Below, piece after piece: positions 1 through 64,000 of a stretch of 64,000 nucleotides of DNA; the first letter of the stretch is position 1; every line of letters starts with the position of its first letter. Source of the stretch: Bacteroidota bacterium (GTDB lineage Bacteria > Bacteroidota > Ignavibacteria > Kryptoniales > JAKASW01); the NCBI GenBank assembly GCA_021825585.1, contig JAKAGT010000007.1, forward strand, positions 1 through 64,000. Reading direction: 5' to 3'. Below the pieces are notes generated by a model. That model did no database searches, was not told where the DNA came from, and saw only the letters and a list, made by a program, of their open reading frames with translations. A program made the position numbers and the translations under genes.

Positions 1-90
1 TCCCTTCAGCGCCTCTCCTCCTTTCTGAATCATTACGCCGCTAACCCCTCCATTGATGTCTACAAATCTCTTTTCTTCGAATCCTCCTCA
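1..90 (-). other. Open reading frame at left edge, unrecognised
   Basis: On the minus strand the frame is open from an upstream TGA at 88-90 to the window edge. It reads FEEKRFVDINGGVSG then MIQKGGEALKG. The only normal start inside is ATG at 31-33, with a purine-rich GGAGGGG 11 nt upstream, so this may be the first 11 codons of a gene lying to the left. Too little is visible to name a family, and it may not be a gene at all. Confidence 0.2.
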
Positions 91-174
91 CATCCTTTGC
101 CTCCACCTCCGTAACTGAGCGGTTACCTGGCAGTCAGAAAAATTTGTTGACGCCTGGTTGACCGCCATTTTTCA

Positions 175-1236
175 TTATCTAATTATCTTAGCCTGACCAT
201 TTTTGAGATTCTGCGAGCTGATCCCTCTATTTATCAATAAGGTCCCTGTGACGGATTTGCTTGAGAATACCGAGAAGCTGTTATCGAATTCGAACAATTG
301 TAATCCGGTACTCGTAGCCGTAAACGTTTGACTTGTGTAGTTCCCTGAAACCCTGCTGTCGAATGCGGAACTTCCATCTGGGTTCTTTATAATAAGATTG
401 ATGTCATTGCCTGAACCACCGGAAATATTCAATTGCAGATTGTATGTCATGCCTTGTTTTAAGAATCTGGAAAAATAAGCATAGCCGTTTGATCCCGGAC
501 TAATCGAAGGGTAGTTGATCGGCACTTGAACCTGCGCGGAGCCATCATTTCCCGACACTGAGTAATTGCTGAAATCCATACTCACATTTCCTGAAATAGT
601 CGTCTGTGCGTTCCCATAGTTCCAAACAACTACTTCCCATGTGCCGCAGGCGTTACTCTCAAAAGACTGGTTCAATCCTGCTGTCGTTGAGTCAGCCTCA
701 AGCTTATAATATCCATCTGGCCTCATAACGATAATGTTGATAGGGTTTGAAGTTGGATTGACCGTAACGGTGACCCTAACGTTATGACTCATGAAACCAT
801 TCGAGCATTGAACGAATGGGTAGGTATCGAAACTGAATGACTGCCAAGAATAATATCCAGAGTTAAGTGTGCTGTTAATTGGCACGGATTCCTGCACCGC
901 CTGGAGTGATAAGTCCACAGTTTGCGGGACTCCGGCTGAGACCTGAATCTGTTGTGAGGTCGAGTTATATCCGTTTGCTGACGCTGTGACAGTGTAGTTG
1001 CCAGCCTGAACATTTGAAAAAGAATAACTACCTCCCGAAGATGTTGTGGCCGATTGTGTACCGAGCGTAACGGTCGCCCCGGATATGGTTGTGTTTGTTG
1101 TCGCGTCTGTCACTGCGCCTGTGATTGTTCCCGTTGCCGGGCCTGTTGGATTGCTCTTACTGCATCCCGACGTTAACAACGCCATGCCAGTTAAAAGAAC
1201 GAATAAATCGAAGTAAGCCGTAGCCGTTCTTTTCAT
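175..1236 (-). CDS. Lipoprotein with carboxypeptidase-regulatory-like domain
   Basis: 353 residues. A signal peptide ends in a lipobox (LLTSGC, Cys about residue 25), so the mature protein is probably lipid-anchored and exported. Residues about 36-110 (GTITGAVTDATTN, GGSYSFSNVQAGNYTV) form a CarboxypepD_reg/CnaB-like beta-sandwich, a module common in surface proteins of the Bacteroidota group. The rest, about 115-335, is Ser/Thr/Asn-rich beta-type sequence with two similar halves, each with a VMRPDG or IKNPDG motif, resembling PPC-like domains. The start ATG has GGAGG 7 nt upstream. No enzymatic motif is seen. It may be cargo of the element whose integrase follows, but that is inference. Confidence 0.8.
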   Translation of the reverse strand: MKRTATAYFDLFVLLTGMALLTSGCSKSNPTGPATGTITGAVTDATTNTTISGATVTLGTQSATTSSGGSYSFSNVQAGNYTVTASANGYNSTSQQIQVSAGVPQTVDLSLQAVQESVPINSTLNSGYYSWQSFSFDTYPFVQCSNGFMSHNVRVTVTVNPTSNPINIIVMRPDGYYKLEADSTTAGLNQSFESNACGTWEVVVWNYGNAQTTISGNVSMDFSNYSVSGNDGSAQVQVPINYPSISPGSNGYAYFSRFLKQGMTYNLQLNISGGSGNDINLIIKNPDGSSAFDSRVSGNYTSQTFTATSTGLQLFEFDNSFSVFSSKSVTGTLLINRGISSQNLKNGQAKIIR

Positions 1237-1339
1237 CGTTACCTCCGTTTGGTTATAAGTTTGTGGTAATTTGGTCTTCGGCTTCGCTCTCCTGCCTTGG
1301 TGGACGCACCAAAAAGAAAGGGCGTGATCTACTCACGTC

Positions 1340-1469
1340 CTTCTTACAGGTACGACCATACCTTCCAAAGAAACGCTTTCAAACCACGCCCGAATCGGGC
1401 GTAGTTCATGCGTCTGTTCTTTGGAGTTCGAAATTGGTCGTTTCGTAAGAAGACAGTAGCCGAAGCTAC
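1340..1469. repeat. Nested inverted repeats in the lipoprotein-integrase gap
   Basis: The 454-base gap 1237-1690 holds no convincing gene. It contains concentric complementary arms: CTTCTTAC 1340-1347 with GTAAGAAG 1445-1452; ACGACCA 1352-1358 with TGGTCGT 1435-1441; TCCAAAGAA 1364-1372 with TTCTTTGGA 1417-1425; ACGC 1373-1376 with GCGT 1410-1413. A central perfect hairpin is ACGCCCGA-A-TCGGGCGT at 1386-1402. A separate hairpin GTAGC-CGAA-GCTAC lies at 1456-1469. The whole could fold as one long imperfect stem in DNA or RNA. Its nature (palindromic element, structured RNA or recombination site) is unknown. Confidence 0.6.
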
Positions 1470-1690
1470 GCGAATTGAAAAATCTGTTTTAATCAGTTAT
1501 GTCATCACATTGTGCCTTTTCTACTGCATATTACCAGATTCTCCGTTTACGTTCAAATGCAGATTCGCTGTGAATCGCACCCTATAAACCCCGTTGAACA
1601 ATACTGAATCTATAAGCATTTAAGGGCTATTTAACGGGCAATTAAAAACAATTAACGCGCTTCTTGCACGATCTCAAGGTTTATGTGCAT

Positions 1691-2707
1691 TCAATTGCTT
1701 GCTTCAATGAGTTTCTGCACAGATTCACGCAAATTATCCGTCTGCAAATGTGCATAAATCGCCGTGACGTTCACGCTCGAATGGCCGAGTAGTTTCGAAA
1801 CTTCATAAATAGAAACGCCTCTTTGAACTAACCAGCTCGCGAACGTATGCCGGAGGTTATGGAACGAGAGCGTAGGGTTCAGTTTTGCCCTCAACACGTA
1901 CCGCTTGAATAGTTTCGTAATATATCCCTGAGAAACGGGCCTGTGCTTAAGCGTGAAAACGATTTCGGTTTCTGAAATTTGCTTTCGCCTTATGAGTATA
2001 TCCTGAGCCTTGCGATTCAGGGGAACCGTTCTGATTCTCTTTGATTTCGTTGTGTGCGTTCGATTATCAAGAATCAGCATTGCATCCGAAAGCCGGATTT
2101 GTTCCCATCGGAGAGTTAAGAGCTCCATCTGTCGAAGTCCGGTATAGCACGCGAATTCTACCAAGTCCCGGATATCCGATTTGTCGATGACTGCAAGTAA
2201 GACCTGGAATTCATCCGGCGAAAAGAAAAGCGGTAACTTCTCGGGGATCCGAATTTTCCCTATGCCGTGACATGGGGTTTCAGTTAGTTGCTTGTCTCTT
2301 ACCGCCTTATTAAATGCGCTGGAAAGATTGATATAGTCTCTCCTCGCTGCATATACGGATGCCTCTTTGATTCTTTTGGTGAAGAACCGTTCAAGCTTGC
2401 CCGTGGTTAAGTCGGTTAGCTTCACCTCTCCGAAATGTCTTTCAAGCATTCCGAATGTCACCTTGAACGCATTATTGGTTTTGACTGTGTGGACTGTTTC
2501 GGAGTATCGCAGGAATTGTTCCGTAAACTCCCTGAGAGAAACCGGGGCTGTTTTCTCTCCTTCTCTTCGTTTAAGTTCTTCGTTGAAGTTGCGAAGGAAC
2601 GATAGGGCGTCTTGCTTTAGCTTCGCACCCGTAGATACCCTCTTTGTTCTGCCCTTGTCATCATAGGCAACGTAATAGATGCCATTCTCTCGTTTGAACA
2701 AATACAT
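1691..2707 (-). CDS. Tyrosine recombinase / phage-type integrase
   Basis: 338 residues, normal for integrases of phages and integrative elements. The N-terminal part (about 1-60) looks like an arm-binding domain, followed by a SAM-like core-binding domain (about 65-165) and the catalytic domain. The active-site set is visible: Arg in TGLRQMELL (about 190), His283 and Arg286 in SFHNLRH, His309 in LLGHSS and the nucleophile Tyr318 in TAIYAHL. The start ATG has GGAGG 4 nt upstream. The gene lies 140 bp from the 3' end of tRNA-Ser, and the upstream region carries three phased repeats, both typical of site-specific integration modules. It lacks integron-integrase features. Confidence 0.93.
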   Translation of the reverse strand: MYLFKRENGIYYVAYDDKGRTKRVSTGAKLKQDALSFLRNFNEELKRREGEKTAPVSLREFTEQFLRYSETVHTVKTNNAFKVTFGMLERHFGEVKLTDLTTGKLERFFTKRIKEASVYAARRDYINLSSAFNKAVRDKQLTETPCHGIGKIRIPEKLPLFFSPDEFQVLLAVIDKSDIRDLVEFACYTGLRQMELLTLRWEQIRLSDAMLILDNRTHTTKSKRIRTVPLNRKAQDILIRRKQISETEIVFTLKHRPVSQGYITKLFKRYVLRAKLNPTLSFHNLRHTFASWLVQRGVSIYEVSKLLGHSSVNVTAIYAHLQTDNLRESVQKLIEASN

Positions 2708-2741
2708 TTTGCCTCCGTGCTTAGAGGCATCCGTCCGGGGG

Positions 2742-2773
2742 TGTGTAGTTAGCTGTGTAGTAAAGTGTGTAGT
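2742..2773 (-). repeat. Three TGTGTAGT repeats at 12-bp spacing upstream of integrase
   Basis: TGTGTAGT occurs at 2742-2749, 2754-2761 and 2766-2773, with starts exactly 12 bp apart, between the integrase start and tRNA-Ser. Read on the integrase strand this is ACTACACA three times. Regular short direct repeats next to an integrase and its attachment tRNA fit arm-type integrase or excisionase sites. The assignment is inferred; the repeats themselves are seen directly. Confidence 0.55.
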
Positions 2774-2846
2774 AAAATTCAGATTATTTGGGAAGTATGC
2801 ACTTTCTGCACATGGGAGGGGAGGAAAAACCTTCGAAATTCGCTTG

Positions 2847-2936
2847 CGGAGAGGGAGGGATTCGAACCCTCGATACCCCTTTACAGAGTATGACGGTTTA
2901 GCAAACCGTTGCCTTCAGCCACTCGGCCACCTCTCC
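2847..2936 (-). tRNA. tRNA-Ser (GCU anticodon)
   Basis: A 90-nt cloverleaf with a long variable arm, as expected for serine tRNAs. Acceptor GGAGAGG (2930-2936) pairs with CCTCTCC (2848-2854), followed by discriminator G. The anticodon loop reads TTGCTAA in the arm ACGGTTTGCTAAACCGT, giving GCT for AGY codons. The T loop is GGTTCGAATCC. The 3' CCA is not encoded. The 3' end points toward the integrase, so it is the likely attachment site. A second copy of this 3' end is not visible in 1-2846, so the other junction should lie left of the window. Confidence 0.95.
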
Positions 2937-3015
2937 GGAACGTCGCGCAGCTTGACAGAATATAACTCGCTAATCCCTTCAATTCAAAGGATTTTCAGAA
3001 TTTGCTACCGATACA

Positions 3016-3711
3016 TCATCTGGAGAAATTCTTAGAATATCTTGCGTGATACTTTCTTACCAGCCATACCCCCGCCACTGTGGCGTTGACGCTCGAAAAA
3101 AGAATGTCGGAGAACCAATGGGCATTATAATAAATTCTCGAGAGCGAAGTCAGCACGGCTATCAATATCCAGAGAAATTTCCAGAGCCTGTTCTTGAACA
3201 GTCCCGCCATTACGATTGCGAGCGCGAACACCACTGCCGCATCGCCCGAAGGAAATGAGAGATATGCGTTCGGACCCGCTATCAGCGGCTTGAATGTCAG
3301 GTTCCCGTGCCACTGATTTGGCCGCCACCTTCCCACCAAAGACTTGAGTGCTATCGTAATCAGACCTGAATACAGGAACGATTGAGCTATCATCAGCCCT
3401 CCGACTCTGACCTTCTCGGAGTTGATTACTATTCCGGCAATGTAGAGTAGAAGAAAGAGATAAAGTGTTATCTTTCCTGTGCCGAATATGTGCACGAATC
3501 CCGCCACCCGGTTTTCGAGCGGGCCGTGCAACATAAGGAAGTAATATCTGATCGGTTCGTCGAAGTATGCTGCGATGAATACGAGTAACAGAAACTCGAC
3601 CAGGATAAGCCACTGCTTCAGCTTCCAGCGCCTAGGGATCGAATAGTATTCTCCCCATTCTGCAAAAAGTCTTTTGAAATCCTGTCCGATGCTCTTGAAT
3701 CTGCTTTTCAA
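3016..3711 (-). CDS. PAP2-family membrane phosphatase
   Basis: About 231 residues with several membrane helices. PAP2 enzymes remove phosphate from lipid phosphates such as undecaprenyl pyrophosphate or phosphatidic acid at the membrane. The three signature blocks are present: K-x6-RP (KSLVGRWRP), PSGD in place of the usual PSGH, and SR-x5-H-x3-D (SRIYYNAHWFSD). I chose the TTG start at 3711 because AGAGGAGG lies 4 nt upstream; the in-frame ATG at 3750 has no such site. His to Asp in the second motif is unusual and may alter catalysis. Confidence 0.85.
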   Translation of the reverse strand: MKSRFKSIGQDFKRLFAEWGEYYSIPRRWKLKQWLILVEFLLLVFIAAYFDEPIRYYFLMLHGPLENRVAGFVHIFGTGKITLYLFLLLYIAGIVINSEKVRVGGLMIAQSFLYSGLITIALKSLVGRWRPNQWHGNLTFKPLIAGPNAYLSFPSGDAAVVFALAIVMAGLFKNRLWKFLWILIAVLTSLSRIYYNAHWFSDILFSSVNATVAGVWLVRKYHARYSKNFSR

Positions 3712-3779
3712 AGGTCCTCCTCTAAGTGAGGGATATCGTAATCGGCACACTCAAACCCGCTTTCCATTGCGGGCTTATT

Positions 3780-4343
3780 TCAGAAAATATAAGGGATAAA
3801 AGCCTTTGTCCTGCGCTTATAATCGACGTAGCGCGAACCGAATTTCTCTTCGTTGAGCTTCTCTTCAGCGACGACCGTGGCCATTAATGTGAAAACCGAT
3901 CCCAAGATCAGTATCAATGAAAAAAGCGACGGCTTCTTCAGATAGACTCCTAACGCCAGAAAAAGGAGAGATGAATATAGCGGATGTCTTATCCTTCTGT
4001 ATATTCCTGACTCGACAAGTTCATCCGATTCCTCCGTCCCAGTGGCCCCCTTCAAGCCCAACAGTCTAAAACCCGAAATCGCCAGATATACAGAAACGAG
4101 GAGCGAGACCCAAGAAAGGACTTGCAGAGGAGACAGAGGATCGTTAAACCAGGCATGAAGATTTGCCACGATAAGAAGCAGTATAAACTCCAATAAAAAA
4201 AATCTGTAGTAGCCGTAGGAGTGACGCTCCCGGAGCCCGTTTCTGGACAGGTATGTAATCAACGCGGAGCAGGCGATAAATATAGGTAGCTCTATGGTTC
4301 CTCCTCGTGAGACGTAACTCACAATGTTAAGAGAATTGCACAT
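3780..4343 (-). CDS. Isoprenylcysteine carboxylmethyltransferase-like membrane protein
   Basis: 187 residues, hydrophobic N-terminal two-thirds with about four helices. The C-terminal part has RHPLYSS, then VAEEKLNEEKFG and YVDYKRRTKAFIP. These are the SAM-binding signature of the ICMT/PEMT family of membrane methyltransferases; the bacterial substrate is usually unknown. The ATG at 4343 touches the T-run of a terminator-like hairpin, so the true start may be further in: GAGGAGGAACC sits just before an ATA codon at 4293-4295, with no ATG, GTG or TTG in that place. The start is therefore uncertain. Confidence 0.75.
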   Translation of the reverse strand: MCNSLNIVSYVSRGGTIELPIFIACSALITYLSRNGLRERHSYGYYRFFLLEFILLLIVANLHAWFNDPLSPLQVLSWVSLLVSVYLAISGFRLLGLKGATGTEESDELVESGIYRRIRHPLYSSLLFLALGVYLKKPSLFSLILILGSVFTLMATVVAEEKLNEEKFGSRYVDYKRRTKAFIPYIF

Positions 4344-4380
4344 AAAAAAGTAGCCTGCGGATCAATATCCTGCAGGCTAC
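4344..4380 (-). terminator. Rho-independent terminator after tricorn gene
   Basis: GTAGCCTGC (4350-4358 complement) pairs perfectly with GCAGGCTAC (4372-4380) around a 13-nt loop, followed on the minus strand by six T. It lies 13 nt past the tricorn stop codon. The T-run is immediately followed by the ATG of the methyltransferase-like gene. Confidence 0.85.
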
Positions 4381-4393
4381 CTGATTGACAGCC

Positions 4394-7300
4394 CTAGTGC
4401 TCGGGCGGGAACGCCGGAGTGTATGGAGGTATCGGCGGAATCTTCTTGGGATTCTTCTTTATCTCGTTCATGAGATAATTGACCGCTTCCTCTATCTGCG
4501 GATCCCTCCCTTCCATGACGAGCTTGGGTGTCTCGTCGACTTTTATGTCCGGCTCGACGCCGTAGTTTTCCACAATCCACTCACTCTTCATGCCGTAGAG
4601 AGAGAATTGCGGGACGGTGACATATCCGCCGTCAACGAGAGGCCTGTATCCGACAATACCTCTGACACCGCCCCAGGTTCTCGTCCCGATGAGTGGACCG
4701 AGACCATATTTCCGGAAGTAATACGGGAAGATGTCTCCGTCGGACGCTGAGTAATGGTTGATCAGGCAGGCCAGATAACCGTTGAAGACCGGTTGTGGTA
4801 TAGTGGTAGGCGCGCCGTGTCTCGACATCGACATCCCGACAAGGATTCTCCGCAGTCTCTCGAGAAGAAGCTGGTCCACGAAGCCTCCCCCGTTGTACCG
4901 CTCGTCGATAATCAATCCTGCCTTAGTGATCTGAGGATAGTACTGCTGAACGAATGCGTTGAGTCCGGCAGCTTCCATGTCCGGGAGATAAACATAGCCG
5001 ATCTTTCCGCCCGACAGGCTGTCCACAAGCTCACGGTTCCGAACGATCCAATCGTTGTATCGCAAATTGTATTCGTCCGCGATCGGGTTGACTTCTATCG
5101 TCCAGGCGCCCTTAAGGTCGGGTTTAGAATTGACGAGAAGCGAAACGGTCGTGCCGACGGTGTTTTCCATTACGCTGTCTATGCTCATAGGAAATTTCAC
5201 CGGCAGATTGTTGATGGCGAGAATATAGTCCCCCTGTTTAACATTGATGCCCGGCAAGGTAAGAGGCGATATGCGGCTCGGGTTGGTGTTCAGGCCGATC
5301 ATTATCCTGCTAACCTTGTAATATCCCGTCGCCTTGTCGAGTGAATAGTTGGCACCCAGCAGCCCGGTGACCGTCTTGTGAATTTCAGGGTAATAACCGC
5401 CGCCCACGTACGTGTGGGAATTCTGGAGTTCACCGATCATACTGCTGATGATATCAGTCAGGTCGTAACGGTTATTGACATAAGGAAGCAGGACTTCATA
5501 CTTCTTCTTTTCTGCTTCCCAGTTCACGCCATTCATCTCCGGTGAATAGAAAAATTGGCGCTCGAGCCTCCATGCCTGGTTGAATATCTCTGTCCACTCC
5601 TGATGGAAATGGACGAACATCTGCATCTTCGACAGATTAAGTTCGCCCTCGCCGACCTTGTCTTCGGCCGCTTTCGAACTTATTATGCCGAACGTTTTAC
5701 CGCTCTGATACATGATACTCTCCCCGTCGGCAGACAGGTCATACCCGTCCACCGGTGACAGCATCTTCGTGTCTTTGCGCTCCGCCAGGCTATAGCAATG
5801 CAGCGCGGATTCCTCACCGGATGCGTTGCCTGAAAGTCCCATAGTCGGGAAAGTCACGTAATAGATGTGGCCGTTCGCCTCGCTCAGACCGCCGATATTA
5901 TTAGTTGGAATCGGGACTTCGACCGCCCTCGACCCCAACCCGGAGAAGTCTATCTTGACTTCTTTAGCTGTTTCGGGCTTCGACTCTCTCTTTTCAGCAA
6001 CCGGTTTACCATCCTGATTTTTCTGTTCCGCTATCTTTACCTCATCGTTCTTTGGAGCAAACGGCGAAACATTGCCTGTCTGCAGGGTGGCCACATAAAT
6101 ACCGGTCGACTTTGTGTCGGTGAATTCCATATCAAAATTCCCGATGACACCATTGTAGTTGCGGTCCGAAAGGAAAATCAGGTATTTGCCCTCCCTGTCG
6201 AAAATCGGGTCGTAATCATTCGTGTAGCCGGTCGTAACTTCGTGAATCTTGCTGTCAGCAAGCGAATAGATGTAGACAGAAGTGAAAGTATTCGCATGGT
6301 GTTTGGCGTAAGTGATGTACCGGCTGTCAGGTGACCACGAATAGCCGTTGAACTGCCAGACCGAGTCTTTGTCGACCAATACGGATTTCTTCGTTGCGAT
6401 ATCCACATACCACAATTTAAAACTCTGATCGGCATATAGAATCTCCTTGCTGTCAGGTGACCATACCATCTGGTCCAGGTATTCTTTGTTGCCGTGAGTG
6501 ATCTGGACTGCGTTTGAATTGGGTTTGTCCTCGCGGATGTAAATCTCTTCCTCGCCTGTTCTGTCGGAAATGTATGAAATGTACTTTCCGTTTGGCGACC
6601 ATACCGGATCTTTGTCATCCACTCCGGATGTGTTGGTGATATCTCTTGTGTTGCCGGTCTTCTTCGGGACGGTGAATATGTCACCGCGGGCCTGGAAGAC
6701 AGCCCTCTCCCCGTCCGGCGCAATTGCAAAATTGGCGATACTCTTGCTGGCATCAACCCATTTCGGCATTGCGACCGCTTCATCGTTCGGGATAGAGACA
6801 TCCAGCTTTCTCAGTTTCTCACCCGGCAAATCGAGGACGTACAAGTAGCCGCCGTTCTGAAAGATGATAGCGTTTGGTCCTAACGATGCCCAGTTGCAAT
6901 CGTAGTCCTTGAAAAAAGTCACCTGCCTAAAGGCTTTCGTCTTCAGATCGTAAGCCCAGATGTTCTTGCGCCGGTTCGCATCCCTGTCTGAGATGAAGTA
7001 AATCGTGTTTTTGTACCACATCGGGTCCGTATCGGTTCCTTTCCAGTCGCCGATCTGCTCTTCGTCCATCGTCTCCATGTTATGGATATAAATCTTTTGG
7101 GCCATTCCGCCGTAATATCTTTTCCTTGCCCTGAAATTTCGGAAAATCCTGTTATAAGCAAATTCCTTCCCATTGGGCGAGAAGCTGAGGAGTCCTCCCT
7201 TTGGAACGGGAAACTGTGTCGGCATGCCCCCTTCGACCGAGATTGTATAGAGACTTCCGAACCATGTATTGTAGGTGTGCATCCTGGACAGAAACACTAT

Positions 7301-7681
7301 GTTCTTCCCGTCTGGTGTCCAGCTTATGACTTCGTCATTTGGGCCCATCCTCTCGGGAATCCCCGGTATGTCCTGGCGAAATGTAAGTTGACGGGGTTGC
7401 CCGCCGTCGCTGGGCATGACGTAAACATTAAAATTTCCGTCGTATTGGCCTGTGAATGCTATCCATTTCCCATCCGGGCTGAATTTTGGAAAGAGTTCGA
7501 GCCCTGGGTCTGAAGTAAGTCTTCTCGCCACACCGCCTTGCGACGATACCTCATAAATGTCCCCGGCATAGACGAAGACGACCTTGTCACCGTGTATGTC
7601 AGGGAATCGAAGAAGCCGGGCATCATTGATTGCAAATGCGTTAGAGAAGAGAAAAAGAAGAGATATCAAGAGTTTCTTCAC
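4394..7681 (-). CDS. Tricorn protease homologue (S41 family), secreted
   Basis: 1095 residues starting with a GTG that has GGAGG 6 nt upstream. Signal peptide MKKLLISLLFLFSNAFA predicts export to the periplasm, unlike archaeal cytosolic tricorn. The N-terminal 600 residues are WD40-like/TolB beta-propeller repeats (FSPDGKWIAF, WSPDSKEILY, WSPDSRYITY). A PDZ domain follows (LPGINVKQGDYILAINN), then the tail-specific protease core with His in QNSHTYVGGG and the serine nucleophile in NHYSASDGD, about Ser980. The length matches bacterial tricorn proteins. The family degrades short peptides; the substrate here is unknown. It is followed by a strong terminator. Confidence 0.95.
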   Translation of the reverse strand: MKKLLISLLFLFSNAFAINDARLLRFPDIHGDKVVFVYAGDIYEVSSQGGVARRLTSDPGLELFPKFSPDGKWIAFTGQYDGNFNVYVMPSDGGQPRQLTFRQDIPGIPERMGPNDEVISWTPDGKNIVFLSRMHTYNTWFGSLYTISVEGGMPTQFPVPKGGLLSFSPNGKEFAYNRIFRNFRARKRYYGGMAQKIYIHNMETMDEEQIGDWKGTDTDPMWYKNTIYFISDRDANRRKNIWAYDLKTKAFRQVTFFKDYDCNWASLGPNAIIFQNGGYLYVLDLPGEKLRKLDVSIPNDEAVAMPKWVDASKSIANFAIAPDGERAVFQARGDIFTVPKKTGNTRDITNTSGVDDKDPVWSPNGKYISYISDRTGEEEIYIREDKPNSNAVQITHGNKEYLDQMVWSPDSKEILYADQSFKLWYVDIATKKSVLVDKDSVWQFNGYSWSPDSRYITYAKHHANTFTSVYIYSLADSKIHEVTTGYTNDYDPIFDREGKYLIFLSDRNYNGVIGNFDMEFTDTKSTGIYVATLQTGNVSPFAPKNDEVKIAEQKNQDGKPVAEKRESKPETAKEVKIDFSGLGSRAVEVPIPTNNIGGLSEANGHIYYVTFPTMGLSGNASGEESALHCYSLAERKDTKMLSPVDGYDLSADGESIMYQSGKTFGIISSKAAEDKVGEGELNLSKMQMFVHFHQEWTEIFNQAWRLERQFFYSPEMNGVNWEAEKKKYEVLLPYVNNRYDLTDIISSMIGELQNSHTYVGGGYYPEIHKTVTGLLGANYSLDKATGYYKVSRIMIGLNTNPSRISPLTLPGINVKQGDYILAINNLPVKFPMSIDSVMENTVGTTVSLLVNSKPDLKGAWTIEVNPIADEYNLRYNDWIVRNRELVDSLSGGKIGYVYLPDMEAAGLNAFVQQYYPQITKAGLIIDERYNGGGFVDQLLLERLRRILVGMSMSRHGAPTTIPQPVFNGYLACLINHYSASDGDIFPYYFRKYGLGPLIGTRTWGGVRGIVGYRPLVDGGYVTVPQFSLYGMKSEWIVENYGVEPDIKVDETPKLVMEGRDPQIEEAVNYLMNEIKKNPKKIPPIPPYTPAFPPEH

Positions 7682-7726
7682 AATGGTCCTCCGGGTTTTA
7701 ATAATGATAATTCAAAAGCGGCAGTG

Positions 7727-7760
7727 AAAAAAGGCAACGGGGATGTCTTGCTCATCCCGT
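7727..7760 (-). terminator. Probable terminator of the PspC/LiaF-type unit
   Basis: On the minus strand ACGGGATG and CATCCCCGT form a stem with one bulge, followed by TGCC and six T. It lies about 115 nt downstream of the 7876-8781 gene and before the tricorn start, so it would separate the two units. Confidence 0.5.
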
Positions 7761-7875
7761 ATTCCATGATACACATTCGTTGGTTCTCTGCTTGTTTGAG
7801 CTGAAGGCCGGACCCTTTAATCATTCTCCTGCTTGATCGAGCGCGGCCGAGCAATCTGCCCAGCCCAACCAAAGT

Positions 7876-8781
7876 TCAGTAAGTCAGGACTTTTATGGAC
7901 GATACCCCTGCGTTCACATCCATAAAAATCTTCTTCCTGGCGGTCGAGAAATTGGAGCTGGTGTAGTAACCGTCGTCACCCTTCACGAATCCGGGAAACG
8001 ATTTGGTTGACATCTCGGCCTGATCCTTTATCTGACACCCGGAGGAAGCGGGCAAATAAACGACAAGGGAGGATGCGCCGGTATCGAAATTCAGGTTTGT
8101 CGTGTCCGCCTTGTTGCCCAGTCTAATCTTGATCTTTGACGCACCGGCCTTTATGTCAGCCGAGGTTACCTTGAATGGGCTCAGGTCAAAATCCACTTTG
8201 CACGCGCCCATACTGGCGTCAATCGTCCAGTCGGCTGCAGGATTTAACCTCATATCCAGTGTATTCTTCACCCCCCAGCGCCAGTGATTGTTACCCTCTT
8301 CGTACTTCAGATTGACCGACATAGTGCGTCCACTCTTATCCGTCTTGAAAATATAATCCCCGATATCAGACTGTGCAGTCACTTCTATCAAATTATCAGC
8401 AGACGTCCCGTTTATTGTGAACGTGCCGCCCCCATCGTTCAATGTAAGAACTCCGTGTCGAGTATTCTTGTCGAATGCCTGCGAAAACTCCTGCGTGTGG
8501 AGGCTTCGCCTGTCACCGGAGAATAATCCTTTTACGTTTCCCCAGCCGACAGACGCAGCCGAGATGATCCAGGCCAGCACGAGCACGGATGTCACTGCGT
8601 AGAGAACCGCACGCCACTTCTGATTGGGAACGAGAACGGATATTCCCGCGAAGACCAGGAGTACCGGCCAGAGCCTGAAGATGAAGTGCCAGTCGAGTCT
8701 GAGAACATCGAAGTTCGACAGGACAAGCGCCACCCCAAGGACTATTATTAACAGTCCGGCAAACAGTCTGCTAACCCTCAT
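7876..8781 (-). CDS. Membrane protein with LiaF-like helices and toastrack domain
   Basis: 301 residues. The first about 80 residues carry a short cytosolic start and three to four helices with the FRLWPVLLVFAG pattern seen in the LiaI/LiaF-like transmembrane region. Residues about 95-300 are a repetitive beta-strand domain with no catalytic motif (ADNLIEVTAQ, GASKIKIRLG, DTGASSLVVYLP), like the toastrack/DUF4097-DUF2154 domain of envelope-stress sensors. It overlaps the preceding pspC-type gene by 11 nt, implying coupled translation. A role in sensing cell-envelope stress is inferred from family context; no dedicated two-component system is adjacent. Confidence 0.75.
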   Translation of the reverse strand: MRVSRLFAGLLIIVLGVALVLSNFDVLRLDWHFIFRLWPVLLVFAGISVLVPNQKWRAVLYAVTSVLVLAWIISAASVGWGNVKGLFSGDRRSLHTQEFSQAFDKNTRHGVLTLNDGGGTFTINGTSADNLIEVTAQSDIGDYIFKTDKSGRTMSVNLKYEEGNNHWRWGVKNTLDMRLNPAADWTIDASMGACKVDFDLSPFKVTSADIKAGASKIKIRLGNKADTTNLNFDTGASSLVVYLPASSGCQIKDQAEMSTKSFPGFVKGDDGYYTSSNFSTARKKIFMDVNAGVSSIKVLTY

Positions 8782-9226
8782 GATTCTCCTCCTTCCCGTT
8801 TTCCTTCTGCAGTGAATTGAAAATCATTCCTGCCCCGATCGCTACCAGAATTAACGGCCAGGTGTCGCCGAAACTGAAGTTCGGCAGGTAGTTCTGCAAC
8901 AAGAATAGGGCTCCGAGAACTATCAGAATGGTTCCCCCAACTACGCTTCCGTGACGTCGGTGAGACTTATGATCAGGGTATTGACTCTTCTCTTGCATAC
9001 CAGCCCCCTCTTCTGTCTGTGTTGCGGTTTTCTGAAATTCAATTGCTTCGAAGGGAACAACGATCCATAGGATTATGTAAGCGAGGACGCCTACTCCGCT
9101 GGCTAGCGTGGCCAGCACAAAAATGACTCTGACAAGAACCGGATCGATATCAAAATACTCGCCCAACCCGCCTGCGACGCCGGCAATCACCCGGTTTTTC
9201 CTTGATCGATAAAGTCTTCGGTCCAT
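8771..9226 (-). CDS. PspC-domain protein with LiaI-type helices
   Basis: 151 residues. Residues 1-60 are a typical PspC domain: RLYRSRKNRVIAGVAGGLGEY, DIDPVLVRVIFV and a helix AYIILWIVVPFE. After a charged linker (about 65-90) come two further helices with LFLLQNYLP and WPLILVAIGAG, like the helices of the next gene. PspC proteins act at the inner membrane in the phage-shock or envelope-stress response. The start has AAGGAG 9 nt upstream. With the overlapping downstream gene it makes a two-gene envelope-stress unit; pspA is not in the window. Confidence 0.88.
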   Translation of the reverse strand: MDRRLYRSRKNRVIAGVAGGLGEYFDIDPVLVRVIFVLATLASGVGVLAYIILWIVVPFEAIEFQKTATQTEEGAGMQEKSQYPDHKSHRRHGSVVGGTILIVLGALFLLQNYLPNFSFGDTWPLILVAIGAGMIFNSLQKENGKEENHEG

Positions 9227-9313
9227 GGTTGAACTCCTTTTGCAGAGAATTACGGTAAAGCGGCCAAAAGGTTACCCGACTGAAAAATGATTGGGGAATC
9301 GTTCCGATGTCAC

Positions 9314-9350
9314 AAAAAAAATCCCGACCAACTTGCCGTCAGTCGGGATT
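9314..9350 (-). terminator. Rho-independent terminator after csp
   Basis: ATCCCGAC (9321-9328) and GTCGGGAT (9342-9349) form a perfect 8-bp stem. On the minus strand it is followed by a run of T (8 A on the plus strand, 9314-9321). It lies about 60 nt past the cold-shock gene. Confidence 0.9.
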
Positions 9351-9407
9351 CGAAGCTTTGAGCGGCTTCGGCCCACGCTGACCGGAGTCAGCATCGGCCT
9401 GAGAAGA

Positions 9408-9608
9408 TCAGATCTTCTTTACCTTGGCCGCCTGCAAACCTTTGGGGCCTTGCTCGACTTCAAACTGGACCTTGTCGCCTTCTTTCAAAGTCTTGTAGCC
9501 TTCGCCAATTATGGCTTTGAAATGTACGAACACATCGTCTCCCCCTTCGCGGGAGATGAAGCCGTATCCCTTGGTTGCGTTGAACCATTTCACGGTTCCT
9601 TGCTCCAT
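9408..9608 (-). CDS. Cold-shock protein, CspA family
   Basis: 66 residues, a single cold-shock domain of usual length. The RNA-binding motifs are present: RNP1 KGYGFI and RNP2 VFVHF, with the starting pattern [15 protein letters not shown]. Such proteins bind single-stranded RNA or DNA and melt RNA structure in the cytosol. AAAGGA precedes the ATG by about 8 nt. It is a single-gene unit closed by a strong terminator. The upstream region is rich in hairpins, which would fit a structured regulatory leader. Confidence 0.96.
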
Positions 9609-9679
9609 TGCTGGATCCTTTCAATAATGTTTCTAAATGCGTACCCGAGCCGTCGCGCCAGATGTCCTTGGCTTATACA

Positions 9680-9967
9680 GTATTGTCCCGACACGAATCG
9701 GGATCCCGACTTGAAGCCGGGACCGGTGAAGTAGACAGAAATCTCAGGACTTCACCTCTGCATACGATGCTACGCCTCGTGTAGAATCCTAAACAACGGA
9801 GCCAGCACACGGGGGCTTACATCTCGTAGAATCCGGCAGGCACTCCGGATTCTTCCGACTGCAGCTACAACCTATAAAAGCATGATCCCACTTGCCTTTG
9901 TTTCCCGGGATCACCACTGCCACTCATTCATCTGCATTCATAAGCGGCATGGCGCCTTGAGCGCCAT
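9680..9967. repeat. Array of hairpins between csp and the hybrid kinase gene
   Basis: The 539-base gap 9609-10147 has no convincing gene. It holds successive inverted repeats: TCCCGA 9686-9691 with TCGGGA 9698-9703; a second TCCCG/CGGGA stem at 9704-9722; GGTGAAGT 9725-9732 with ACTTCACC 9749-9756; AGAATCCGG 9828-9836 with CCGGATTCT 9845-9853; ATGGCGC 9949-9955 with GCGCCAT 9961-9967. Several are perfect. They could belong to a long csp leader, to the 3' end of the kinase transcript, or to a non-coding RNA. No promoter was identified with confidence. Confidence 0.5.
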
Positions 9968-10147
9968 TTGGCGCAAACAACGGTGTACTGTTATTTGCGC
10001 GTATATGATAGTGCTTGACAAATTCAAAAGCAACTAAAGAATTAAGAAAAATCGAGAATGCCCATACCCTGTGTGTCAAAACAAGGCCACATTTAAGGGT
10101 TTCCGAACCTACGGAAGGAAAAGACGAATCAGATGAGACCACGGCCG

Positions 10148-13100
10148 TCAGTTTACAAACCTGTCGACAAGCCGATTCTGCAGTTCATCAAGGGTGAAAG
10201 GTTTCCGGAGTATTCCCACCCCCCCGTTGTTCAATATGTCCTGAACTCTCCCTTCTGCACTGTATCCCGTTGCCACCAGAACCGGGAGTTCGGGGCGCAA
10301 TTTATGAATCTGAGAATAGGTCTCGCTCCCATCCATACCCGGCATGATCATATCGAGAACTACTACATCTATCTTCGAACTCTTTTTCACGAGTTCAATC
10401 GCGGTCTCACCGTTCTCTGCGGTCAAGACATCGAAGCCGAAGAGCGTAAGCGAATCTTTCAGCAAATCACGAATCTCAACTTCGTCGTCGACGACGAGAC
10501 AGACCTTATCCTTAACTTTTTTCGGATTCTCGGATTCTCCGCTTGCCGTTCCGGACGAGGCAGGTCTTGATGTGACAGGTAGATAAACTCTGACAGTGGT
10601 TCCCTTTTCAGTTTCGCTCTCTACCTCCACTTCCCCTCCGTGGTTCTTGACTATCCCGTAAACCATCGACAGGCCGAGACCGGTTCCTTTACCCTTCGGT
10701 TTTGTCGTAAAGAACGGCTCAAATATTCTAGGTAAGTCCTCCTTTGAGATCCCATGCCCTGTGTCCGATACTTCAACAACTACATAGTTCCTCTTCTCGA
10801 GATTCAACTTTGACTTTTCCGCGTCCGAGGAACTTAAATTCCTGGTGGACAATCTTAGCGAGCCTCCCTGAGGCATTGCATCCCTAGCATTCAAAACCAG
10901 GTTCATCACCACCTGGGATAGCTGCGACTCATCTCCCTCCGCCAACGGGAGTCCTTCCTGAAGGTGCAGGGTCACCTTGACATTCTTCTCAATCATCTTC
11001 TTCGTCATGTCGATAGTCTCGGTGCATATCCTGTTGAAGTTCACGCTAGTCACAGACGTCTTTCCTTTGCGCGCGAATCCGAGAAGCTGCTTGGTCAGTT
11101 CAGCAGCGCGCTGGGCGGACTTTTCGATAGTATCAAGATACCTGGAAAGCTTCCTGTTTCCCTTAAGCTCAAGTTTAAGAAGTCCCGAATATCCGAGAAT
11201 TGCTCCCAATATGTTGTTGAAATCGTGTGCCACTCCACCTGCCAGTGTACCGAGACTCTCCATCTTCTGGGAATGTCGCAGCTGTTCTTCGAGTCTGTGA
11301 GTTTCTGCTTCATTTCTCTCACGCTCATACTCAAAAGCCAACCGCTGCCTCACCAATTGGAGAACGTTCATCTGCGATCTGGTGGAATTGATCAGCTTCT
11401 CTCCTGCCATGATAATTATGCCTACTCGCCGTCCATCAACCTCTATATCCGTTGCGTAATATGAGTTTATTTTTCTATCGCCCCCCAAAATCGCACCCAG
11501 GTAGGAAATCTTCGCGTCGGCTTTCTCCATAAGCTCCTCCACACCGTGAATCTCGAGCGTGTGGAGGTACCGGTTTCCTATCTTCACAACATGGGCGAGG
11601 CTTGAATCATTGCTCGGATCATAATCTCCGAGGAACACGACATCGGTGTTGAACACCTCCGCCAGCAAATCCGCGTAGTTCTCAATCAGTTCTATCCCGG
11701 TGTGTGCCAGCGCAACTCCATATGCTTTCTCGATCCACTCGCTGGTACGGACGAGATCCGAGACATCATTTAGAAACAAGATGTGTCGCAGCGCTCCCTT
11801 GTCTGAGGTGATGCTGCTCGAGACCACCTCGAAATGGTGCCTCCATCCATCAATAGCGGCTGTTGCGCGTTGCTTCTTCCCGGGATCGGCGGGTACAACG
11901 GCACTGACCAGGTTTTCCCGACAATCATCATCAAAAAATTCAATGAGCATCCTTCCTTGGGCGGACTCCCAGGAAACACCAAAAGTCTTGAGGAACTTGT
12001 CATTACAGAATTCAATCCTGCCGGCAGTGTCTATTACCACTATCAGGTCGCTGCTCGATTCCGTGATCGTGCGATACCTCAGTTCCGACTCCTTAATTTC
12101 GCTGTGCATCTGCTCCTTCTTCAGGGCAAGAGCCGCCTGGTGGGCAAACCCTTCAAGAAGATGCTGGTGCTCTTCGTGAAACGCACCGGTCACGGAAAAA
12201 TTGTCCAGCGAAATAACACCCAGTATCTCGTCGTCTACCTCAAGTGGTACCGCGACGGCAGACTTAATTTTCGGCAGCAGGGGGGGCGGACCGCTGCCGG
12301 TAGGGGGAAACTCCGATGCGTCATCGACAATCACGGACATGCCTGTTGCAAAGGCTCTCCCTCCCCACCCCTCGGAAGAGTCAAGAGTGAACATCTCGCC
12401 CATCTCATCCGGATAGCCGATGGAAGCGCTCATCTTGAGCTTCTTCTCCACTTTATCAAAAGTCAGGATTGATCCTCCGTCCGCCTCGGGAATTCCCTCT
12501 TTCACCGCGGCGAGCAGGTTGCTTAACAGCTCACGAAGATTGCTGCTGTGCATCAAGGATGCATTGAAATCCAGCATCCGCTGAAGCTGCTGCGTCTTCC
12601 GTTTTAGTTCTTCCCTTGCGATCTTGTCCTCAGTCACGTCTCTGGCGACACCGAGGAGCCCCGTTATCTTTCCATCTTCCCAGATAGTCGTCACGTTGTA
12701 GTCAACGGCCCTGATCTCTCCGGATTTCTTGACAAATCTGAATTCATATCTGCTGACAGTGTCTCTACCGGAGATCCGTTCCCTATATCGGGTCAAAACG
12801 AAATGCAGATCATCGGGATGCACGAGGAATCCGAAGTCTTTTCCGAGTACCTCTTCCGCTGTATAACCGGAGGCCTCTTCAAACTTAGGGCTCACATAAA
12901 GGAGTTTGCCGCCTATCCCGACAAAGATAACGGGGTCATTCACATTCTCGAGAACCAGACGATATAATCGTTCGCTCCTGAGCAGATCCTGGTAGAGCCT
13001 TGAATTATAGAGCGCAATCGCAAACTGAGACGTAAAAATCTCCAGCGCTTCCCGGTCACTTTCAACAAACGGTTCTTCATTCAGCCGGGTCAATGCGATA

Positions 13101-14473
13101 AGTCCGAGCAATTGCCCCTGGTGGGTTACAGGGACCGCCACTAGGTGTTCTATCTTCGGCCTCTCTGCCGGATAGACCGACATCGGGTTCGCCTGAGCGT
13201 TATTCTCCAGTAAGGAGATTTTCTCCGCCGCCGCTCTCCCTATCAGCCCTTTCCCGAGTGGAACCTCCGTCATCATGAAAGATGGGCGCCTGCCGCTTCT
13301 GACTCTCAATTTCGTCTCGACAAGCGCTGATTTCTGCTTCTCGTAGATAAACAATCGTGCAACGTCAGCGGGAACAATAGTGCTGAGTTTCTCGTCGATT
13401 ATGTCGAACAACTTCTCCGGATCGAGATTCTCATGCAGCTGTGAACTCGTTTCCCGAATAGCCTGCAGCTTCCGGTTTTGAATAAAATGCGACTTGACGC
13501 CCTCATTATATTCAAACAGAAGCGAACTGGTATGCACAATCGCGTCGAAGGCCTCAAGTTCTTCGTCCGTAAATTTTTCCCTGACATTGCCGACTACGAT
13601 TCCGCCGAGGAGCTGGTCCTTGCTGTAAAACGGCGCATTGTAAATCGACTTGACACCCGCAAACTTTTGTATCATCCTGGCAGCCTGGGCAGGCATCGTG
13701 GTCCCGAACACGTCGGCAAAATCAGACCCGACCCAGGCTTTCCGATCCGCCGTGTACTGGTCCACTATACAATGCTCCGGATCGAACGGAAACACGAAAG
13801 TATCCAGCGAGATGTCGAAGAACATCTGTGCAAACTTGACCAGTTTACCCTGCGGATAAATTCCGTAAACGGCGAATCCTTTCTGGGCCGGGAAATACCG
13901 CTGGAGGCTTACAACCTTCATGTCTAGCTTCCTCACCACTTGCTCAGCGAGTTCCTGCATGACCGATTTCAGATCGTTTGTCTCAACCATCTTGCGGACG
14001 AGCGAGGCGAGAATTTCGATCTGATAGGATTTCAGAAGAGAGCGGTGCCGGAAATCGGTCGCCTCTCTGACGAAGCTCAAATCTTCGATAAGCTTGATTA
14101 GCGTGTTCGGCAGCATCTTGAGTGGTACGCCGGACAAAGGGATGTAGGCGTCAGCTCCAATACTCGAGTGGTCAAGGAATATGTTTTCGGAGAACTCCCT
14201 TGACACGAGCATGACCGGCAAGAAAGGATCGATCCCCTTTGCAGTTTCAACAACTGACGCCGGGTCGCCGACAGCGAGGTCGTAATCGACAATAAGTGCA
14301 TCGTAATTCCCGGTCAAGAGTTTCTTACTAAGCCCTACCGAACCATGGAGTGTCTCAACCGTGAACCCCATCCTGGCAGACCCTATCAAGCGACTCAATT
14401 GCTCTCTCAAATCCATTGAGTCTTCTAGCAGCAAAAGCCGGATTTCCTGAAACGAACGTCTTGGGAATGACAT
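10148..14473 (-). CDS. Large hybrid sensor histidine kinase (REC-GAF-GAF-PAS-GAF-PAS-HK-REC)
   Basis: 1441 residues from ATG 14473 (a TTG six codons earlier has no better support). Domains in order: N-terminal receiver about 10-130; GAF about 165-320 and 345-490; PAS about 502-610 ([13 protein letters not shown]); GAF about 640-785; PAS about 798-905; an unassigned region about 920-1045 that may be another GAF; HisKA with the phospho-acceptor in GVAHDFNN (His1083); HATPase with [22 protein letters not shown] and [10 protein letters not shown]-terminal receiver with phospho-acceptor Asp1374 ([10 protein letters not shown]). There are no membrane helices, so it is a cytosolic sensor. The N-terminal receiver has the acidic pair and Asp in VDYDL but lacks the conserved Lys (ADAYIPLSG), so it may not be a working receiver. 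No partner regulator is adjacent. Confidence 0.93.
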
Positions 14474-14529
14474 ATTTTGGTGCTTTAGCAACTGAAGATA
14501 ATATGCTTGAAAAATGTTTTCAAACTGAG

Positions 14530-14564
14530 GGACACCCCGAATTTGGCGGGTGTTCGGGATGTCC
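14530..14564 (-). terminator. Strong hairpin between sigma factor and hybrid kinase genes
   Basis: GGACACCCCGAA (14530-14541) and TTCGGGATGTCC (14553-14564) pair over 12 bp with one G-T wobble and an 11-nt loop, just after the sigma-factor stop codon. A T-rich stretch (ATTTTTC) comes only about 15 nt later, so it could be a weak terminator or a processing/attenuation hairpin. Confidence 0.55.
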
Positions 14565-14576
14565 TGTGCAACTACT

Positions 14577-15434
14577 CTATCCTAAGTAAGCCCTCAATGC
14601 TTTGCTACGTGTTGCGTGCCGAAGGCGTCTTATTGCTTTCTCTTTTATCTGCCGTACGCGTTCCCGCGTAAGGTTGAATTTCTCGCCAATTTCTTCAAGT
14701 GTAAGCGGGTGTTCTCTCTCAATTCCGAAATACAATCTTATTACTTCGGCCTCTCTGTCGGTTAATGACTTCAGTGCTCTTTCCACCTCAGTCCTGAGAG
14801 ACTCCTTCATCAGCGTGTAGTCGGGAGGAAGCTGGTTGTCGTCGGCCATGACGTCAAGGAGTTTATTATCCTCACCTTGAACAAAAGGCTGATCCACTGA
14901 AAGATGCCTGCCGGAGATTTGGAGGGTCTTGTCTACCTCATAAAGACTCATATCCAATTGTTCTGCAATCTCAGATGGGCTTGGCTCACGCTCAAACTCC
15001 TGTTCAAGTTCGCTGAACTTTTTTCCAATCTTGTTCAGCGCTCCAACCCTGTTGAGCGGCAACCTTACAATTCGGGACTGTTCGGCCAACGCCTGCAGAA
15101 TAGACTGCCTGATCCACCACACCGCATATGAAATGAACTTGAATCCGCGCGTCGGATCAAATCGCTTCGCGGCCTTGATCAAACCGAGGTTCCCCTCGTT
15201 TATCAGATCACCCAGGGAAAGACCTTGGTTCTGATACTGCTTCGCAACACTCACGACGAATCTAAGATTAGCCTTGATCAACTTTTCAAGGGCCCTTTGA
15301 TCGTTCTCCCTAACTTTAATCGCCAGCTCAATCTCCTCCCCGGGAGTCAAGAGATCCACCTTCCCGATCTCTTGCAGATATTTGTCGATAGTCTGATTCT
15401 CGCGAGAAGGATATTGTTTACCGACTTTTATCAT
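14577..15434 (-). CDS. rpoD: Primary-type RNA polymerase sigma factor (RpoD/SigA)
   Basis: 285 residues. Region 1.2 [24 protein letters not shown], split here as [10 protein letters not shown] and VDLLTPGEE; region 2 [27 protein letters not shown] and [10 protein letters not shown]; region 3; region 4 with [28 protein letters not shown] helix-turn-helix. The missing long region 1.1 and total length match the primary sigma factors of the Bacteroidota-Chlorobi group. It directs core polymerase to housekeeping promoters. GAGG precedes the ATG by 6 nt. A second sigma-70 gene elsewhere cannot be excluded, so primary status is likely but not proven. Confidence 0.93.
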
Positions 15435-15742
15435 TTATTACCTCACTTATTTTGCGCAATCCGGTCATCATTCTAAAGTACTTAATCCTATCATTTGACA
15501 ATACAATCGCAAATTGGTTACACAATCAAAACAATAATCGCCTCCTATAAACTCCCGGAGAATGGCAATAGTATGCTCGAAAGAATCTCCGGGTAAGATT
15601 CCCTTTGTGAAAAACCTCGATTAACGGAGGGGTACGATCAAGATTGCGTAAAAAACAAGCCTTTGCACCTTAGCCAAGTCTTGATATTTGACCCAGGGCC
15701 GATATTGAATTCCGTCAAAATCGGCCAGAAAGTACGCCATTC
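15435..15742. other. Gap upstream of rpoD; hairpin, no gene seen
   Basis: The 308-base gap has no convincing gene. It contains CCCGGAGA 15554-15561 and TCTCCGGG 15586-15593 (perfect 8-bp arms, 24-nt loop) and GGCCGAT/ATCGGCC arms flanking 16 nt just below the zinc-ribbon gene. On the minus strand TTGATT-17-TTGTAT lies about 100 nt upstream of rpoD and is a weak promoter candidate. Confidence 0.35.
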
Positions 15743-15940
15743 CTAGGCGTAGACCTCTTTTTCGTTACACTTGCAAACTTTGACGAAATGCTGGTTGTAC
15801 TTGTAGTTCGATTTCTCATTTTTCTCTGATGAGACAACCAAAACATTCTGCATTATCTCTCCACACTTTGGGCATTCGGAACCTTTCTTACCTGCCATAG
15901 CCTTTGCGGCCTTTTCAGCAAAACTAGTTGTCTTTGCCAT
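15743..15940 (-). CDS. Small zinc-ribbon-like protein
   Basis: 65 residues with four cysteines in two pairs: CPKC (residues 23-26) and CKC near the C-terminus (VCKCNEKE), plus His in NQHFVK. This pattern suggests a small zinc ribbon. The N-terminus is Lys/Ala-rich (EKAAKAMAGKKG). AAAGGAG precedes the ATG by about 8 nt. It follows the GAF-GGDEF gene with a 16-nt gap in the same direction, so they are probably co-transcribed. I do not recognise the family and give no function. Confidence 0.7.
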   Translation of the reverse strand: MAKTTSFAEKAAKAMAGKKGSECPKCGEIMQNVLVVSSEKNEKSNYKYNQHFVKVCKCNEKEVYA

Positions 15941-15956
15941 TTATATTTCTCCTTTC

Positions 15957-17645
15957 TTATAGAATCTTCACCACATTCCCACCGCTCGTGTGAGCCCGCT
16001 GCAAAACCTTCTGGGCGGTCATCACAAGTTCGGATGGGTCGTTCTTTCCATCTATATTCAGAACGGCAACGCTTATCGTCGCCATATAATTTCTGCTTCC
16101 TATTGAGTATACCTTCGTAGCAAGAGTCTTTCGAAACTTCTCTCCCCATGCCAATGCTTCATGCTGAGAGAAGCTCTCGAGTATGATCCCAAAAGAATGA
16201 GCCGAGATTTTGCCTATCGCGTCATAAGGCTTGAGCCAACCTCTGACAGTCTCAGCGATATCGGTCAGGAGGTAATCCACTCCCTCCACGGAGAACCGGT
16301 TCCTGATCTCATCAACCCGATCGAGCCCCATTAAGACCAGTGCGCTTTTTATGCCAAGGTCTGCAACTCTTCCTATTTCTTCCTCCAGTCTTCCGAGGAA
16401 AAATTTCTTATTCAACGTGCCGGTGACCCTGTCGAAAACGACAAATTTTTCCACAAGCTGGTTTGCAGAACTGACCTCAGATGCGAATGCTCCCAGGTTC
16501 ACGAGCTGCTTCATCCCGTCAATTTCGAGTGAGGAGAACTTCGATGTGGACAGACTCTCCACGGTGATCGCCCCAAAGCATGTGTTGTATCCGGAGATCG
16601 GTAGGGCGACAAAAGAGCCCTTCCCTGACGGCTCATTCTGTGTGAAGCGATGATCCTCTACTCTCGAGAGATCTTCCAGATAGAGTGACCTGTTTTCCCT
16701 GATGGCTTTGCCTGCAAGCGAATCACTCAGGCTGACCTTGCACCCTTCCTCTACGTATTCGCTGCCCGAACGTTTCACAACTCGCGATACGGTCCACGAC
16801 TGGAGGTCGCTCTGAGAAATCAAGGCGACAAACTCTGCATCCACCGTGTCAGAAACCACGGTAGCAATGGTCGATAGTATAGTGCTCACGTCAGTCTTGG
16901 ACATCAGCTCATTTGTGAACCACTTAAGTGAGTTGAAAGTGGTTTTGATGACACCGAGATCGTACTTCTCGGCAAGGGCCCGCAGAACTGCAGAAAGCAG
17001 GCGCGTAAAATTACCAAGGAGAGGAACGGTCTCCCTTCCGAAACCTTCGTCGGTCAAACTATCTGCAACCAGGACCGCGATGACCTCGTCACGAAAGAAT
17101 ATCGGGACGCCGATAAGGCTCTTCACGCCCCCCGGTGCCTCATAGTACGGCACGACATCTACCTCCGCCGCCGGGTTTATCTCCGAGATGATTTCCGGTT
17201 TCCCGCTCAGGGCTATTCTGCTGATCACATCGTTTCCGATCGGAAGACGCAACTCCTTCGTGAACACGGCGGAGTTCGTCATCTTGTCGGCCACGGCGAG
17301 GAGCTGCCTCTCCCTGTTGATCCAGAACAGTGCAGTAGTGTTGGCGAAGAGCACCTCCTGGACGAGCTCGAGCACCTTGTGTAATATCGAGTGAAATTCT
17401 GCTCTCGGCTCGGCCGGAACTTGTTCTTCCGGTTTGAAGTAGAAGGCGTCGATTATGCTTGACCGGGGTCCCTCTTTCCTGGGGACAAAAGTTCTCGGCG
17501 GCTCGGGACTCTGCGTCTGTTGTGGCTGACGGGGACTGTCTTTCTCCAAATGAGCGACCTGAGGTTCCTCATATTCGGCATAATACTCCGAACTGATGTC
17601 GTCAAATACGTACCTCTTCACTGGCTTTTTAGTATCTTCGTTCAT
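15957..17645 (-). CDS. GAF-GAF protein with degenerate GGDEF domain
   Basis: 562 residues, cytosolic. The N-terminal about 70 residues are charged and Pro-rich. GAF domains lie at about 75-215 and 245-395. The C-terminal about 405-560 has the fold pattern of a diguanylate cyclase (DRVTGTLNKKFF, SALVLMGLDRVDEI, RNYMATISVAV), but the GGDEF signature is replaced by SAHSF at residues 481-485. It therefore should not make cyclic di-GMP and may act as a ligand sensor or a protein-interaction module. A promoter candidate lies about 40 nt upstream of the start. It neighbours the primary sigma gene and a small zinc-ribbon gene. Confidence 0.85.
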   Translation of the reverse strand: MNEDTKKPVKRYVFDDISSEYYAEYEEPQVAHLEKDSPRQPQQTQSPEPPRTFVPRKEGPRSSIIDAFYFKPEEQVPAEPRAEFHSILHKVLELVQEVLFANTTALFWINRERQLLAVADKMTNSAVFTKELRLPIGNDVISRIALSGKPEIISEINPAAEVDVVPYYEAPGGVKSLIGVPIFFRDEVIAVLVADSLTDEGFGRETVPLLGNFTRLLSAVLRALAEKYDLGVIKTTFNSLKWFTNELMSKTDVSTILSTIATVVSDTVDAEFVALISQSDLQSWTVSRVVKRSGSEYVEEGCKVSLSDSLAGKAIRENRSLYLEDLSRVEDHRFTQNEPSGKGSFVALPISGYNTCFGAITVESLSTSKFSSLEIDGMKQLVNLGAFASEVSSANQLVEKFVVFDRVTGTLNKKFFLGRLEEEIGRVADLGIKSALVLMGLDRVDEIRNRFSVEGVDYLLTDIAETVRGWLKPYDAIGKISAHSFGIILESFSQHEALAWGEKFRKTLATKVYSIGSRNYMATISVAVLNIDGKNDPSELVMTAQKVLQRAHTSGGNVVKIL

Positions 17646-17693
17646 TTGAGAAATTCAGATTAGATGGTGCCGGAGTTCGTTCATTTTGCGTGG

Positions 17694-17723
17694 AATATAA
17701 CAGAATGAGGGGTATATTTTCAA
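17694..17723 (-). promoter_or_regulatory. Promoter candidate for the GAF-GGDEF gene
   Basis: On the minus strand TTGAAA (17718-17723) and TATATT (17694-17699) are 18 bp apart, or TTATAT with a 17-bp spacer. The predicted transcription start is near 17687, about 40 nt upstream of the ATG. Confidence 0.5.
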
Positions 17724-17900
17724 TCACTAACCACGAAAATTAGGAACAATAATCGATGGAGGCGATTTCCGAGATATCATGCCGAAAGGAGCTTAAATTT
17801 CAACCGTTTTCACTACAAAATGAGCCTTTCGCAGAATAATCATCGAGTCTGCCCGTTGAATTGTAAAACATTTGATTAGGGAGTAAATTTTGGAGTGAAA

Positions 17901-19442
17901 ATGAATTCGCTTGATCCCGCCACGGGCAGCCTGATAGGGGAACTCGAAGCTACCAGTCCCGATCTGATACAAGGGATCGTCTCCGAGGCCCGGTCTGCCC
18001 AGCAGGAATGGAGCCGGTTACCTCTGCGAAAGCGGTCCGAACACATCCGCCAGTTTGGCGAAATACTGGTATCACGAAAAAGAATCGCTGCCGAACTCAT
18101 TTCTCAGGAGAATGGGAAACCCATCGCCGAATCTTATACATCGGAGATTATCCCGACGCTTGATATTGTCAGGTACTATGCCTACCGTTCTGCCGGAGCA
18201 ATCAAGGACAGGAGAGTGCATAACCGGATCCCACTTATGAAGACAAAGAAGGCATTCGTCCGGTACGAACCTTACGGGGTGATAGGAATCATATCACCAT
18301 GGAATTACCCTCTCCTCCTGCCGTGCGGTCAGATCATCCCTGCCCTTATGACCGGCAACACCGTGGTGTTCAAACCGTCCGAGTACACTCCCTTGGTGGG
18401 CGACATGATCGCACAGTTTCTGTGGGAGACTGGAATTCCACGAAAGGTTTTCAACATTGTCCAGGGCGGAGGCGATGTAGGCGCTGCACTTGCCTGCTCG
18501 AAAGTCAATAAACTTTTCTTCACCGGGAGTACAGCGACGGGGAAAAAAATTTCAGGGCTTGCCGCAAATACATTGACGCCGCTTTCCCTTGAGCTTGGCA
18601 GCAAGGATGCGATGATTGTGCTGGACGACGCAGATATCGATTCCGCGGCAAGCGGAGCAATCTGGGGCTCACTCATGAACGCCGGTCAGACATGCGTATC
18701 TATCGAACGATGTTTCGTCCACGAGAAGATCTATGACCGTTTCCTGGATGTTCTGCAGACTAAGATAAAGAAGCTCCGCACAGGCAAGGGCAGTGATGCC
18801 GGGACAGATATCGGACCGATAATACATAAGGCGCAGTTCGACACGATAAGATTTCAGGTCGAAGACGCTGTTCGCAAGGGAGCCAGAATTGCCGCGGGCG
18901 GCGACTTTCTGGAAAAAAACGGAACGTACTTCATCTCACCGACCGTGCTTATAGACCTGCCCAAGGAATGTTCCCTCATGACAGAGGAAACATTCGGCCC
19001 CGTTTTACCGATAACCAAGTTCTCCTCAGATGACGAGGCGATCGGACTTGCGAACGATTCGAGATTCGGCCTGGCGGCGAGCGTATGGACGGCGGACAAG
19101 AAACGCGGGATGGCAATCGCGCAGAGACTGCAGGCGGGTGCCGTGATCTTGAACGATATCATTAGTTACTACGGAAATAGTGACGGTGTTGTCGGAGGTC
19201 CGAAAGAGAGCGGCAGCGGGCGAGTCCACGGAAGAGAAGGTTTGTTCGAGATGGTTTTCCCGAAATATTACGAAATCGAACGGGCCTGGCGCACTAAGAA
19301 GCTTTGGTGGTATCCCTACGATTCCACTCTACTTCACTTCTTTGAGGCGACGGTGGATTTATTGTTTTCGAAGAGTCTTTTCGCAAAATCAAAATCACTG
19401 TTAAAGCTAGTACCAAATTTCTTAAGGATAAAGAAGATATGA
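17901..19442 (+). CDS. NAD(P)-dependent aldehyde dehydrogenase
   Basis: 513 residues from ATG 17901, with GGAG 5 nt upstream (a GTG two codons earlier is in frame). Oxidises an aldehyde to the acid with NAD(P). Visible family features are SPWNYPLLLPCGQIIPAL, the FTGS nucleotide loop (FFTGSTATGK), catalytic Glu in LELGSKD and catalytic Cys in NAGQTCVS. The C-terminal about 50 residues, after the usual end of the family, are a basic hydrophobic extension (LLFSKSLFAKSKS) that could sit at a membrane. The substrate cannot be told. Its stop overlaps the bshB1 start by 4 nt. Confidence 0.92.
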   Translation: MNSLDPATGSLIGELEATSPDLIQGIVSEARSAQQEWSRLPLRKRSEHIRQFGEILVSRKRIAAELISQENGKPIAESYTSEIIPTLDIVRYYAYRSAGAIKDRRVHNRIPLMKTKKAFVRYEPYGVIGIISPWNYPLLLPCGQIIPALMTGNTVVFKPSEYTPLVGDMIAQFLWETGIPRKVFNIVQGGGDVGAALACSKVNKLFFTGSTATGKKISGLAANTLTPLSLELGSKDAMIVLDDADIDSAASGAIWGSLMNAGQTCVSIERCFVHEKIYDRFLDVLQTKIKKLRTGKGSDAGTDIGPIIHKAQFDTIRFQVEDAVRKGARIAAGGDFLEKNGTYFISPTVLIDLPKECSLMTEETFGPVLPITKFSSDDEAIGLANDSRFGLAASVWTADKKRGMAIAQRLQAGAVILNDIISYYGNSDGVVGGPKESGSGRVHGREGLFEMVFPKYYEIERAWRTKKLWWYPYDSTLLHFFEATVDLLFSKSLFAKSKSLLKLVPNFLRIKKI

Positions 19443-20143
19443 GATTGTACGCACTTGCATTCGGTGCCCACCCGGACGATGTTGAAATGAGCTGCGGCGG
19501 CACCCTCTCAATGTTACACAGGCATGGTAAATCTTTTGGGATAGTCGACTTCACACGCGGCGAAATGGGAACGCGCGGGAACGCCACCATTCGAGCTAAA
19601 GAGGCAAAGGAAGCCGCCAGGATTCTCGGCGCCGACGTCAGGGTTAATCTCGGGATATCGGACTCAGATATAGAAAGAAGCCGTAAGAACCTCCTCAAAG
19701 TCGTGGAAGTGATAAGGAAATATCAGCCTGAAATTGTCTTCGCACCATATAGAGAAGAAAGACATCCCGATCACGTGCACACTCATCAGCTCGTCAGCAA
19801 TGCTATGTTCTATTCAGGCCTTAGAAAACTCAAGACAGGCACTTTGGCCGCTTACAGACCGCGCCGGGCTTTTTACTATATGCAGCACAGGACCTTCATT
19901 CCGACAGTGTACGTCGATATTTCAAATGACTTTGAAACAAAGGTCGATGCCATTAAGGCCCACAAGTCGCAGTTCTTCAATCCTGCAAGCAAGGATCCCG
20001 AGACAGTCCTCTCCACTCCAGAGTTCATGGACTACTTGCTTGGTCGGATGAGATACTTCGGCCGCATGGCTGGTGTTAGATACGCTGAGCCATTCTGGAC
20101 TTTGGAAGCCGTAACGATAACCGATTTCGACTCGGTTATTTAG
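19439..20143 (+). CDS. bshB1: Bacillithiol biosynthesis deacetylase BshB1
   Basis: 234 residues, LmbE/PIG-L zinc deacetylase fold. Zinc ligands are seen in AHPDDVEMSCGG and in HPDHVHTH. The pattern GISDSDIERS with EIVFAPYREERHPDH is typical of the BshB1 branch, which removes acetate from GlcNAc-malate to give GlcN-malate in bacillithiol synthesis. The length matches. It overlaps the aldehyde dehydrogenase by ATGA. bshA and bshC are not in the window. Mycothiol or other PIG-L deacetylases are less likely given the phylum. Confidence 0.9.
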   Translation: MRLYALAFGAHPDDVEMSCGGTLSMLHRHGKSFGIVDFTRGEMGTRGNATIRAKEAKEAARILGADVRVNLGISDSDIERSRKNLLKVVEVIRKYQPEIVFAPYREERHPDHVHTHQLVSNAMFYSGLRKLKTGTLAAYRPRRAFYYMQHRTFIPTVYVDISNDFETKVDAIKAHKSQFFNPASKDPETVLSTPEFMDYLLGRMRYFGRMAGVRYAEPFWTLEAVTITDFDSVI

Positions 20144-20518
20144 AGAAGGAAGGCATAGCGGCATCGAATGTTGAACAGGACCGGACTAACTCTTTGCACT
20201 CTCAGCCGCGTAGTTAAGATGCCGGAGATGCTGCTGACTTCAATGGTGCGATACGATCTGGCCTGCCGCAGATTTCAGGATCCCTTGGGATACGCAGGTT
20301 CATCCTTCCCTTTCCGCTCCACCCCTGAGTCTCAGGTTAGAGATTCAGTTTGCTCTTCCCCTTACGGAAAAGACGCGCCGCTTAGAATCGCCGGGAACTT
20401 TGAGTAGTTGGCGATTTTACTCTCACAATGTCCACAACACATGTATTTCGGCGCGGTATATCCTTGCAGGGAGAATTATCTTCCTGAGCTTCCCGAAATA
20501 CAAATCGACATGCTGCCA
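20144..20518. other. Gap between bshB1 and the GWxTD gene; no gene seen
   Basis: An open frame at 20168-20407 has no recognisable domain and no clear ribosome site, so it is not called. The sequence is pyrimidine-rich in the middle. The regulatory signals sit at its right end and are listed separately. Confidence 0.4.
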
Positions 20519-20538
20519 TCAACAGAATTTTCTGTTGA
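20519..20538. promoter_or_regulatory. Near-perfect palindrome, possible operator or terminator
   Basis: TCAACAGAA (20519-20527) and TTCTGTTGA (20530-20538) are 9-bp inverted arms around TT. It sits directly before the TTGACA box of the next gene. It could be an operator. The T-run after it is short, so termination is less likely. Confidence 0.5.
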
Positions 20539-20541
20539 ATT

Positions 20542-20570
20542 TTGACAAAAATTGGCGGTGTAATTAACTT
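20542..20570 (+). promoter_or_regulatory. Promoter for the GWxTD gene, predicted leaderless
   Basis: TTGACA (20542-20547), a 17-bp spacer and TAACTT (20565-20570) are followed 7 nt later by ATG at 20578. That places transcription start on or next to the start codon. The same boxes and spacings precede the TetR gene at 44771. Confidence 0.6.
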
Positions 20571-20577
20571 TCATATG

Positions 20578-21852
20578 ATGGTGGCTAAATCAATTCTCCT
20601 TCTGGCGGCGGTACTGCTTGTCTCAACCTCGCAAGCCTTTTCGCAAAACATGCGGCGCCATCAACCCGCTCCTTTTCGACCGCCAGTGGCAACATGGGTT
20701 CTCGCGGCATCTGAAGACAGCGTAACGGTGTGCTACGCATACTCGCTTCCGTACACCAGGATGATTTTCACAAAGTCCGCAAGATTCCCCAACGTGTTCG
20801 AAGCCACACTCTCCTTCTCTCTGGACGCAGCCGATTCCGGTACCGGCAACACGTATCACAGATTCCATCGTAAGGAGATTAAGGTAGACAATTTTTCGCT
20901 GACACGTGATCCGAATTTGCATTGCCAGGATTTTCTTGTGTTGACTGTCCCGAGGTCGACCTACCATGTCACGGCGGAGGTTCGCGATGACAATCAGCAG
21001 ATTAAATACCTGGGCTACAACGAGACAAGCCCTTTCAACCCCACATCCCGGTTAGGCATCGTCTCGGAAGTCTTCCTTGATTCTGTGTCGGGCAGCAATC
21101 TATTTCCCGAAATGTCGGATAACGTTACACCATTTCCGCGGGATATCGTTGTGGCTCTCACGCTACAGGAGGAAGGCTCTGCACCGATTGAAACGGCTCT
21201 GCAGACAACGAAGGATAGCATTGTTTCACATTCCGATTCACCGGCTCCGTTAAAAGTAAGACTGGAACCCGACACATCCGGCAACTTCTTCACTTTCCGC
21301 GAGGAACCGGACACGACTTACTGTACATACATTGTCCGTTTTGAGACCAACACGCTTCCCGAAGGACGGTATGTTCTCGAAATCACATCCGGCGCCAAAA
21401 GTGAGAAGCTGAAGTTCAACTACACCTGGCTGGATAAGCCTAATTCGCTTAGGGACTTCGCTACGGCGCTTTCCCTTTTAAAATACATCGTTCCTGACTC
21501 ACTCTATTCTCTCATTAACTCGGGGAACGAGCGGGAGAAGAGAGAGAAGTTCGAGTCTTACTGGAAATCACAAGATCCCACTCCGAACACTGCCTACAAT
21601 GAACTGGAGGCCGAGTTTTACGAGCGAGCAGACTATGCAGCTGAGCATTTCAGGACGCTCGTAAACGAAAATGGCGCTTACACCGATAGGGGAAAGGCGT
21701 ATATAATCTACGGCTCGCCCGCCAGGATCACACGAGAGTTTATGAGTGACGGTACCTACGAGTTTTGGCATTATCCCAACTTGAAGAGCGTCCTCGTTTT
21801 CAAAGAGGAGCGTTACGGAGAATTCAAGCTTTACCGAACGGAGAAATCATGA
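20578..21852 (+). CDS. GWxTD-domain exported protein
   Basis: About 425 residues. Signal peptide VAKSILLLAAVLLVSTSQAFSQ is followed by a beta-rich region and a C-terminal GWxTD-type domain (about 330-425): NGAYTDRGKAYIIYGSPARI, shown as NGAYTDRGK and YIIYGSPAR, ending EFWHYPNLKSVLVF. The family is found in Chlorobi-Ignavibacteria and relatives; its function is unknown. Two adjacent ATG codons (20575, 20578) are possible starts. I chose the second because it matches the promoter spacing. A longer frame from TTG 20542 would read through the promoter and is unlikely. Its stop overlaps the pdxA start. Confidence 0.85.
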   Translation: MVAKSILLLAAVLLVSTSQAFSQNMRRHQPAPFRPPVATWVLAASEDSVTVCYAYSLPYTRMIFTKSARFPNVFEATLSFSLDAADSGTGNTYHRFHRKEIKVDNFSLTRDPNLHCQDFLVLTVPRSTYHVTAEVRDDNQQIKYLGYNETSPFNPTSRLGIVSEVFLDSVSGSNLFPEMSDNVTPFPRDIVVALTLQEEGSAPIETALQTTKDSIVSHSDSPAPLKVRLEPDTSGNFFTFREEPDTTYCTYIVRFETNTLPEGRYVLEITSGAKSEKLKFNYTWLDKPNSLRDFATALSLLKYIVPDSLYSLINSGNEREKREKFESYWKSQDPTPNTAYNELEAEFYERADYAAEHFRTLVNENGAYTDRGKAYIIYGSPARITREFMSDGTYEFWHYPNLKSVLVFKEERYGEFKLYRTEKS

Positions 21853-22850
21853 GTGTTATCGCAATTACAATCGGAGACTATAACGGAATTGGGCCCGAAG
21901 TTGCCCTGAAGTCGGCTGCAAGTCGCACAATTCGCGGCAACTGCACGCCCCTGCTAATCGGTCCATACAAGGCCTTTGAGTACTACGCAGAGAAATATTC
22001 GCTCCGTAGAAAGATATTAAGAGTCGGCTCACCTTCAGATGCAGTCGGAAGAAGTGAGATCACAATTTTCGACAACGAAGAGAGCTTCACCGAACGAATC
22101 AAACCAGGTAAGCTGACCAAAGAAGCCGGCCTCTCCGCGGGCAGAGCGATAGAGACTGCCGTCAAGCTCTGCATGGAGAATCAAGCTGTCGCGATGGTGA
22201 CAGCCCCCCTTTCCAAGGAAGCTTTGCGAATGGCAGGTTACAATTATCCAGGACAAACGGAGATGGTAACCAATCTTTCAAACTGCAGGCGATCAATCAT
22301 GGTAATGGCTTCAGGTTTTGCCAGAGTCGCACTGGCGACGATACATATCCCCCTTTCGGAGGTTCCCAAAGCCCTGACGAAAGAAGTCGTACTGGAGAGG
22401 CTGTCGCTTTTCAACGAATCGATAAAAGTGGATTTCGGCGTCAAGTCCCCGAGAGTTGCCGTGCTCGGGCTGAACCCGCATGCAGGCGAGAATGGGCTTA
22501 TCGGCCGGGAGGAAAACGATATAATCAGGCCTGCCATTCTCGAGGCAAACTCGCTTAAGATCAATGCTGTGGGGCCATTCCCTGCCGACGCATTCTTCGG
22601 AACGTACCGCGAGGGACTTTTTGACGGGATACTCGCAATGTATCATGACCAGGGGCTCATACCACTCAAGATGAAATCGTTCAGTTCCGGCATCAACTTT
22701 ACGGCTGGTATAGACATAATCAGGACTTCCCCGGATCACGGGACCGCCTTCGACATCGCCGGGAAAGGAATTGCCAACCCTTCAAGTACCATCGAAGCAA
22801 TCAAGCTGGCTATCGACATAGCAAAAAACAGAAAAGCGACGAGGAAGTAA
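21849..22850 (+). CDS. pdxA: 4-hydroxythreonine-4-phosphate dehydrogenase
   Basis: 333 residues, usual length. PdxA oxidises 4-phosphohydroxy-L-threonine with NAD in pyridoxal phosphate synthesis. Seen: ITIGDYNGIGPEVALK, TAPLSKEAL, GLNPHAGENG, PADAFF, YHDQGLIPLK and DHGTAFDIAGKG, which hold the metal and substrate ligands. I chose ATG 21849 because it begins the conserved N-terminus and overlaps the preceding stop as ATGA. An upstream in-frame extension would lie inside the GWxTD gene. Confidence 0.96.
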   Translation: MSVIAITIGDYNGIGPEVALKSAASRTIRGNCTPLLIGPYKAFEYYAEKYSLRRKILRVGSPSDAVGRSEITIFDNEESFTERIKPGKLTKEAGLSAGRAIETAVKLCMENQAVAMVTAPLSKEALRMAGYNYPGQTEMVTNLSNCRRSIMVMASGFARVALATIHIPLSEVPKALTKEVVLERLSLFNESIKVDFGVKSPRVAVLGLNPHAGENGLIGREENDIIRPAILEANSLKINAVGPFPADAFFGTYREGLFDGILAMYHDQGLIPLKMKSFSSGINFTAGIDIIRTSPDHGTAFDIAGKGIANPSSTIEAIKLAIDIAKNRKATRK

Positions 22851-22858
22851 TTTCGACA

Positions 22859-23686
22859 GTGATAGCTAGTAGGCATTCCCGCGACGCAAAGAAGGACCTG
22901 TTTGAGCTGCCTGCAGTGAGTGCTCCCCCGTACACCACCTCAGCGATCATTTATGATCACATGATGAAAGAAGTAGACTACAGGTCATGGGCGAAGTACC
23001 TGATCATGCTTATGGCGCTCGCCGGGAAGAAATCGCGCCGTTCTCAGATTCACGGAGAGAAACTCTGCGACTATGCGTGCGGGACGGGAAATATATCCTT
23101 CATAATGTCGCGACTGGGATATGCCGTAACCGGCGTGGACAGTTCGGAGCAGATGCTGGAAATGGCGGGCGAGAAACTGTCCAGGAAGCGCAAGGATCAT
23201 CCCCGATTCTTGTGTCATGACATGACAAACTTTGTTTCCGCGGGGACGTTCGACAGAGCGATATGCGTTTACGACAGCATAAACTATGTCAATGATACCG
23301 CTGCGATAGGCCGCTTCTTCAAAAGTGTCTACGCAAGTTTAAAACCGGGTGGGGTTTTTGTTTTCGATGCCAGCATGGAATCGAACTCACTCGGTGACGC
23401 GTCGCTCTTCGTTCAAAAGGGCAGCCACAAGGGCCTGCAGTACGAGCGAAAATCGGAATATGATCCGATGCGGAAGGTACACACGACCTTTGTGCGAGTA
23501 AAGAAGGACGGACAGGTATTCGAAGAGATACATCGGGAGTATGTATACCAACTCGACACTTTGAGAGAGCTATTTGCCCGGGCCGGCTTCGAAGAAAAGT
23601 TCGCAGCCGGGGATTTCACAATGCTCGAAGCGAACGAGGATTCTGAACGTATCCATTTCGTACTTCTGAAAGGCCAACATGATTAA
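22859..23686 (+). CDS. SAM-dependent class I methyltransferase
   Basis: 275 residues from GTG 22859. The Rossmann-type core has motif I as LCDYACGTGNISFIMS and VTGVDSSEQMLEMA, then DRAICVYDSINYV and a post-motif LKPGGVFVFDAS. The N-terminal IIYDHMMKEVDYRSWAKYL is typical of methyltransferases related to the YjiC/Methyltransf_25 group. The substrate is unknown. The ribosome site is weak (GAGG 13 nt upstream). It is 8 nt after pdxA and overlaps the ATPase gene by 8 nt, so it is part of the same operon. Confidence 0.85.
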   Translation: MIASRHSRDAKKDLFELPAVSAPPYTTSAIIYDHMMKEVDYRSWAKYLIMLMALAGKKSRRSQIHGEKLCDYACGTGNISFIMSRLGYAVTGVDSSEQMLEMAGEKLSRKRKDHPRFLCHDMTNFVSAGTFDRAICVYDSINYVNDTAAIGRFFKSVYASLKPGGVFVFDASMESNSLGDASLFVQKGSHKGLQYERKSEYDPMRKVHTTFVRVKKDGQVFEEIHREYVYQLDTLRELFARAGFEEKFAAGDFTMLEANEDSERIHFVLLKGQHD

Positions 23687-24347
23687 ATGTACAAATATGT
23701 CCTTCGCGTTTGACGACCATGTCATCTTTTCCGAAATAAACCTTTCCGTCGAAAAGGGGGAGTTTGTTTACTTCGTAGGAGAGACCGGGTGCGGGAAGAC
23801 GACTCTCATGCGTCTTCTCTATATGGACCTTCTGCCCACCTCCGGTCTGGTGAAGGTCGATACATTCTCATCCTCGTCGCTGAAGAAGAGGAAGCTGCAT
23901 ATTCTGAGGAGAAAGCTGGGGATAATATTCCAGGATTATAAGCTCCTGCACGACAGATCAGTTTTCGACAACATCACGTTTGCCCTGCAGGCAGTGGGTT
24001 ACTCCGGCAAAGAGACAAAAATGGCAGCCACCCAGGCGCTTACCCAGGTCGGGCTCATCCACAAGAAGAACTCCCCTATTGGTGAATTGTCGGGAGGTGA
24101 ACAACAGAGGCTTTCCATCGCTCGTGCCATTGCTAAGGCGCCACTCGCAATACTTGCAGACGAACCCACGGGCAACCTGGATCCGGTGACTTCGGAGGAC
24201 ATACTGACCCTGTTAAAGAAAATCAATCTTTCGGGTACAACGGTCCTCCTCGCAACTCACAACTACGAACTAATCAAGAAATTCCCTTCGAGAACAGTCG
24301 CCATAAGAGACTATAGATGCGGGGACGTCGACCCTCTGACACTGTAA
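23679..24347 (+). CDS. ftsE: FtsE-like ABC transporter ATPase
   Basis: 222 residues, the length of FtsE. Walker A GETGCGKTTL, Q-loop IIFQDYKLL, signature LSGGEQQR, Walker B LAILADEPTGNLDP and a switch His in LLATHNYEL. The order DYKLLHDRSVFDNI is characteristic of FtsE, which with the membrane partner FtsX controls peptidoglycan hydrolases at division. No ftsX is visible downstream, where the next genes run in the opposite direction. A LolD-type role is an alternative. Confidence 0.8.
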   Translation: MIKCTNMSFAFDDHVIFSEINLSVEKGEFVYFVGETGCGKTTLMRLLYMDLLPTSGLVKVDTFSSSSLKKRKLHILRRKLGIIFQDYKLLHDRSVFDNITFALQAVGYSGKETKMAATQALTQVGLIHKKNSPIGELSGGEQQRLSIARAIAKAPLAILADEPTGNLDPVTSEDILTLLKKINLSGTTVLLATHNYELIKKFPSRTVAIRDYRCGDVDPLTL

Positions 24348-24404
24348 ACGCCTTTGACTGACAGTAATCCTGAACAGGAGCCGATGCAGGATGGATGGCC
24401 GGCC

Positions 24405-24668
24405 TCAGCTCAGAGCAAGCTCTACCCTTTTCACTTCTTCTATCTTCAGGAGGATTGCCCTCTCTACCCCCGCCCTCAGGGTCATCGGCTTTAGCGGACA
24501 TGCGGCACACGACCCTGAGAATCTTACGCGCAGGATTCCGTCGTGCTCGAGATTAACGTACTCGACGTTGCCATTGTCAATTGCCAGATATTTGTTCGCT
24601 TCGACGAGGACTTCTTTTATTCTTTCGACGACATCTTCACCCGAGTCTAACATGCACTTAAATCGCAA
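24405..24668 (-). CDS. NifU C-terminal-like Fe-S scaffold protein
   Basis: 87 residues, a stand-alone NifU C-terminal domain. The CxxC pair is in GSCAACPLKPMTL, and the conserved pattern YVNLEHDGILRVRFSGSC is present. Such proteins carry a transient 4Fe-4S cluster to target enzymes. It overlaps the mrp gene by 11 nt, and Mrp is itself an Fe-S carrier, which supports an Fe-S maturation role for the pair. It is the last gene of the long minus-strand operon. Confidence 0.9.
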   Translation of the reverse strand: MRFKCMLDSGEDVVERIKEVLVEANKYLAIDNGNVEYVNLEHDGILRVRFSGSCAACPLKPMTLRAGVERAILLKIEEVKRVELALS

Positions 24669-25746
24669 TCTCTATTTTAGGTTTATCTGCCGCGGTCATA
24701 TTCGTGATGCTGATTTGCGCGGCGAGCCGTCTCGCCACGGATTGAATCATCTGCGCCTGTTCCGACTCAGGTTCACTGATTACAATTGGTCTGCCCGTAT
24801 CTCCGCCGATCCTGATGGGGGTATAAATCGGAATTTCGCCGAGGAACGGCACTCCGAACTTCTCTGCGGTCGTTTTTCCTCCGCCGTGGCTGAATATTTC
24901 TTCCCTTTGTCCGCAATGTGAACAGACGAAGTAACTCATGTTTTCAACGATGCCGAACAGCGGGACATTCACTTTCTGAAACATCCGGACGCCGCGCCTG
25001 ACGTCCGCAAGAGAGACATCCTGCGGGGTTGTGACTATTACCGCTCCCGTAAGGGGAATCGTCTGAACCAGCGTCAATTGCACATCGCCGGTGCCTGGAG
25101 GCAGATCAAATATCATGTAATCCAGGTCGCCCCAGGTCACGTCGGTAAGAAACTGCTTCACAGCGCCGCTCGCCATCGGTCCGCGCCAAATCATCGGGGT
25201 CTCGGTGTCGACAAGGAATCCGATGGACATCAGCTTAATTCCGAACTTCTCCACCGGACGTATCCTGAACCGTTTTTCGTCGATCGGCTCCGTATCGGGT
25301 CTTTCGGTAACTCCGAGCATCAGGGGAAGTGATGGGCCGTAAACGTCCGCATCGACTATCCCTACTTTCGCACCATCCTTCGCAAGAGCAGCAGCCAGGT
25401 TGACGGCCACTGTTGACTTGCCCACTCCACCTTTTCCGCTTGCTACTGCGATCGTGTTTCTCACGCCCGGGAGAACCTGATCCCTGTTTTGATTTGCGTG
25501 CCCGACAACCTGACTTGTCATTGCAACGTTTATGGTTCCCATGAACCCAAGCCCTTTGATGGCTTCGACCGCCTGTGTCTTCATGTCGTCGCGAACGGGA
25601 CATGCAGGTGTCGTCAGCTGAATTTCGACATCGATTTTATGATCGGTTATATCCACCTTCTTCACGAAACCCAGCGAGACAATATCACGGTGAAGATCGG
25701 GGTCTTTTATCTTTGACAGTACAGCAATTATTTCGTCACGAGTCAT
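24658..25746 (-). CDS. apbC: Mrp/ApbC Fe-S cluster carrier P-loop ATPase
   Basis: 362 residues. N-terminal MIP18/DUF59 domain (about 1-85, IKDPDLHRDIVSLGFV), then an Mrp/NBP35 P-loop domain: deviant Walker A GKGGVGKSTVAVNL, DADVYGPSLP, FDLPPGTGDVQL, and the cluster-binding CSHC. Acts in the cytosol in Fe-S cluster transfer. I chose ATG 25746 because GGAGG lies 5 nt before it; an upstream TTG in frame overlaps that site. Neighbour of a NifU-like gene. Confidence 0.94.
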   Translation of the reverse strand: MTRDEIIAVLSKIKDPDLHRDIVSLGFVKKVDITDHKIDVEIQLTTPACPVRDDMKTQAVEAIKGLGFMGTINVAMTSQVVGHANQNRDQVLPGVRNTIAVASGKGGVGKSTVAVNLAAALAKDGAKVGIVDADVYGPSLPLMLGVTERPDTEPIDEKRFRIRPVEKFGIKLMSIGFLVDTETPMIWRGPMASGAVKQFLTDVTWGDLDYMIFDLPPGTGDVQLTLVQTIPLTGAVIVTTPQDVSLADVRRGVRMFQKVNVPLFGIVENMSYFVCSHCGQREEIFSHGGGKTTAEKFGVPFLGEIPIYTPIRIGGDTGRPIVISEPESEQAQMIQSVARRLAAQISITNMTAADKPKIEIAI

Positions 25747-25864
25747 TACATCCTCCAATAAGAATAAATAAACTTAGCATTCCCCGGCCCAACTTTCAAC
25801 GTATCCCCGCCTCCCGTCCGGCACTCTAGAATTTCCCATTCGACGGAGTTAACGATAAATCCGA

Positions 25865-26761
25865 TCAATCGGGAAACGGATTCTTTTTCACAACAGGTGT
25901 GAGTCTTATTCCCTGGACCGTATTCAGAAAAAGGGTGTCAAGTTCGACTGTACCAACATACGGGACGAACCCGAGTCTTCTGGCCTGCAGTATGATGCCG
26001 TTCCTAACAGTCGTATCGGAGGGCGCGGCGTAGTCAAGCTGAAATATCTTTATCCTGTATTTCTTCGCCGCCTTGAGCAGCACAGAGGTCTCACGATCCT
26101 CAGTACTATCCGGCCTGATTTCATATTTATCAGAATTGAAATCGTAGAGGCCCATAAGCCCCTCAACGGCAACTCCATCTATTTCATTGCCGACCTTGTC
26201 CAGGATGCTCAATCCACCGTCGAGAACGAGGTAGGAATCGCGGGCCCTTTGCCTGATTTTGCCTATGAGGGAAACAGCGCAGTCGCTCATCCGGGGATAT
26301 TCACGAAGGAAGTCAGAAAGATCGATAAATAGGCCGCAATAGCCCTTTTTCAGTATGTGGGGGATCCGGTCTTCGAGGACGACTTTCTGCCAGACGGGAT
26401 TGCAAAGATCGGCGTAGTAGCGGTTACGCCAATACGGATCTGGCGACAGAAAGAGATCGGTATCTGCCAGAGTGAAGTAACTCCTGTATGTTTCGACCTC
26501 GCCGATGTTCAGGTATGCAATAGGTATACAACCCTTGGATTTGAGTTCTCCGATTTCTGCAGATGTGTAGTTGGCAGGATCAAGAACTACCATATCGAAT
26601 TTCCCAAGCGAAGCGAGTGATTGCTCGTCGTAATAAACGGCAGCAAAGGTATTCACGTTTCCGAGGACTTTAGTGCACGGCTGGTCTGATTTCTGCTGTG
26701 CAAGACAGACAACCTGAAGAAGCGACAGAAGAGCGAACACCCTGGTCACCTCACAGGCCAA
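25865..26761 (-). CDS. GH114-like endo-alpha-1,4-polygalactosaminidase family protein, exported
   Basis: 298 residues with an N-terminal signal peptide (about 1-21, ending VVCLAQQ). The GH114/TIM-barrel pattern is present: VVLDPANYTSAEIGELKSKG, CIPIAYLNIGEVETYR, then YCGLFIDLSD and VLDGGLSILD. The Glu in NIGEVE and the Asp in LFIDLSD are candidate catalytic acids. The family includes PelA-like enzymes that cut galactosamine polymers; the actual substrate here is unknown. It overlaps the acyl-CoA dehydrogenase by 11 nt and belongs to the long operon. Confidence 0.8.
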   Translation of the reverse strand: MACEVTRVFALLSLLQVVCLAQQKSDQPCTKVLGNVNTFAAVYYDEQSLASLGKFDMVVLDPANYTSAEIGELKSKGCIPIAYLNIGEVETYRSYFTLADTDLFLSPDPYWRNRYYADLCNPVWQKVVLEDRIPHILKKGYCGLFIDLSDFLREYPRMSDCAVSLIGKIRQRARDSYLVLDGGLSILDKVGNEIDGVAVEGLMGLYDFNSDKYEIRPDSTEDRETSVLLKAAKKYRIKIFQLDYAAPSDTTVRNGIILQARRLGFVPYVGTVELDTLFLNTVQGIRLTPVVKKNPFPD

Positions 26762-27893
26762 GTATATTCCTCGCTATCACCATCTTCTGAACCTCGCTGG
26801 TACCCTCGCCGATCGTCAATAGTTTGACATCACGATACAACTTCTCGACCGGAAAGTCTTTCGTGAATCCATAACCCCCATGTATCTGGATGGATTCCTC
26901 GGTGCATTTGACGGCAATCTCGCTTGCGAAGTATTTCGCCGTCGCTGCCGCAAGAGTGATGTCCTTGCCGTGATCTTTGAGATAAGCAGCCTTAAAAGCG
27001 AGAAGCCTCGCCGCATCTATTTTAGTCGCCATCTCGGAGATCTTCCATTGTATCGCTTCGAACTCGGCGAGCGGTCTTCCGAACTGTACACGTTCCCTGG
27101 CATACTTCACACTGGCGTCAAGGGCCCCCTGGGCAACACCGACTGAGAGCGCGGCAATTCCTATGCGGCCCGCATCGAGGACTTGCAGCGCCTGCTTAAA
27201 ACCTTCTTCCTCATTACCGATAAGATTCCCGGCAGGGACAATTACATTCTCGAATACCATCGTAGACGTATCGCTTGCACGCATGCCGAGCTTGTTCTCT
27301 TTCCTGCCGACCGAGAAACCGGACATCCCCTTTTCAAGTATAAACGCGCTTATGCCCTTCTTTTTCTTTGCGGGATTCGTCAACGCCATTACGACAACAG
27401 TCTGTCCGACCGAACCGTGTGTCGTGAACTGCTTCGTTCCGTTCAACACGTAATGATCTCCATCACGGACGGCTGCCGTGCGCATGGCTCCGGAATCGCT
27501 GCCGCTCGTCGGTTCAGTCAACCCCCACGCCCCGATCTTCTTTCCGGAGGCCAAATCCGGCAGATATTTCTCTTTGAGGCTTTCGCACGCGAAGTTGTAT
27601 ATGTGACTCGTGCAAAGCCCGTTGTGTGCCGCCACCGACAGGCCTACCGACGGGTCGACCCTGGAGATTTCTTCCACAATTATGCAGTAGTCGACGTAGC
27701 TCAATCCGGCGCCGGCGTATTTTTCCGGGATAGTGACCCCCATGAAGCCGAGCTCGCCCAGCTTATGCATAATCTCAAGTGGAAATTCCTGGCTTTCGTC
27801 ATACTTCATCACCACCGGCTTGAGTTCCGTTTGAGCGAAGTCGCGGGCCAGCTCTCGAACTTGTTTGTTTTCGGGCGTGAATTCAAAATCCAT
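26751..27893 (-). CDS. Acyl-CoA dehydrogenase (short-chain type)
   Basis: 380 residues, usual length. FAD-dependent oxidation of an acyl-CoA to the enoyl-CoA, passing electrons to ETF. Seen: GLTEPTSGSDSGAM and QFTTHGSVG (flavin and substrate binding), MGMRASDTS-like LGMRASDTST, and IHGGYGFTKDFPVEKLYRD, with the catalytic Glu in TIGEGTSE near the C-terminus as in butyryl/short-chain enzymes. It follows meaB, which suggests a link to propionate or branched-chain amino-acid breakdown. Confidence 0.92.
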   Translation of the reverse strand: MDFEFTPENKQVRELARDFAQTELKPVVMKYDESQEFPLEIMHKLGELGFMGVTIPEKYAGAGLSYVDYCIIVEEISRVDPSVGLSVAAHNGLCTSHIYNFACESLKEKYLPDLASGKKIGAWGLTEPTSGSDSGAMRTAAVRDGDHYVLNGTKQFTTHGSVGQTVVVMALTNPAKKKKGISAFILEKGMSGFSVGRKENKLGMRASDTSTMVFENVIVPAGNLIGNEEEGFKQALQVLDAGRIGIAALSVGVAQGALDASVKYARERVQFGRPLAEFEAIQWKISEMATKIDAARLLAFKAAYLKDHGKDITLAAATAKYFASEIAVKCTEESIQIHGGYGFTKDFPVEKLYRDVKLLTIGEGTSEVQKMVIARNILGL

Positions 27894-27944
27894 TATGCGT
27901 TCCTCTTTTTTGAAGAAAGTGTGAAGCCTCGTGGATCTTCCGCC

Positions 27945-27970
27945 AGGCAGCCCCTTTTGGGTGGCTGCCT
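27945..27970. repeat. Hairpin at the meaB stop codon
   Basis: AGGCAGCC (27945-27952) and GGCTGCCT (27963-27970) form a perfect 8-bp stem immediately after the meaB stop, before the acyl-CoA dehydrogenase gene. No T-run follows, so attenuation or RNA processing is more likely than full termination. Confidence 0.5.
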
Positions 27971-28927
27971 CTATTTCTTCGTCAGATCTTTCGCAAGTTG
28001 AATGGTTGAAAGCGTGTTCGAGAGGACAAGTTCCAGTTTTTGGTCTAATTCGGAAAGACGCTCTCTCGTCCAGAATCGGTGATGGAGATAATTTTCTACG
28101 ATTTCAATGACCACTTTCCTGAGGCGTTCCTTGCGTTTAGAAAACAACTTGTTCTCTCGGACCAGGTAGTTGTAATGCCTTTCAATTCCCTTTACGACCT
28201 CGGCGATGCCTTTGTTTTCGCTTGCGACAGTTTTAACAATGAACGGGTTCCATCCGTTCGCTCCTGTTCCCGTTTCATGAGGATGTGCTGAGATCTCCAA
28301 TACCGTCGAGATCGCATTGTAAGATTGGTCCACTCCGGGACGGTCGGCCTTGTTCAACACGAAGAAGTCTGCGATCTCCATCAGCCCCGCTTTCATCGCC
28401 TGTACCGAATCACCCGACTCCGGTGTAAGTACCACGATAGTCGTATCCGCAGCCTGAACCACGTCCAGCTCTGATTGGCCAACTCCAACTGTTTCCAGAA
28501 AGACATAATCGAAACCCGCAGCATCCAGGACATCTGCCGCTTGCTGGGTGGTCTTGCTCAGCCCACCCAGACTCCCCCTTGTAGCCATGCTCCTTATGAA
28601 GATTCCGTCTCGTGAGCTGAGGTCCATCATTCTCACCCTGTCTCCGAGCAGTGCACCACCGGAGAACGGGCTTGTCGGATCCACTGCTATTATTCCGACT
28701 TTTTTCGAGGCATCATTCAGAGCACGGGCCAGCTTACTCACCAGAGTACTTTTGCCTGCCCCCGGCGGACCCGTTATACCTACACGGTAAGCGTGCCCGA
28801 GTTTCCTGTGAATCGAAGTGAGTAACTCCACCGAACGATCGTCCTGGTTTTCAATCAGCGAAATAGACCTGGCTACCGCCGTCTTTTCGCCCGAAAACAA
28901 TCTTTCGATCAGCTTCGTATCAGTCAT
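27971..28927 (-). CDS. meaB: MeaB/ArgK-type G-protein chaperone of methylmalonyl-CoA mutase
   Basis: 318 residues. Walker A GPPGAGKSTL, switch DPTSPFSGGALLGDRVRM shown in part as SGGALLGDR, VFLETVGVGQSE and the guanine-binding NKAD. MeaB protects and repairs the adenosylcobalamin enzyme methylmalonyl-CoA mutase with GTP. Mutase subunits are not in this window. It overlaps the epimerase gene by 8 nt. Confidence 0.95.
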   Translation of the reverse strand: MTDTKLIERLFSGEKTAVARSISLIENQDDRSVELLTSIHRKLGHAYRVGITGPPGAGKSTLVSKLARALNDASKKVGIIAVDPTSPFSGGALLGDRVRMMDLSSRDGIFIRSMATRGSLGGLSKTTQQAADVLDAAGFDYVFLETVGVGQSELDVVQAADTTIVVLTPESGDSVQAMKAGLMEIADFFVLNKADRPGVDQSYNAISTVLEISAHPHETGTGANGWNPFIVKTVASENKGIAEVVKGIERHYNYLVRENKLFSKRKERLRKVVIEIVENYLHHRFWTRERLSELDQKLELVLSNTLSTIQLAKDLTKK

Positions 28928-29852
28928 TCCCTTTATTCTTCTTCTTGAAGAACTCCACGGTACTGTCCAGCCCCTGGTCGAGAGAAACCTTCGGAGTCCA
29001 TCCCATCAGATTCTTCGCCTTAGTGAAATCGATGACGCTCCTGAGTTGCTCACCGCTCTTTGCAGGCCCGTGGCGTTCCTCCGCCGATGATCTGGTTGCC
29101 TTCTTCAGCTTCTGGAAAAGCGTATTGACATCTGTCTCCGAAGAGGTCCCTATGTTGAAAATGTCTGTCTTGTCGTAATCAAGAGCGAGCAGGTTCGCGT
29201 AAACGACGTCCCCGACGAAAGTGTAATCGCGCGTCTGTTTTCCGTCTCCGTTGATGATGGGGGACTCGCCTTTCAGCATCTTGTCCGTGAAGATGGCGAC
29301 GACTCCCGCTTCGCCCTGCGGGTTCTGGCGCGGGCCGTAAACATTGGCGTAACGCAGCACAACATAATTCAGACCATGCACCGCATTATAGAAGAAGAGA
29401 TACTTCTCGACAGCGAGCTTCGCTATGCCGTAAGGTGAGAGCGGTCTCGTCGGGTGCTGTTCATCGGCCGGGAAATAATCCTGTTCCCCGTAAACGGCGC
29501 CGCCGGTAGAGGAGAAAATCACCTTCTTGACGCCGGCCTTGATGCAATTCTCAAGGACGTTCAGTGTCCCCACGATATTCACACTAGCGTCGAACATCGG
29601 ATCTGCGACCGAGTGTCTAACGTCCATTTGTGCTGCCAGATGATTCACGACGTCAAATCTCTTCTGCTTAAATATCCTTGTCATCTGCGGGTCGCGGATG
29701 TCCATCCTGAAAAAGTTTACCTTTGAATTGAGGTTGTCAAGTGAACCGGAAATGAGATTATCGACGACGGAGACCTCGTGACCGCGCTCCAGATAAGCGT
29801 CCACGATGTTCGAACCGATGAACCCCGCACCGCCGGTTACCAGAATATTCAT
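28920..29852 (-). CDS. UDP-glucose 4-epimerase-like NAD-dependent epimerase
   Basis: 310 residues, extended SDR. NAD motif TGGAGFIGSN, substrate-side AAQMDVRHSVADP, SSTGGAVYGE and the catalytic YGIAK (YxxxK), then RYANVYGPRQ. This pattern matches GalE/WbpP-type UDP-hexose 4-epimerases, which feed polysaccharide synthesis. The start overlaps the purD stop as ATGA. It is followed by meaB, an unrelated function, so the operon is mixed. Confidence 0.88.
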   Translation of the reverse strand: MNILVTGGAGFIGSNIVDAYLERGHEVSVVDNLISGSLDNLNSKVNFFRMDIRDPQMTRIFKQKRFDVVNHLAAQMDVRHSVADPMFDASVNIVGTLNVLENCIKAGVKKVIFSSTGGAVYGEQDYFPADEQHPTRPLSPYGIAKLAVEKYLFFYNAVHGLNYVVLRYANVYGPRQNPQGEAGVVAIFTDKMLKGESPIINGDGKQTRDYTFVGDVVYANLLALDYDKTDIFNIGTSSETDVNTLFQKLKKATRSSAEERHGPAKSGEQLRSVIDFTKAKNLMGWTPKVSLDQGLDSTVEFFKKKNKGND

Positions 29853-31147
29853 CTGTTGGGTCCTTTCTTCAACTCGAAATTGATGGCTTTGTTTCCGATA
29901 TCGTGCCTGAAGAACATACCATCGAAGTGTAACTTCTGGGCGCGAGAATAAGCAAGCTCCGATGCCCGCTTAATTTCTCCCCCTTTGTCCACACCGGTTA
30001 TGCCAAGGACTCTCCCCCCGTCCGTAAGCGTCTTGCCTTCCTTTATAACAGAGCCCGAATGGAATATCTTTGTACCGGGCAGATTGTCATCGAGGCCGAT
30101 GATTTCCTTTCCCTTTTCGTAATGGTCCGGATAACCCTGCGACGCAGCAATTACACAGACCGCCGCCGCGCCGTTCAGCGTCAGTTTGTAAGAGCCGATT
30201 TTCCTGTCGGCGGCTGTCTGCAGAAGACCGAGGACCGAGGAGTCTATAAGCTGCAGAACCGCCTGAGTCTCCGGATCGCCGAAGCGTGCGTTGAATTCCA
30301 CTACCTTAGGTCCTTCTTCGGTCAACATCAGCCCGCAGTACAGGCACCCCCTGAACGCATAGCCTTCTGCACGCGTCCCTTCGATAACCCTCTCGATGAC
30401 CTGCGATTTGACTTTTTCCATGTCGCCGGGTGAGACGAACGGTGTCGGCGCAAAAGCTCCCATCCCTCCGGTGTTCTTTCCGAGGTCGTTGTCACCGACG
30501 CGCTTATGGTCCTGTGCCGGAGGAAGAACCACATAGTCTTCGCCGTCCGTTATTGCAAACACAGACGCCTCGGTGCCCGTCATAAACTCCTCAACAACGA
30601 TTCTTTCGCCGGATTCACCGAACACCTTCTTCACGAAGAACTTCTCCAGCTCAGCTTCCGCCTCACTGCGCGACCCGACTATCGAGACTCCCTTGCCGGC
30701 TGCAAGCCCGTCGGCTTTAAGAACCAACGGATACTTAGCATCCTCCAGGTATCTTCTCAATTCGTCAGTTTGTTTGATCGTAAAAGTCATAAAGTCCGAC
30801 GTCGGAATCTTCCAGCGCTTCATAAACTCTTTTGCAAATGCCTTGCTTGTTTCCAATCGCGCGGCAAGCTTTCGGGGTCCGAATATCTTCCGTCCGCGAC
30901 TTTCAAAGACATCAACAATCCCAGCGGCGAGCGGCTGTTCCGGTCCGACTACTGTCAGGTCTATCCCTTCACTCTTTGCAAAGCGCAGAAGCGAGGAGAT
31001 GTCGTCGGACTTGATGTTCACACATTCCGCCTGTCGTGAAATTCCAGCGTTGCCGGGCGCACAATAGACCTGCGTGCCCTTATCTCTCAAAATAGCATCG
31101 ACCAGCGCATGCTCGCGTCCGCCGCTCCCCACGACCAATACTTTCAA
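29849..31147 (-). CDS. purD: Phosphoribosylamine-glycine ligase
   Basis: 432 residues, an ATP-grasp enzyme of purine synthesis joining glycine to phosphoribosylamine. Seen: VGSGGREHAL, GPEQPLAAGIVD, KADGLAAGKGV, NARFGDPETQ and NTGGMGAFAP. The start is TTG, supported by GGAG about 7 nt upstream and by the conserved N-terminus; it overlaps the preceding glycosyltransferase stop. guaB lies three genes upstream in the same operon, giving two purine genes in one transcript. Confidence 0.96.
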   Translation of the reverse strand: MKVLVVGSGGREHALVDAILRDKGTQVYCAPGNAGISRQAECVNIKSDDISSLLRFAKSEGIDLTVVGPEQPLAAGIVDVFESRGRKIFGPRKLAARLETSKAFAKEFMKRWKIPTSDFMTFTIKQTDELRRYLEDAKYPLVLKADGLAAGKGVSIVGSRSEAEAELEKFFVKKVFGESGERIVVEEFMTGTEASVFAITDGEDYVVLPPAQDHKRVGDNDLGKNTGGMGAFAPTPFVSPGDMEKVKSQVIERVIEGTRAEGYAFRGCLYCGLMLTEEGPKVVEFNARFGDPETQAVLQLIDSSVLGLLQTAADRKIGSYKLTLNGAAAVCVIAASQGYPDHYEKGKEIIGLDDNLPGTKIFHSGSVIKEGKTLTDGGRVLGITGVDKGGEIKRASELAYSRAQKLHFDGMFFRHDIGNKAINFELKKGPNR

Positions 31148-32478
31148 TTCATATCTCCAACTTTGATATAAGAGCCTCTATAGTCCAACTGGAAAGAGAG
31201 TTCGCGCGCCAGCTCGCCCGTCAGCTTGTTGCGATCATAGGCCTGCGCAAACTGGACGGGTATCTCGGGCAACGAGTTCTTCTCCCACAGCTCGTGATAC
31301 TCGGCTATTGCCTTCTTTATCGCCGCCACATCGTCCGGCTTCACTACCTTGCCTGCACCGGATTCGAGTATCGTGCTCCTTGCTGTGCCTTCCGGGACGA
31401 GTCCCAATATCGGCTTCCGGCTCCCGATGTACTCAAAGAGTTTACCGGTCGAGACCATGTCCTCGCCTCTCCCATAACCGATAGTCAGCCACAGGACATC
31501 GCTGGTGATCAGGTATCTCACGGTAGATTTATGGTTCAGGTAGCCGAAAACCTTCACGACATCCTGGAGCCCCAAGGATTCGATCAGCGCCAGGTTTTCT
31601 TTTCTGAATGTTCCTATGAAGACCGCCTCTATTTTGCTTCTCAGGCTCGGCCTTTCGCGCAATAATTCCGACAGGGCCCTGAGGAAATACTTCGGGGTCC
31701 TGTTGTGATAGAATGTGCCGGCATAGGTAAATCTCATCCTGTCGGAAAAGGGTAACTGTAGAGTGTCCTCAACGTGAAAATCGTTTGAGTCGTATCCCTG
31801 AGGAATTATGGCGATATCGTTATATCCGAGGAAAGGATAGCGCCGGATCATCAGTTCCTTGATCCGCCGGTTTATCGTGATCACCCTGCTTGACGCGCGC
31901 AGGACCTTCTTCTCCAGACTTTGATGCAGCAGTTTGTGATAAGGCGTCAGGTAGAAATGCAGAGGATTGTCTACCCAGGCGTCGCGGTAGTCAAGGACCA
32001 GAGGGACTCCGAATTCCTTCGAGAGCGCTGCACCGATAAGGTGGCACGTGTACGGGGGCGCCGTAGAGAGGATGGCGTCGAAGGCAGGCCGGCCATCAGG
32101 ATTGTCGGTTTGGAACAGCTTCCTTCCGACCTTAAGGGCCTCATGTTTCCAGCCTATCTTATTGTCCGGGACAAACACTGCCTGACTGACGCGGCTGAGG
32201 ATGCTCCTCAATTTTTCATGAGGCATCTTCAGTGGCTTCCCGCTTTCGAACAATCTTGTAGGATCAAGTGAGTTCGTCCGCACGGTCTTGATGCTATTTT
32301 CAGTCACCTCACGCATCAGGCTGTAGTCCAGAGCAAAGTACGCTGTCGGCGTGATCGTCAGCACCGTAGGCTGCCAGCCGTATTCGGGAAGATACCTGAC
32401 GAACTTGAGTATCCGTTGGACTCCACTCAGACCCATCGGCGGAAAGTAGTAGGCAATAACTAGTACTCTATTTTCCAT
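31144..32478 (-). CDS. Glycosyltransferase family 4
   Basis: 444 residues. N-terminal GT-B domain with AYYFPPMGLSGVQR (acceptor-side pattern of WcaI/TuaH-like GT4 enzymes) and a C-terminal donor domain ending in an E-x7-E-like stretch (GKLFEYIGSRKPILG). It lies among purine and acyl-CoA genes and not in the polysaccharide locus. The sugar and acceptor are unknown. It overlaps pepP by 11 nt and purD by 4 nt. Confidence 0.88.
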   Translation of the reverse strand: MENRVLVIAYYFPPMGLSGVQRILKFVRYLPEYGWQPTVLTITPTAYFALDYSLMREVTENSIKTVRTNSLDPTRLFESGKPLKMPHEKLRSILSRVSQAVFVPDNKIGWKHEALKVGRKLFQTDNPDGRPAFDAILSTAPPYTCHLIGAALSKEFGVPLVLDYRDAWVDNPLHFYLTPYHKLLHQSLEKKVLRASSRVITINRRIKELMIRRYPFLGYNDIAIIPQGYDSNDFHVEDTLQLPFSDRMRFTYAGTFYHNRTPKYFLRALSELLRERPSLRSKIEAVFIGTFRKENLALIESLGLQDVVKVFGYLNHKSTVRYLITSDVLWLTIGYGRGEDMVSTGKLFEYIGSRKPILGLVPEGTARSTILESGAGKVVKPDDVAAIKKAIAEYHELWEKNSLPEIPVQFAQAYDRNKLTGELARELSFQLDYRGSYIKVGDMN

Positions 32479-33589
32479 ATGTTGAAATGTAGTAATCCCT
32501 ATCTTTTGAGAAATGTGAAAGTTGTTCTACACGATCTTTGGTTACCAGGAAATCATCCTCAATCCTCACTCCACCCAGATTAGGGACATAAATTCCGGGT
32601 TCAATCGTTATGACGTGTCCCTCATCGAGGACATCTTCGCTCACCTTCGACACTCTCGGCAACTCGTGTATTCTGAGTCCCACGCCGTGTCCGAGCCCGT
32701 GCCCGAAGTATTTTCCGTATCCCTTCTTCTCGATGTAATCGCGGGCCGCCTTGTCTACTTTCTTTGCCGGCACGCCTGCCCTTGCCGCATCTCTCCCTTT
32801 TCGCTGAGCGTCATAGACTATCTGATATATTTTCAACAATTGTGGTTTAACTCTGTCACCTGTCTGAAATGTTCTCGTTATGTCGGAAGCGTAGCCGTCG
32901 AAAAAGCATCCGAAATCAATCGTAACGAACTCATCTCGCTCAATGACTTTGTCGGAAGCGACGCCGTGCGGCATCGCGCCCCTCCAGCCGCTGGCCACTA
33001 TCGTATCGAATGACTCTTTCGCGGCACCGAGTACCTTCTGATTGAATTCAAGGGTTGCCGACAGGTCGCACTCCCTCATGCCGGGCCAGGCTTCATGAGC
33101 CAGGACATCGAGAGCGTCGGCGCTGATGGAACAGGCTAATTTTATCCTGCTTATTTCGGCTTTCGACTTGACCGCGGCGAGTTTTTCAATTACGAGCGAG
33201 GTTTTCTGGAAATTGCACGAGCCAATTTTTGCCGCCGCCTCGTCAAATACACCAAGCGGCAGCGAATCTTCCACGCCGATCACGCTTCTTTTCAGTCGGG
33301 TCTCTTTGAAGAACTTTTTTTGCACGAATTCGAAAACGTTCCCGCTGTAAATGAGCACCTCACTGCTCGCGACCTGTCGCTTTGCCTGCGTCTTGTAACG
33401 GAAGTCGGTAAGGAAGTATGCTGCGTCCTGGAATATGAGGCAGAACCCCGATGTGCCGCTGAAGGTCGTCAGATAACGGACGTTAGGAACATCGGCAACG
33501 AAGAATGCGTCAAGCGAATTCTTCCGCAGATGCGACTGTAGTCTCTTTACCGACCTTATCGAGTGATTCTGCAAATCCGAAAGTATCAT
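32468..33589 (-). CDS. Xaa-Pro aminopeptidase, M24 family
   Basis: 373 residues. N-terminal creatinase-like domain (about 1-130), then the pita-bread catalytic domain. Metal ligands are visible: Asp in [12 protein letters not shown], His in [14 protein letters not shown], Glu in TIEPGIY and Glu in VRIEDD. Removes N-terminal residues next to proline in the cytosol. Its start overlaps the guaB stop as ATGA. Confidence 0.93.
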
Positions 33590-35052
33590 AGATGGTAGTT
33601 CGGGGCTTCTTTCACGATATCCACATCATGCGGATGGCTTTCGCTCAACCCGGCGGAAGTTATCTTTACGAACCTCCCTTTCTCTTTCAGTTCACCGACA
33701 TTTGCGCATCCCAGGTATCCCATGGCCGCCCGCAGACCGCCGACCATTTGATAAACTGTGTCGCTCAACGAACCACGATACGGCACCCGGCCTTCGATTC
33801 CCTCGGGCACCAGTTTCTTTATGTCGTCCTCAACATCCTGGAAATACCGGTCGCTGCTCCCGGCCTTCATCGATTCCAGCGATCCCATTCCGCGATACGT
33901 CTTGTATGCCCTGCCCTCGTAGAGGACTTTCTCTCCTGGACTCTCTTCTACACCGGCAAACAGGTTTCCTATCATCACGCTGTCGGCACCGGCCGCGATC
34001 GCTTTTGCAATATCACCAGTCTGCTTTATACCACCGTCTGCAATAATCGGCACGTCGTACTTCCCCGCAACGGCTGCACATTCCATCACCGCGGTAATTT
34101 GCGGCATTCCGACACCGGCAACTATACGCGTCGTGCAAATGCTGCCCGGTCCGATGCCGACTTTAACGCCGTCCACACCGGCCCTTATCAGCTCCTCCGT
34201 TCCTTCCTTTGTTCCGACATTTCCGGCGATGAGCTGCGTGTTCGGAAACCTCTTCTTGATCTCCTTCACCATTCCGATAACGCCCCTGGAATGCCCATGC
34301 GCAGTGTCGACAATCAAAACATCGACACCCGCTTTGATCAGTGCCTCGGCCCTGTCGATGGTGTCCGATTTTACTCCGACGGCCGCACCGACACGCAGGC
34401 GCCCGCGCTCGTCCTTGCACGAATTTGGGTATCGCTTCTTCTTCTGTATATCCTTGAACGTGATAAGACCGCGGAGCTTGCCGTCCGAATCGACGACCGG
34501 CAGTTTCTCTATCTTGTGCTTCTGCAAAATCTGTTCGGCATCTTCGAGCGTCGTTCCCACGTTGGCCGTGACCAGATGTTCCTTTGTCATGAAATCGGAA
34601 AGCTTACGGTCATGGTCGTCGACGAAGCGGAGATCCCTGTTGGTGAGTATTCCCACGAGCCTCTCTCCGCTGACTATCGGGATTCCGGAAATGTGATATT
34701 TATTCATCAGCGCAACTGCTTCGCGCACCGTGTGTTCAGGTCCGAGCGTGACCGGGTCCGATATCATTCCGCTCTCGGAACGTTTGACGTGATCCACCTG
34801 TTCGGCCTGCTGCGATATTGAAAAATTCTTGTGAATAATCCCCATTCCGCCTTCGCGGGCCAGCGCTATCGCAAGCTCGCTTTCCGTGACCGTGTCCATC
34901 GCGGCGCTGATAAGCGGAATGTTCAACCTGATTTCCCTGGTCAACCTCGTGGTAACGACGGTTTCACGCGGCAGAACTTCGGAGTACCTTGGAATCAATA
35001 ATACATCATCAAAAGTCAGGGCATCGCCGACTATCTTTTCGCTCATTTCCAT
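33586..35052 (-). CDS. guaB: Inosine-5'-monophosphate dehydrogenase
   Basis: About 488 residues. Converts IMP to XMP with NAD, the first step to GMP. Seen: [17 protein letters not shown], two CBS domains at about 90-205 ([28 protein letters not shown]), the catalytic Cys loop GPGSICTTR, and the flap GMGSLEAM-like GMGSLESM. I favour ATG 35052, with GGAG 9 nt before it; ATG 35067 overlapping the upstream stop is also possible. Part of the long operon. Confidence 0.95.
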
Positions 35053-35066
35053 CTGTGTATTCTCCA

Positions 35067-36236
35067 TCAATAATAAGCTTGGACTCCAGTTATGTCGCTT
35101 CCAATTATCAGCGTATGAATATCATGTGTGCCTTCATACGTGTACACGCTCTCCAGGTTTGCCATATGGCGCATGACAGGATACTCATCCAGGATGCCGT
35201 TTGCGCCGAGTATGGTTCGGGCAACTCTGGCTATCTCGAGGGCAAAGTGCACGTTGTTCCGCTTGGCCATAGACACTTGTGTGAACTTGTGCTTCCCCTG
35301 ATCCTTCAATCTGCCGAGCTGCAGGTTCAGCAGCTGTCCCTTTGTTATCTCGTTCAACATGAAGACCAGCTTCTCCTGAGTGATCTGAAATGCAGCGATC
35401 GGTTTCCCGAACTGGATTCTGGATTTGGCATAATTCAGGGCGGCATCGTATGTCGCCATCGCTGATCCGATCGCACCCCAGGCAATTCCATATCGCGCCT
35501 GGTCGAGACACATCAGGGGTGACTTCAAGCCTCCCGAGTTCGGGAGTATATTTTCGGCAGGTATTTCGCAATCCTGGAAGACCAATTCGCTCGTCACCGA
35601 AGCGCGCAGAGAATGTTTTCCTTTCATCTCCGGCGCAGAGAATCCCATAGTCCCCTTCTCTACAAGGAAGCCCTTTATTTCGCCGTCCAATTTGGCCCAA
35701 ACAACGGCAACATCCGCGATGGTGCCGTTAGTGATCCACATCTTCGCCCCGTTCAGAACAAACTTGTCGCCCTTCTTCTCAGCCCTCGTTATCATGCCGC
35801 CCGGATTGGAACCGAAGTCCGGCTCCGTCAAACCGAAACACCCGATCGCATCGCCCTTTGCCAATCGCGGAAGCCAGCGGTCTTTCTGCGCATCTGTGCC
35901 GAAAGTATAAATTGGATACATCACGAGACCGCTCTGGACCGATGCGAAGCTTCTGATGCTCGAGTCTCCGCGTTCAAGCTCCTGCATGATCAGTCCATAT
36001 GAGACATTATTGAGTTCGGCACAGCCGTATTTCGCGGGAAGAGTCGGACCAAGAATTCCGAGCTCGGCCATCTTCTTCACTATATGAATCGGGAAAGTCC
36101 CCTCACGGTAGTGCTTCTCGATGATTGGGACAACTTCATCCGAGACGAATTCCCTCACTGTATCCCGCACTAATTTTTCTTCGGTAGTTAATAGACTTTC
36201 GGTGTTGTAGTAATCAACGCCGCTAAACTGTGCCAT
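35067..36236 (-). CDS. Acyl-CoA dehydrogenase, glutaryl-CoA dehydrogenase-like
   Basis: 389 residues. Seen: [49 protein letters not shown] and the catalytic Glu in [10 protein letters not shown]. The RYGIAWGA and YEGTHDIH patterns match glutaryl-CoA dehydrogenases, which oxidise and decarboxylate glutaryl-CoA. GAGG precedes the ATG by 6 nt. It is the first gene of the eleven-gene operon; the last but two is another acyl-CoA dehydrogenase. The exact substrate is not proven. Confidence 0.9.
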
Positions 36237-36524
36237 TGCAACCTCAAGATTTTAGGTAGGAACATTTATCTTCGTCTTTCAAAACAAGCCGGTTTCGCAA
36301 AGCCCTCTGCGGACAGCAGCATTCCTGCAGAGTCGGGCTAGGTTAGTTCAAATATTAGCCAAAAACCGCCAATGTATCAAGGATACACAATGCCGCCGAA
36401 GGCCGACTTCGCCAAGCGATTGAAATTTTACCGCAAGTTGCATACTTTTTTATCACCTGACAGTAAGAAGTCGCAGGCAGGTTTCTGTATTGCCAACCAT
36501 TTCGAAATCAATAACGGAAAGACA
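36237..36524. promoter_or_regulatory. Divergent control region with hairpin and dyad
   Basis: This region separates the long minus-strand operon from the plus-strand SDR gene. It holds a hairpin, CTCTGC 36305-36310 with GCAGAG 36327-36332, extended by AGCC/GGCT. It also holds a dyad TGTATC-AAG-GATACA at 36373-36387, a possible operator. An upstream in-frame extension of the SDR gene covers the dyad but has no homology. Promoter boxes are not clear. Confidence 0.4.
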
Positions 36525-37295
36525 ATGAAAAGTTTTGAAGGAAAAGTTGCAGTTGTCACCGGTGCGTCCAGCGGTATCGGGCGAGCTACGGCAAAGGCAC
36601 TTGCCGCAGACGGCGCGAAGGTACTGGCTGTTGCACGTAGCATCTCACGACTCGAATCCCTTAAGGAGGAATGCAGGAGCGCTGCCGGGCAGACTGAGAT
36701 TCTTGCCGGCGATGTAACAAAAGAGGCCGACCGCGAGAGATTAATTGACACGGCTCTACAGCGTTTCGGCGGGGTCGATATACTCGTTCAGGCTGCGGGC
36801 ATAATTGCCAACGGGACGATTGAAAACACCACCGTTGCACGCTGGAACGAGATGATGGACATTAATCTGAACTCCGTCTTCAGGCTGATGCAGATTGCAC
36901 TTCCCTCTCTCATTGAGCGAAAAGGAAACATAGTGAACGTGTCGAGTGTGACGGGGACACGTGCTTTTCCCGGAGTGCTCGCTTACTGCGTGAGTAAGGC
37001 CGCAGTCGACCAGCTGACGCGATGTTCAGCCCTTGAACTCGCGCCGAAAGGCGTCCGCGTCAACGCCGTCAATCCCGGCGTTGTGGTAACAAACCTGCAC
37101 AGGAATGGCGGTATGGACGAAGCCGCTTATGCAAAATTCCTAGAACACTCTAAGGAGACACATCCGCTCGGCCGAGCCGGCAACCCGGAAGAAGTGGCAG
37201 ATCTGATACTTTTTCTCGCATCGGATAAGGCAGGATGGATAACGGGAGTGACGTACAGCATCGACGGGGGGCGGGCACAAACCTGCTTCAGATGA
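36525..37295 (+). CDS. Short-chain dehydrogenase/reductase
   Basis: 256 residues from ATG 36525, the usual length for the family. NAD(P) motif TGASSGIG, NNAG-equivalent QAAGI, catalytic Ser in VSSVTG and YCVSK (YxxxK). The C-terminal ITGVTYSIDGG is typical of 3-oxoacyl-ACP-reductase-like SDRs. GGAAAG lies upstream of the ATG. A frame extending to 36372 has 51 extra residues without homology to the family. Single-gene unit; the substrate is unknown. Confidence 0.9.
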   Translation: MKSFEGKVAVVTGASSGIGRATAKALAADGAKVLAVARSISRLESLKEECRSAAGQTEILAGDVTKEADRERLIDTALQRFGGVDILVQAAGIIANGTIENTTVARWNEMMDINLNSVFRLMQIALPSLIERKGNIVNVSSVTGTRAFPGVLAYCVSKAAVDQLTRCSALELAPKGVRVNAVNPGVVVTNLHRNGGMDEAAYAKFLEHSKETHPLGRAGNPEEVADLILFLASDKAGWITGVTYSIDGGRAQTCFR

Positions 37296-37384
37296 GCAAC
37301 CGGCGTTATCCCGACATGTTCTACCGCAGCGTTATCGTTAAGGGTTCGCATCACCGGCCCGGCCAGACCGGCTCTGGACCGTAA

Positions 37385-37531
37385 TTACTTGAGATTCGCG
37401 AGAGACTTTTTTGCTTCTTCCAGACCCGGATCAGGCTGGAGCGCCTCATCGTATTCTATCTTAGCGGAGTCCTTGTTGCCCAGTCTCTCAAATCCCGAGA
37501 GGACACGGCTCGAAGCACTCACAACACCACG
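37385..37531 (-). pseudogene. Remnant of a TPR-protein C-terminus
   Basis: On the minus strand an open stretch of 48 codons after an in-frame TGA (37532-37534) reads SASSRVLSGFERLGNKD, then AKIEYDEALQPDPGLEEAKK and SLANLK before a stop. The pattern GNKDSAKIEYDEALQPDP is a tetratricopeptide repeat, and the tail ends as TPR proteins often do. No start with a ribosome site or upstream repeats are present, so it looks like a decayed 3' end. The gap 37296-37601 holds nothing else. Confidence 0.5.
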
Positions 37532-37601
37532 TCAACTCTGAGAAGTCTCCTGCAGCATCAGAGAAGGCCCGACCAGGACTCCATTAACTCTCTTCCGGCC
37601 G

Positions 37602-38738
37602 TCAGCGGATCGACCGCCTGAAGGTGTAAACGCTCATCGAAAGCACAACAACCCCGATGGCAAACAGAGCCAGGGTCTGCGGCCATAGATCGGCAAACCC
37701 ATCGCCTTTCAGGAATATTCCCCTTACTATCTCCATGAAATAGCGAACGGGTATGAGGTATGTTATATACTGGAAGAGCCTCGGCATGTTCTCGATCGGG
37801 AAGATGAAACCCGACAGGATAAGCATAGGCATCATAACGAAGAACTGTGCCGTCATCGTCGCCTGCTGTTGAGTTTTTGAGATCGAAGAGACGAGGAGCC
37901 CGAGCCCGAGTGCCACCATTATGAACAAAAGGCTCAGCACCAAAAGCGTGATGACATTCCCTCTTAACGGGACATGAAACACGTACACGCTGACAAAGAG
38001 AACAAGGAGCACCTCGACCATACCTATAAGTATAAACGGGATCATCTTTCCGAGTATGAATTCCAGGTCGTGAAGCGGTGTGACCACTATCTGCTCTATT
38101 GTTCCGTTTTCCTTCTCCTTCACGATTGCCAGTGAAGTGATTGTGAGCGTAATCACCATGAGCACCATTACAAGAACGGCAGGTACCATGAAGTTGACGC
38201 TCTCCAGGTCGGGGTTGTACCATGCTCTCGTCTGTGCGACAACCTGCGGAAGGTCGTTTGCGTTCTTGATAAGATTATAGCTTTCGGCGCGCTTCACGAC
38301 GATGTTGCGCGCATAGTTCAGGGCTATGGTACTCGCATAACTAAGCCCGATCCCGCTCGTGTTTGAATCCGAACCGTCGGCGATCACAGCAAGCTGCGGG
38401 GTCCTACCGGCCTGCAGATCGCGTCCGAAATGAACGGGCACAATTATGGCCATCCCGGCCTTCCCGCTTTTTAGATAGTAGTCCACCTGGTTGACATCAT
38501 CGATGTATGCAACGGTCGTAAAATAACCGGAGCTTGTAAAATGCGAGAGCAGCTCCCTGCTCTCCTTCGTATTGTCAAGATCGCAAATAACTATGGGAAT
38601 GTTCTTTACATCGACAGTTGCGGCATACCCCAGGAGAATCAGCTGCAGTACCGGAGCTACGAACAGCATGCCGAACATTCTCTTATCCCGCCTGAGCTGG
38701 AGGAATTCCTTCTTCACGACGCGCAAAATCCTTTTCAT
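37602..38738 (-). CDS. ABC-2 type permease (YbhR/YbhS-like), second
   Basis: 378 residues. One N-terminal helix, a large extracytoplasmic loop (about 45-175) and five C-terminal helices, the plan of YhhJ/YbhS-like ABC-2 exporters. Typical stretch VKEKENGTIEQIVVTPL at about 205. It follows the other permease by one nucleotide. Together with that permease and an ATPase it should export drugs or lipophilic compounds through the fusion protein and TolC encoded upstream. It is the last gene of the operon. Confidence 0.9.
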   Translation of the reverse strand: MKRILRVVKKEFLQLRRDKRMFGMLFVAPVLQLILLGYAATVDVKNIPIVICDLDNTKESRELLSHFTSSGYFTTVAYIDDVNQVDYYLKSGKAGMAIIVPVHFGRDLQAGRTPQLAVIADGSDSNTSGIGLSYASTIALNYARNIVVKRAESYNLIKNANDLPQVVAQTRAWYNPDLESVNFMVPAVLVMVLMVITLTITSLAIVKEKENGTIEQIVVTPLHDLEFILGKMIPFILIGMVEVLLVLFVSVYVFHVPLRGNVITLLVLSLLFIMVALGLGLLVSSISKTQQQATMTAQFFVMMPMLILSGFIFPIENMPRLFQYITYLIPVRYFMEIVRGIFLKGDGFADLWPQTLALFAIGVVVLSMSVYTFRRSIR

Positions 38739-38739
38739 A

Positions 38740-39870
38740 TCAGAACCCTTTCCTGCTCAGTCTGATCGAAGCGAAAGCGGGAACTACCACAGCAAAAATC
38801 AGAAGAGGATAAATCTGTGTGTAAATATCACCGAAACCCGATCCCTTCAGCATAATCGCCCTCAATGCGGAAAGGAAGTATCTTCCCGGGAGAAAATAAG
38901 TCACCAGCTGAAGAGGCAGCGCCATGCTGTTTATCGGGAACACGAACCCCGAGAGGATGAAGGTGGGAAGTATTGATAGGAGACTTGCAACCAGGAATGC
39001 CATCTGCTGTGAGTTGGTAAATGTAGAGATCAGGATTCCTATGCCCAGCGTTCCGATAAGGAAGATTACTATTGTCACTGCCAAAAGGAGTATGCTGCCG
39101 CGGATCGTAACGTCGAAGAGGACGAAGCTCGCGGAGATAACGAGTACGGCGGCGGCAAGAGAGAGCACGAAATAAAGCGTCGTCTTGCCGAGAATAATCT
39201 CGAGAGAGGTTGTCGGAGCCATGCTGATATGCTCCAGCGTCCCCCGCTCTTTTTCCCTGACTACTGATATCGCCGGAGTCACGATGCTCAATATCATCAA
39301 GATAAACCCTATCAGTCCGGGGACCAGGAACTTGGCGCTCTTGAGTTCCGGGTTGTAATAAACTCTGGGGCGGTAATCGATGCCGGCGGATGAAATGTGA
39401 ATTCCCCGCTCGTCCAGGTAACGAGCCGTCAAATTCGCGGAATAATTCTGAAGAATGCCCTCCACGTACCCCATGACGATAGTAGCAGTGTTGGAGTTAG
39501 CGCCGTCCAGGAGCACCTGAACGTCGACCTTCCTTCCGAGCAGGATTTCCCTGGCGTAATCGCGCGGAATCACGAGCACGGCCTTCGCTTTTCCATCCTG
39601 AATGAATTTATCAATGGCGCCTTCATCCGGTACTGTTCCGGCAAAATCGAAATACTCCGTGCTGAAGAACTTCTGTTGGAGCTCCCTGCTTTCTTTCGTC
39701 ATCGATTCGTCGAGAATGCCGAGCCTGACGTGTTTGACGTCGAAATTCAGGGCATATCCGTACAGCAGAAGCATAAGAGTAGGCACGAGGATAATTGCAG
39801 ACAGCGACAACTTATCGCGTTTCAACTGTCTGAATTCCTTGAGGTAAATGGTTGCGATATTTTCAAACAT
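38740..39870 (-). CDS. ABC-2 type permease (YbhR/YbhS-like), first
   Basis: 376 residues with the same plan as its neighbour: N-terminal helix, long loop, then helices with SVVREKERGTLEHISMAPTT. The two permeases are clearly paralogous (KEFRQLKRDK against KEFLQLRRDK at the start). A heterodimeric channel is likely. It overlaps the ATPase gene by 8 nt. Confidence 0.9.
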   Translation of the reverse strand: MFENIATIYLKEFRQLKRDKLSLSAIILVPTLMLLLYGYALNFDVKHVRLGILDESMTKESRELQQKFFSTEYFDFAGTVPDEGAIDKFIQDGKAKAVLVIPRDYAREILLGRKVDVQVLLDGANSNTATIVMGYVEGILQNYSANLTARYLDERGIHISSAGIDYRPRVYYNPELKSAKFLVPGLIGFILMILSIVTPAISVVREKERGTLEHISMAPTTSLEIILGKTTLYFVLSLAAAVLVISASFVLFDVTIRGSILLLAVTIVIFLIGTLGIGILISTFTNSQQMAFLVASLLSILPTFILSGFVFPINSMALPLQLVTYFLPGRYFLSALRAIMLKGSGFGDIYTQIYPLLIFAVVVPAFASIRLSRKGF

Positions 39871-40801
39871 TTGGTGCTCTTCCCTTCGGCCGCGTTTCCT
39901 TCACGAATATGTCCTCCAGTGTAGGAGCCGCCTTCACTATCTTAAAATCTGCGATGCCGCTTTTTTTCAAGACTTCATCGAGCGCCTCTACCGGACCTTG
40001 TGTCTCGGCGTAGACGTGTACGTTATTTCCATAAATCGCCGCGTCGGTAATCCAGGATTCCTGTTCCACCATGTTGAAGACCTTCAGCGGCTCAGCGGTC
40101 TCGATTTCAAAGAGCGGAAGGTCGGAGAATTGTTTCCGTATTCCCTCCGGTGAACCGTTCACCACTATCCTTCCCAGGTGCATCATGAGGATGTTCTCGC
40201 AGAACTCCGCCTCCTCAAGATGGTGGGTCGTGACTATGATGGTTGCCCCTTCGCCAGAAAGCTGGCCGATGAGCTGCCAGAACTTATCCCTTACGACCGG
40301 ATCCACACCGCTTGTCGGCTCGTCGAGGAACACGATCCTCGGATGATGGAGAACCGCGCATCCGAGAGCCAGCCGCTGCCGCCAACCGAGTGGAAGATCG
40401 CTGGTCAGCAGATTTTCCCTTCCTTTTAAATCGGCCACCTCGATGACCCATGACAATCTATCCTTCAACTCATTTCTGCTCAGTCCGTACACGCCGCCGT
40501 AAAACTCGATGTTTTCTTTCACCGTGAGGTCGCTGTACAACGAAAATTTCTGTGACATGTAGCCTATGTTCTCTCGCACCTTCTCAGGGTGCTTCGCCAC
40601 ATCGAATCCGGCGACTTCCATCACTCCCGATGTCGGTTTTGTGAGACCGCATAACATCTTTATCGTCGTGGACTTCCCCGCCCCATTGGCACCAATGAAC
40701 CCGATTATTTTGCCTTCCTCTATCTCAAAAGAAATTGAATCGACTGCCGTGAAGCTGCCGAACTTCTTCGTGAGATCATGTGCTCTTATCGCGGGTGCCA
40801 T
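39863..40801 (-). CDS. ABC exporter ATPase, YbhF C-terminal-half-like
   Basis: 312 residues. Walker A GANGAGKSTT, Walker B IVFLDEPTSGVDP, switch His in VTTHHLEEAEF. The signature motif is LPLGWRQRLALG in place of LSGGQ, as in the second nucleotide-binding half of YbhF-like proteins. The C-terminal about 90 residues are an accessory domain. It probably pairs with the ATPase at 42227-43135, since E. coli YbhF carries both halves in one chain. Confidence 0.9.
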   Translation of the reverse strand: MAPAIRAHDLTKKFGSFTAVDSISFEIEEGKIIGFIGANGAGKSTTIKMLCGLTKPTSGVMEVAGFDVAKHPEKVRENIGYMSQKFSLYSDLTVKENIEFYGGVYGLSRNELKDRLSWVIEVADLKGRENLLTSDLPLGWRQRLALGCAVLHHPRIVFLDEPTSGVDPVVRDKFWQLIGQLSGEGATIIVTTHHLEEAEFCENILMMHLGRIVVNGSPEGIRKQFSDLPLFEIETAEPLKVFNMVEQESWITDAAIYGNNVHVYAETQGPVEALDEVLKKSGIADFKIVKAAPTLEDIFVKETRPKGRAPNV

Positions 40802-40889
40802 CTTCTCAGTTCTTACCCTTCAACTTCCCAATGCTGATATCATTCACTCGATTTTTAAATTTGGAAACCGATCACCGGCGGCAGAAATA

Positions 40890-42212
40890 TCACAGCTGCC
40901 CCGTGGCTTTTTCAAGATTGATACGGGCAATTTCGAGGTCGGTCAATGCCTGCGAATAGCTCAATTTTGCCTGAAGAAGAGCGACCTCTGCATCCATGAG
41001 GTCTGTATTCGTAACGAGTCCAACCCTGAACTTCTGATCCGATATCCTATAGCTCTCTTCTGCATCCTTCACTGTTGTTTGCGCAACTACGATTCTGTCC
41101 TTCGCCTGTTTGAAATTCAAGTAATTCTGTGTCACGTCAAGATAAACATTATCGGCCGTCTGCCGTTCGGCCAATTGGGCCTGCTCCCTCTGGGCCGTAG
41201 CTTCATCGATTTTCGACTGAGTCTGCCCCCAATTCCAGATAGGGAGGCTGACTACCAGACTGGCATCCCAGGTGCTTCTGAATTCATCCTGTGTCGGGAA
41301 AATCCTCTGGTTAGGACGCTGATAGTAGAAGTTGCCCACCACCGAAACCTGCGGAAGGTAAGCTCCCCACGCACCAGCGGCGAGTGCTCCGGCTGCCTGT
41401 GCCTTCAGTCTCAATGATCTCAGTTCGCTTCTGTGATCGAGCGCATCCTTCAGAAGCCGCCCGATCGCCGGCACCGTGGTGTCGCCTGCCTGAGGAACAG
41501 ATTTGATTTCATACCTGGTATCGAGAGGGACGCCCAATACATTGTTCAAGGCCACCTCGGCAAGCTGCAGATTGTTCTCCGCATTTAGAAGTATCAGCTG
41601 GCTGCTTGAGACCTGGACCTTCGCGCTAAGGACATCGCTCTGTGTGAGCATTCCCTGGGCAAGCATGTTCTCGGCCTGCTGATAGTGCGACCTGGTCCTG
41701 TCGAGGTTTTCCTTCATGAACTCTTCGGATTGCATGGCATTGTAAACGTTCCAGTACGCGGTCGCGATCTGAACTTCGAGATTGGCTCTGTCAGTTTTTG
41801 TATCGTACCTGGAGGCCTTTTCATTGTCCCTGGCGGCCTTCGATGCATTCAGGAGCTGGAAGCCCGTGAATAACGGCTGCTGGACTGTCAATTCAAGGTT
41901 GTATGTGTTGTATACGTTCTGGGAAATCTGGAATGAATTTCCAAATCCGGGGATACTGACCGGCAGCGTCAGCAAAGAGGGTGGAATTGTAGAAAGCCTG
42001 GTGTATCTTCCCTGGAACGACAGGTTAGCCCACCTGTTTGCATCTACCTCATGATATTTCGCTTTCGCAGAGACGGCATTGAGCTCCGATATCTTGAGTG
42101 TCTTTGAATTCTCCAAACCCACCTTCAATGCTTCCTGAAGCGTAAGCGGCACCTGGGCAGAAGCCGAGGCCGCAATTCCTGCCATTGCAAACATAACCAT
42201 TAATTTCCGCAC
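40890..42212 (-). CDS. TolC-family outer membrane efflux protein
   Basis: 440 residues, normal TolC length. Starts at GTG with GGAGG 8 nt upstream. Signal peptide MVMFAMAGIAASASAQ. Two OEP repeats with the usual patterns LTLQEALKVGLENSKTL and SDVLSAKVQVSSSQL, then a second half with ALDHRSELRSLRL and TDLMDAEVALLQAK. It forms the outer membrane duct for the exporter encoded around it. E. coli ybhGFSR lacks its own tolC, so this operon is self-sufficient. Confidence 0.93.
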   Translation of the reverse strand: MRKLMVMFAMAGIAASASAQVPLTLQEALKVGLENSKTLKISELNAVSAKAKYHEVDANRWANLSFQGRYTRLSTIPPSLLTLPVSIPGFGNSFQISQNVYNTYNLELTVQQPLFTGFQLLNASKAARDNEKASRYDTKTDRANLEVQIATAYWNVYNAMQSEEFMKENLDRTRSHYQQAENMLAQGMLTQSDVLSAKVQVSSSQLILLNAENNLQLAEVALNNVLGVPLDTRYEIKSVPQAGDTTVPAIGRLLKDALDHRSELRSLRLKAQAAGALAAGAWGAYLPQVSVVGNFYYQRPNQRIFPTQDEFRSTWDASLVVSLPIWNWGQTQSKIDEATAQREQAQLAERQTADNVYLDVTQNYLNFKQAKDRIVVAQTTVKDAEESYRISDQKFRVGLVTNTDLMDAEVALLQAKLSYSQALTDLEIARINLEKATGQL

Positions 42213-42226
42213 TTTATGTTCCTCCT

Positions 42227-43135
42227 TTACGTCTTTATCAGACTTGCAAATATATTGTCGAGTGATGCACTGATTCCTTTTAATTCCGCCTTACTGTCCA
42301 CCTTGTTCCGCACCGCAGTCAGAATGGGTCCGACCTTTTCGATTGAAGCTTCCGGAACGAGGAAACTTATTCTGTCGCCGAGGACTACGAGGTTCTCGGC
42401 AAAATCAAAACCGGAAATGACCGTAAATGCCCCTTTAAGATTTCTGGAGTGTACCTCGAAAACATGCAGCGACACCCCGGATATCAACGCAGGGACACTG
42501 TTGTACCGTAGCAGCTTTCCGTCGCTGAACAGGGCGACTTTGTTGCATCTCTCTGCCTCGTTCAGATACGGAGTCGCGACTAATATCGTCATCTGCTCTC
42601 TAAGGAAGGAGGCGAGAATCAACCACAACTCTCTCCTTGATACCGGGTCCACACCCGTGGTCGGCTCATCGAGAATAAGTATCTTCGGCTGGTGGATTAC
42701 TGCACAGCAGATACCGAGTTTCTGTCTCATACCGCCGGATAGCTGATCGGCCAGCCTCCCCTTGAATTCTGTAAGCCTGGCAAATTCGAGTAATCGCTCA
42801 CCACGCTCTTTCCAATCCCTTACTTTCCTAATTTTGCCGAAGAACTCTATGTTTTCCCACACAGTGAGATCGCCGTATGCCTGGCTGACCTGCGACAGGT
42901 ATCCGATCTCCTCTTTCAGCTCGCGTCGGTTGTCAGCAAACGTTTTTCCATCGACGACGATTTTCCCGCTCGTCGGATCGAGTGCGCCGGCAAGCATCCT
43001 GAGGAAGGTCGTTTTCCCGGCGCCGTCAGGGCCGATTACACCCACGAGGTCGCCTCTATCCACGGTCATGGAGATATTGTCGACCGCGACCAGGTCGCCG
43101 TATTTCTTTGTAAGTCCTTCCGCCTGAATTATCAT
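42227..43135 (-). CDS. ABC exporter ATPase, YbhF N-terminal-half-like
   Basis: 302 residues. Walker A GPDGAGKTTF, Q-loop in GYLSQVSQAYGDLTV, canonical signature LSGGMRQKLG, Walker B ILILDEPTTGVDP. No ribosome site is obvious and the start is ATG 43135. It likely forms a heterodimer with the divergent-signature ATPase two genes on, giving one standard and one altered nucleotide site. Confidence 0.9.
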   Translation of the reverse strand: MIIQAEGLTKKYGDLVAVDNISMTVDRGDLVGVIGPDGAGKTTFLRMLAGALDPTSGKIVVDGKTFADNRRELKEEIGYLSQVSQAYGDLTVWENIEFFGKIRKVRDWKERGERLLEFARLTEFKGRLADQLSGGMRQKLGICCAVIHQPKILILDEPTTGVDPVSRRELWLILASFLREQMTILVATPYLNEAERCNKVALFSDGKLLRYNSVPALISGVSLHVFEVHSRNLKGAFTVISGFDFAENLVVLGDRISFLVPEASIEKVGPILTAVRNKVDSKAELKGISASLDNIFASLIKT

Positions 43136-43187
43136 ATCTGTTTCAGTTGCGTGTAAACCTCTTTCTTCCGGCCCACATACTTCTCGA

Positions 43188-43208
43188 AGCTGAAAGCTGA
43201 CCGCTGAA
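43188..43208. repeat. GCTGA heptad repeats, intergenic copy
   Basis: Three consecutive heptads of the form NGCTGAN (starts 43188, 43195, 43202) with a partial fourth lie between the fusion-protein stop and the ATPase start. The same heptad occurs four times in wecB at 62258-62285. It resembles short tandemly repeated heptamers known from other bacteria; origin unknown. Confidence 0.6.
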
Positions 43209-43210
43209 CG

Positions 43211-44173
43211 CTATTTTGTGTAAATCGTGGCGTCTGCAGGCAAGCCGGCTTTCAGATATCCGTCCGGGTTGGCAATCGCGAGCTTCACTGCGAAAACGAG
43301 TTTTATCCTGTCCTGCTTTGTCTCCACGTTCTTCGGGGTGAACTCAGCAGTCGGCGATATGTATATAACCCTTCCGTCGAACGGATGGTCAGGCATGCCG
43401 TCGAGAAGGACTTGTGCTTTGTCGTTCAATCTTATTCTGGCCAGATCCACCTCATCGATATAGACCGTCATCTTCATCGTCTTCAGGTTGGCGATCGTGT
43501 AGAGGGGCGTACCGACGTTTGCGAAATCGCCGGGCTCCTGAAGCTTGTCCAGTGCGGTACCGCTGAACGGCGCCGTCACGTATGAGTGTTCAAATGCTAT
43601 CGTCGCGTAGTCTAAGGCTGCCTGGGCCTGCTGGACCTGCGCCGCGGCGCTCCTGATCTCTTCCGGCCTTGCATAATGTTGCAGCTTCTCCAGGGTCTGC
43701 TGGGCAGACGCCAGCTGAGCCTGTGCGACGTCATACTGGGCTCGTGCCGCATCCATCTGTGATTGCGGGACGCTGTGCTCCGCATAGAGCTTGCTCGTCC
43801 GGTCGAATGCCAGTTTTGCAAGCTGGAAGTTCGCTTTCGCCTGCTTAACCACCTCTTCACCGACTCTCAGGTCCTCGCTTCGCGCTCCGGCGACGAGAAG
43901 GTCGTACTGCTGCTTCGCCATCTCAAGTGCAGCTTTCGCCTGGTTGACCTGTTGTGCCAGAGTCCGGTGATCTATTTCAGCGAGCGTGTCTCCCTGCTGC
44001 ACAATGGTACCCTCTTCAAAATTCATCTTGACCAGACGCCCCGGCACCTGGGCTGCGATGGAGCTTTCGGTGGCTTCGACGGTTCCCGTCCCCGTAACCT
44101 CGTTCTTGTTCCCGTTGCTCCCGCAGCCTGCAAGCAAAAAGGCAAAGGCAAATAAAACGACGTACCTCTTCAT
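43211..44173 (-). CDS. Membrane fusion protein (HlyD/YbhG-like) lipoprotein
   Basis: 320 residues. Signal peptide with lipobox LLAGC (Cys about 17) suggests a lipid anchor in the inner membrane. Barrel-sandwich/lipoyl half VPGRLVKMNFEEGTIVQQGDTLAEID, a long coiled coil (about 75-185, rich in Ala/Gln), and the second lipoyl half YVTAPFSGTALDK. The C-terminal beta domain ends in GLPADATIYTK. It bridges the ABC permeases and TolC. The start overlaps the TetR gene end closely (1 nt apart). Confidence 0.93.
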   Translation of the reverse strand: MKRYVVLFAFAFLLAGCGSNGNKNEVTGTGTVEATESSIAAQVPGRLVKMNFEEGTIVQQGDTLAEIDHRTLAQQVNQAKAALEMAKQQYDLLVAGARSEDLRVGEEVVKQAKANFQLAKLAFDRTSKLYAEHSVPQSQMDAARAQYDVAQAQLASAQQTLEKLQHYARPEEIRSAAAQVQQAQAALDYATIAFEHSYVTAPFSGTALDKLQEPGDFANVGTPLYTIANLKTMKMTVYIDEVDLARIRLNDKAQVLLDGMPDHPFDGRVIYISPTAEFTPKNVETKQDRIKLVFAVKLAIANPDGYLKAGLPADATIYTK

Positions 44174-44174
44174 C

Positions 44175-44771
44175 TTATCTTTTTCTTCCTTTCTCGGTAA
44201 GAATACCTTCTGTGAACATCTTGAGAACCTGCTTCGGGACTTCCGACTCCGTAAGCGCGTGCTTCGACAGAAAATCTGTCTTCATAAGCTCCCTTACCAC
44301 GCCGACATACGCCGTAGTGAAAACTACGGGATCGATGTCCTTTCTGATCCATCCGCCCTTCTGCCCCTCGATAAAGATCTTCTGCCATCCCAGCGCAAGC
44401 TTTTCCTGGATGATGGTATCTATCTCTTTAAAGAGAGAAGGAGCGTTCATACGAACTTCGATCAGGATTCTCTGCCACTGTTCATTGATGTGGGTCCCGA
44501 CGATTTCAGATATAGCCTGGATTTTGTCCACCGACGACTCTTTAAGAGCCTGTATGTTTTCAAAAATCGAAAGGAGGGCGTTCATCTTGGCAAGCACGAC
44601 CTCCCTGAGTATCTCTTCCTTGCTCGAAAACAGCTTGTAAACGGTCTTTTTGCTTATTCCCAACTCGGCGGCAATCTCGTCAATCGTCACCTTCTTGAAG
44701 CCGTATTCGGCAAACCTGGCGTACGAGACGTCCAGAATCGCTTGCCGGATGTTTTTAGTATGCGGCACCAT
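44175..44771 (-). CDS. TetR/AcrR-family regulator of the export operon
   Basis: About 198 residues from ATG 44771. N-terminal helix-turn-helix: VTIDEIAAELGISKKTVYKLFSSKEEIL, here split as VTIDEIAAELGIS and KKTVYKLF. The C-terminal ligand domain is variable. It is the first gene of the operon and probably represses it, as CecR does for ybhGFSR. A frame from TTG 44807 would place the TTGACA box and the palindrome inside the coding region, so I prefer ATG 44771, which matches the promoter spacing. Confidence 0.9.
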   Translation of the reverse strand: MVPHTKNIRQAILDVSYARFAEYGFKKVTIDEIAAELGISKKTVYKLFSSKEEILREVVLAKMNALLSIFENIQALKESSVDKIQAISEIVGTHINEQWQRILIEVRMNAPSLFKEIDTIIQEKLALGWQKIFIEGQKGGWIRKDIDPVVFTTAYVGVVRELMKTDFLSKHALTESEVPKQVLKMFTEGILTEKGRKR

Positions 44772-44807
44772 GGAAACTAAGTTAGTGTTATTAGTTTCCA
44801 TTGTCAA
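44771..44807 (-). promoter_or_regulatory. TetR operator overlapping a predicted leaderless promoter
   Basis: TGGAAACTAA (44771-44780) and TTAGTTTCCA (44791-44800) are perfect 10-bp inverted arms around 10 nt. On the minus strand TTGACA (44802-44807), a 17-bp spacer and TAACTT (44779-44784) overlap the palindrome, and ATG follows 7 nt later. Repressor binding would block the promoter, giving autoregulation. Confidence 0.7.
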
Positions 44808-44818
44808 GGGGGGAAGTT

Positions 44819-46783
44819 TCAGCCGAACATCTGGAGGAAGCTCTTTGCGATGATCTCCAGATCGAGCCCGATAGATTGATTTCTCGCGTAGTAAATGTAA
44901 AGCTTCTCTACCTCTTCCGGCGAAAGCGACTGCCCCCGGTTAAGCTGGACCACGCCTGTAATCCCCAATTTTCCGAACACTTCGTCCGTCCCCTGGGGAT
45001 AATATTCGGATCTTCCAACAACAGACAATTGTCCGCTAAGCACTTTCGGCAGCTTCGAGAACACCCTTCTCGCAGCCGTATCCTTTTTGGACAGTGAAAC
45101 CGGCGAGAGGAAGACAAGGCCTGCGATTGCAAACAATATATCGAAAACTCTCTTCGTCACCCTGCTCCGTTTTCGGTTTATGCTGTAATCGATATCGACG
45201 AACGGCACATCAGCTAATCCATCCACATAAGTCTTGCCGATGATCACGTCCATGGTATCGGGGACGAGCTTAAAAGAGACGGCAGGGGTATCTACGCTGG
45301 CTACCGCCTGCAACACCTGGGAATAGGAGACCCTCCCGGACGCAAAGACTATATCGTCTATCTTCATCTCGCGGACCAACCTAGGGAGTTCGGCAATCGT
45401 CCCCACCACTCTTATCCCGAGAAGCCGGCTCTCCGCGCCCGCATCTTCGGAGATTATTCCGACTATCTCATACCCCATCGTGATTTTTCCCCGAATCTTC
45501 TTGATCAACTCCACCGCCCTGTCATCCATTCCGACGACAAGTGTCCTCCTTCCGAAAACCGGATGCCGCTGCGAACCGACCGTACTCCTGAGCTGGTAGA
45601 TCAACCGCCAGCCGGGTATCACGATCGCCATCACGAGGCCTGCTATCAACACGATAAACCGTGAGAAGGCGAAGGCCTTGAAGAAGTATGTGAGCGATGA
45701 AAACAGCAGGAAAGTCAGTGCGGTGCTCAAAAGAGACAACCTGAACGAATACTTGTTCTCTCCATATATGCCGAAACTTGCCCCGAACATCACGAACACA
45801 ATCGCAGGCGCGATGTAAAAGTAGGGCCGCCCGTAGCTCGGGATTGCATAGAGCTTATCCGTTCTCAGGAGCTCTCCGATGAACATGGCTGCTACGCTGA
45901 CACCAAAGTCCGCTATCAAGGGGAAAGCGTTTCGGAGCGAGGTCAGGGCCGACTGGGTCTGGCGATTGATCAATATAGCGAGCCTGAGGAGCATCGAGAG
46001 TGCAGAACGCTGGCCGTATCTCTTGCCGACAAAAATACTCATCGCCCGGTAGAACTCATACGTCCGGTTGAAGTTGCTGTTTCTGGTACTCTCCCCTTTG
46101 AAATGGATGATACTGGTGGCCGGAGTGTAGTACACTTTGTACCCCGCCTCCTTGATCTTGAAACAAAGGTCGATGTCTTCGCCGTACATGAAGTAGTCCT
46201 CATCGAACCCTCCGACCTGCCCGAAGACGTTCTTCCGCATGAACATGAAACTGCCGCTGATGGCATCGACTTCGTGGACTTCCCCTGGGTCAAGGTAGGT
46301 CAGGTTGTAACGGCCGAACAGTCTCGACTTCGGGAACAAGGCGCTGAGCCCGAAAATCTTCGACACCGCAACCCATGGAGTCGGGAAACTCCTCCTGCAG
46401 GCTTTCTGTAATGAGCCGTCTGCATTCAGGATCTTGCAGCCTGCTGCTCCGGCGTCCGGGTGAAGATCGAGAAACTTTATCATTTCCCCGATAGTGTTCT
46501 CCTCGACAACCGAATCCGGATTAATCAACAGCAAATATTCTCCGGACGATGCCTTCACCGCCTGGTTGTTTGCCCGCCCGAAACCTACGTTCATCCGGTT
46601 TTCGATGAGCATGACTTCGGGATGGCTCTTCTTCAGAAACTCGACCGAATCGTCGTCCGAGAAATTGTCGACCACTATAATCTCCGAATCGATCCCGGTG
46701 AGAGCCTTACCCAGCGACGCCAGCAGGTTTTCCAGAAATCCGCGGACGTTATAACTGACGATAATTACCGAAACCTGCGGCAT
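44819..46783 (-). CDS. GT2 glycosyltransferase fused to incomplete polyprenyl-phosphate sugar transferase
   Basis: 654 residues. Residues about 1-270 are a WbbL-like GT2 (VSVIIVSYN, NVGFGRANNQ, INPDS, YGEDIDLCFKI). Then about four helices (about 285-400), a Rossmann CoA-binding-like segment (TLVVGMDDRAVELIKK, GYEIVGIISED) and a C-terminal part similar to bacterial sugar transferases: FDILFAIAGLVFLSPVS, LSVVGRSEYYPQ, KLGITGVVQL, LYIYYARNQSIGLDLEII. Compared with the intact enzyme at 48631-50046 it lacks the segment with the KFRSM and DE catalytic region (LHLDEVPQ). The transferase half is therefore probably inactive, and the protein may add a rhamnose-like sugar while its second half acts as a membrane scaffold. 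Last gene of the locus. Confidence 0.85.
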   Translation of the reverse strand: MPQVSVIIVSYNVRGFLENLLASLGKALTGIDSEIIVVDNFSDDDSVEFLKKSHPEVMLIENRMNVGFGRANNQAVKASSGEYLLLINPDSVVEENTIGEMIKFLDLHPDAGAAGCKILNADGSLQKACRRSFPTPWVAVSKIFGLSALFPKSRLFGRYNLTYLDPGEVHEVDAISGSFMFMRKNVFGQVGGFDEDYFMYGEDIDLCFKIKEAGYKVYYTPATSIIHFKGESTRNSNFNRTYEFYRAMSIFVGKRYGQRSALSMLLRLAILINRQTQSALTSLRNAFPLIADFGVSVAAMFIGELLRTDKLYAIPSYGRPYFYIAPAIVFVMFGASFGIYGENKYSFRLSLLSTALTFLLFSSLTYFFKAFAFSRFIVLIAGLVMAIVIPGWRLIYQLRSTVGSQRHPVFGRRTLVVGMDDRAVELIKKIRGKITMGYEIVGIISEDAGAESRLLGIRVVGTIAELPRLVREMKIDDIVFASGRVSYSQVLQAVASVDTPAVSFKLVPDTMDVIIGKTYVDGLADVPFVDIDYSINRKRSRVTKRVFDILFAIAGLVFLSPVSLSKKDTAARRVFSKLPKVLSGQLSVVGRSEYYPQGTDEVFGKLGITGVVQLNRGQSLSPEEVEKLYIYYARNQSIGLDLEIIAKSFLQMFG

Positions 46784-46788
46784 AAGGC

Positions 46789-47529
46789 TTATCTCAACTT
46801 CAAAAATCTCAGAAGTCTACCGAGGCCGAGCAGCAGGACTATTTTCATCGCCTCAATTACAATCTTCCTGGACATCTTGCTGGCCCCGACTCTCCTTTCG
46901 GTGAATACTATCGGGACCTCGACAATCTTAAACCCCTTGCGGTAAGCCCGCACGTTCATCTCAACCTGGAAAGCGTATCCGTTGGAACGAATCGAGTTCA
47001 GGTCTATGGCTTTAAGCACGTCGACCCTGAATGCCTTGAAGCCGCTGGTAAGGTCGTTCACCGGGACTCCGGTCACGACTCTCGCGAAGATGTTGCTCGC
47101 GTAACTCAACAACAGTCGTTTCATCGGCCAGTTTAGAACAGAGACGCCGCGCGCATAACGCGAGCCGACGGCAACATCGGCGTCTTCCAGCGCCTTGCGA
47201 AATCTCGGGATCTCCCCCGGATCATGCGACAGGTCCGCGTCCATTTCCATCACGAAGTCATATCCGCTGTCGATGGCATACTTGAACCCGGCGACGTATG
47301 CGGTACCGAGGCCCGCCTTTTTTTCCCGCTGCAGCAGGTGAACCCGGTGGTCTGTATTGCTCATCTGCGAGACCAGCCGGGCCGTTCCGTCAGGCGAATT
47401 GTCATCCACTATGAGAATGTCGGAGTCAGAGTTCGAATCCAGCACACGCGGTATGACTGTGCCGATATTCTCGGCTTCGTTGTATGTCGGCATTACTACA
47501 AGCAATCGTCTGGAATTGTCCGTCGGCAT
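46789..47529 (-). CDS. Polyprenol-phosphate mannosyltransferase-like GT2
   Basis: 246 residues from ATG 47529 (an in-frame TTG four codons earlier would overlap the aminotransferase). GT2 pattern of dolichyl-phosphate mannose synthases: VVMPTYNEAENI, VDDNSPDGTA, EMDADLSHDP, TSGFKAFRVD and FTERRVGASKMS. It has no C-terminal membrane pair like the long forms. It likely loads a sugar on undecaprenyl phosphate for later transfer outside the inner membrane. Confidence 0.9.
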   Translation of the reverse strand: MPTDNSRRLLVVMPTYNEAENIGTVIPRVLDSNSDSDILIVDDNSPDGTARLVSQMSNTDHRVHLLQREKKAGLGTAYVAGFKYAIDSGYDFVMEMDADLSHDPGEIPRFRKALEDADVAVGSRYARGVSVLNWPMKRLLLSYASNIFARVVTGVPVNDLTSGFKAFRVDVLKAIDLNSIRSNGYAFQVEMNVRAYRKGFKIVEVPIVFTERRVGASKMSRKIVIEAMKIVLLLGLGRLLRFLKLR

Positions 47530-47530
47530 G

Positions 47531-48631
47531 CTATTTTCCAAGAAATCTTTTGATGGTTGCGGTTATCAGCTCGACTTCCTCATCGAGCAAATGCGGGTGC
47601 ATCGGCAGCGACAGGACTTCTCGGGAAAGCTTCTCAGATATCGGGAAATCTCCCGCTTTGTATCCTGCATACTGATATGCCTTCTGAAGATGAAGCGGAA
47701 CGGGATAATAAACGGCGGAAGGTATGCCGTTCTCTTTCAGGTAATCGAGCATCTGGTCGCGTCTTCCCGTCCTTATGGTGTATTGGTGAAAAATGTGTTT
47801 CCTGTCGCTGAAAGTCCGCGGTGTGCCGACTGCGCCCTTCAACCTTTCGGTGTACTTGCCCGCAAAACCGGACCGAAGCTCGTTGTACCTGTCGAGCCGT
47901 CTGAACTTCACACGGAGTATGGCCGCTTGAATGGTATCGAGCCTGCTGTTCACACCGATGTAATCGTGGTAGTATTTCTTCTCCGAGCCGTGACTGACTA
48001 TTGCCCTCATCTTTTTGGCCAGGTCATCATCGCTGGTAAAGATCATTCCTCCGTCTCCGTACGCACCGAGATTCTTGCTCGGGAAGAAACTCACGCATCC
48101 AATCTTACCGAGGCTGCACATCTTCTTCCCTTTGTATTCGGCGCCGAACGCCTGTGCCGCATCCTCAACTATCGGGACACCTCTGGAACTTGAAATTTCA
48201 ACGAGTTCATCCATCATCGCCGGCTGGCCGAAGAGATGCACAGGTACAATAGCCTTCGTCTTTCCTGTAATCTTCCTCTCGACCTCCTTCGGATCGATAT
48301 TGAAGTCGTCCTCGCGCACGTCGGCAAACACCGTCTTGGCGCCGAGAAGCGCAGCCACCTCCGCAGTCGCGACGAAAGTAAACGGTGTCGTGATGACTTC
48401 GTCTCCCGGTCCGACTCCCAATGACATAAGCGCAATCTGCAGGGCATCCGTGCCGTTCCCGCAGCCGATCGCATGTTTTACGCCAACGTAATCGGCAAGA
48501 TCGTGTTCAAGTTCCTTCACGTCCGGACCAAGGATGAATTGTCCGGAGTCGACAACACTCTGGATAGAATCGTCGATCTCTCCTTTTATTTCCCGGTATT
48601 GCCTTCCCAAATCCACCATTTGAATCTTCAT
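47531..48631 (-). CDS. DegT/DnrJ/EryC1 aminotransferase, WbpE-like
   Basis: 366 residues. PLP-dependent sugar aminotransferase. Seen: GCGNGTDALQIAL, TPFTFVATAE, VPVHLFGQPA, DAAQAFGAEYKGK, and the PLP lysine in FFPSKNLGAYGDGG. This sequence pattern resembles WbpE-type enzymes that aminate a 3-keto UDP-sugar acid. The wbpA-like dehydrogenase at the right end of the locus would fit the same pathway. Its start overlaps the stop of the sugar transferase by 1 nt. Confidence 0.9.
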   Translation of the reverse strand: MKIQMVDLGRQYREIKGEIDDSIQSVVDSGQFILGPDVKELEHDLADYVGVKHAIGCGNGTDALQIALMSLGVGPGDEVITTPFTFVATAEVAALLGAKTVFADVREDDFNIDPKEVERKITGKTKAIVPVHLFGQPAMMDELVEISSSRGVPIVEDAAQAFGAEYKGKKMCSLGKIGCVSFFPSKNLGAYGDGGMIFTSDDDLAKKMRAIVSHGSEKKYYHDYIGVNSRLDTIQAAILRVKFRRLDRYNELRSGFAGKYTERLKGAVGTPRTFSDRKHIFHQYTIRTGRRDQMLDYLKENGIPSAVYYPVPLHLQKAYQYAGYKAGDFPISEKLSREVLSLPMHPHLLDEEVELITATIKRFLGK

Positions 48632-50046
48632 TAAGCGTGTCCCTTTCCTGACAGCATATGGACAATTGTACTCAAGGCAATCTTGAAGTCCATGCGCAGC
48701 GACATGTTCTCTATGTAGAACAGATCGTATTGTAGTTTGATTTTTACGTCGTCGATACTCTGGTCGTAGGTATGTTTTATCTGCGCCCAGCCTGTAATTC
48801 CAGGTTTAACTTTCAGTCTTCTCCTGTAAAGGGGAATTTCCTTCGACAATTGTTCGACAAAATACGGCCGTTCGGGCCTCGGGCCTATCAGGCTCATGTC
48901 CCCTTTCAGGACGTTGATGAACTGCGGTACCTCGTCCAGATGGAGCTTCCTGATCATCCTTCCGATCCTCGTGATGCGCGGGTCGTTCTTGTCCGCCCAT
49001 GTGGGACCGGTCAGCGTCTCGGCATTCTGAAACATTGATCTGAACTTGTAAAGAGTGAAAGCCCTCCCGTCCTGCCCGACTCGGTCCTGTTTATAGATCG
49101 AGGGTCCACGGGATTCGATTTTGACCGCTATCGCGACAATCACCCAGACCGGCAAGCCGACGGCGAGCAGGACCAGCGAGAAGACTACGTCGAGCGTGCG
49201 CTTGGTGGCCTCCTCCCAGGGCTGCATGATCTGCGGCATGATCTCGATTAGTGGGAAGCCGTAAAGCTGTCCGACTCTTACCTGACCCGAAACTGCGTCG
49301 TGCAGGTCGGGTACCATCTTTACCGAGACATTCGCACTGTTGACACCCGACAGGATTCCGTACAGCTGCTCTCTATCGTTCTCCTCGAGCGCAATGATCA
49401 GTTCCTGCACCGAAGACTTCTTTATGACATTCTCAAGATTGTCAATCTTTCCAACCACGGGTGCGGGGAGGGTGATTGTAGCTCCCGTTGTGGTTGTCAC
49501 GAAACCTACCGGTTTGTATCCGAGCGCTTTATATTTCAGTGTCAGGTTATAGACATCGACTGCCCGCCTTCCGGTTCCTACAATGAGCGCGTTGTGTACG
49601 CCATAACCCTTTATTATCAGGTTGCGCTGGAATGTTCTCAGGAACACCCTTGCTCCGCCCGCGCAGAACACGACGAGTCCCCAGTAAATCACGACCAGCA
49701 GCCTGAAGTGAGGAATCCGGCCGTTCGTAGCGTCGTCAAAGAAAATGGCAAAAAAGAGGATGATGACGGCCACGGCAGAGGCTTTCGCTACCGTAGAAAG
49801 CTCGTCGAATCTCGAATGAAGCCGGGAATACCGGTAGAGTCCCCAGAACCAGAACACGAACATCACGAACAGTGACAGCGTGATGAGCGGTCCCCAGAAG
49901 TCAGGAATGGCTACGACACGAAAGAGCCCGCTGAAGACGCGGATGTAATAGTAAACGGCGTTGGCCAGAGCGAGAGAAAGGAAATCAACCGCGACTAGAA
50001 CCAGCGGTTCCCCGTTTCTCTTCCTGATCGAATCTGTTATCAACAC
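48631..50046 (-). CDS. Undecaprenyl-phosphate sugar phosphotransferase (initiating)
   Basis: 471 residues from GTG 50046. N-terminal helices (about 20-120), a CoA-binding-like domain (ALIVGTGRRAVDVY), then the catalytic domain: KRTLDVVFSLVLL helix, GPSIYKQDRVGQDGR, YKFRSMF, KLHLDEVPQ, MSLIGPRPERP and KPGITGWAQI. It transfers a sugar-1-phosphate to undecaprenyl phosphate at the inner membrane, starting the repeat unit. WbaP/WcaJ-like. The GTG follows directly after a TAA of a small upstream frame. Confidence 0.93.
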   Translation of the reverse strand: MLITDSIRKRNGEPLVLVAVDFLSLALANAVYYYIRVFSGLFRVVAIPDFWGPLITLSLFVMFVFWFWGLYRYSRLHSRFDELSTVAKASAVAVIILFFAIFFDDATNGRIPHFRLLVVIYWGLVVFCAGGARVFLRTFQRNLIIKGYGVHNALIVGTGRRAVDVYNLTLKYKALGYKPVGFVTTTTGATITLPAPVVGKIDNLENVIKKSSVQELIIALEENDREQLYGILSGVNSANVSVKMVPDLHDAVSGQVRVGQLYGFPLIEIMPQIMQPWEEATKRTLDVVFSLVLLAVGLPVWVIVAIAVKIESRGPSIYKQDRVGQDGRAFTLYKFRSMFQNAETLTGPTWADKNDPRITRIGRMIRKLHLDEVPQFINVLKGDMSLIGPRPERPYFVEQLSKEIPLYRRRLKVKPGITGWAQIKHTYDQSIDDVKIKLQYDLFYIENMSLRMDFKIALSTIVHMLSGKGHA

Positions 50047-50195
50047 TTAGCGAGCCGGATCAAGTGAACGGAATTTGCCTCTTAAGACAAAGTGTTGCAC
50101 GGTCTGCTGGGGATTCGCATACATGCCACTCATTGCAAACAAATTAAGCAATTTTTTAGTCATCATAAAGATTCTTGTTCATCAGAATCTCCTTT
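50047..50195 (-). other. Leader with two tiny frames upstream of the initiating transferase
   Basis: On the minus strand AAAGGAG (50189-50195) precedes ATG 50182 by 6 nt and starts MNKNLYDD-stop (50156-50182). A second frame of 39 codons (50047-50166, MMTKKLLNLFAM...) begins inside it and ends in TAA directly abutting the GTG of the transferase. The arms AGATTCT/AGAATCT (50169-50175, 50184-50190) can fold over the ribosome site. This fits leader-peptide or coupled-translation control but may be chance. The rest of the gap 50196-50433 shows nothing. Confidence 0.35.
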
Positions 50196-50433
50196 GAAGG
50201 GATGGTAAGCATTGCAGATTGAGATTAACGTCAAGGGTGCAACGAACTACCATCGGCAGACGGATTGCTTCTGAAACGCATCGGTCGAAATCGACTCCCC
50301 CCAAAGCGTGACACCATAAAGTGTCTTGTGCTTCTGTCAGCCTTCCAATCGCTGGACTGCTGCCTTTAACTTAGACTCTTGAATGGTATCGTCCCAGGAA
50401 ATCCATGGTTTCTACTTCAGACTGGATGTGGTG

Positions 50434-50931
50434 CTAGGAGAATATGCCGTCAGCGTTCGCATATTGGATGTCTCTGTCGATGAACTTGTCGACTCCGAGA
50501 AGATGCCTGAATCCGAGGTTGCTGAGAGAATAGAGAAGCACCCCCGTCCCGCAGCCCACGTCGAGAATCCGGGATCCGGGTATTATGCCAGTGGGTCTCA
50601 ATGACTGCAGGACCAGGCCGTCGCGTGCGATATTGTGAAGCATCCTGCCAGTGAAACCTCGTCCTTCGAGTTCATATTTGTCACGCAGCCTCTTTGAAAA
50701 TCGAACCAATGGGTTGGCAAACCTTTCAGATGCGAGGGACGTGAGACTGTAATACTGATTCTCATAATATCTGCTCAAGTCCGCAGGCACCTCTGAAATC
50801 TGGAGAGACCCGCAATTGCCACACTCGAGGTATTCGAACTGGGCTCAGGTGCCCAGCATCATCTCCCGGGCAAGGTGGACTCTCTTTCCTCCGTCGTCGC
50901 CGCAAACGCGGCACTGCTCAACGTGCTCCAT
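50434..50931 (-). pseudogene. Broken SAM methyltransferase gene
   Basis: From ATG 50931 the frame encodes a zinc ribbon, CRVC (about residues 7-10) and CGNC (after the stop), as in C-methyltransferases of sugar loci. A TGA at 50845-50847 (codon 29) interrupts it. The same frame then continues through 50790-50434: ADLSRYYENQYYS, SRILDVGCGTGVLLYSL (motif I) and GVDKFIDRDIQ, and stops there about 130 residues before a methyltransferase normally ends. Nonsense mutation plus lost 3' half make it a pseudogene. GT4 50960-52078 is 29 nt upstream. Confidence 0.75.
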
Positions 50932-50959
50932 GAATCTCTCAATCCCCGCTAGTGATTGC

Positions 50960-52078
50960 CTAAGAAAACATTCTGTAAAGCTCCAGGAATTCCCCGACCA
51001 CTATTCGCTCGTCGAACATCGCGAGGACATCTTCTCTGCTTATCCTTCCCATCTCTTTCATTTTGCTCGCGTCTTCGATGATGTCCTTTATTCTGGCGGC
51101 CAGCGCATCGGGTCTCTTCACGGGTACAAGGTAACCATTCTTGCCATCTTTCACCACCACTCTGCATCCGGGTATATCCGCTGCGACGAGCGGCAGACCG
51201 GCGGAGGCGGCCTCGAGCAGGAATCTCGAAACACCTTCCATATAGCTTGGCAGAACCGCAATGCTCGCCTTGCCAAACAAAGCAGGCATGTCATCCACGC
51301 GTCCCAGAAAACGGACAATGTTCTCCGTCTTCCACTCTTCCATCACCCTGTCAGGGATACACGACGGATTGCTGCGATCCTGTTCGCCGGCTATCCAAAT
51401 CTCTACGGGCACTCCTTCGGCTCGCAGTATCCGTGCCGCATCCACCAGGTCACCTACTCCTTTGTCCCATAGAAGTCTCGATGCAAGAAGGGCGACCGCT
51501 GGCTTCTCCTTCTCTCCACCCGGACAGAACCTCCCGGTATCCACACCCTCACCTAGTATCACAGCAGACTTCTTATACGAAGCCAGCTTGTAGCGAAGGA
51601 ACTGGTTGCGATCCTCCGGGTTGAGAAAAATGTGGCGCTCGTCCTTTGACTTGAGGATACCTCGCATAACAGGCAGCAGAAAGAATCGCAGCCATTTGGC
51701 GCGGACCGAGTCCGAGAATACGAACCCCAGCCCCGTCCAGGTCACCATAATGTTCTCAAGTCCTGTGAGCTTCTTGCAAAACAGTCCGTATATGTTTGAT
51801 TTTATCGAATAGTGATGTGCCAGAAAGGGCTTTTCAGTCCGGTATATGCGAATCAGCTGGAATATCGATCTGAGCTCCTTGAATGGATTGAAACTTCCCC
51901 GGTCCAGATCCCAGTTTATGACCCTGTATCCTGTCGCCCTCAGCCGTTCCGTATACTTGCCGAACGGAAATACGAGGACAACATCATATCCCTCCCGGCT
52001 CAGCGCGCGCACAAGCGGCATTCTGAAATTGTAAGTTGACCAGTCGTCGTTCGAAATAATCAGCACTTTACGCTGCAT
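50960..52078 (-). CDS. Glycosyltransferase family 4, PglA/CapM-like
   Basis: 372 residues. GT-B fold: N-terminal IISNDDWSTYNFRMPLVRAL, HHYSIKSNIYG; C-terminal LLASRLLWDKGVGDLVDAA and the E-x7-E type donor motif EGVSRFLLEAASAGLPLV. The pattern EGVSRFLLEAA matches GT4 enzymes that add N-acetylated sugars to undecaprenyl-linked repeat units. It overlaps the next glycosyltransferase by 11 nt. Confidence 0.92.
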   Translation of the reverse strand: MQRKVLIISNDDWSTYNFRMPLVRALSREGYDVVLVFPFGKYTERLRATGYRVINWDLDRGSFNPFKELRSIFQLIRIYRTEKPFLAHHYSIKSNIYGLFCKKLTGLENIMVTWTGLGFVFSDSVRAKWLRFFLLPVMRGILKSKDERHIFLNPEDRNQFLRYKLASYKKSAVILGEGVDTGRFCPGGEKEKPAVALLASRLLWDKGVGDLVDAARILRAEGVPVEIWIAGEQDRSNPSCIPDRVMEEWKTENIVRFLGRVDDMPALFGKASIAVLPSYMEGVSRFLLEAASAGLPLVAADIPGCRVVVKDGKNGYLVPVKRPDALAARIKDIIEDASKMKEMGRISREDVLAMFDERIVVGEFLELYRMFS

Positions 52079-53219
52079 TTATCAGCTCAGAAAAAATCGC
52101 GTCCAACCTGTTTCCTTTTTCTCTCCACGAGAACTGTTTATCGCTCAACCGCTTTGTACGATTGGAATATTCTCTCAGTAGTTCCGGACGATCAACGAAG
52201 GTCTTTACTGCTCTGCAGATGGCATCCGCGCTGCCGGGCTGAACGAGGATCCCATTCTCCCCGTCCACGACCTGCTCAGCCAGTCCGCCGACATTCGACG
52301 CAATTATCGGTATTCCCAGACCCGCGGCGATACCGGCGGGTCCCGACTGCGACGCCTCATTGTAAGGGAGAACAACGACATCCGTGTCCGACAGCAGACA
52401 GCATAACTCCGAATCATCAAGCCATCTGTTAACGTATCTCACACCGGCCCTTTGCCCACCAACAAGGAGTGCCTCCCCTATCTTACCCTCTCCGGCGACG
52501 GTTAGTTCAACCGGAAGTCTCTGTTCCCTCATCCTGATGAAAGCCTTCACAAGAACCTCGACGCCTTTGTAAGGAAGTATCCTTCCGAAAAAAAGGAGCC
52601 TTACTCGTCCCCCTTCGGCGAAACCATGGTGTTTCCAGTGCTTGCACAATGATGTATGAGAGCCCAGCCCGATATTGATCACCTTGTCTTCTCTTGTTCC
52701 AAATTCCTTGATCGTGGCCCGCCTGACGTGCTCGCTCAAAGTAAATATGCAGTCGACATTTCGAATTATCCTGCGTTCGACGAAAGAGAGGAGGCGGTCT
52801 CGTACGTCCGACCTGCCGTTTACGAACCCCGACGGATTGTGCCTGATGTAGCAGAGCAAAGGTCGCCGGGGCGATTGTTTCAGTCGGGAGATGAGCGGCC
52901 ACATCCAGGCGTGTTCCATCGTGAACAGAATCAAGCCGGCCCCGGAAGCCCTGATTGATCGCGCAATTCTCCGAATCCTGCTCCGCATCAGAGTCTTCAG
53001 CACAAAGTCAGAAGTCTTCGCAGTGTGCGTCTCCTCAACGAAGATCCTTCCGAGAGGAAGTCTCTCGAATTGCTCCTTGAAGGGATTATTGGCCGAAATA
53101 AGGACTGAATATCGGTTGCCCCCATGCTTCGAGAGGGATTCCGCAATTTCAAACGTGTCCAGCACACCACCCCCGCTGGAGCCAAGGTACACAATCAATA
53201 TGTCGCCGCTCTTTCCCAT
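52068..53219 (-). CDS. Glycosyltransferase family 4
   Basis: 383 residues. N-terminal IVYLGSSGGGVLDTFEIAESL; C-terminal donor domain RLLFFGRILPYKGVEVLVKAF and EASQSGPAGIAAGLGIPIIASNVGG, typical of GT4. Acceptor and sugar unknown. It lies between wzy and the other GT4 and adds one unit of the repeat, by context. Confidence 0.9.
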   Translation of the reverse strand: MGKSGDILIVYLGSSGGGVLDTFEIAESLSKHGGNRYSVLISANNPFKEQFERLPLGRIFVEETHTAKTSDFVLKTLMRSRIRRIARSIRASGAGLILFTMEHAWMWPLISRLKQSPRRPLLCYIRHNPSGFVNGRSDVRDRLLSFVERRIIRNVDCIFTLSEHVRRATIKEFGTREDKVINIGLGSHTSLCKHWKHHGFAEGGRVRLLFFGRILPYKGVEVLVKAFIRMREQRLPVELTVAGEGKIGEALLVGGQRAGVRYVNRWLDDSELCCLLSDTDVVVLPYNEASQSGPAGIAAGLGIPIIASNVGGLAEQVVDGENGILVQPGSADAICRAVKTFVDRPELLREYSNRTKRLSDKQFSWREKGNRLDAIFSELINAA

Positions 53220-53303
53220 TGGAGGACTGCTAGCGACTTTCTCTTATCTGACAGCTTATCAGAATCGCCCCGCGCATTCCAGTCCCCGGAGAATCCGACT
53301 TCC

Positions 53304-54632
53304 TCATGCCTCACCCGACATGCTGCTCGTTTCCTGTATCTTTGTCAGGGATGTGTTTCTCTCCAGGATTCGTGCCACGACGAGCGAAATGATTACGCTG
53401 TCCCACCAGTATCCCCAGCGCATGGCCTGCATCATGAAGCTGAACACTATTATCACGAAAATGTGGGCGAGAAGGACTATCTTCCACAGTTTCGGTCTCC
53501 TTTTGATTTCGATGTAAAGTAGTGAGGCCACGAAGCCGAGTATGTACGGGAATATCAGGGGACCAAGCTCTCCGAAATCCACATAGAGTTCACGCAAATA
53601 AGTCCCCGTATTCAGGGCGACGGGCACCATGTAGAACCGCTGATAGGCCGATACATAGTCTCCGCCGCCTAACAACTTGGAAACCACTCTGAATACTGGC
53701 GCGAAAGTGTTTTCACCAAAGACCAGTTTCTCACCGGTTCCATCCATTTCGTACTGAAGAAATTTATCCAGCACCGCAACCTGGCCGCTCAGGTAGACAT
53801 AGATCGAAGGCGTCAGGAAAGGCACTCCGTGAAGCTTGTTCAGAGTCTGGGAGGCGCCGTAAAACTTTTCGGTGCTCTTTCGCATGCTCAGTATTCCTTC
53901 GGATGCAATCGCTACGATGAGCACAACGACCACAGATGAGATAATGATGCTCCACTTCCCCTTCTTCGTGTACTTCGCCCTCGTACCGCTGAGCGTCGTA
54001 AAAGAGAACGCGCTGAATATTAGAATCCCGGAAATAATGATCTTCGCCCGCCCCATCCAGGCCATAGACTCCACCGAAGCGAGAACCATTGGAATGATGA
54101 CCACAAGACCGACCTTCCTCCGCTTGGCGAAGTAGACGCCCGCAAGGCTCACCGCCGCGAGGATGGTGTCGGCAACGTACGGCATCATACCCGGGAGTTC
54201 TCCGTGTATGCGGGCGCTGTACACGATGCTTCCCAGAACAATCGCGGACGAGATAGAGCCGAAATTCCTTATCAAAACCATCCAGTGCTGAACCACTCCG
54301 ATTGTTCCAATCGCGCAGAGGATCAGGATCCATTTCGCCAACAAACGCTCGTCGACCGCGACCTCGGAGGGAGACTGCTGGTCCTTTTTCCCCTGGCTGT
54401 GGAGCGCGGTGTACCCACCGAAGAGGAACATTCCCCAGCTCGCGAAAATGAGGAGCCAGGTGTACGTATGCATATCAGTATATTTCAGGAGTTTCAGCTC
54501 ATGCATTCCCAACATCACCCCCCAGATCCCCGAGTAAACACTGACAGGGTTAAACCACCTCCCGAATGCCCTTTTGCCAACGAAAGCGAGGAACAGCCCA
54601 AGGAGGAAGAGGAACGTGGGACTAATTGCCAT
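53304..54632 (-). CDS. O-antigen/capsule polymerase (Wzy-like)
   Basis: 442 residues from ATG 54632, with GGAGG 7 nt upstream; it overlaps wzx by 11 nt. About ten membrane helices and a large loop (about 290-360) with MDGTGEKLVFGENTFAPVFR, and REL near the C-terminal third. Length and layout match polymerases of the oligosaccharide repeat-unit polymerase (Wzy) type, which join repeat units on the outer face of the inner membrane. Sequence-specific proof is not possible because the family diverges widely. Confidence 0.8.
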   Translation of the reverse strand: MAISPTFLFLLGLFLAFVGKRAFGRWFNPVSVYSGIWGVMLGMHELKLLKYTDMHTYTWLLIFASWGMFLFGGYTALHSQGKKDQQSPSEVAVDERLLAKWILILCAIGTIGVVQHWMVLIRNFGSISSAIVLGSIVYSARIHGELPGMMPYVADTILAAVSLAGVYFAKRRKVGLVVIIPMVLASVESMAWMGRAKIIISGILIFSAFSFTTLSGTRAKYTKKGKWSIIISSVVVVLIVAIASEGILSMRKSTEKFYGASQTLNKLHGVPFLTPSIYVYLSGQVAVLDKFLQYEMDGTGEKLVFGENTFAPVFRVVSKLLGGGDYVSAYQRFYMVPVALNTGTYLRELYVDFGELGPLIFPYILGFVASLLYIEIKRRPKLWKIVLLAHIFVIIVFSFMMQAMRWGYWWDSVIISLVVARILERNTSLTKIQETSSMSGEA

Positions 54633-56184
54633 TCGGCAGCCTCCCTGCGGCAAGGGTCATAATGCGAGACACGGAGCTCCCCAGAAAGTCCCTTTCGGAA
54701 TTGTCAAAGGTGAAATAGTACACCACCCCCAAGTAGGCTATCAACAGGCATAAGATGCCGACGATCTTGAAAACTAATCCACCCGGCACCAGGTCAATAA
54801 TAAAAGCGCCCCCGCATAAGAACAATGCGGGCACGGCCATCCTTGAAATGGACCGGAAATCCAGCCTGGAATAGCTCTTCCCCAATTCCCGCCTGGCAAG
54901 AAATAACAGGAGAGCCATGTCCACACCCATCCTCGCCGCATTTCCGATGGCCGCTCCGTTCACTCCGAAAGCCGGAATCGCGAATATGCAACACGCCAAA
55001 TAGAATGGCAATTCCGCGAGTTGAAGTTTTGCAACCCTGTCCGGACGCCCGACAGCCTGCAACGTTACTGATGGAATGAACGCTACGGCGTTCATCAGGA
55101 ATCCCACGGCAAAAACCTGGAATGCAAGACTGCTTTGGCTGGCGAACTCAGCCCCAACCCATATTCTGAGGATATCGTGTGCAAATACGAGGCAAATCAA
55201 TGTCAACGGAAGCATCACCAGGAAGATGTATTTTATCGATCTCCTGTACAGAGTCTCCATCGATTCTCTCATGCCTTCAAGCGTGTGTCTTTCAGTAAAA
55301 GCGGGAAATAGAGTCGTGGTCAGTGCCATCGGTATTATCTGAAACCGGCTCACCATCTCGTAAGGCACGATCAGAAATGTGGCCTTTGTAGTCGAGACGA
55401 AAGAGCTTAGGAAAAACCTGTCGGCGTAAATCAGCACGGGACTCACCATCTGCATCAGTGCGATCCAGGAACTGTACCCTATCAGGCCTTTCAGGATCCC
55501 AAGGTCGCCCAAGATGAATTCGTCAAGGAACCCTTCGGAGGTGCGATGTACCACAAAAAGGAGAACTCCCACACTCATCATTCTGAGAATCAGCGTATAG
55601 AAAAGGATTCCGATCAGGCCGAACCCCAGCTCGACAAGTACGATCGCTCCGACCCACTGTGCGACACCGAATGACGCCTGGACGAGATTTGCGACATCGA
55701 ATCTCTGTATCGCCATTAACTGCGCGCGGAGTATTCCCTGCCCCAGGACGAAAGGCAATGTCCCGGCCGCGATCAGCAAACCAGCCCTCACTTCGGGATA
55801 GTTTATCGACTTGCCCGTGAAGAGTTTATGTGACAGGAAACCCGCGAAGCCCCCGACTAGTGTCATCAGCACAACCCCGATGAGCAGACTGACGAACATC
55901 GAGACCCACACAATCCGCCACGCCTTCTTCCTTTCCCCCTTCGCGAGCGATTCGGCCACGTACTTCGTGACGGTCTTCCCCATCCCGAAGTCAAGGAGCG
56001 CGAAGTAGCCGACGAAGACCCAGATCATGGAGAGAATGCCGAACGTGTCGCTGCCGAGCCTCCTGATAAGAATTGGAATTGACACGACTGCGAGCGGGAT
56101 CATGACCGCTTGGACCGCAAAGTTCAGCAGCGTGTTCTTCGCCAGCACCTCCCGCGTTCCGATTGCCTTAGGCGTTTCGGCCAT
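54622..56184 (-). CDS. Polysaccharide flippase (Wzx, MATE/MOP superfamily)
   Basis: 520 residues with about fourteen helices. The N-terminus (REVLAKNTLLNFAVQAVMIPLAVVSIPILIRRLG, in parts NTLLNFAVQAVM and IPILIRRLGSD) and LDFGMGKTVTKYVAESLAKG are typical of Wzx-type flippases. It moves the lipid-linked repeat unit across the inner membrane. Upstream is an antitoxin/toxin pair in the opposite direction, so its transcript from the wzz side is interrupted. No promoter was recognised for it. Confidence 0.92.
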   Translation of the reverse strand: MAETPKAIGTREVLAKNTLLNFAVQAVMIPLAVVSIPILIRRLGSDTFGILSMIWVFVGYFALLDFGMGKTVTKYVAESLAKGERKKAWRIVWVSMFVSLLIGVVLMTLVGGFAGFLSHKLFTGKSINYPEVRAGLLIAAGTLPFVLGQGILRAQLMAIQRFDVANLVQASFGVAQWVGAIVLVELGFGLIGILFYTLILRMMSVGVLLFVVHRTSEGFLDEFILGDLGILKGLIGYSSWIALMQMVSPVLIYADRFFLSSFVSTTKATFLIVPYEMVSRFQIIPMALTTTLFPAFTERHTLEGMRESMETLYRRSIKYIFLVMLPLTLICLVFAHDILRIWVGAEFASQSSLAFQVFAVGFLMNAVAFIPSVTLQAVGRPDRVAKLQLAELPFYLACCIFAIPAFGVNGAAIGNAARMGVDMALLLFLARRELGKSYSRLDFRSISRMAVPALFLCGGAFIIDLVPGGLVFKIVGILCLLIAYLGVVYYFTFDNSERDFLGSSVSRIMTLAAGRLPNGN

Positions 56185-56230
56185 TTACCTAAACTCCAGA
56201 CTCAAATTGTAATCCCGTTCCTTTCCGGCT

Positions 56231-56239
56231 GCCAACCGC
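56231..56239. repeat. GCCAACCGC direct repeat, left flank of TA module
   Basis: The 9-mer GCCAACCGC occurs at 56231-56239 and again at 56936-56944, bracketing the toxin-antitoxin genes 705 bp apart. Could be a target-site duplication or a recombination trace. Confidence 0.4.
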
Positions 56240-56247
56240 AGCGGCGG

Positions 56248-56276
56248 TTGTTTCGAGGTAATACAATTGTTATAAT
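56248..56276 (+). promoter_or_regulatory. Promoter of the toxin-antitoxin pair
   Basis: TTGTTT (56248-56253), a 17-bp spacer and a perfect TATAAT (56271-56276). Transcription should start near 56283. AGGAG (56288-56292) then precedes the antitoxin ATG at 56301. Confidence 0.7.
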
Positions 56277-56300
56277 TCAACATCAATAGGAGAATTACTT

Positions 56301-56525
56301 ATGCTTAAAACAGCGGTCCGAAGGGTCGGCAACAGCCTTGGGATTACACTGCCGAAGACTATTGTCGACAACCTCCACCTCAATGAAGGAGACGAACTCC
56401 ACTTGCTTGAAACCGAAGAAGGAATCATCGTTACTCCCTTCGACCCTAAGTTCAAGGAGTGGGCTGAAGCATACGAGCGCACGAACAAGAAGTTCAGGAA
56501 TACCCTGAAAGCGTTCGCCAAGTAA
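56301..56525 (+). CDS. AbrB/MazE-family antitoxin
   Basis: 74 residues. N-terminal swapped-hairpin DNA-binding domain LKTAVRRVGNSLGITLPK and LNEGDELHLLETEEGIIVTP. The C-terminal helix (about 50-74, KEWAEAYERTNKKFRNTLKAF) is the likely toxin-binding tail. It has its own promoter and AGGAG ribosome site. It overlaps the Doc toxin start (ATG in AATGG). It is expected to repress its own promoter and neutralise Doc. Confidence 0.93.
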   Translation: MLKTAVRRVGNSLGITLPKTIVDNLHLNEGDELHLLETEEGIIVTPFDPKFKEWAEAYERTNKKFRNTLKAFAK

Positions 56526-56923
56526 TGGCGGTTCGTTTCATTCCCAAGGAGCTCGTGCTCAGGATCCACGCCGACCTTCTTCAGAGATACGGTGGAAAGT
56601 CCGGAATCCGGGACAGGAATCTCCTCGAATCCGCACTTGCCCAACCGAGAGTCACTGTCGGCGGCAAGTTGGCCCACAAAACAATCTTCGAAAAAGCGGC
56701 GGCCTACGGATATCATGTTTGCAAGGACCATCCTTTCATCGACGGTAACAAACGTGTCGCATTTGTCCTGATGGACATCTTTCTCCAAAGAAACGGCTGG
56801 GAGATCGTTGCCCGGGAAGAAGACGCATTCTCTGTCATTGTCGATCTGTCCTCAAACAAGCTCTCAAAAACGCAACTCGCTTCTTGGCTCAAGAAACATT
56901 CCGTCAAACTTCCTTCTGATTGA
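56525..56923 (+). CDS. doc: Doc (death-on-curing) toxin, Fic family
   Basis: 132 residues. The Doc/Fic core motif HPFIDGNKR is intact, with RDRNLLESALAQPR before it and KAAAYGYHVCKDHP-like EKAAAYGYHVC. In the P1 system Doc phosphorylates elongation factor EF-Tu and stops translation. The usual Phd partner is replaced by an AbrB-type antitoxin. It is oriented against the surrounding polysaccharide genes. Confidence 0.92.
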   Translation: MAVRFIPKELVLRIHADLLQRYGGKSGIRDRNLLESALAQPRVTVGGKLAHKTIFEKAAAYGYHVCKDHPFIDGNKRVAFVLMDIFLQRNGWEIVAREEDAFSVIVDLSSNKLSKTQLASWLKKHSVKLPSD

Positions 56924-56935
56924 ATTGTCGTCGCG

Positions 56936-56944
56936 GCCAACCGC
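56936..56944. repeat. GCCAACCGC direct repeat, right flank of TA module
   Basis: Second copy of the 9-mer described at 56231, immediately after the doc stop codon and before the wzz-type gene end. Confidence 0.4.
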
Positions 56945-56978
56945 GGTAAACACCTCATGACACGCACGACAGTGGCTT

Positions 56979-58247
56979 TCAATCCTCGGTATTCCTTATT
57001 GCTCCCTTTACTTTGAACTTCCTGACCGACCACAAAGCCATGTTCTTGAGCCTCCCCTCCAGCATCGTAGAAGGAGCGGCTTCGTTGCCGACGCGTTCAA
57101 ACAGGTAGATGATGTAGACGAGAAATGCTAAGAGAAAAATAAAGACCAGCACTACTATGAAGACTCTCTTCGGAGTTGAAGGCCGCTCCGGCGGTATTGC
57201 CTGATCGAGGACGTAAACGGCGGGGATGCTCTTTTGCTCGTCGATCTTTGCCTGCTCATACATCGGCATCAGTATCTCCAGGAGTTTTGTCTGGATCTCC
57301 ACATTCCTGTAAAGCCTCAGATACGCAACGCCCAGCTCGGGGACTTGGTTGAATGCGGGGAGAAGCGAAACTACTCCCTTCGTATCAGGCATGTTACCGG
57401 TCTCCATATCTCTGAGCTGCTTCTCGATCTCCTGAATCTGAAGTCTGACCAGTGCCACCTGCGGCGCCTGAGAACCGAATTGATTCTGAAGGACTCCCAG
57501 TTCCACTTCTTTCGAGATGGCCTGGGCCTGAAGGTCCGCACCCGCAGAAATAGCGGCCTTTGTCTGCTCCGGAAGACTGTACACTTTGTACTTTTCCTGG
57601 AAGTCCCTCAGGCTGTCTTCCGATGCCCTCAGGTCGGAGAGGTTCTGGCGATAGCGCTTCTCCAGGAATACTCTCTGATTATGCGCCTCCTCGATACTCA
57701 TCCTTATGTAGATGTCATTCAGGCGTGTGACAAAATAATTTGCCATGCCTGCGGCTCTTTCGGAACTCTTGTCATAGACTGTAATAACTATTGCATTGTT
57801 CTCGTCTACGTCGAAGTTGGTATTCTGACGCAGTTCCTTGATCGCATTGTATATTGTATCTCTCTTGATCTTGTAAACTTTGACAAGATCGAACTTGTTT
57901 ATCACATCTTCCGCAACCGTCCGGCTGTTTAAAATTGCGAGGAATGTCATAGAAGATCCGACGCCGCTGAGCCCGGTACCTTTCAGCAACATCGGAGAGA
58001 TTGAGCCCAGCATGGATGACAGTCCCGCGGAGAGCCCCATCAGGCCGCCGCCCTGGGGCGGAAGGACAGACGCCTCTGCCTTGTAATACCTGGGAATCAG
58101 AAGCACGATGACGACGGTAACGATCATCACGGCAACGATGAGTACAAACAGGAACCGGCGCCATCGTAGTAGTTTGTCCAGAAAGTTCAGAAAGTTGCTC
58201 TTTGCTACTCTTTCTGTTTCCGGACTTGTGTTCTCGGGTGTCTCCAT
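56979..58247 (-). CDS. Wzz-type chain-length determinant / polysaccharide co-polymerase
   Basis: 422 residues. N-terminal helix about 32-55 (FLFVLIVAVMIVTVVIVLLI, in part IVAVMIVTVVIV), a large periplasmic coiled-coil domain (about 60-370, IEEAHNQRVFLEKRYRQNL) and a second helix after the Pro-rich AIPPERPSTPKR (about 370-400). This is the Wzz/PCP layout. No kinase domain follows, so it is the plain regulator of chain length. It lies 5' of the flippase, separated by the TA cassette. Confidence 0.92.
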   Translation of the reverse strand: METPENTSPETERVAKSNFLNFLDKLLRWRRFLFVLIVAVMIVTVVIVLLIPRYYKAEASVLPPQGGGLMGLSAGLSSMLGSISPMLLKGTGLSGVGSSMTFLAILNSRTVAEDVINKFDLVKVYKIKRDTIYNAIKELRQNTNFDVDENNAIVITVYDKSSERAAGMANYFVTRLNDIYIRMSIEEAHNQRVFLEKRYRQNLSDLRASEDSLRDFQEKYKVYSLPEQTKAAISAGADLQAQAISKEVELGVLQNQFGSQAPQVALVRLQIQEIEKQLRDMETGNMPDTKGVVSLLPAFNQVPELGVAYLRLYRNVEIQTKLLEILMPMYEQAKIDEQKSIPAVYVLDQAIPPERPSTPKRVFIVVLVFIFLLAFLVYIIYLFERVGNEAAPSTMLEGRLKNMALWSVRKFKVKGAIRNTED

Positions 58248-58303
58248 ATTACTTCCTTCTATCTTGGCATGAATGGATAATCAGAATTGCCGTGATGCGG
58301 CCG

Positions 58304-59278
58304 TTACCACGTTATCTTCTTGAAAGTACGAATATTGTAAAACTCGTCATTCTCAAAATCACCGTACAAATCGAGATGCTGGTAGATTTCTTCGACCGTA
58401 TCCCGGACGGAAAACAGCGGCTGGAACCCGAGGCTGGTCCTCGCCCTTTCGATCGATACTTTATAGTTGCGGTAATCCTGGACGTTCTTTATTTCGAGCG
58501 CGATTTTCTTCGCGGTGAGTTTCTCAACCTGCATTTTCACAAGATCTCCGACTTCGCCGACGGTGAAGTTTCCGGCTGCTATGTTGAACACTCCGCTCAG
58601 GCTCGGCTCGGCCTGGACAGACCTGACGTATGCCGAAACTATATCACGAATATCGCACAGCGGCCTCCAGATTGCCGGATTGTTAATCGTAATTTTACCG
58701 GTGGTCATGGCAGTCTTGAACATCGTGTTGATTATCAAATCGAAACGCATCCTGGGACTGTAACCGCTGATTGTCCCCTGCCGCAGCGCAATGACCGAGA
58801 ACTTGTCGTCCTGAATCTGAAATACACCCCGCTCACCCTGCAGCTTCGAGATGCCATAAGGGTATCCGCAGGTAACTGGTGAATCTTCATTGTACAGGTT
58901 GTTCTCCGTATATCCATAAACGGAGCAGGATGAAGCGTAAATATATCTCTTCACGCCCGCCTGCTTCGCAATGTACGCAAGATACGCTGGCAATGCGGCG
59001 TTATGAACGAAGTTTTTCGATGGACTGAATTCCGCCATCGGGTCGTTAGATAACCCTCCGAGAAAGATGAAAGCGTCGAATCCCGCCATCTCCTCTTTCT
59101 TCATGTCAAAGAGATCTTTCTGTATCACCTTCACGCCTTTGGGAAGATGATTGCCGAACCAGAGGAGATCCACGACCTCAACTTCATACCCGTGATCCAG
59201 CAATACCGGCACAAGTGAACTTCCGATATATCCTGCGCCACCTCCGAGAAGAATCTTCTTCATGCTGCTATCTGCCAT
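58304..59278 (-). CDS. NAD-dependent sugar epimerase/dehydratase
   Basis: 324 residues, extended SDR. GGGAGYIGSSL nucleotide motif, ASSCSVYG and catalytic YGISK (YxxxK). Pattern SVYGYTENNLYNEDSP with RQGTISGYSPRMRFD is typical of NDP-sugar epimerases/dehydratases in surface polysaccharide loci. The exact reaction is not assignable. GGTGAG precedes the ATG. Part of the nucleotide-sugar block 58304-64000. Confidence 0.88.
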   Translation of the reverse strand: MADSSMKKILLGGGAGYIGSSLVPVLLDHGYEVEVVDLLWFGNHLPKGVKVIQKDLFDMKKEEMAGFDAFIFLGGLSNDPMAEFSPSKNFVHNAALPAYLAYIAKQAGVKRYIYASSCSVYGYTENNLYNEDSPVTCGYPYGISKLQGERGVFQIQDDKFSVIALRQGTISGYSPRMRFDLIINTMFKTAMTTGKITINNPAIWRPLCDIRDIVSAYVRSVQAEPSLSGVFNIAAGNFTVGEVGDLVKMQVEKLTAKKIALEIKNVQDYRNYKVSIERARTSLGFQPLFSVRDTVEEIYQHLDLYGDFENDEFYNIRTFKKITW

Positions 59279-59302
59279 CTCACCGTCCTTTTCTTATGAG
59301 TT

Positions 59303-60022
59303 TTACTTTCCAAACAATTCTTTGTAGAGCCCGACGTCCAATGACGTGTCCTTAGGCACTTTGAACGCAACTTCGCTGGTTGACAGCTTGCCGATAGTCT
59401 TATGCGGGCTCGCCTTCTGCGCATACTCATACACAGTTTTCCTGTCGCCGCCGATATGAACGACGCCGCGGTAATCTGAGTCCAGCACCTTAACCATCAT
59501 ACCTGCGATGACCGAGACTGTTTCCCTGCTGGTCCACTGGTCGGTAAACGCCTTTTCGTACGGAAACTCGTTCGGGCCGAACGTCGTCCGTATGATAACC
59601 GAATTATCGTACATCCTAACCGCGCACTCGCCTCCCAGCTTCGACCACGCGTACTTGTTAACAGGGTGCACCGGATCGTCCTCGGTGTAACGTCCCTTGT
59701 CGCCGCGGAATACATAATCGGTCGAGACATAAATCAACCTCAGTCCGTGTTTGATACACAGGGCCGTTACATTTCCCGTCCCGACGATATTTGCCGTGAT
59801 TCCTTCTTCGGGATTCTTATCGACATTCGGCGGCGACGTAAATGCGGCGGCGTGAAATATTGTCCCGACTTCATGCGCCTTGAGGTAGCCGTCCATTTGG
59901 TCGTAGTTCCGAACATCGAACTCCGCCTTTGTTGGGTACAAGGCCCCGGGCAGCAATCTGTGAAACTCTCGTCCCAGAAGACCCGAACCGCCGGTAAATA
60001 GTATTCTATTCTGATCGATCAT
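59303..60022 (-). CDS. RmlD-like NDP-sugar reductase (SDR)
   Basis: 239 residues from ATG 60022, with GGAGG 10 nt upstream; an earlier in-frame ATG (60106) has no homology. Nucleotide motif FTGGSGLLGREF, FHAAAFTSPPNVDKN, VSTDYVFRGDKG and catalytic YAWSK. This is the RmlD/dTDP-4-dehydrorhamnose reductase family pattern, though it is shorter than full RmlD (about 280-300). It reduces a 4-keto sugar nucleotide. Confidence 0.88.
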   Translation of the reverse strand: MIDQNRILFTGGSGLLGREFHRLLPGALYPTKAEFDVRNYDQMDGYLKAHEVGTIFHAAAFTSPPNVDKNPEEGITANIVGTGNVTALCIKHGLRLIYVSTDYVFRGDKGRYTEDDPVHPVNKYAWSKLGGECAVRMYDNSVIIRTTFGPNEFPYEKAFTDQWTSRETVSVIAGMMVKVLDSDYRGVVHIGGDRKTVYEYAQKASPHKTIGKLSTSEVAFKVPKDTSLDVGLYKELFGK

Positions 60023-60127
60023 TGGCACCCAACCTCCATGGTAAGAAAGTTCGTTCTGCGGGATGAACTCCGGCTCATTGTCCCTCTCGGAAAGAAAATC
60101 CGGCAATTCTTGATACCGGCATGGCCA

Positions 60128-61012
60128 TCAGGCGATTCCTTTATGACGTTCTCCCCCTTCCAACGTCTCCTCACGGCATACTTCTTCGCTTCTGCCGAAG
60201 ATAACCTTCCTGATTCTTCTGAAGAGGCCGCGCGTCTTAAGGAACGCAAAAGTCGGAACACTGTATGGCAGGATGAAGTGTCCCAACTCGCGAATCCGGA
60301 TCGACAGAAGCGCTTCGTTGAGTATCGCCTTCGTCTTCGCGCGAAAGATCGGCCAAGTACGCTCGTCAAGGACGAACTTGCCATGCCACCCCTCGGTCAG
60401 CCAACTTATCAAGTGCTCCCTGTAAACGGAGTTGACGGGTGAAGAGTCTGTGAATAGCCCCGCCGGACCCGGGAACTCCTTCGGAATATAAGTATCCATC
60501 TCACCGTTATCGATACTCACCAAACTGCCGAGTTTTTCGAGCAGCGATGCCGGCATGAAGAAGCAATTCGTATTAATCCACGCTCTCGTGCTCTTCCCGT
60601 GAATTTTCGTTTTTTCCCACAGAGTGTCGATGGCACCGAACGCAGACTTAAGAAGGTGCGTCTTAAGCGCAATCCATCCGGCATTGTAATTCCCGAGATA
60701 ACTCGGTTGAACTGCCTCAAATGCCTCGTTCACAAACAGAACCACGTCGAATGGAATTTTCTTCTCGCGTAGGAATTGCAGACCTCTCTGCCAGCCGGAA
60801 AACTCCCGCTCGAGATTATTTCCCTGGATGTAATAAGTACCCGCGTCGATAATACTCGAGCCGTTCCCTTCATCCCTGTTATTCACGATAACGTAGACAG
60901 TCCTCTCCCGGAGCGAATCGCCCAGGTAGGACTTCACTTTCTCGAATGCCCCCTCATACTTGTCGGGGCTGTACTCAACATAAATGACTGCCAGCCGTGA
61001 CTTAAACAACAA
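60128..61012 (-). CDS. Unknown polysaccharide-locus protein, glycosyltransferase-like
   Basis: 294 residues; start TTG 61012 (TTG 61009 also possible), with no clear ribosome site. The N-terminal half looks like a GT-A-type nucleotide-sugar fold by pattern (AVIYVEYSPDKYEG, VYVIVNNRDEG, then REFSGWQRGL and DVVLFVNEAF). The C-terminus is basic (GLFRRIRKVIFG). No DxD-type motif is clear. I do not recognise the family. Being between the rmlC- and rmlD-like genes, a glycosyltransferase is the best guess. Confidence 0.6.
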   Translation of the reverse strand: MLFKSRLAVIYVEYSPDKYEGAFEKVKSYLGDSLRERTVYVIVNNRDEGNGSSIIDAGTYYIQGNNLEREFSGWQRGLQFLREKKIPFDVVLFVNEAFEAVQPSYLGNYNAGWIALKTHLLKSAFGAIDTLWEKTKIHGKSTRAWINTNCFFMPASLLEKLGSLVSIDNGEMDTYIPKEFPGPAGLFTDSSPVNSVYREHLISWLTEGWHGKFVLDERTWPIFRAKTKAILNEALLSIRIRELGHFILPYSVPTFAFLKTRGLFRRIRKVIFGRSEEVCREETLEGGERHKGIA

Positions 61013-61062
61013 TGTCAGCGCTCATATTTGAATGTGGAATCCGCAGTTAATTCGACCCTCAC

Positions 61063-61701
61063 TCAACACGATCCATGCACGAAATTGTCCGAACGTTTGT
61101 CGCTCAGCCATTGCGACAGCGAAAGTCCTTTCCTGTCCTTCTCACTGAGGAGTCCCCCCTGCTTGACGACTCGCTCAAAAAGCGACTTCAGATCCGGTGA
61201 ACACAAAGACCAATCGATGTCTTCCGAAAGCGGAGAGATTCCGGCTTCGCAGTTGGGACTGTATTCTCCGGAGCAAAGATATTCAATTCGGGAGTCTTCG
61301 GTAAAGAAATTGCCGTGGGCAAATCCGGGCGGAACCCATATCCACTCGTTGTACCGATCTTCGACCGACGTAGGCATATCGTAGGCGATAATCTTTCCCA
61401 GTGTGGGAGAGCCTTTCCTTATGTCCAGAACGACATCGACCATTCGTCCATATAGTGTCCGGACAAGCTTCCCCATATACGGGTTCCACTGGAAGTGAAG
61501 GCCGCGGCAAACGCCGCTCTTCGAGAAGCTCTCGTTCACCTGTACAAACTCCAGCTTGTCAAAGCCTTTGATGCCCGGGTTACTGGCTGTGTCGCTTTTC
61601 CGGTACGGTTCTGTGAAGAAGCCTCGCTCGTCACCGAAGCGGGCAAACCGGATAATTTTTACATCCGGAATAGCCAAAGTCTGAACTGAGAGAATTTTCA
61701 T
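61063..61701 (-). CDS. RmlC-like NDP-sugar epimerase
   Basis: 212 residues, a cupin of the dTDP-4-dehydrorhamnose 3,5-epimerase family. Conserved blocks: DERGFFTEPYRKSD, GVCRGLHFQWNPYMGKLVR with the catalytic His, VVLDIRKGSPT, and WVPPGFAHGNFF. The longer C-terminus (about 170-212) is not typical, so it may act on a different 4-keto sugar. It lies next to an RmlD-like reductase. Confidence 0.9.
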   Translation of the reverse strand: MKILSVQTLAIPDVKIIRFARFGDERGFFTEPYRKSDTASNPGIKGFDKLEFVQVNESFSKSGVCRGLHFQWNPYMGKLVRTLYGRMVDVVLDIRKGSPTLGKIIAYDMPTSVEDRYNEWIWVPPGFAHGNFFTEDSRIEYLCSGEYSPNCEAGISPLSEDIDWSLCSPDLKSLFERVVKQGGLLSEKDRKGLSLSQWLSDKRSDNFVHGSC

Positions 61702-61719
61702 TTTATGCTTTCCAGAAAA

Positions 61720-62853
61720 TTAATGGACAGATGTTGTTTTGAGCCGCATTGCTCCATACAAAATATTTGCTATTCTTTCCGCCGCCTTTCCATCCCACAG
61801 CCTCGGCATCATGCTCTTTTTCCATTTCCCGGCATAACAATCGGCAACCAGTGAAACAATCTTGTCGGTGTCCAGGCCGGTCAAAACATTTGTGCCGACT
61901 TCCAAGGTAACGGGCCGCTCGGTGTTTTCCCTCAGCGTGACGCACGGGACGTTGAGAAAAGTAGTCTCTTCCTGTATTCCGCCGGAATCCGTCAAAATAA
62001 TCCTGGCGTCCATCATGAGGTTGAGGAAATCCAGATAGCCAAGCGGATCAGTCAGCACAAGTCCACGCACCTGCGCAAATTGTGACGAAAGTCCGAATTC
62101 TTCAATCCGTTTCCTCGTCCGCGGATGGATCGGGAACACTATCGGGCCGTGCTTCTCGCTCCCCTGGAAAATTCTCAGAATGGTCTCCAGGTTTTCCTTT
62201 TCGTCGACATTGCTCGGTCGATGCAGCGTCACCAGCGTATATCCCTGAGGCTCAATCCGCTGACCGCTGATCGCTGAAAGCTGATCGCTCATTGCGGACC
62301 GTTTCGCCTTTTCACGATACATCATCAGCGAGTCGATCATCACGTCGCCGACCAGGAATACCTTGTCATCGCTGATCCCCTCGTGCTTCAGGTTGACGAC
62401 GCCGCTCTCTTCGGTCACGAACAGGTAGTCGCTCAGTACGTCGGTTACGATTCGGTTTATTTCCTCCGGCATCGTCCGGTCGAAGCTCCTCAGGCCTGCT
62501 TCCACGTGGGCAACGGGTATGAGAAGTTTGGAGGCCGTCAGGCTGCATGCTACGGTAGAGTTGACATCGCCAACCACGATCACGAGATCGGGCTTTTCAT
62601 TTCTTAAGACCTTTTCAAACTCGACCATTACCTTTGCGGTCTGCTCCGCGTGCGATCCCGAACCGACGCCGAGGTACACGTCCGGCTTCGGCAGTTCCAG
62701 ATCATCAAAGAACACCTTCGACATGTTTTGGTCATAATGCTGCCCTGTATGTACGATCATGTGTCTGATATCGTCCATCCCGGCGAATGCACGGTGAAGC
62801 GGGGCAACTTTCATAAAATTCGGTCGAGCGCCAACTACACTAATAAATTTCAT
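61720..62853 (-). CDS. wecB: Non-hydrolysing UDP-GlcNAc 2-epimerase (WecB/WbpI-like)
   Basis: 377 residues. Pattern ARPNFMKVAP, HTGQHYDQNM, VGDVNSTVAC, HVEAGLRSFDR, PEEINR, SDSGGIQEE and the C-terminal RENTERPVTLE. It converts UDP-GlcNAc (or its uronic derivative) to the manno form. Residues about 190-199 (SAMSDQLSAISG) come from the GCTGA heptad insertion and have no equivalent in the family. Its stop overlaps the next gene's start region by 4 nt. Confidence 0.93.
   Translation of the reverse strand: MKFISVVGARPNFMKVAPLHRAFAGMDDIRHMIVHTGQHYDQNMSKVFFDDLELPKPDVYLGVGSGSHAEQTAKVMVEFEKVLRNEKPDLVIVVGDVNSTVACSLTASKLLIPVAHVEAGLRSFDRTMPEEINRIVTDVLSDYLFVTEESGVVNLKHEGISDDKVFLVGDVMIDSLMMYREKAKRSAMSDQLSAISGQRIEPQGYTLVTLHRPSNVDEKENLETILRIFQGSEKHGPIVFPIHPRTRKRIEEFGLSSQFAQVRGLVLTDPLGYLDFLNLMMDARIILTDSGGIQEETTFLNVPCVTLRENTERPVTLEVGTNVLTGLDTDKIVSLVADCYAGKWKKSMMPRLWDGKAAERIANILYGAMRLKTTSVH
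62258..62285. repeat. GCTGA heptad repeats inside wecB
   Basis: Four tandem heptads NGCTGAN (starts 62258, 62265, 62272, 62279), with a fifth degenerate copy, lie within the wecB coding region in a surface-loop position before the conserved GYTLVTLHRPSN block. The same heptad unit is at 43188-43208. Confidence 0.65.
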
Positions 62854-64000
62854 TTCCCATCACCGAGCAGCACTATCTTCTCCCTCCCCTTTTTCACATT
62901 CTTCGTGGCGTTTCTCGCGTCGATGACGGTAGCAGCATTCTCGACTACGAAGCTGTAATCGTACGATGAATGGTCGGTGGTGATCAACACGCAGTCAGCA
63001 GATTTCAAAACATCTCTCGTAATCTCGATCGACTTGAAATCTTTTCCGTCCACCCTTACTTCGGGAACGTAAGGATCGTTGTAGAAGATGTTTGCCGCGC
63101 CATCCTGAAGAAGCAGCTCCATTACTTTCAACGCCGGAGAGTGCCGCGTATCGTCCACGTCCCGCTTGAAGGCAACTCCGAGAATGACGATCTTTGCCTC
63201 TCTGAAGCTGATCGGCTTGAAGCTCAGCTCGCGCTGAACCATGTTCCTCACATAGAACGGCATGTTCTCGTTGACTTCAGCGGCTAACGAAATAAAATTG
63301 GTCTGGAAATCATAGGCCTTGGCAAGCCATTCGAGATAATACGGGTCGATGAGAATGCAGTGGCCGCCGATCCCCGGTCCGGGGAAAAAAGGCATGAACC
63401 CGAAAGGCTTTGTGGCTGCAGCCTCGACCACTTCCCAGATATTGATTCCGCCCATCCTGTCGCAGAGCTGTGCGAGCTCATTCACCAGCGCGATGTTTAC
63501 GCTTCTGAATATGTTCTCGAGAAGCTTCTCCATCTCCGCAACTTTAGGGTTGGATACTTTCACGACCTGTGAGACGCTGTGCTGGATGACGGCCGCCGCA
63601 AGATCCGTGCTCGTTTCATTTACACCGCCGACAACGGTGGGGATGTTGTTTGTCTTGAAGCTCTTGTTGCCCGGATCGATGCGTTCGGGCGAAAATGCCA
63701 GGAAGAAGTCGCTTCCGGCTTTGAGGCCCGTCTTCTCAAGTATCGGTTGCACGTACCCTTCGGTCGTATTCGGAAAGGTCGTACTCCTGAGAACTATTAT
63801 CTGGTCCTTGCGAAGGCCTTTCGCAATTTCCTTCGATGCCTCGACGATGAAGGTTATGTCGGGTTCTTTGTTCGGCGTGAAGGGAGTCGGCACGCAGATG
63901 AAGATCGCATCGCACTTTCCAACGGAGCCGTAGTTGTTTTCGGCGGACAAGGTGCCGGAGTTCACGGCCCCGGCCAATACTTTGTCTTCTATATCGCCGA
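62850..64000 (-). CDS. UDP-sugar 6-dehydrogenase (WbpA/WecC-like), 5' end cut by window
   Basis: Runs off the right edge; about 55 N-terminal residues including the GLGYVG nucleotide motif are missing. Visible part: GDIEDKVLAGAV, IFICVPTPFTPNKEPD, STTFPNTTEGYVQPIL, SPERIDPGNK, PFFPGPGIGGHCILIDPYY with the catalytic Cys in GGHC, and FKRDVDDTRHSP. It oxidises a UDP-HexNAc to the uronic acid. The sequence pattern is closer to WbpA than to UDP-glucose dehydrogenases. It overlaps wecB by 4 nt. Confidence 0.92.
   Translation of the reverse strand, partial: GDIEDKVLAGAVNSGTLSAENNYGSVGKCDAIFICVPTPFTPNKEPDITFIVEASKEIAKGLRKDQIIVLRSTTFPNTTEGYVQPILEKTGLKAGSDFFLAFSPERIDPGNKSFKTNNIPTVVGGVNETSTDLAAAVIQHSVSQVVKVSNPKVAEMEKLLENIFRSVNIALVNELAQLCDRMGGINIWEVVEAAATKPFGFMPFFPGPGIGGHCILIDPYYLEWLAKAYDFQTNFISLAAEVNENMPFYVRNMVQRELSFKPISFREAKIVILGVAFKRDVDDTRHSPALKVMELLLQDGAANIFYNDPYVPEVRVDGKDFKSIEITRDVLKSADCVLITTDHSSYDYSFVVENAATVIDARNATKNVKKGREKIVLLGDGK

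Follow-up and report, generated by a model that had tools for sequence, protein, structure and literature searches.

A single open reading frame in the 64,000-nucleotide stretch of DNA analysed here (the window) appears to join a GT2 glycosyltransferase to a sugar-phosphotransferase (PGT) that lacks its active site. The gene raises the question of whether its second half is a damaged enzyme or a long-kept pseudoenzyme and, in the latter case, what such a part would do for the glycosyltransferase in front of it. The first-pass annotation had read the gene as a GT2 and a catalytically incomplete sugar-phosphotransferase in one chain, and Pfam, alignment and structure models all bear this out. 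The gene and its parts are:

44819..46783 (-), putative GT2-pseudoPGT fusion, 654 aa, open frame (ORF and Pfam, conserved in relatives)
45974..46783 (-), GT2 catalytic domain, residues 1-270, likely active (Pfam, motif conservation, fold)
45575..45931 (-), four-helix (transmembrane) bundle as in large monotopic PGTs (Lg-PGTs), residues about 285-403 (TIGR03025 alignment, models)
45194..45562 (-), PF13727 Rossmann-like domain, residues about 408-530 (Pfam, models, structure comparison)
45212..45253 (-), region at the place of the WbaP dimer hairpin, residues 511-524 (low model confidence, presumed equivalence)
45092..45172 (-), reentrant membrane helix with KRxxD and helix-breaking Pro, residues 538-564 (models, alignment)
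45053..45100 (-), site of internal loss of ~60 PGT residues with KFRSM and LDE, around residues 562-577 (alignment)
44822..45091 (-), shortened, apparently inactive PGT catalytic domain, residues 565-654 (Pfam, alignment, PglC match)

The GT2 domain is identified by PF00535 at residues 5-126 (E 3.1e-21). Within it N88, P89 and D90 as well as E202 and D203 are invariant in 85 sequences; we take the former to be the donor/metal motif of GT2 enzymes and the latter their catalytic acidic pair, and the domain is likely active. Behind it, TIGR03025 positions 2-278 of 445 align to residues 291-564 and PF13727 matches residues 348-508, this domain being detected in 101/115 members of the fusion family (scan at E 0.01). 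The accessory layout of Lg-PGTs, a four-helix bundle and PF13727 ahead of the catalytic domain, is thus present in the fusion. Bac_transf (PF02397) is found at residues 577-653 and covers profile positions 93-178 of 179 only (41.5 bits, cut-off 27). The first-pass annotation had recognised the two ends of a sugar transferase around a missing middle. The catalytic domain does lack its middle, but what remains extends beyond two ends and includes the bundle, PF13727 and the reentrant helix.

An AlphaFold2 model of the whole fusion built on 85 sequences has a mean pLDDT of 86.4. Comparison of the whole protein with the PDB gave only GT2 folds among the matches listed, and the C-terminal part was therefore folded alone. 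The transferases RmlT and WrtF share the GT2 fold (Z about 20.7-21.5), and we know of no pseudo-PGT part in either. For the C-terminal 376 residues alone (115 sequences, mean pLDDT 88.6), the top PDB match is WbaP 8t53 over the whole length (Foldseek E 1.1e-11). Superposition on 8t53 gives an rmsd of 15.6 Å, suggesting that the domain arrangement differs or is uncertain, and 114 residues at the end of the model can be aligned with PglC (rmsd 2.8 Å, Z 11.1). Alignment with the WbaP/WcaJ families and structure prediction, both proposed at first pass, thus agree in assigning the C-terminal half to the Lg-PGT fold with a shortened catalytic domain. Residues 511-524 are of low confidence in the single-chain model and lie at the place of the chain-swapping hairpin of WbaP. 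WbaP is described as dimerising via a PF13727-domain hairpin swapped between chains, and a similar oddity at the dimer hairpin is described for its monomer model (PMC10942596). The hairpin sequence of the fusions is markedly unlike that of PGTs.

Large monotopic PGTs (WbaP, WcaJ; TIGR03025; 8t53) thus share with the fusion the bundle, PF13727, the reentrant helix and the C-terminal catalytic-fold part, and hhalign matches them at 100% over the whole length (E 6.5e-45). Unlike them, the fusion is without KFRSM, the Asp-Glu dyad and PRPE, has lost ~60 residues and carries a GT2 in front. When the fusion is aligned with the complete PGT of the window, 60 of 78 columns are gapped between PGT residues 300 and 377, that is, from the Pro of the reentrant helix to the helix after the dyad.

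We collected 125 full-length fusion ORFs, or 116 once near-copies were removed; L191, which has masked residues, was left out of alignments. Among the resulting 117 full-length fusions (116 non-redundant relatives and that of the window), none has the Lys or Arg of KFRSM or the Asp or Glu of LDE in the aligned columns, as judged from the commonest letters of each alignment column; a stray Glu occupies the Asp column in five. The same fusion with the same loss therefore recurs in related genomes, and no full-length relative examined has the missing part in frame. The fusions also lack PRPE and the RR pair at their PGT positions. Residues of the fold are retained (PGT numbering, n = 117): K282 in 116, D286 in 115, P299 in 111, G388 in 114, Y444 in 117 and D453 in 112, together with the KxGxTG and YxxNxS..D segments. 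Residues new to the fusions are also common, with Lys/Arg at PGT position 446 in 100 and Glu at 455 in 93. Some of the 98 PGT rows used for comparison are non-catalytic or wrongly assigned (88 have the K, 89 the D and 85 the E); the 83 that passed a motif filter served for the profile and residue comparisons, and their own catalytic-residue counts are true by construction.

Four sequences flagged by motif (L122, L146, L153 and L159) were rejected as full fusions with PGT catalytic residues, having LDE in the linker strand 524-532 and not at the dyad. The spacer across the loss is 40 residues in 6/116 fusions and 9-30 in the others, WOR-3 members keeping ~25 more residues. In L053, L057, L045 and L082, all WOR-3, this longer spacer resembles the PGT hairpin before KFRSM and is without catalytic residues. 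We dropped the long-spacer WOR-3 fusions as an evolutionary intermediate, as they are nested inside the tree.

Could the gap be a recent deletion, a frameshift or an assembly error in the host genome? Nothing beyond the gap itself speaks for such an accident. The loss is identical in 116/116 other non-redundant full-length relatives, and a loss common to all of them effectively excludes chance or recent deletion; moreover, the fusion matches listed are open frames with few exceptions. Nor is the segment hidden in another frame: a tblastn search of the window with PGT residues 300-377, which include the missing part, matched only the PGT gene itself, all other matches having E of at least 1.5. 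We consider an accident of this kind vanishingly improbable. On these sequence grounds, the C-terminal half of the fusion is a pseudoenzyme derived from a large monotopic PGT and is predicted to be no PGT by the known mechanism, and the loss of its active site appears old, uniform and kept.

The distribution of the family is broad. In the host class, 142/149 genomes searched have a fusion match at E 1e-30 or better, and in the host genus a full-length match is found in 11/13 genomes, that of the window included, with one further match cut at a contig end and one weak. Across a sample of the phylum, the family profile has matches at E 1e-60 or better in 213/296 genomes, not all of them at full length. 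Named records bearing the fusion include Ignavibacteria, WOR-3/Stahlbacteria, Saprospiraceae and Chitinophagaceae, and the family as a whole is phylum-wide and extends to WOR-3/Stahlbacteria, Fibrobacter and one Calditrichaeota MAG. In a quickly built tree (67 fusions, 37 catalytic PGTs from the same and further genomes), which is unrooted and has many weak inner branches, a branch with support 100 separates the fusions from the PGTs. Over 55 pairs from the genus, the GT2 has a mean dN of 0.145, PF13727 of 0.162 and the catalytic remnant of 0.177, with higher values for the bundle (0.245) and the reentrant helix (0.478), showing at the level of sequence that the remnant is conserved about like other domains; dN/dS is unreliable because synonymous sites are mostly saturated.

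Reduced forms of the protein also occur. Eleven Fibrobacter proteins consist of GT2, bundle and PF13727 without the reentrant helix and remnant; they match the fusion profile at 96% (E 4.5e-9) and the PGT profile nearly equally (93.6%). A similar Calditrichaeota protein matches at 99.9% (E 1.2e-32). In further families of the phylum, short proteins (383-411 aa) have a PF13727-like tail only. Against the fusion profile, 12 of these from one family score 90.1% (E 1.6e-6) and six from others 95.7% (E 1e-8), as against 1.5% and 0.6%, respectively, with the profile of the catalytic PGTs. The f27 forms have a degenerate C-terminal end. By sequence comparison, the PF13727-like part is the most persistent piece of the family, and the direction of change was presumably loss rather than gain. 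Since PF13727 is the most consistently kept part and the catalytic remnant is absent in several lineages, PF13727 is the likelier docking part; since forms without bundle and remnant exist, membrane anchoring by the C-terminal half is not universal.

A complete PGT is encoded upstream of the fusion, three genes away and not four as the first-pass annotation had it:

46789..47541 (-), GT2 of polyprenyl-phosphate hexose synthase type (DPM-like; Pfam, similarity below curated cut-offs)
47531..48631 (-), DegT/PseC-like sugar aminotransferase (Pfam, similarity)
48631..50046 (-), complete Lg-PGT with KFRSM and LDE, probable partner (Pfam, TIGR03025, alignment)

This PGT matches PF02397 from 1 to 178 with 229 bits. 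We collected 80 regions, mostly one per genus of the class, of which 79 hold the fusion gene (L145 has none) and 73 extend at least 3.5 kb upstream. Of these 73 class loci, 61 have a catalytic PGT on the same strand no more than 5.5 kb upstream, one has a degenerate PGT and 11 have none, and the DPM-like GT2 adjoins the fusion in 59. The usual order in the class is PGT, (DegT), DPM-like GT2, fusion and accA, the last read by eye. Outside the class, one sample shows linkage to a PGT in 0/6 WOR-3 and 0/11 Bacteroidia loci, and fusion genes without a linked PGT adjoin housekeeping genes such as recR, accA and tgt (names by eye). In a second outside-class set, which yielded no fusion gene from L220, the PGT and DPM-like genes are close by in L209 and L210, the PGT only in L211, and the whole order is found in L219. 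Each of the 18 genomes checked outside the class has one complete PGT or more, PGTs being common everywhere.

Several loci depart from the usual arrangement. In L136 (5850-8333, -), a polytopic PGT (PF00953) is fused ahead of a complete Lg-PGT (PF13727, PF02397 1-178) in the PGT slot; L165 and L173 have ORFs of similar length, Pfam having been run on L136 only. L183 carries in the PGT slot upstream of the fusion a degenerate Lg-PGT (5944-7266, +) with LDKVP for LDE.P and a shortened middle, still scoring 134.7 bits with PF02397. In the window, a TetR-type gene (within 40890-44807) follows the fusion, likewise in L115 and L116 of the same genus; accA takes this place in most other class loci.

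We then compared the divergence of the fusion with that of its neighbours at 49 loci, using partial rank correlations with AccA distance and base composition removed. The PGT correlates with the C-terminal part of the fusion (r 0.51) and with its GT2 part (r 0.49), as against 0.12 and 0.26 for the DPM-like gene that lies between them; the two halves within one protein give 0.51 for the PGT and 0.36 for the fusion. A simpler version of the analysis agrees. For the reentrant helix and remnant by themselves, the correlation with the PGT catalytic domain is weak (r 0.13; 25 of 499 shuffles as high). This co-divergence supports a functional coupling of fusion and PGT, short of proof of contact, and can also come from species history beyond AccA or from replaced copies of the middle gene.

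How, then, might the protein work? We propose that the pseudo-PGT part keeps an active GT2 at the membrane and docks it on the initiating PGT, a reading to which we give an even chance. The GT2 would add an early sugar to a polyprenyl-linked acceptor at the cytoplasmic face. Its hold on the membrane would come from the four-helix bundle and the reentrant helix, and PF13727 would pair with its counterpart in another copy of the fusion or in the catalytic PGT. Pairing with the PGT, which we favour in the host class, would set the GT2 beside the enzyme that makes its acceptor. At its simplest, the C-terminal part probably just keeps the GT2 at the membrane and uses PF13727 for pairing, either with its own kind or with the catalytic PGT. 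For docking we count the conserved loss with the fold kept, the likeness to WbaP, the linkage in 61/73 loci and the co-divergence; against it, the 0/6 and 0/11 outside the class, the 11/73 unlinked class loci and the r of 0.13 for the remnant. Control of PGT activity through dimerisation has been proposed for EpsZ/EpsW (PMC12802240).

The main rival holds that the C-terminal half is a membrane anchor and self-dimerisation module with no PGT contact, the two genes sharing a cluster merely as genes of surface-glycan synthesis. All dimer and membrane elements are predicted to lie within one chain, one sample from outside the class shows no linkage to a PGT, and the hairpin residues are unlike those of PGTs, so that the fusion need not pair with them. 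Yet co-divergence with the PGT exceeds that with the intervening gene, and short forms keep the PF13727-like part without the bundle, which argues that anchoring alone is not the conserved trait; we judge this rival possible, with a chance clearly below even. A remnant that has kept its binding of the polyprenyl-linked acceptor, and offers this acceptor to the GT2 in cis, would fit the retained K, D and P of the reentrant helix and the KxGxTG and YxxNxS..D segments. We think this reading unlikely, as the remnant and helix are absent from the Fibrobacter and short forms, the end is degenerate in f27 forms, and the PRPE and RR positions are lost. Slightly more doubtful still is a nucleotide sensor in PF13727 that would tune the GT2 to the level of uridine nucleotides, as proposed for WbaP, whose domain is described as stabilised by UMP, UDP and UTP (PMC10942596). 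Persistence of the PF13727-like part even in the most reduced forms is in keeping with a sensor; in its Rossmann loop the first Gly is kept in 109/117 fusions and the second is conserved in neither fusions nor PGTs.

Docking on the PGT can also be carried further. The pseudo-PGT and a catalytic Lg-PGT might form a half-active heterodimer that hands Und-PP-sugar to the fused GT2, which could be a glycosyltransferase for the Bacteroidota O-glycan core; we regard this extension as a long shot. The gene is a candidate for such a role because it occurs in nearly the whole phylum, often amid housekeeping genes, and a GT2 of this spread with a polyprenyl-phosphate hexose synthase-like gene next to it could belong to the core machinery. 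According to a 2025 review, the genes for making the conserved O-glycan core lie elsewhere than in the known locus; the flippase, OTase and ligase are described there as undiscovered and most glycosyltransferases as uncharacterised (PMC12871550).

In the literature searched, largely outside subscription journals, we found no description of PGT pseudoenzymes, of GT2-PGT fusions or of this Pfam pair. A PNAS paper has reportedly classified monoPGT fusions. Bi-PGTs (bifunctional monoPGTs, a term from PMC10942596) are described there as a functional domain joined to a monoPGT; unlike in these, the PGT part of the fusion is a predicted pseudoenzyme and carries the Lg-PGT accessory domains. The pseudokinase EcpK of Myxococcus, described in PMC12004946, is likewise a dead homologue, with a proposed scaffold role in Wzx/Wzy polysaccharide synthesis, although it belongs to an unrelated family and acts at a different step.

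For annotation, the family means that reliance on PF02397 can mislabel such fusions as initiating enzymes. PGTs start many bacterial surface-glycan chains, and the fusion bears on the coupling of the first enzyme to the second at the membrane. An old and widespread joining of an apparently live GT2 to a dead PGT, sometimes cut down to the dimer domain, amounts to a natural experiment, with PF13727 as the candidate coupling part.
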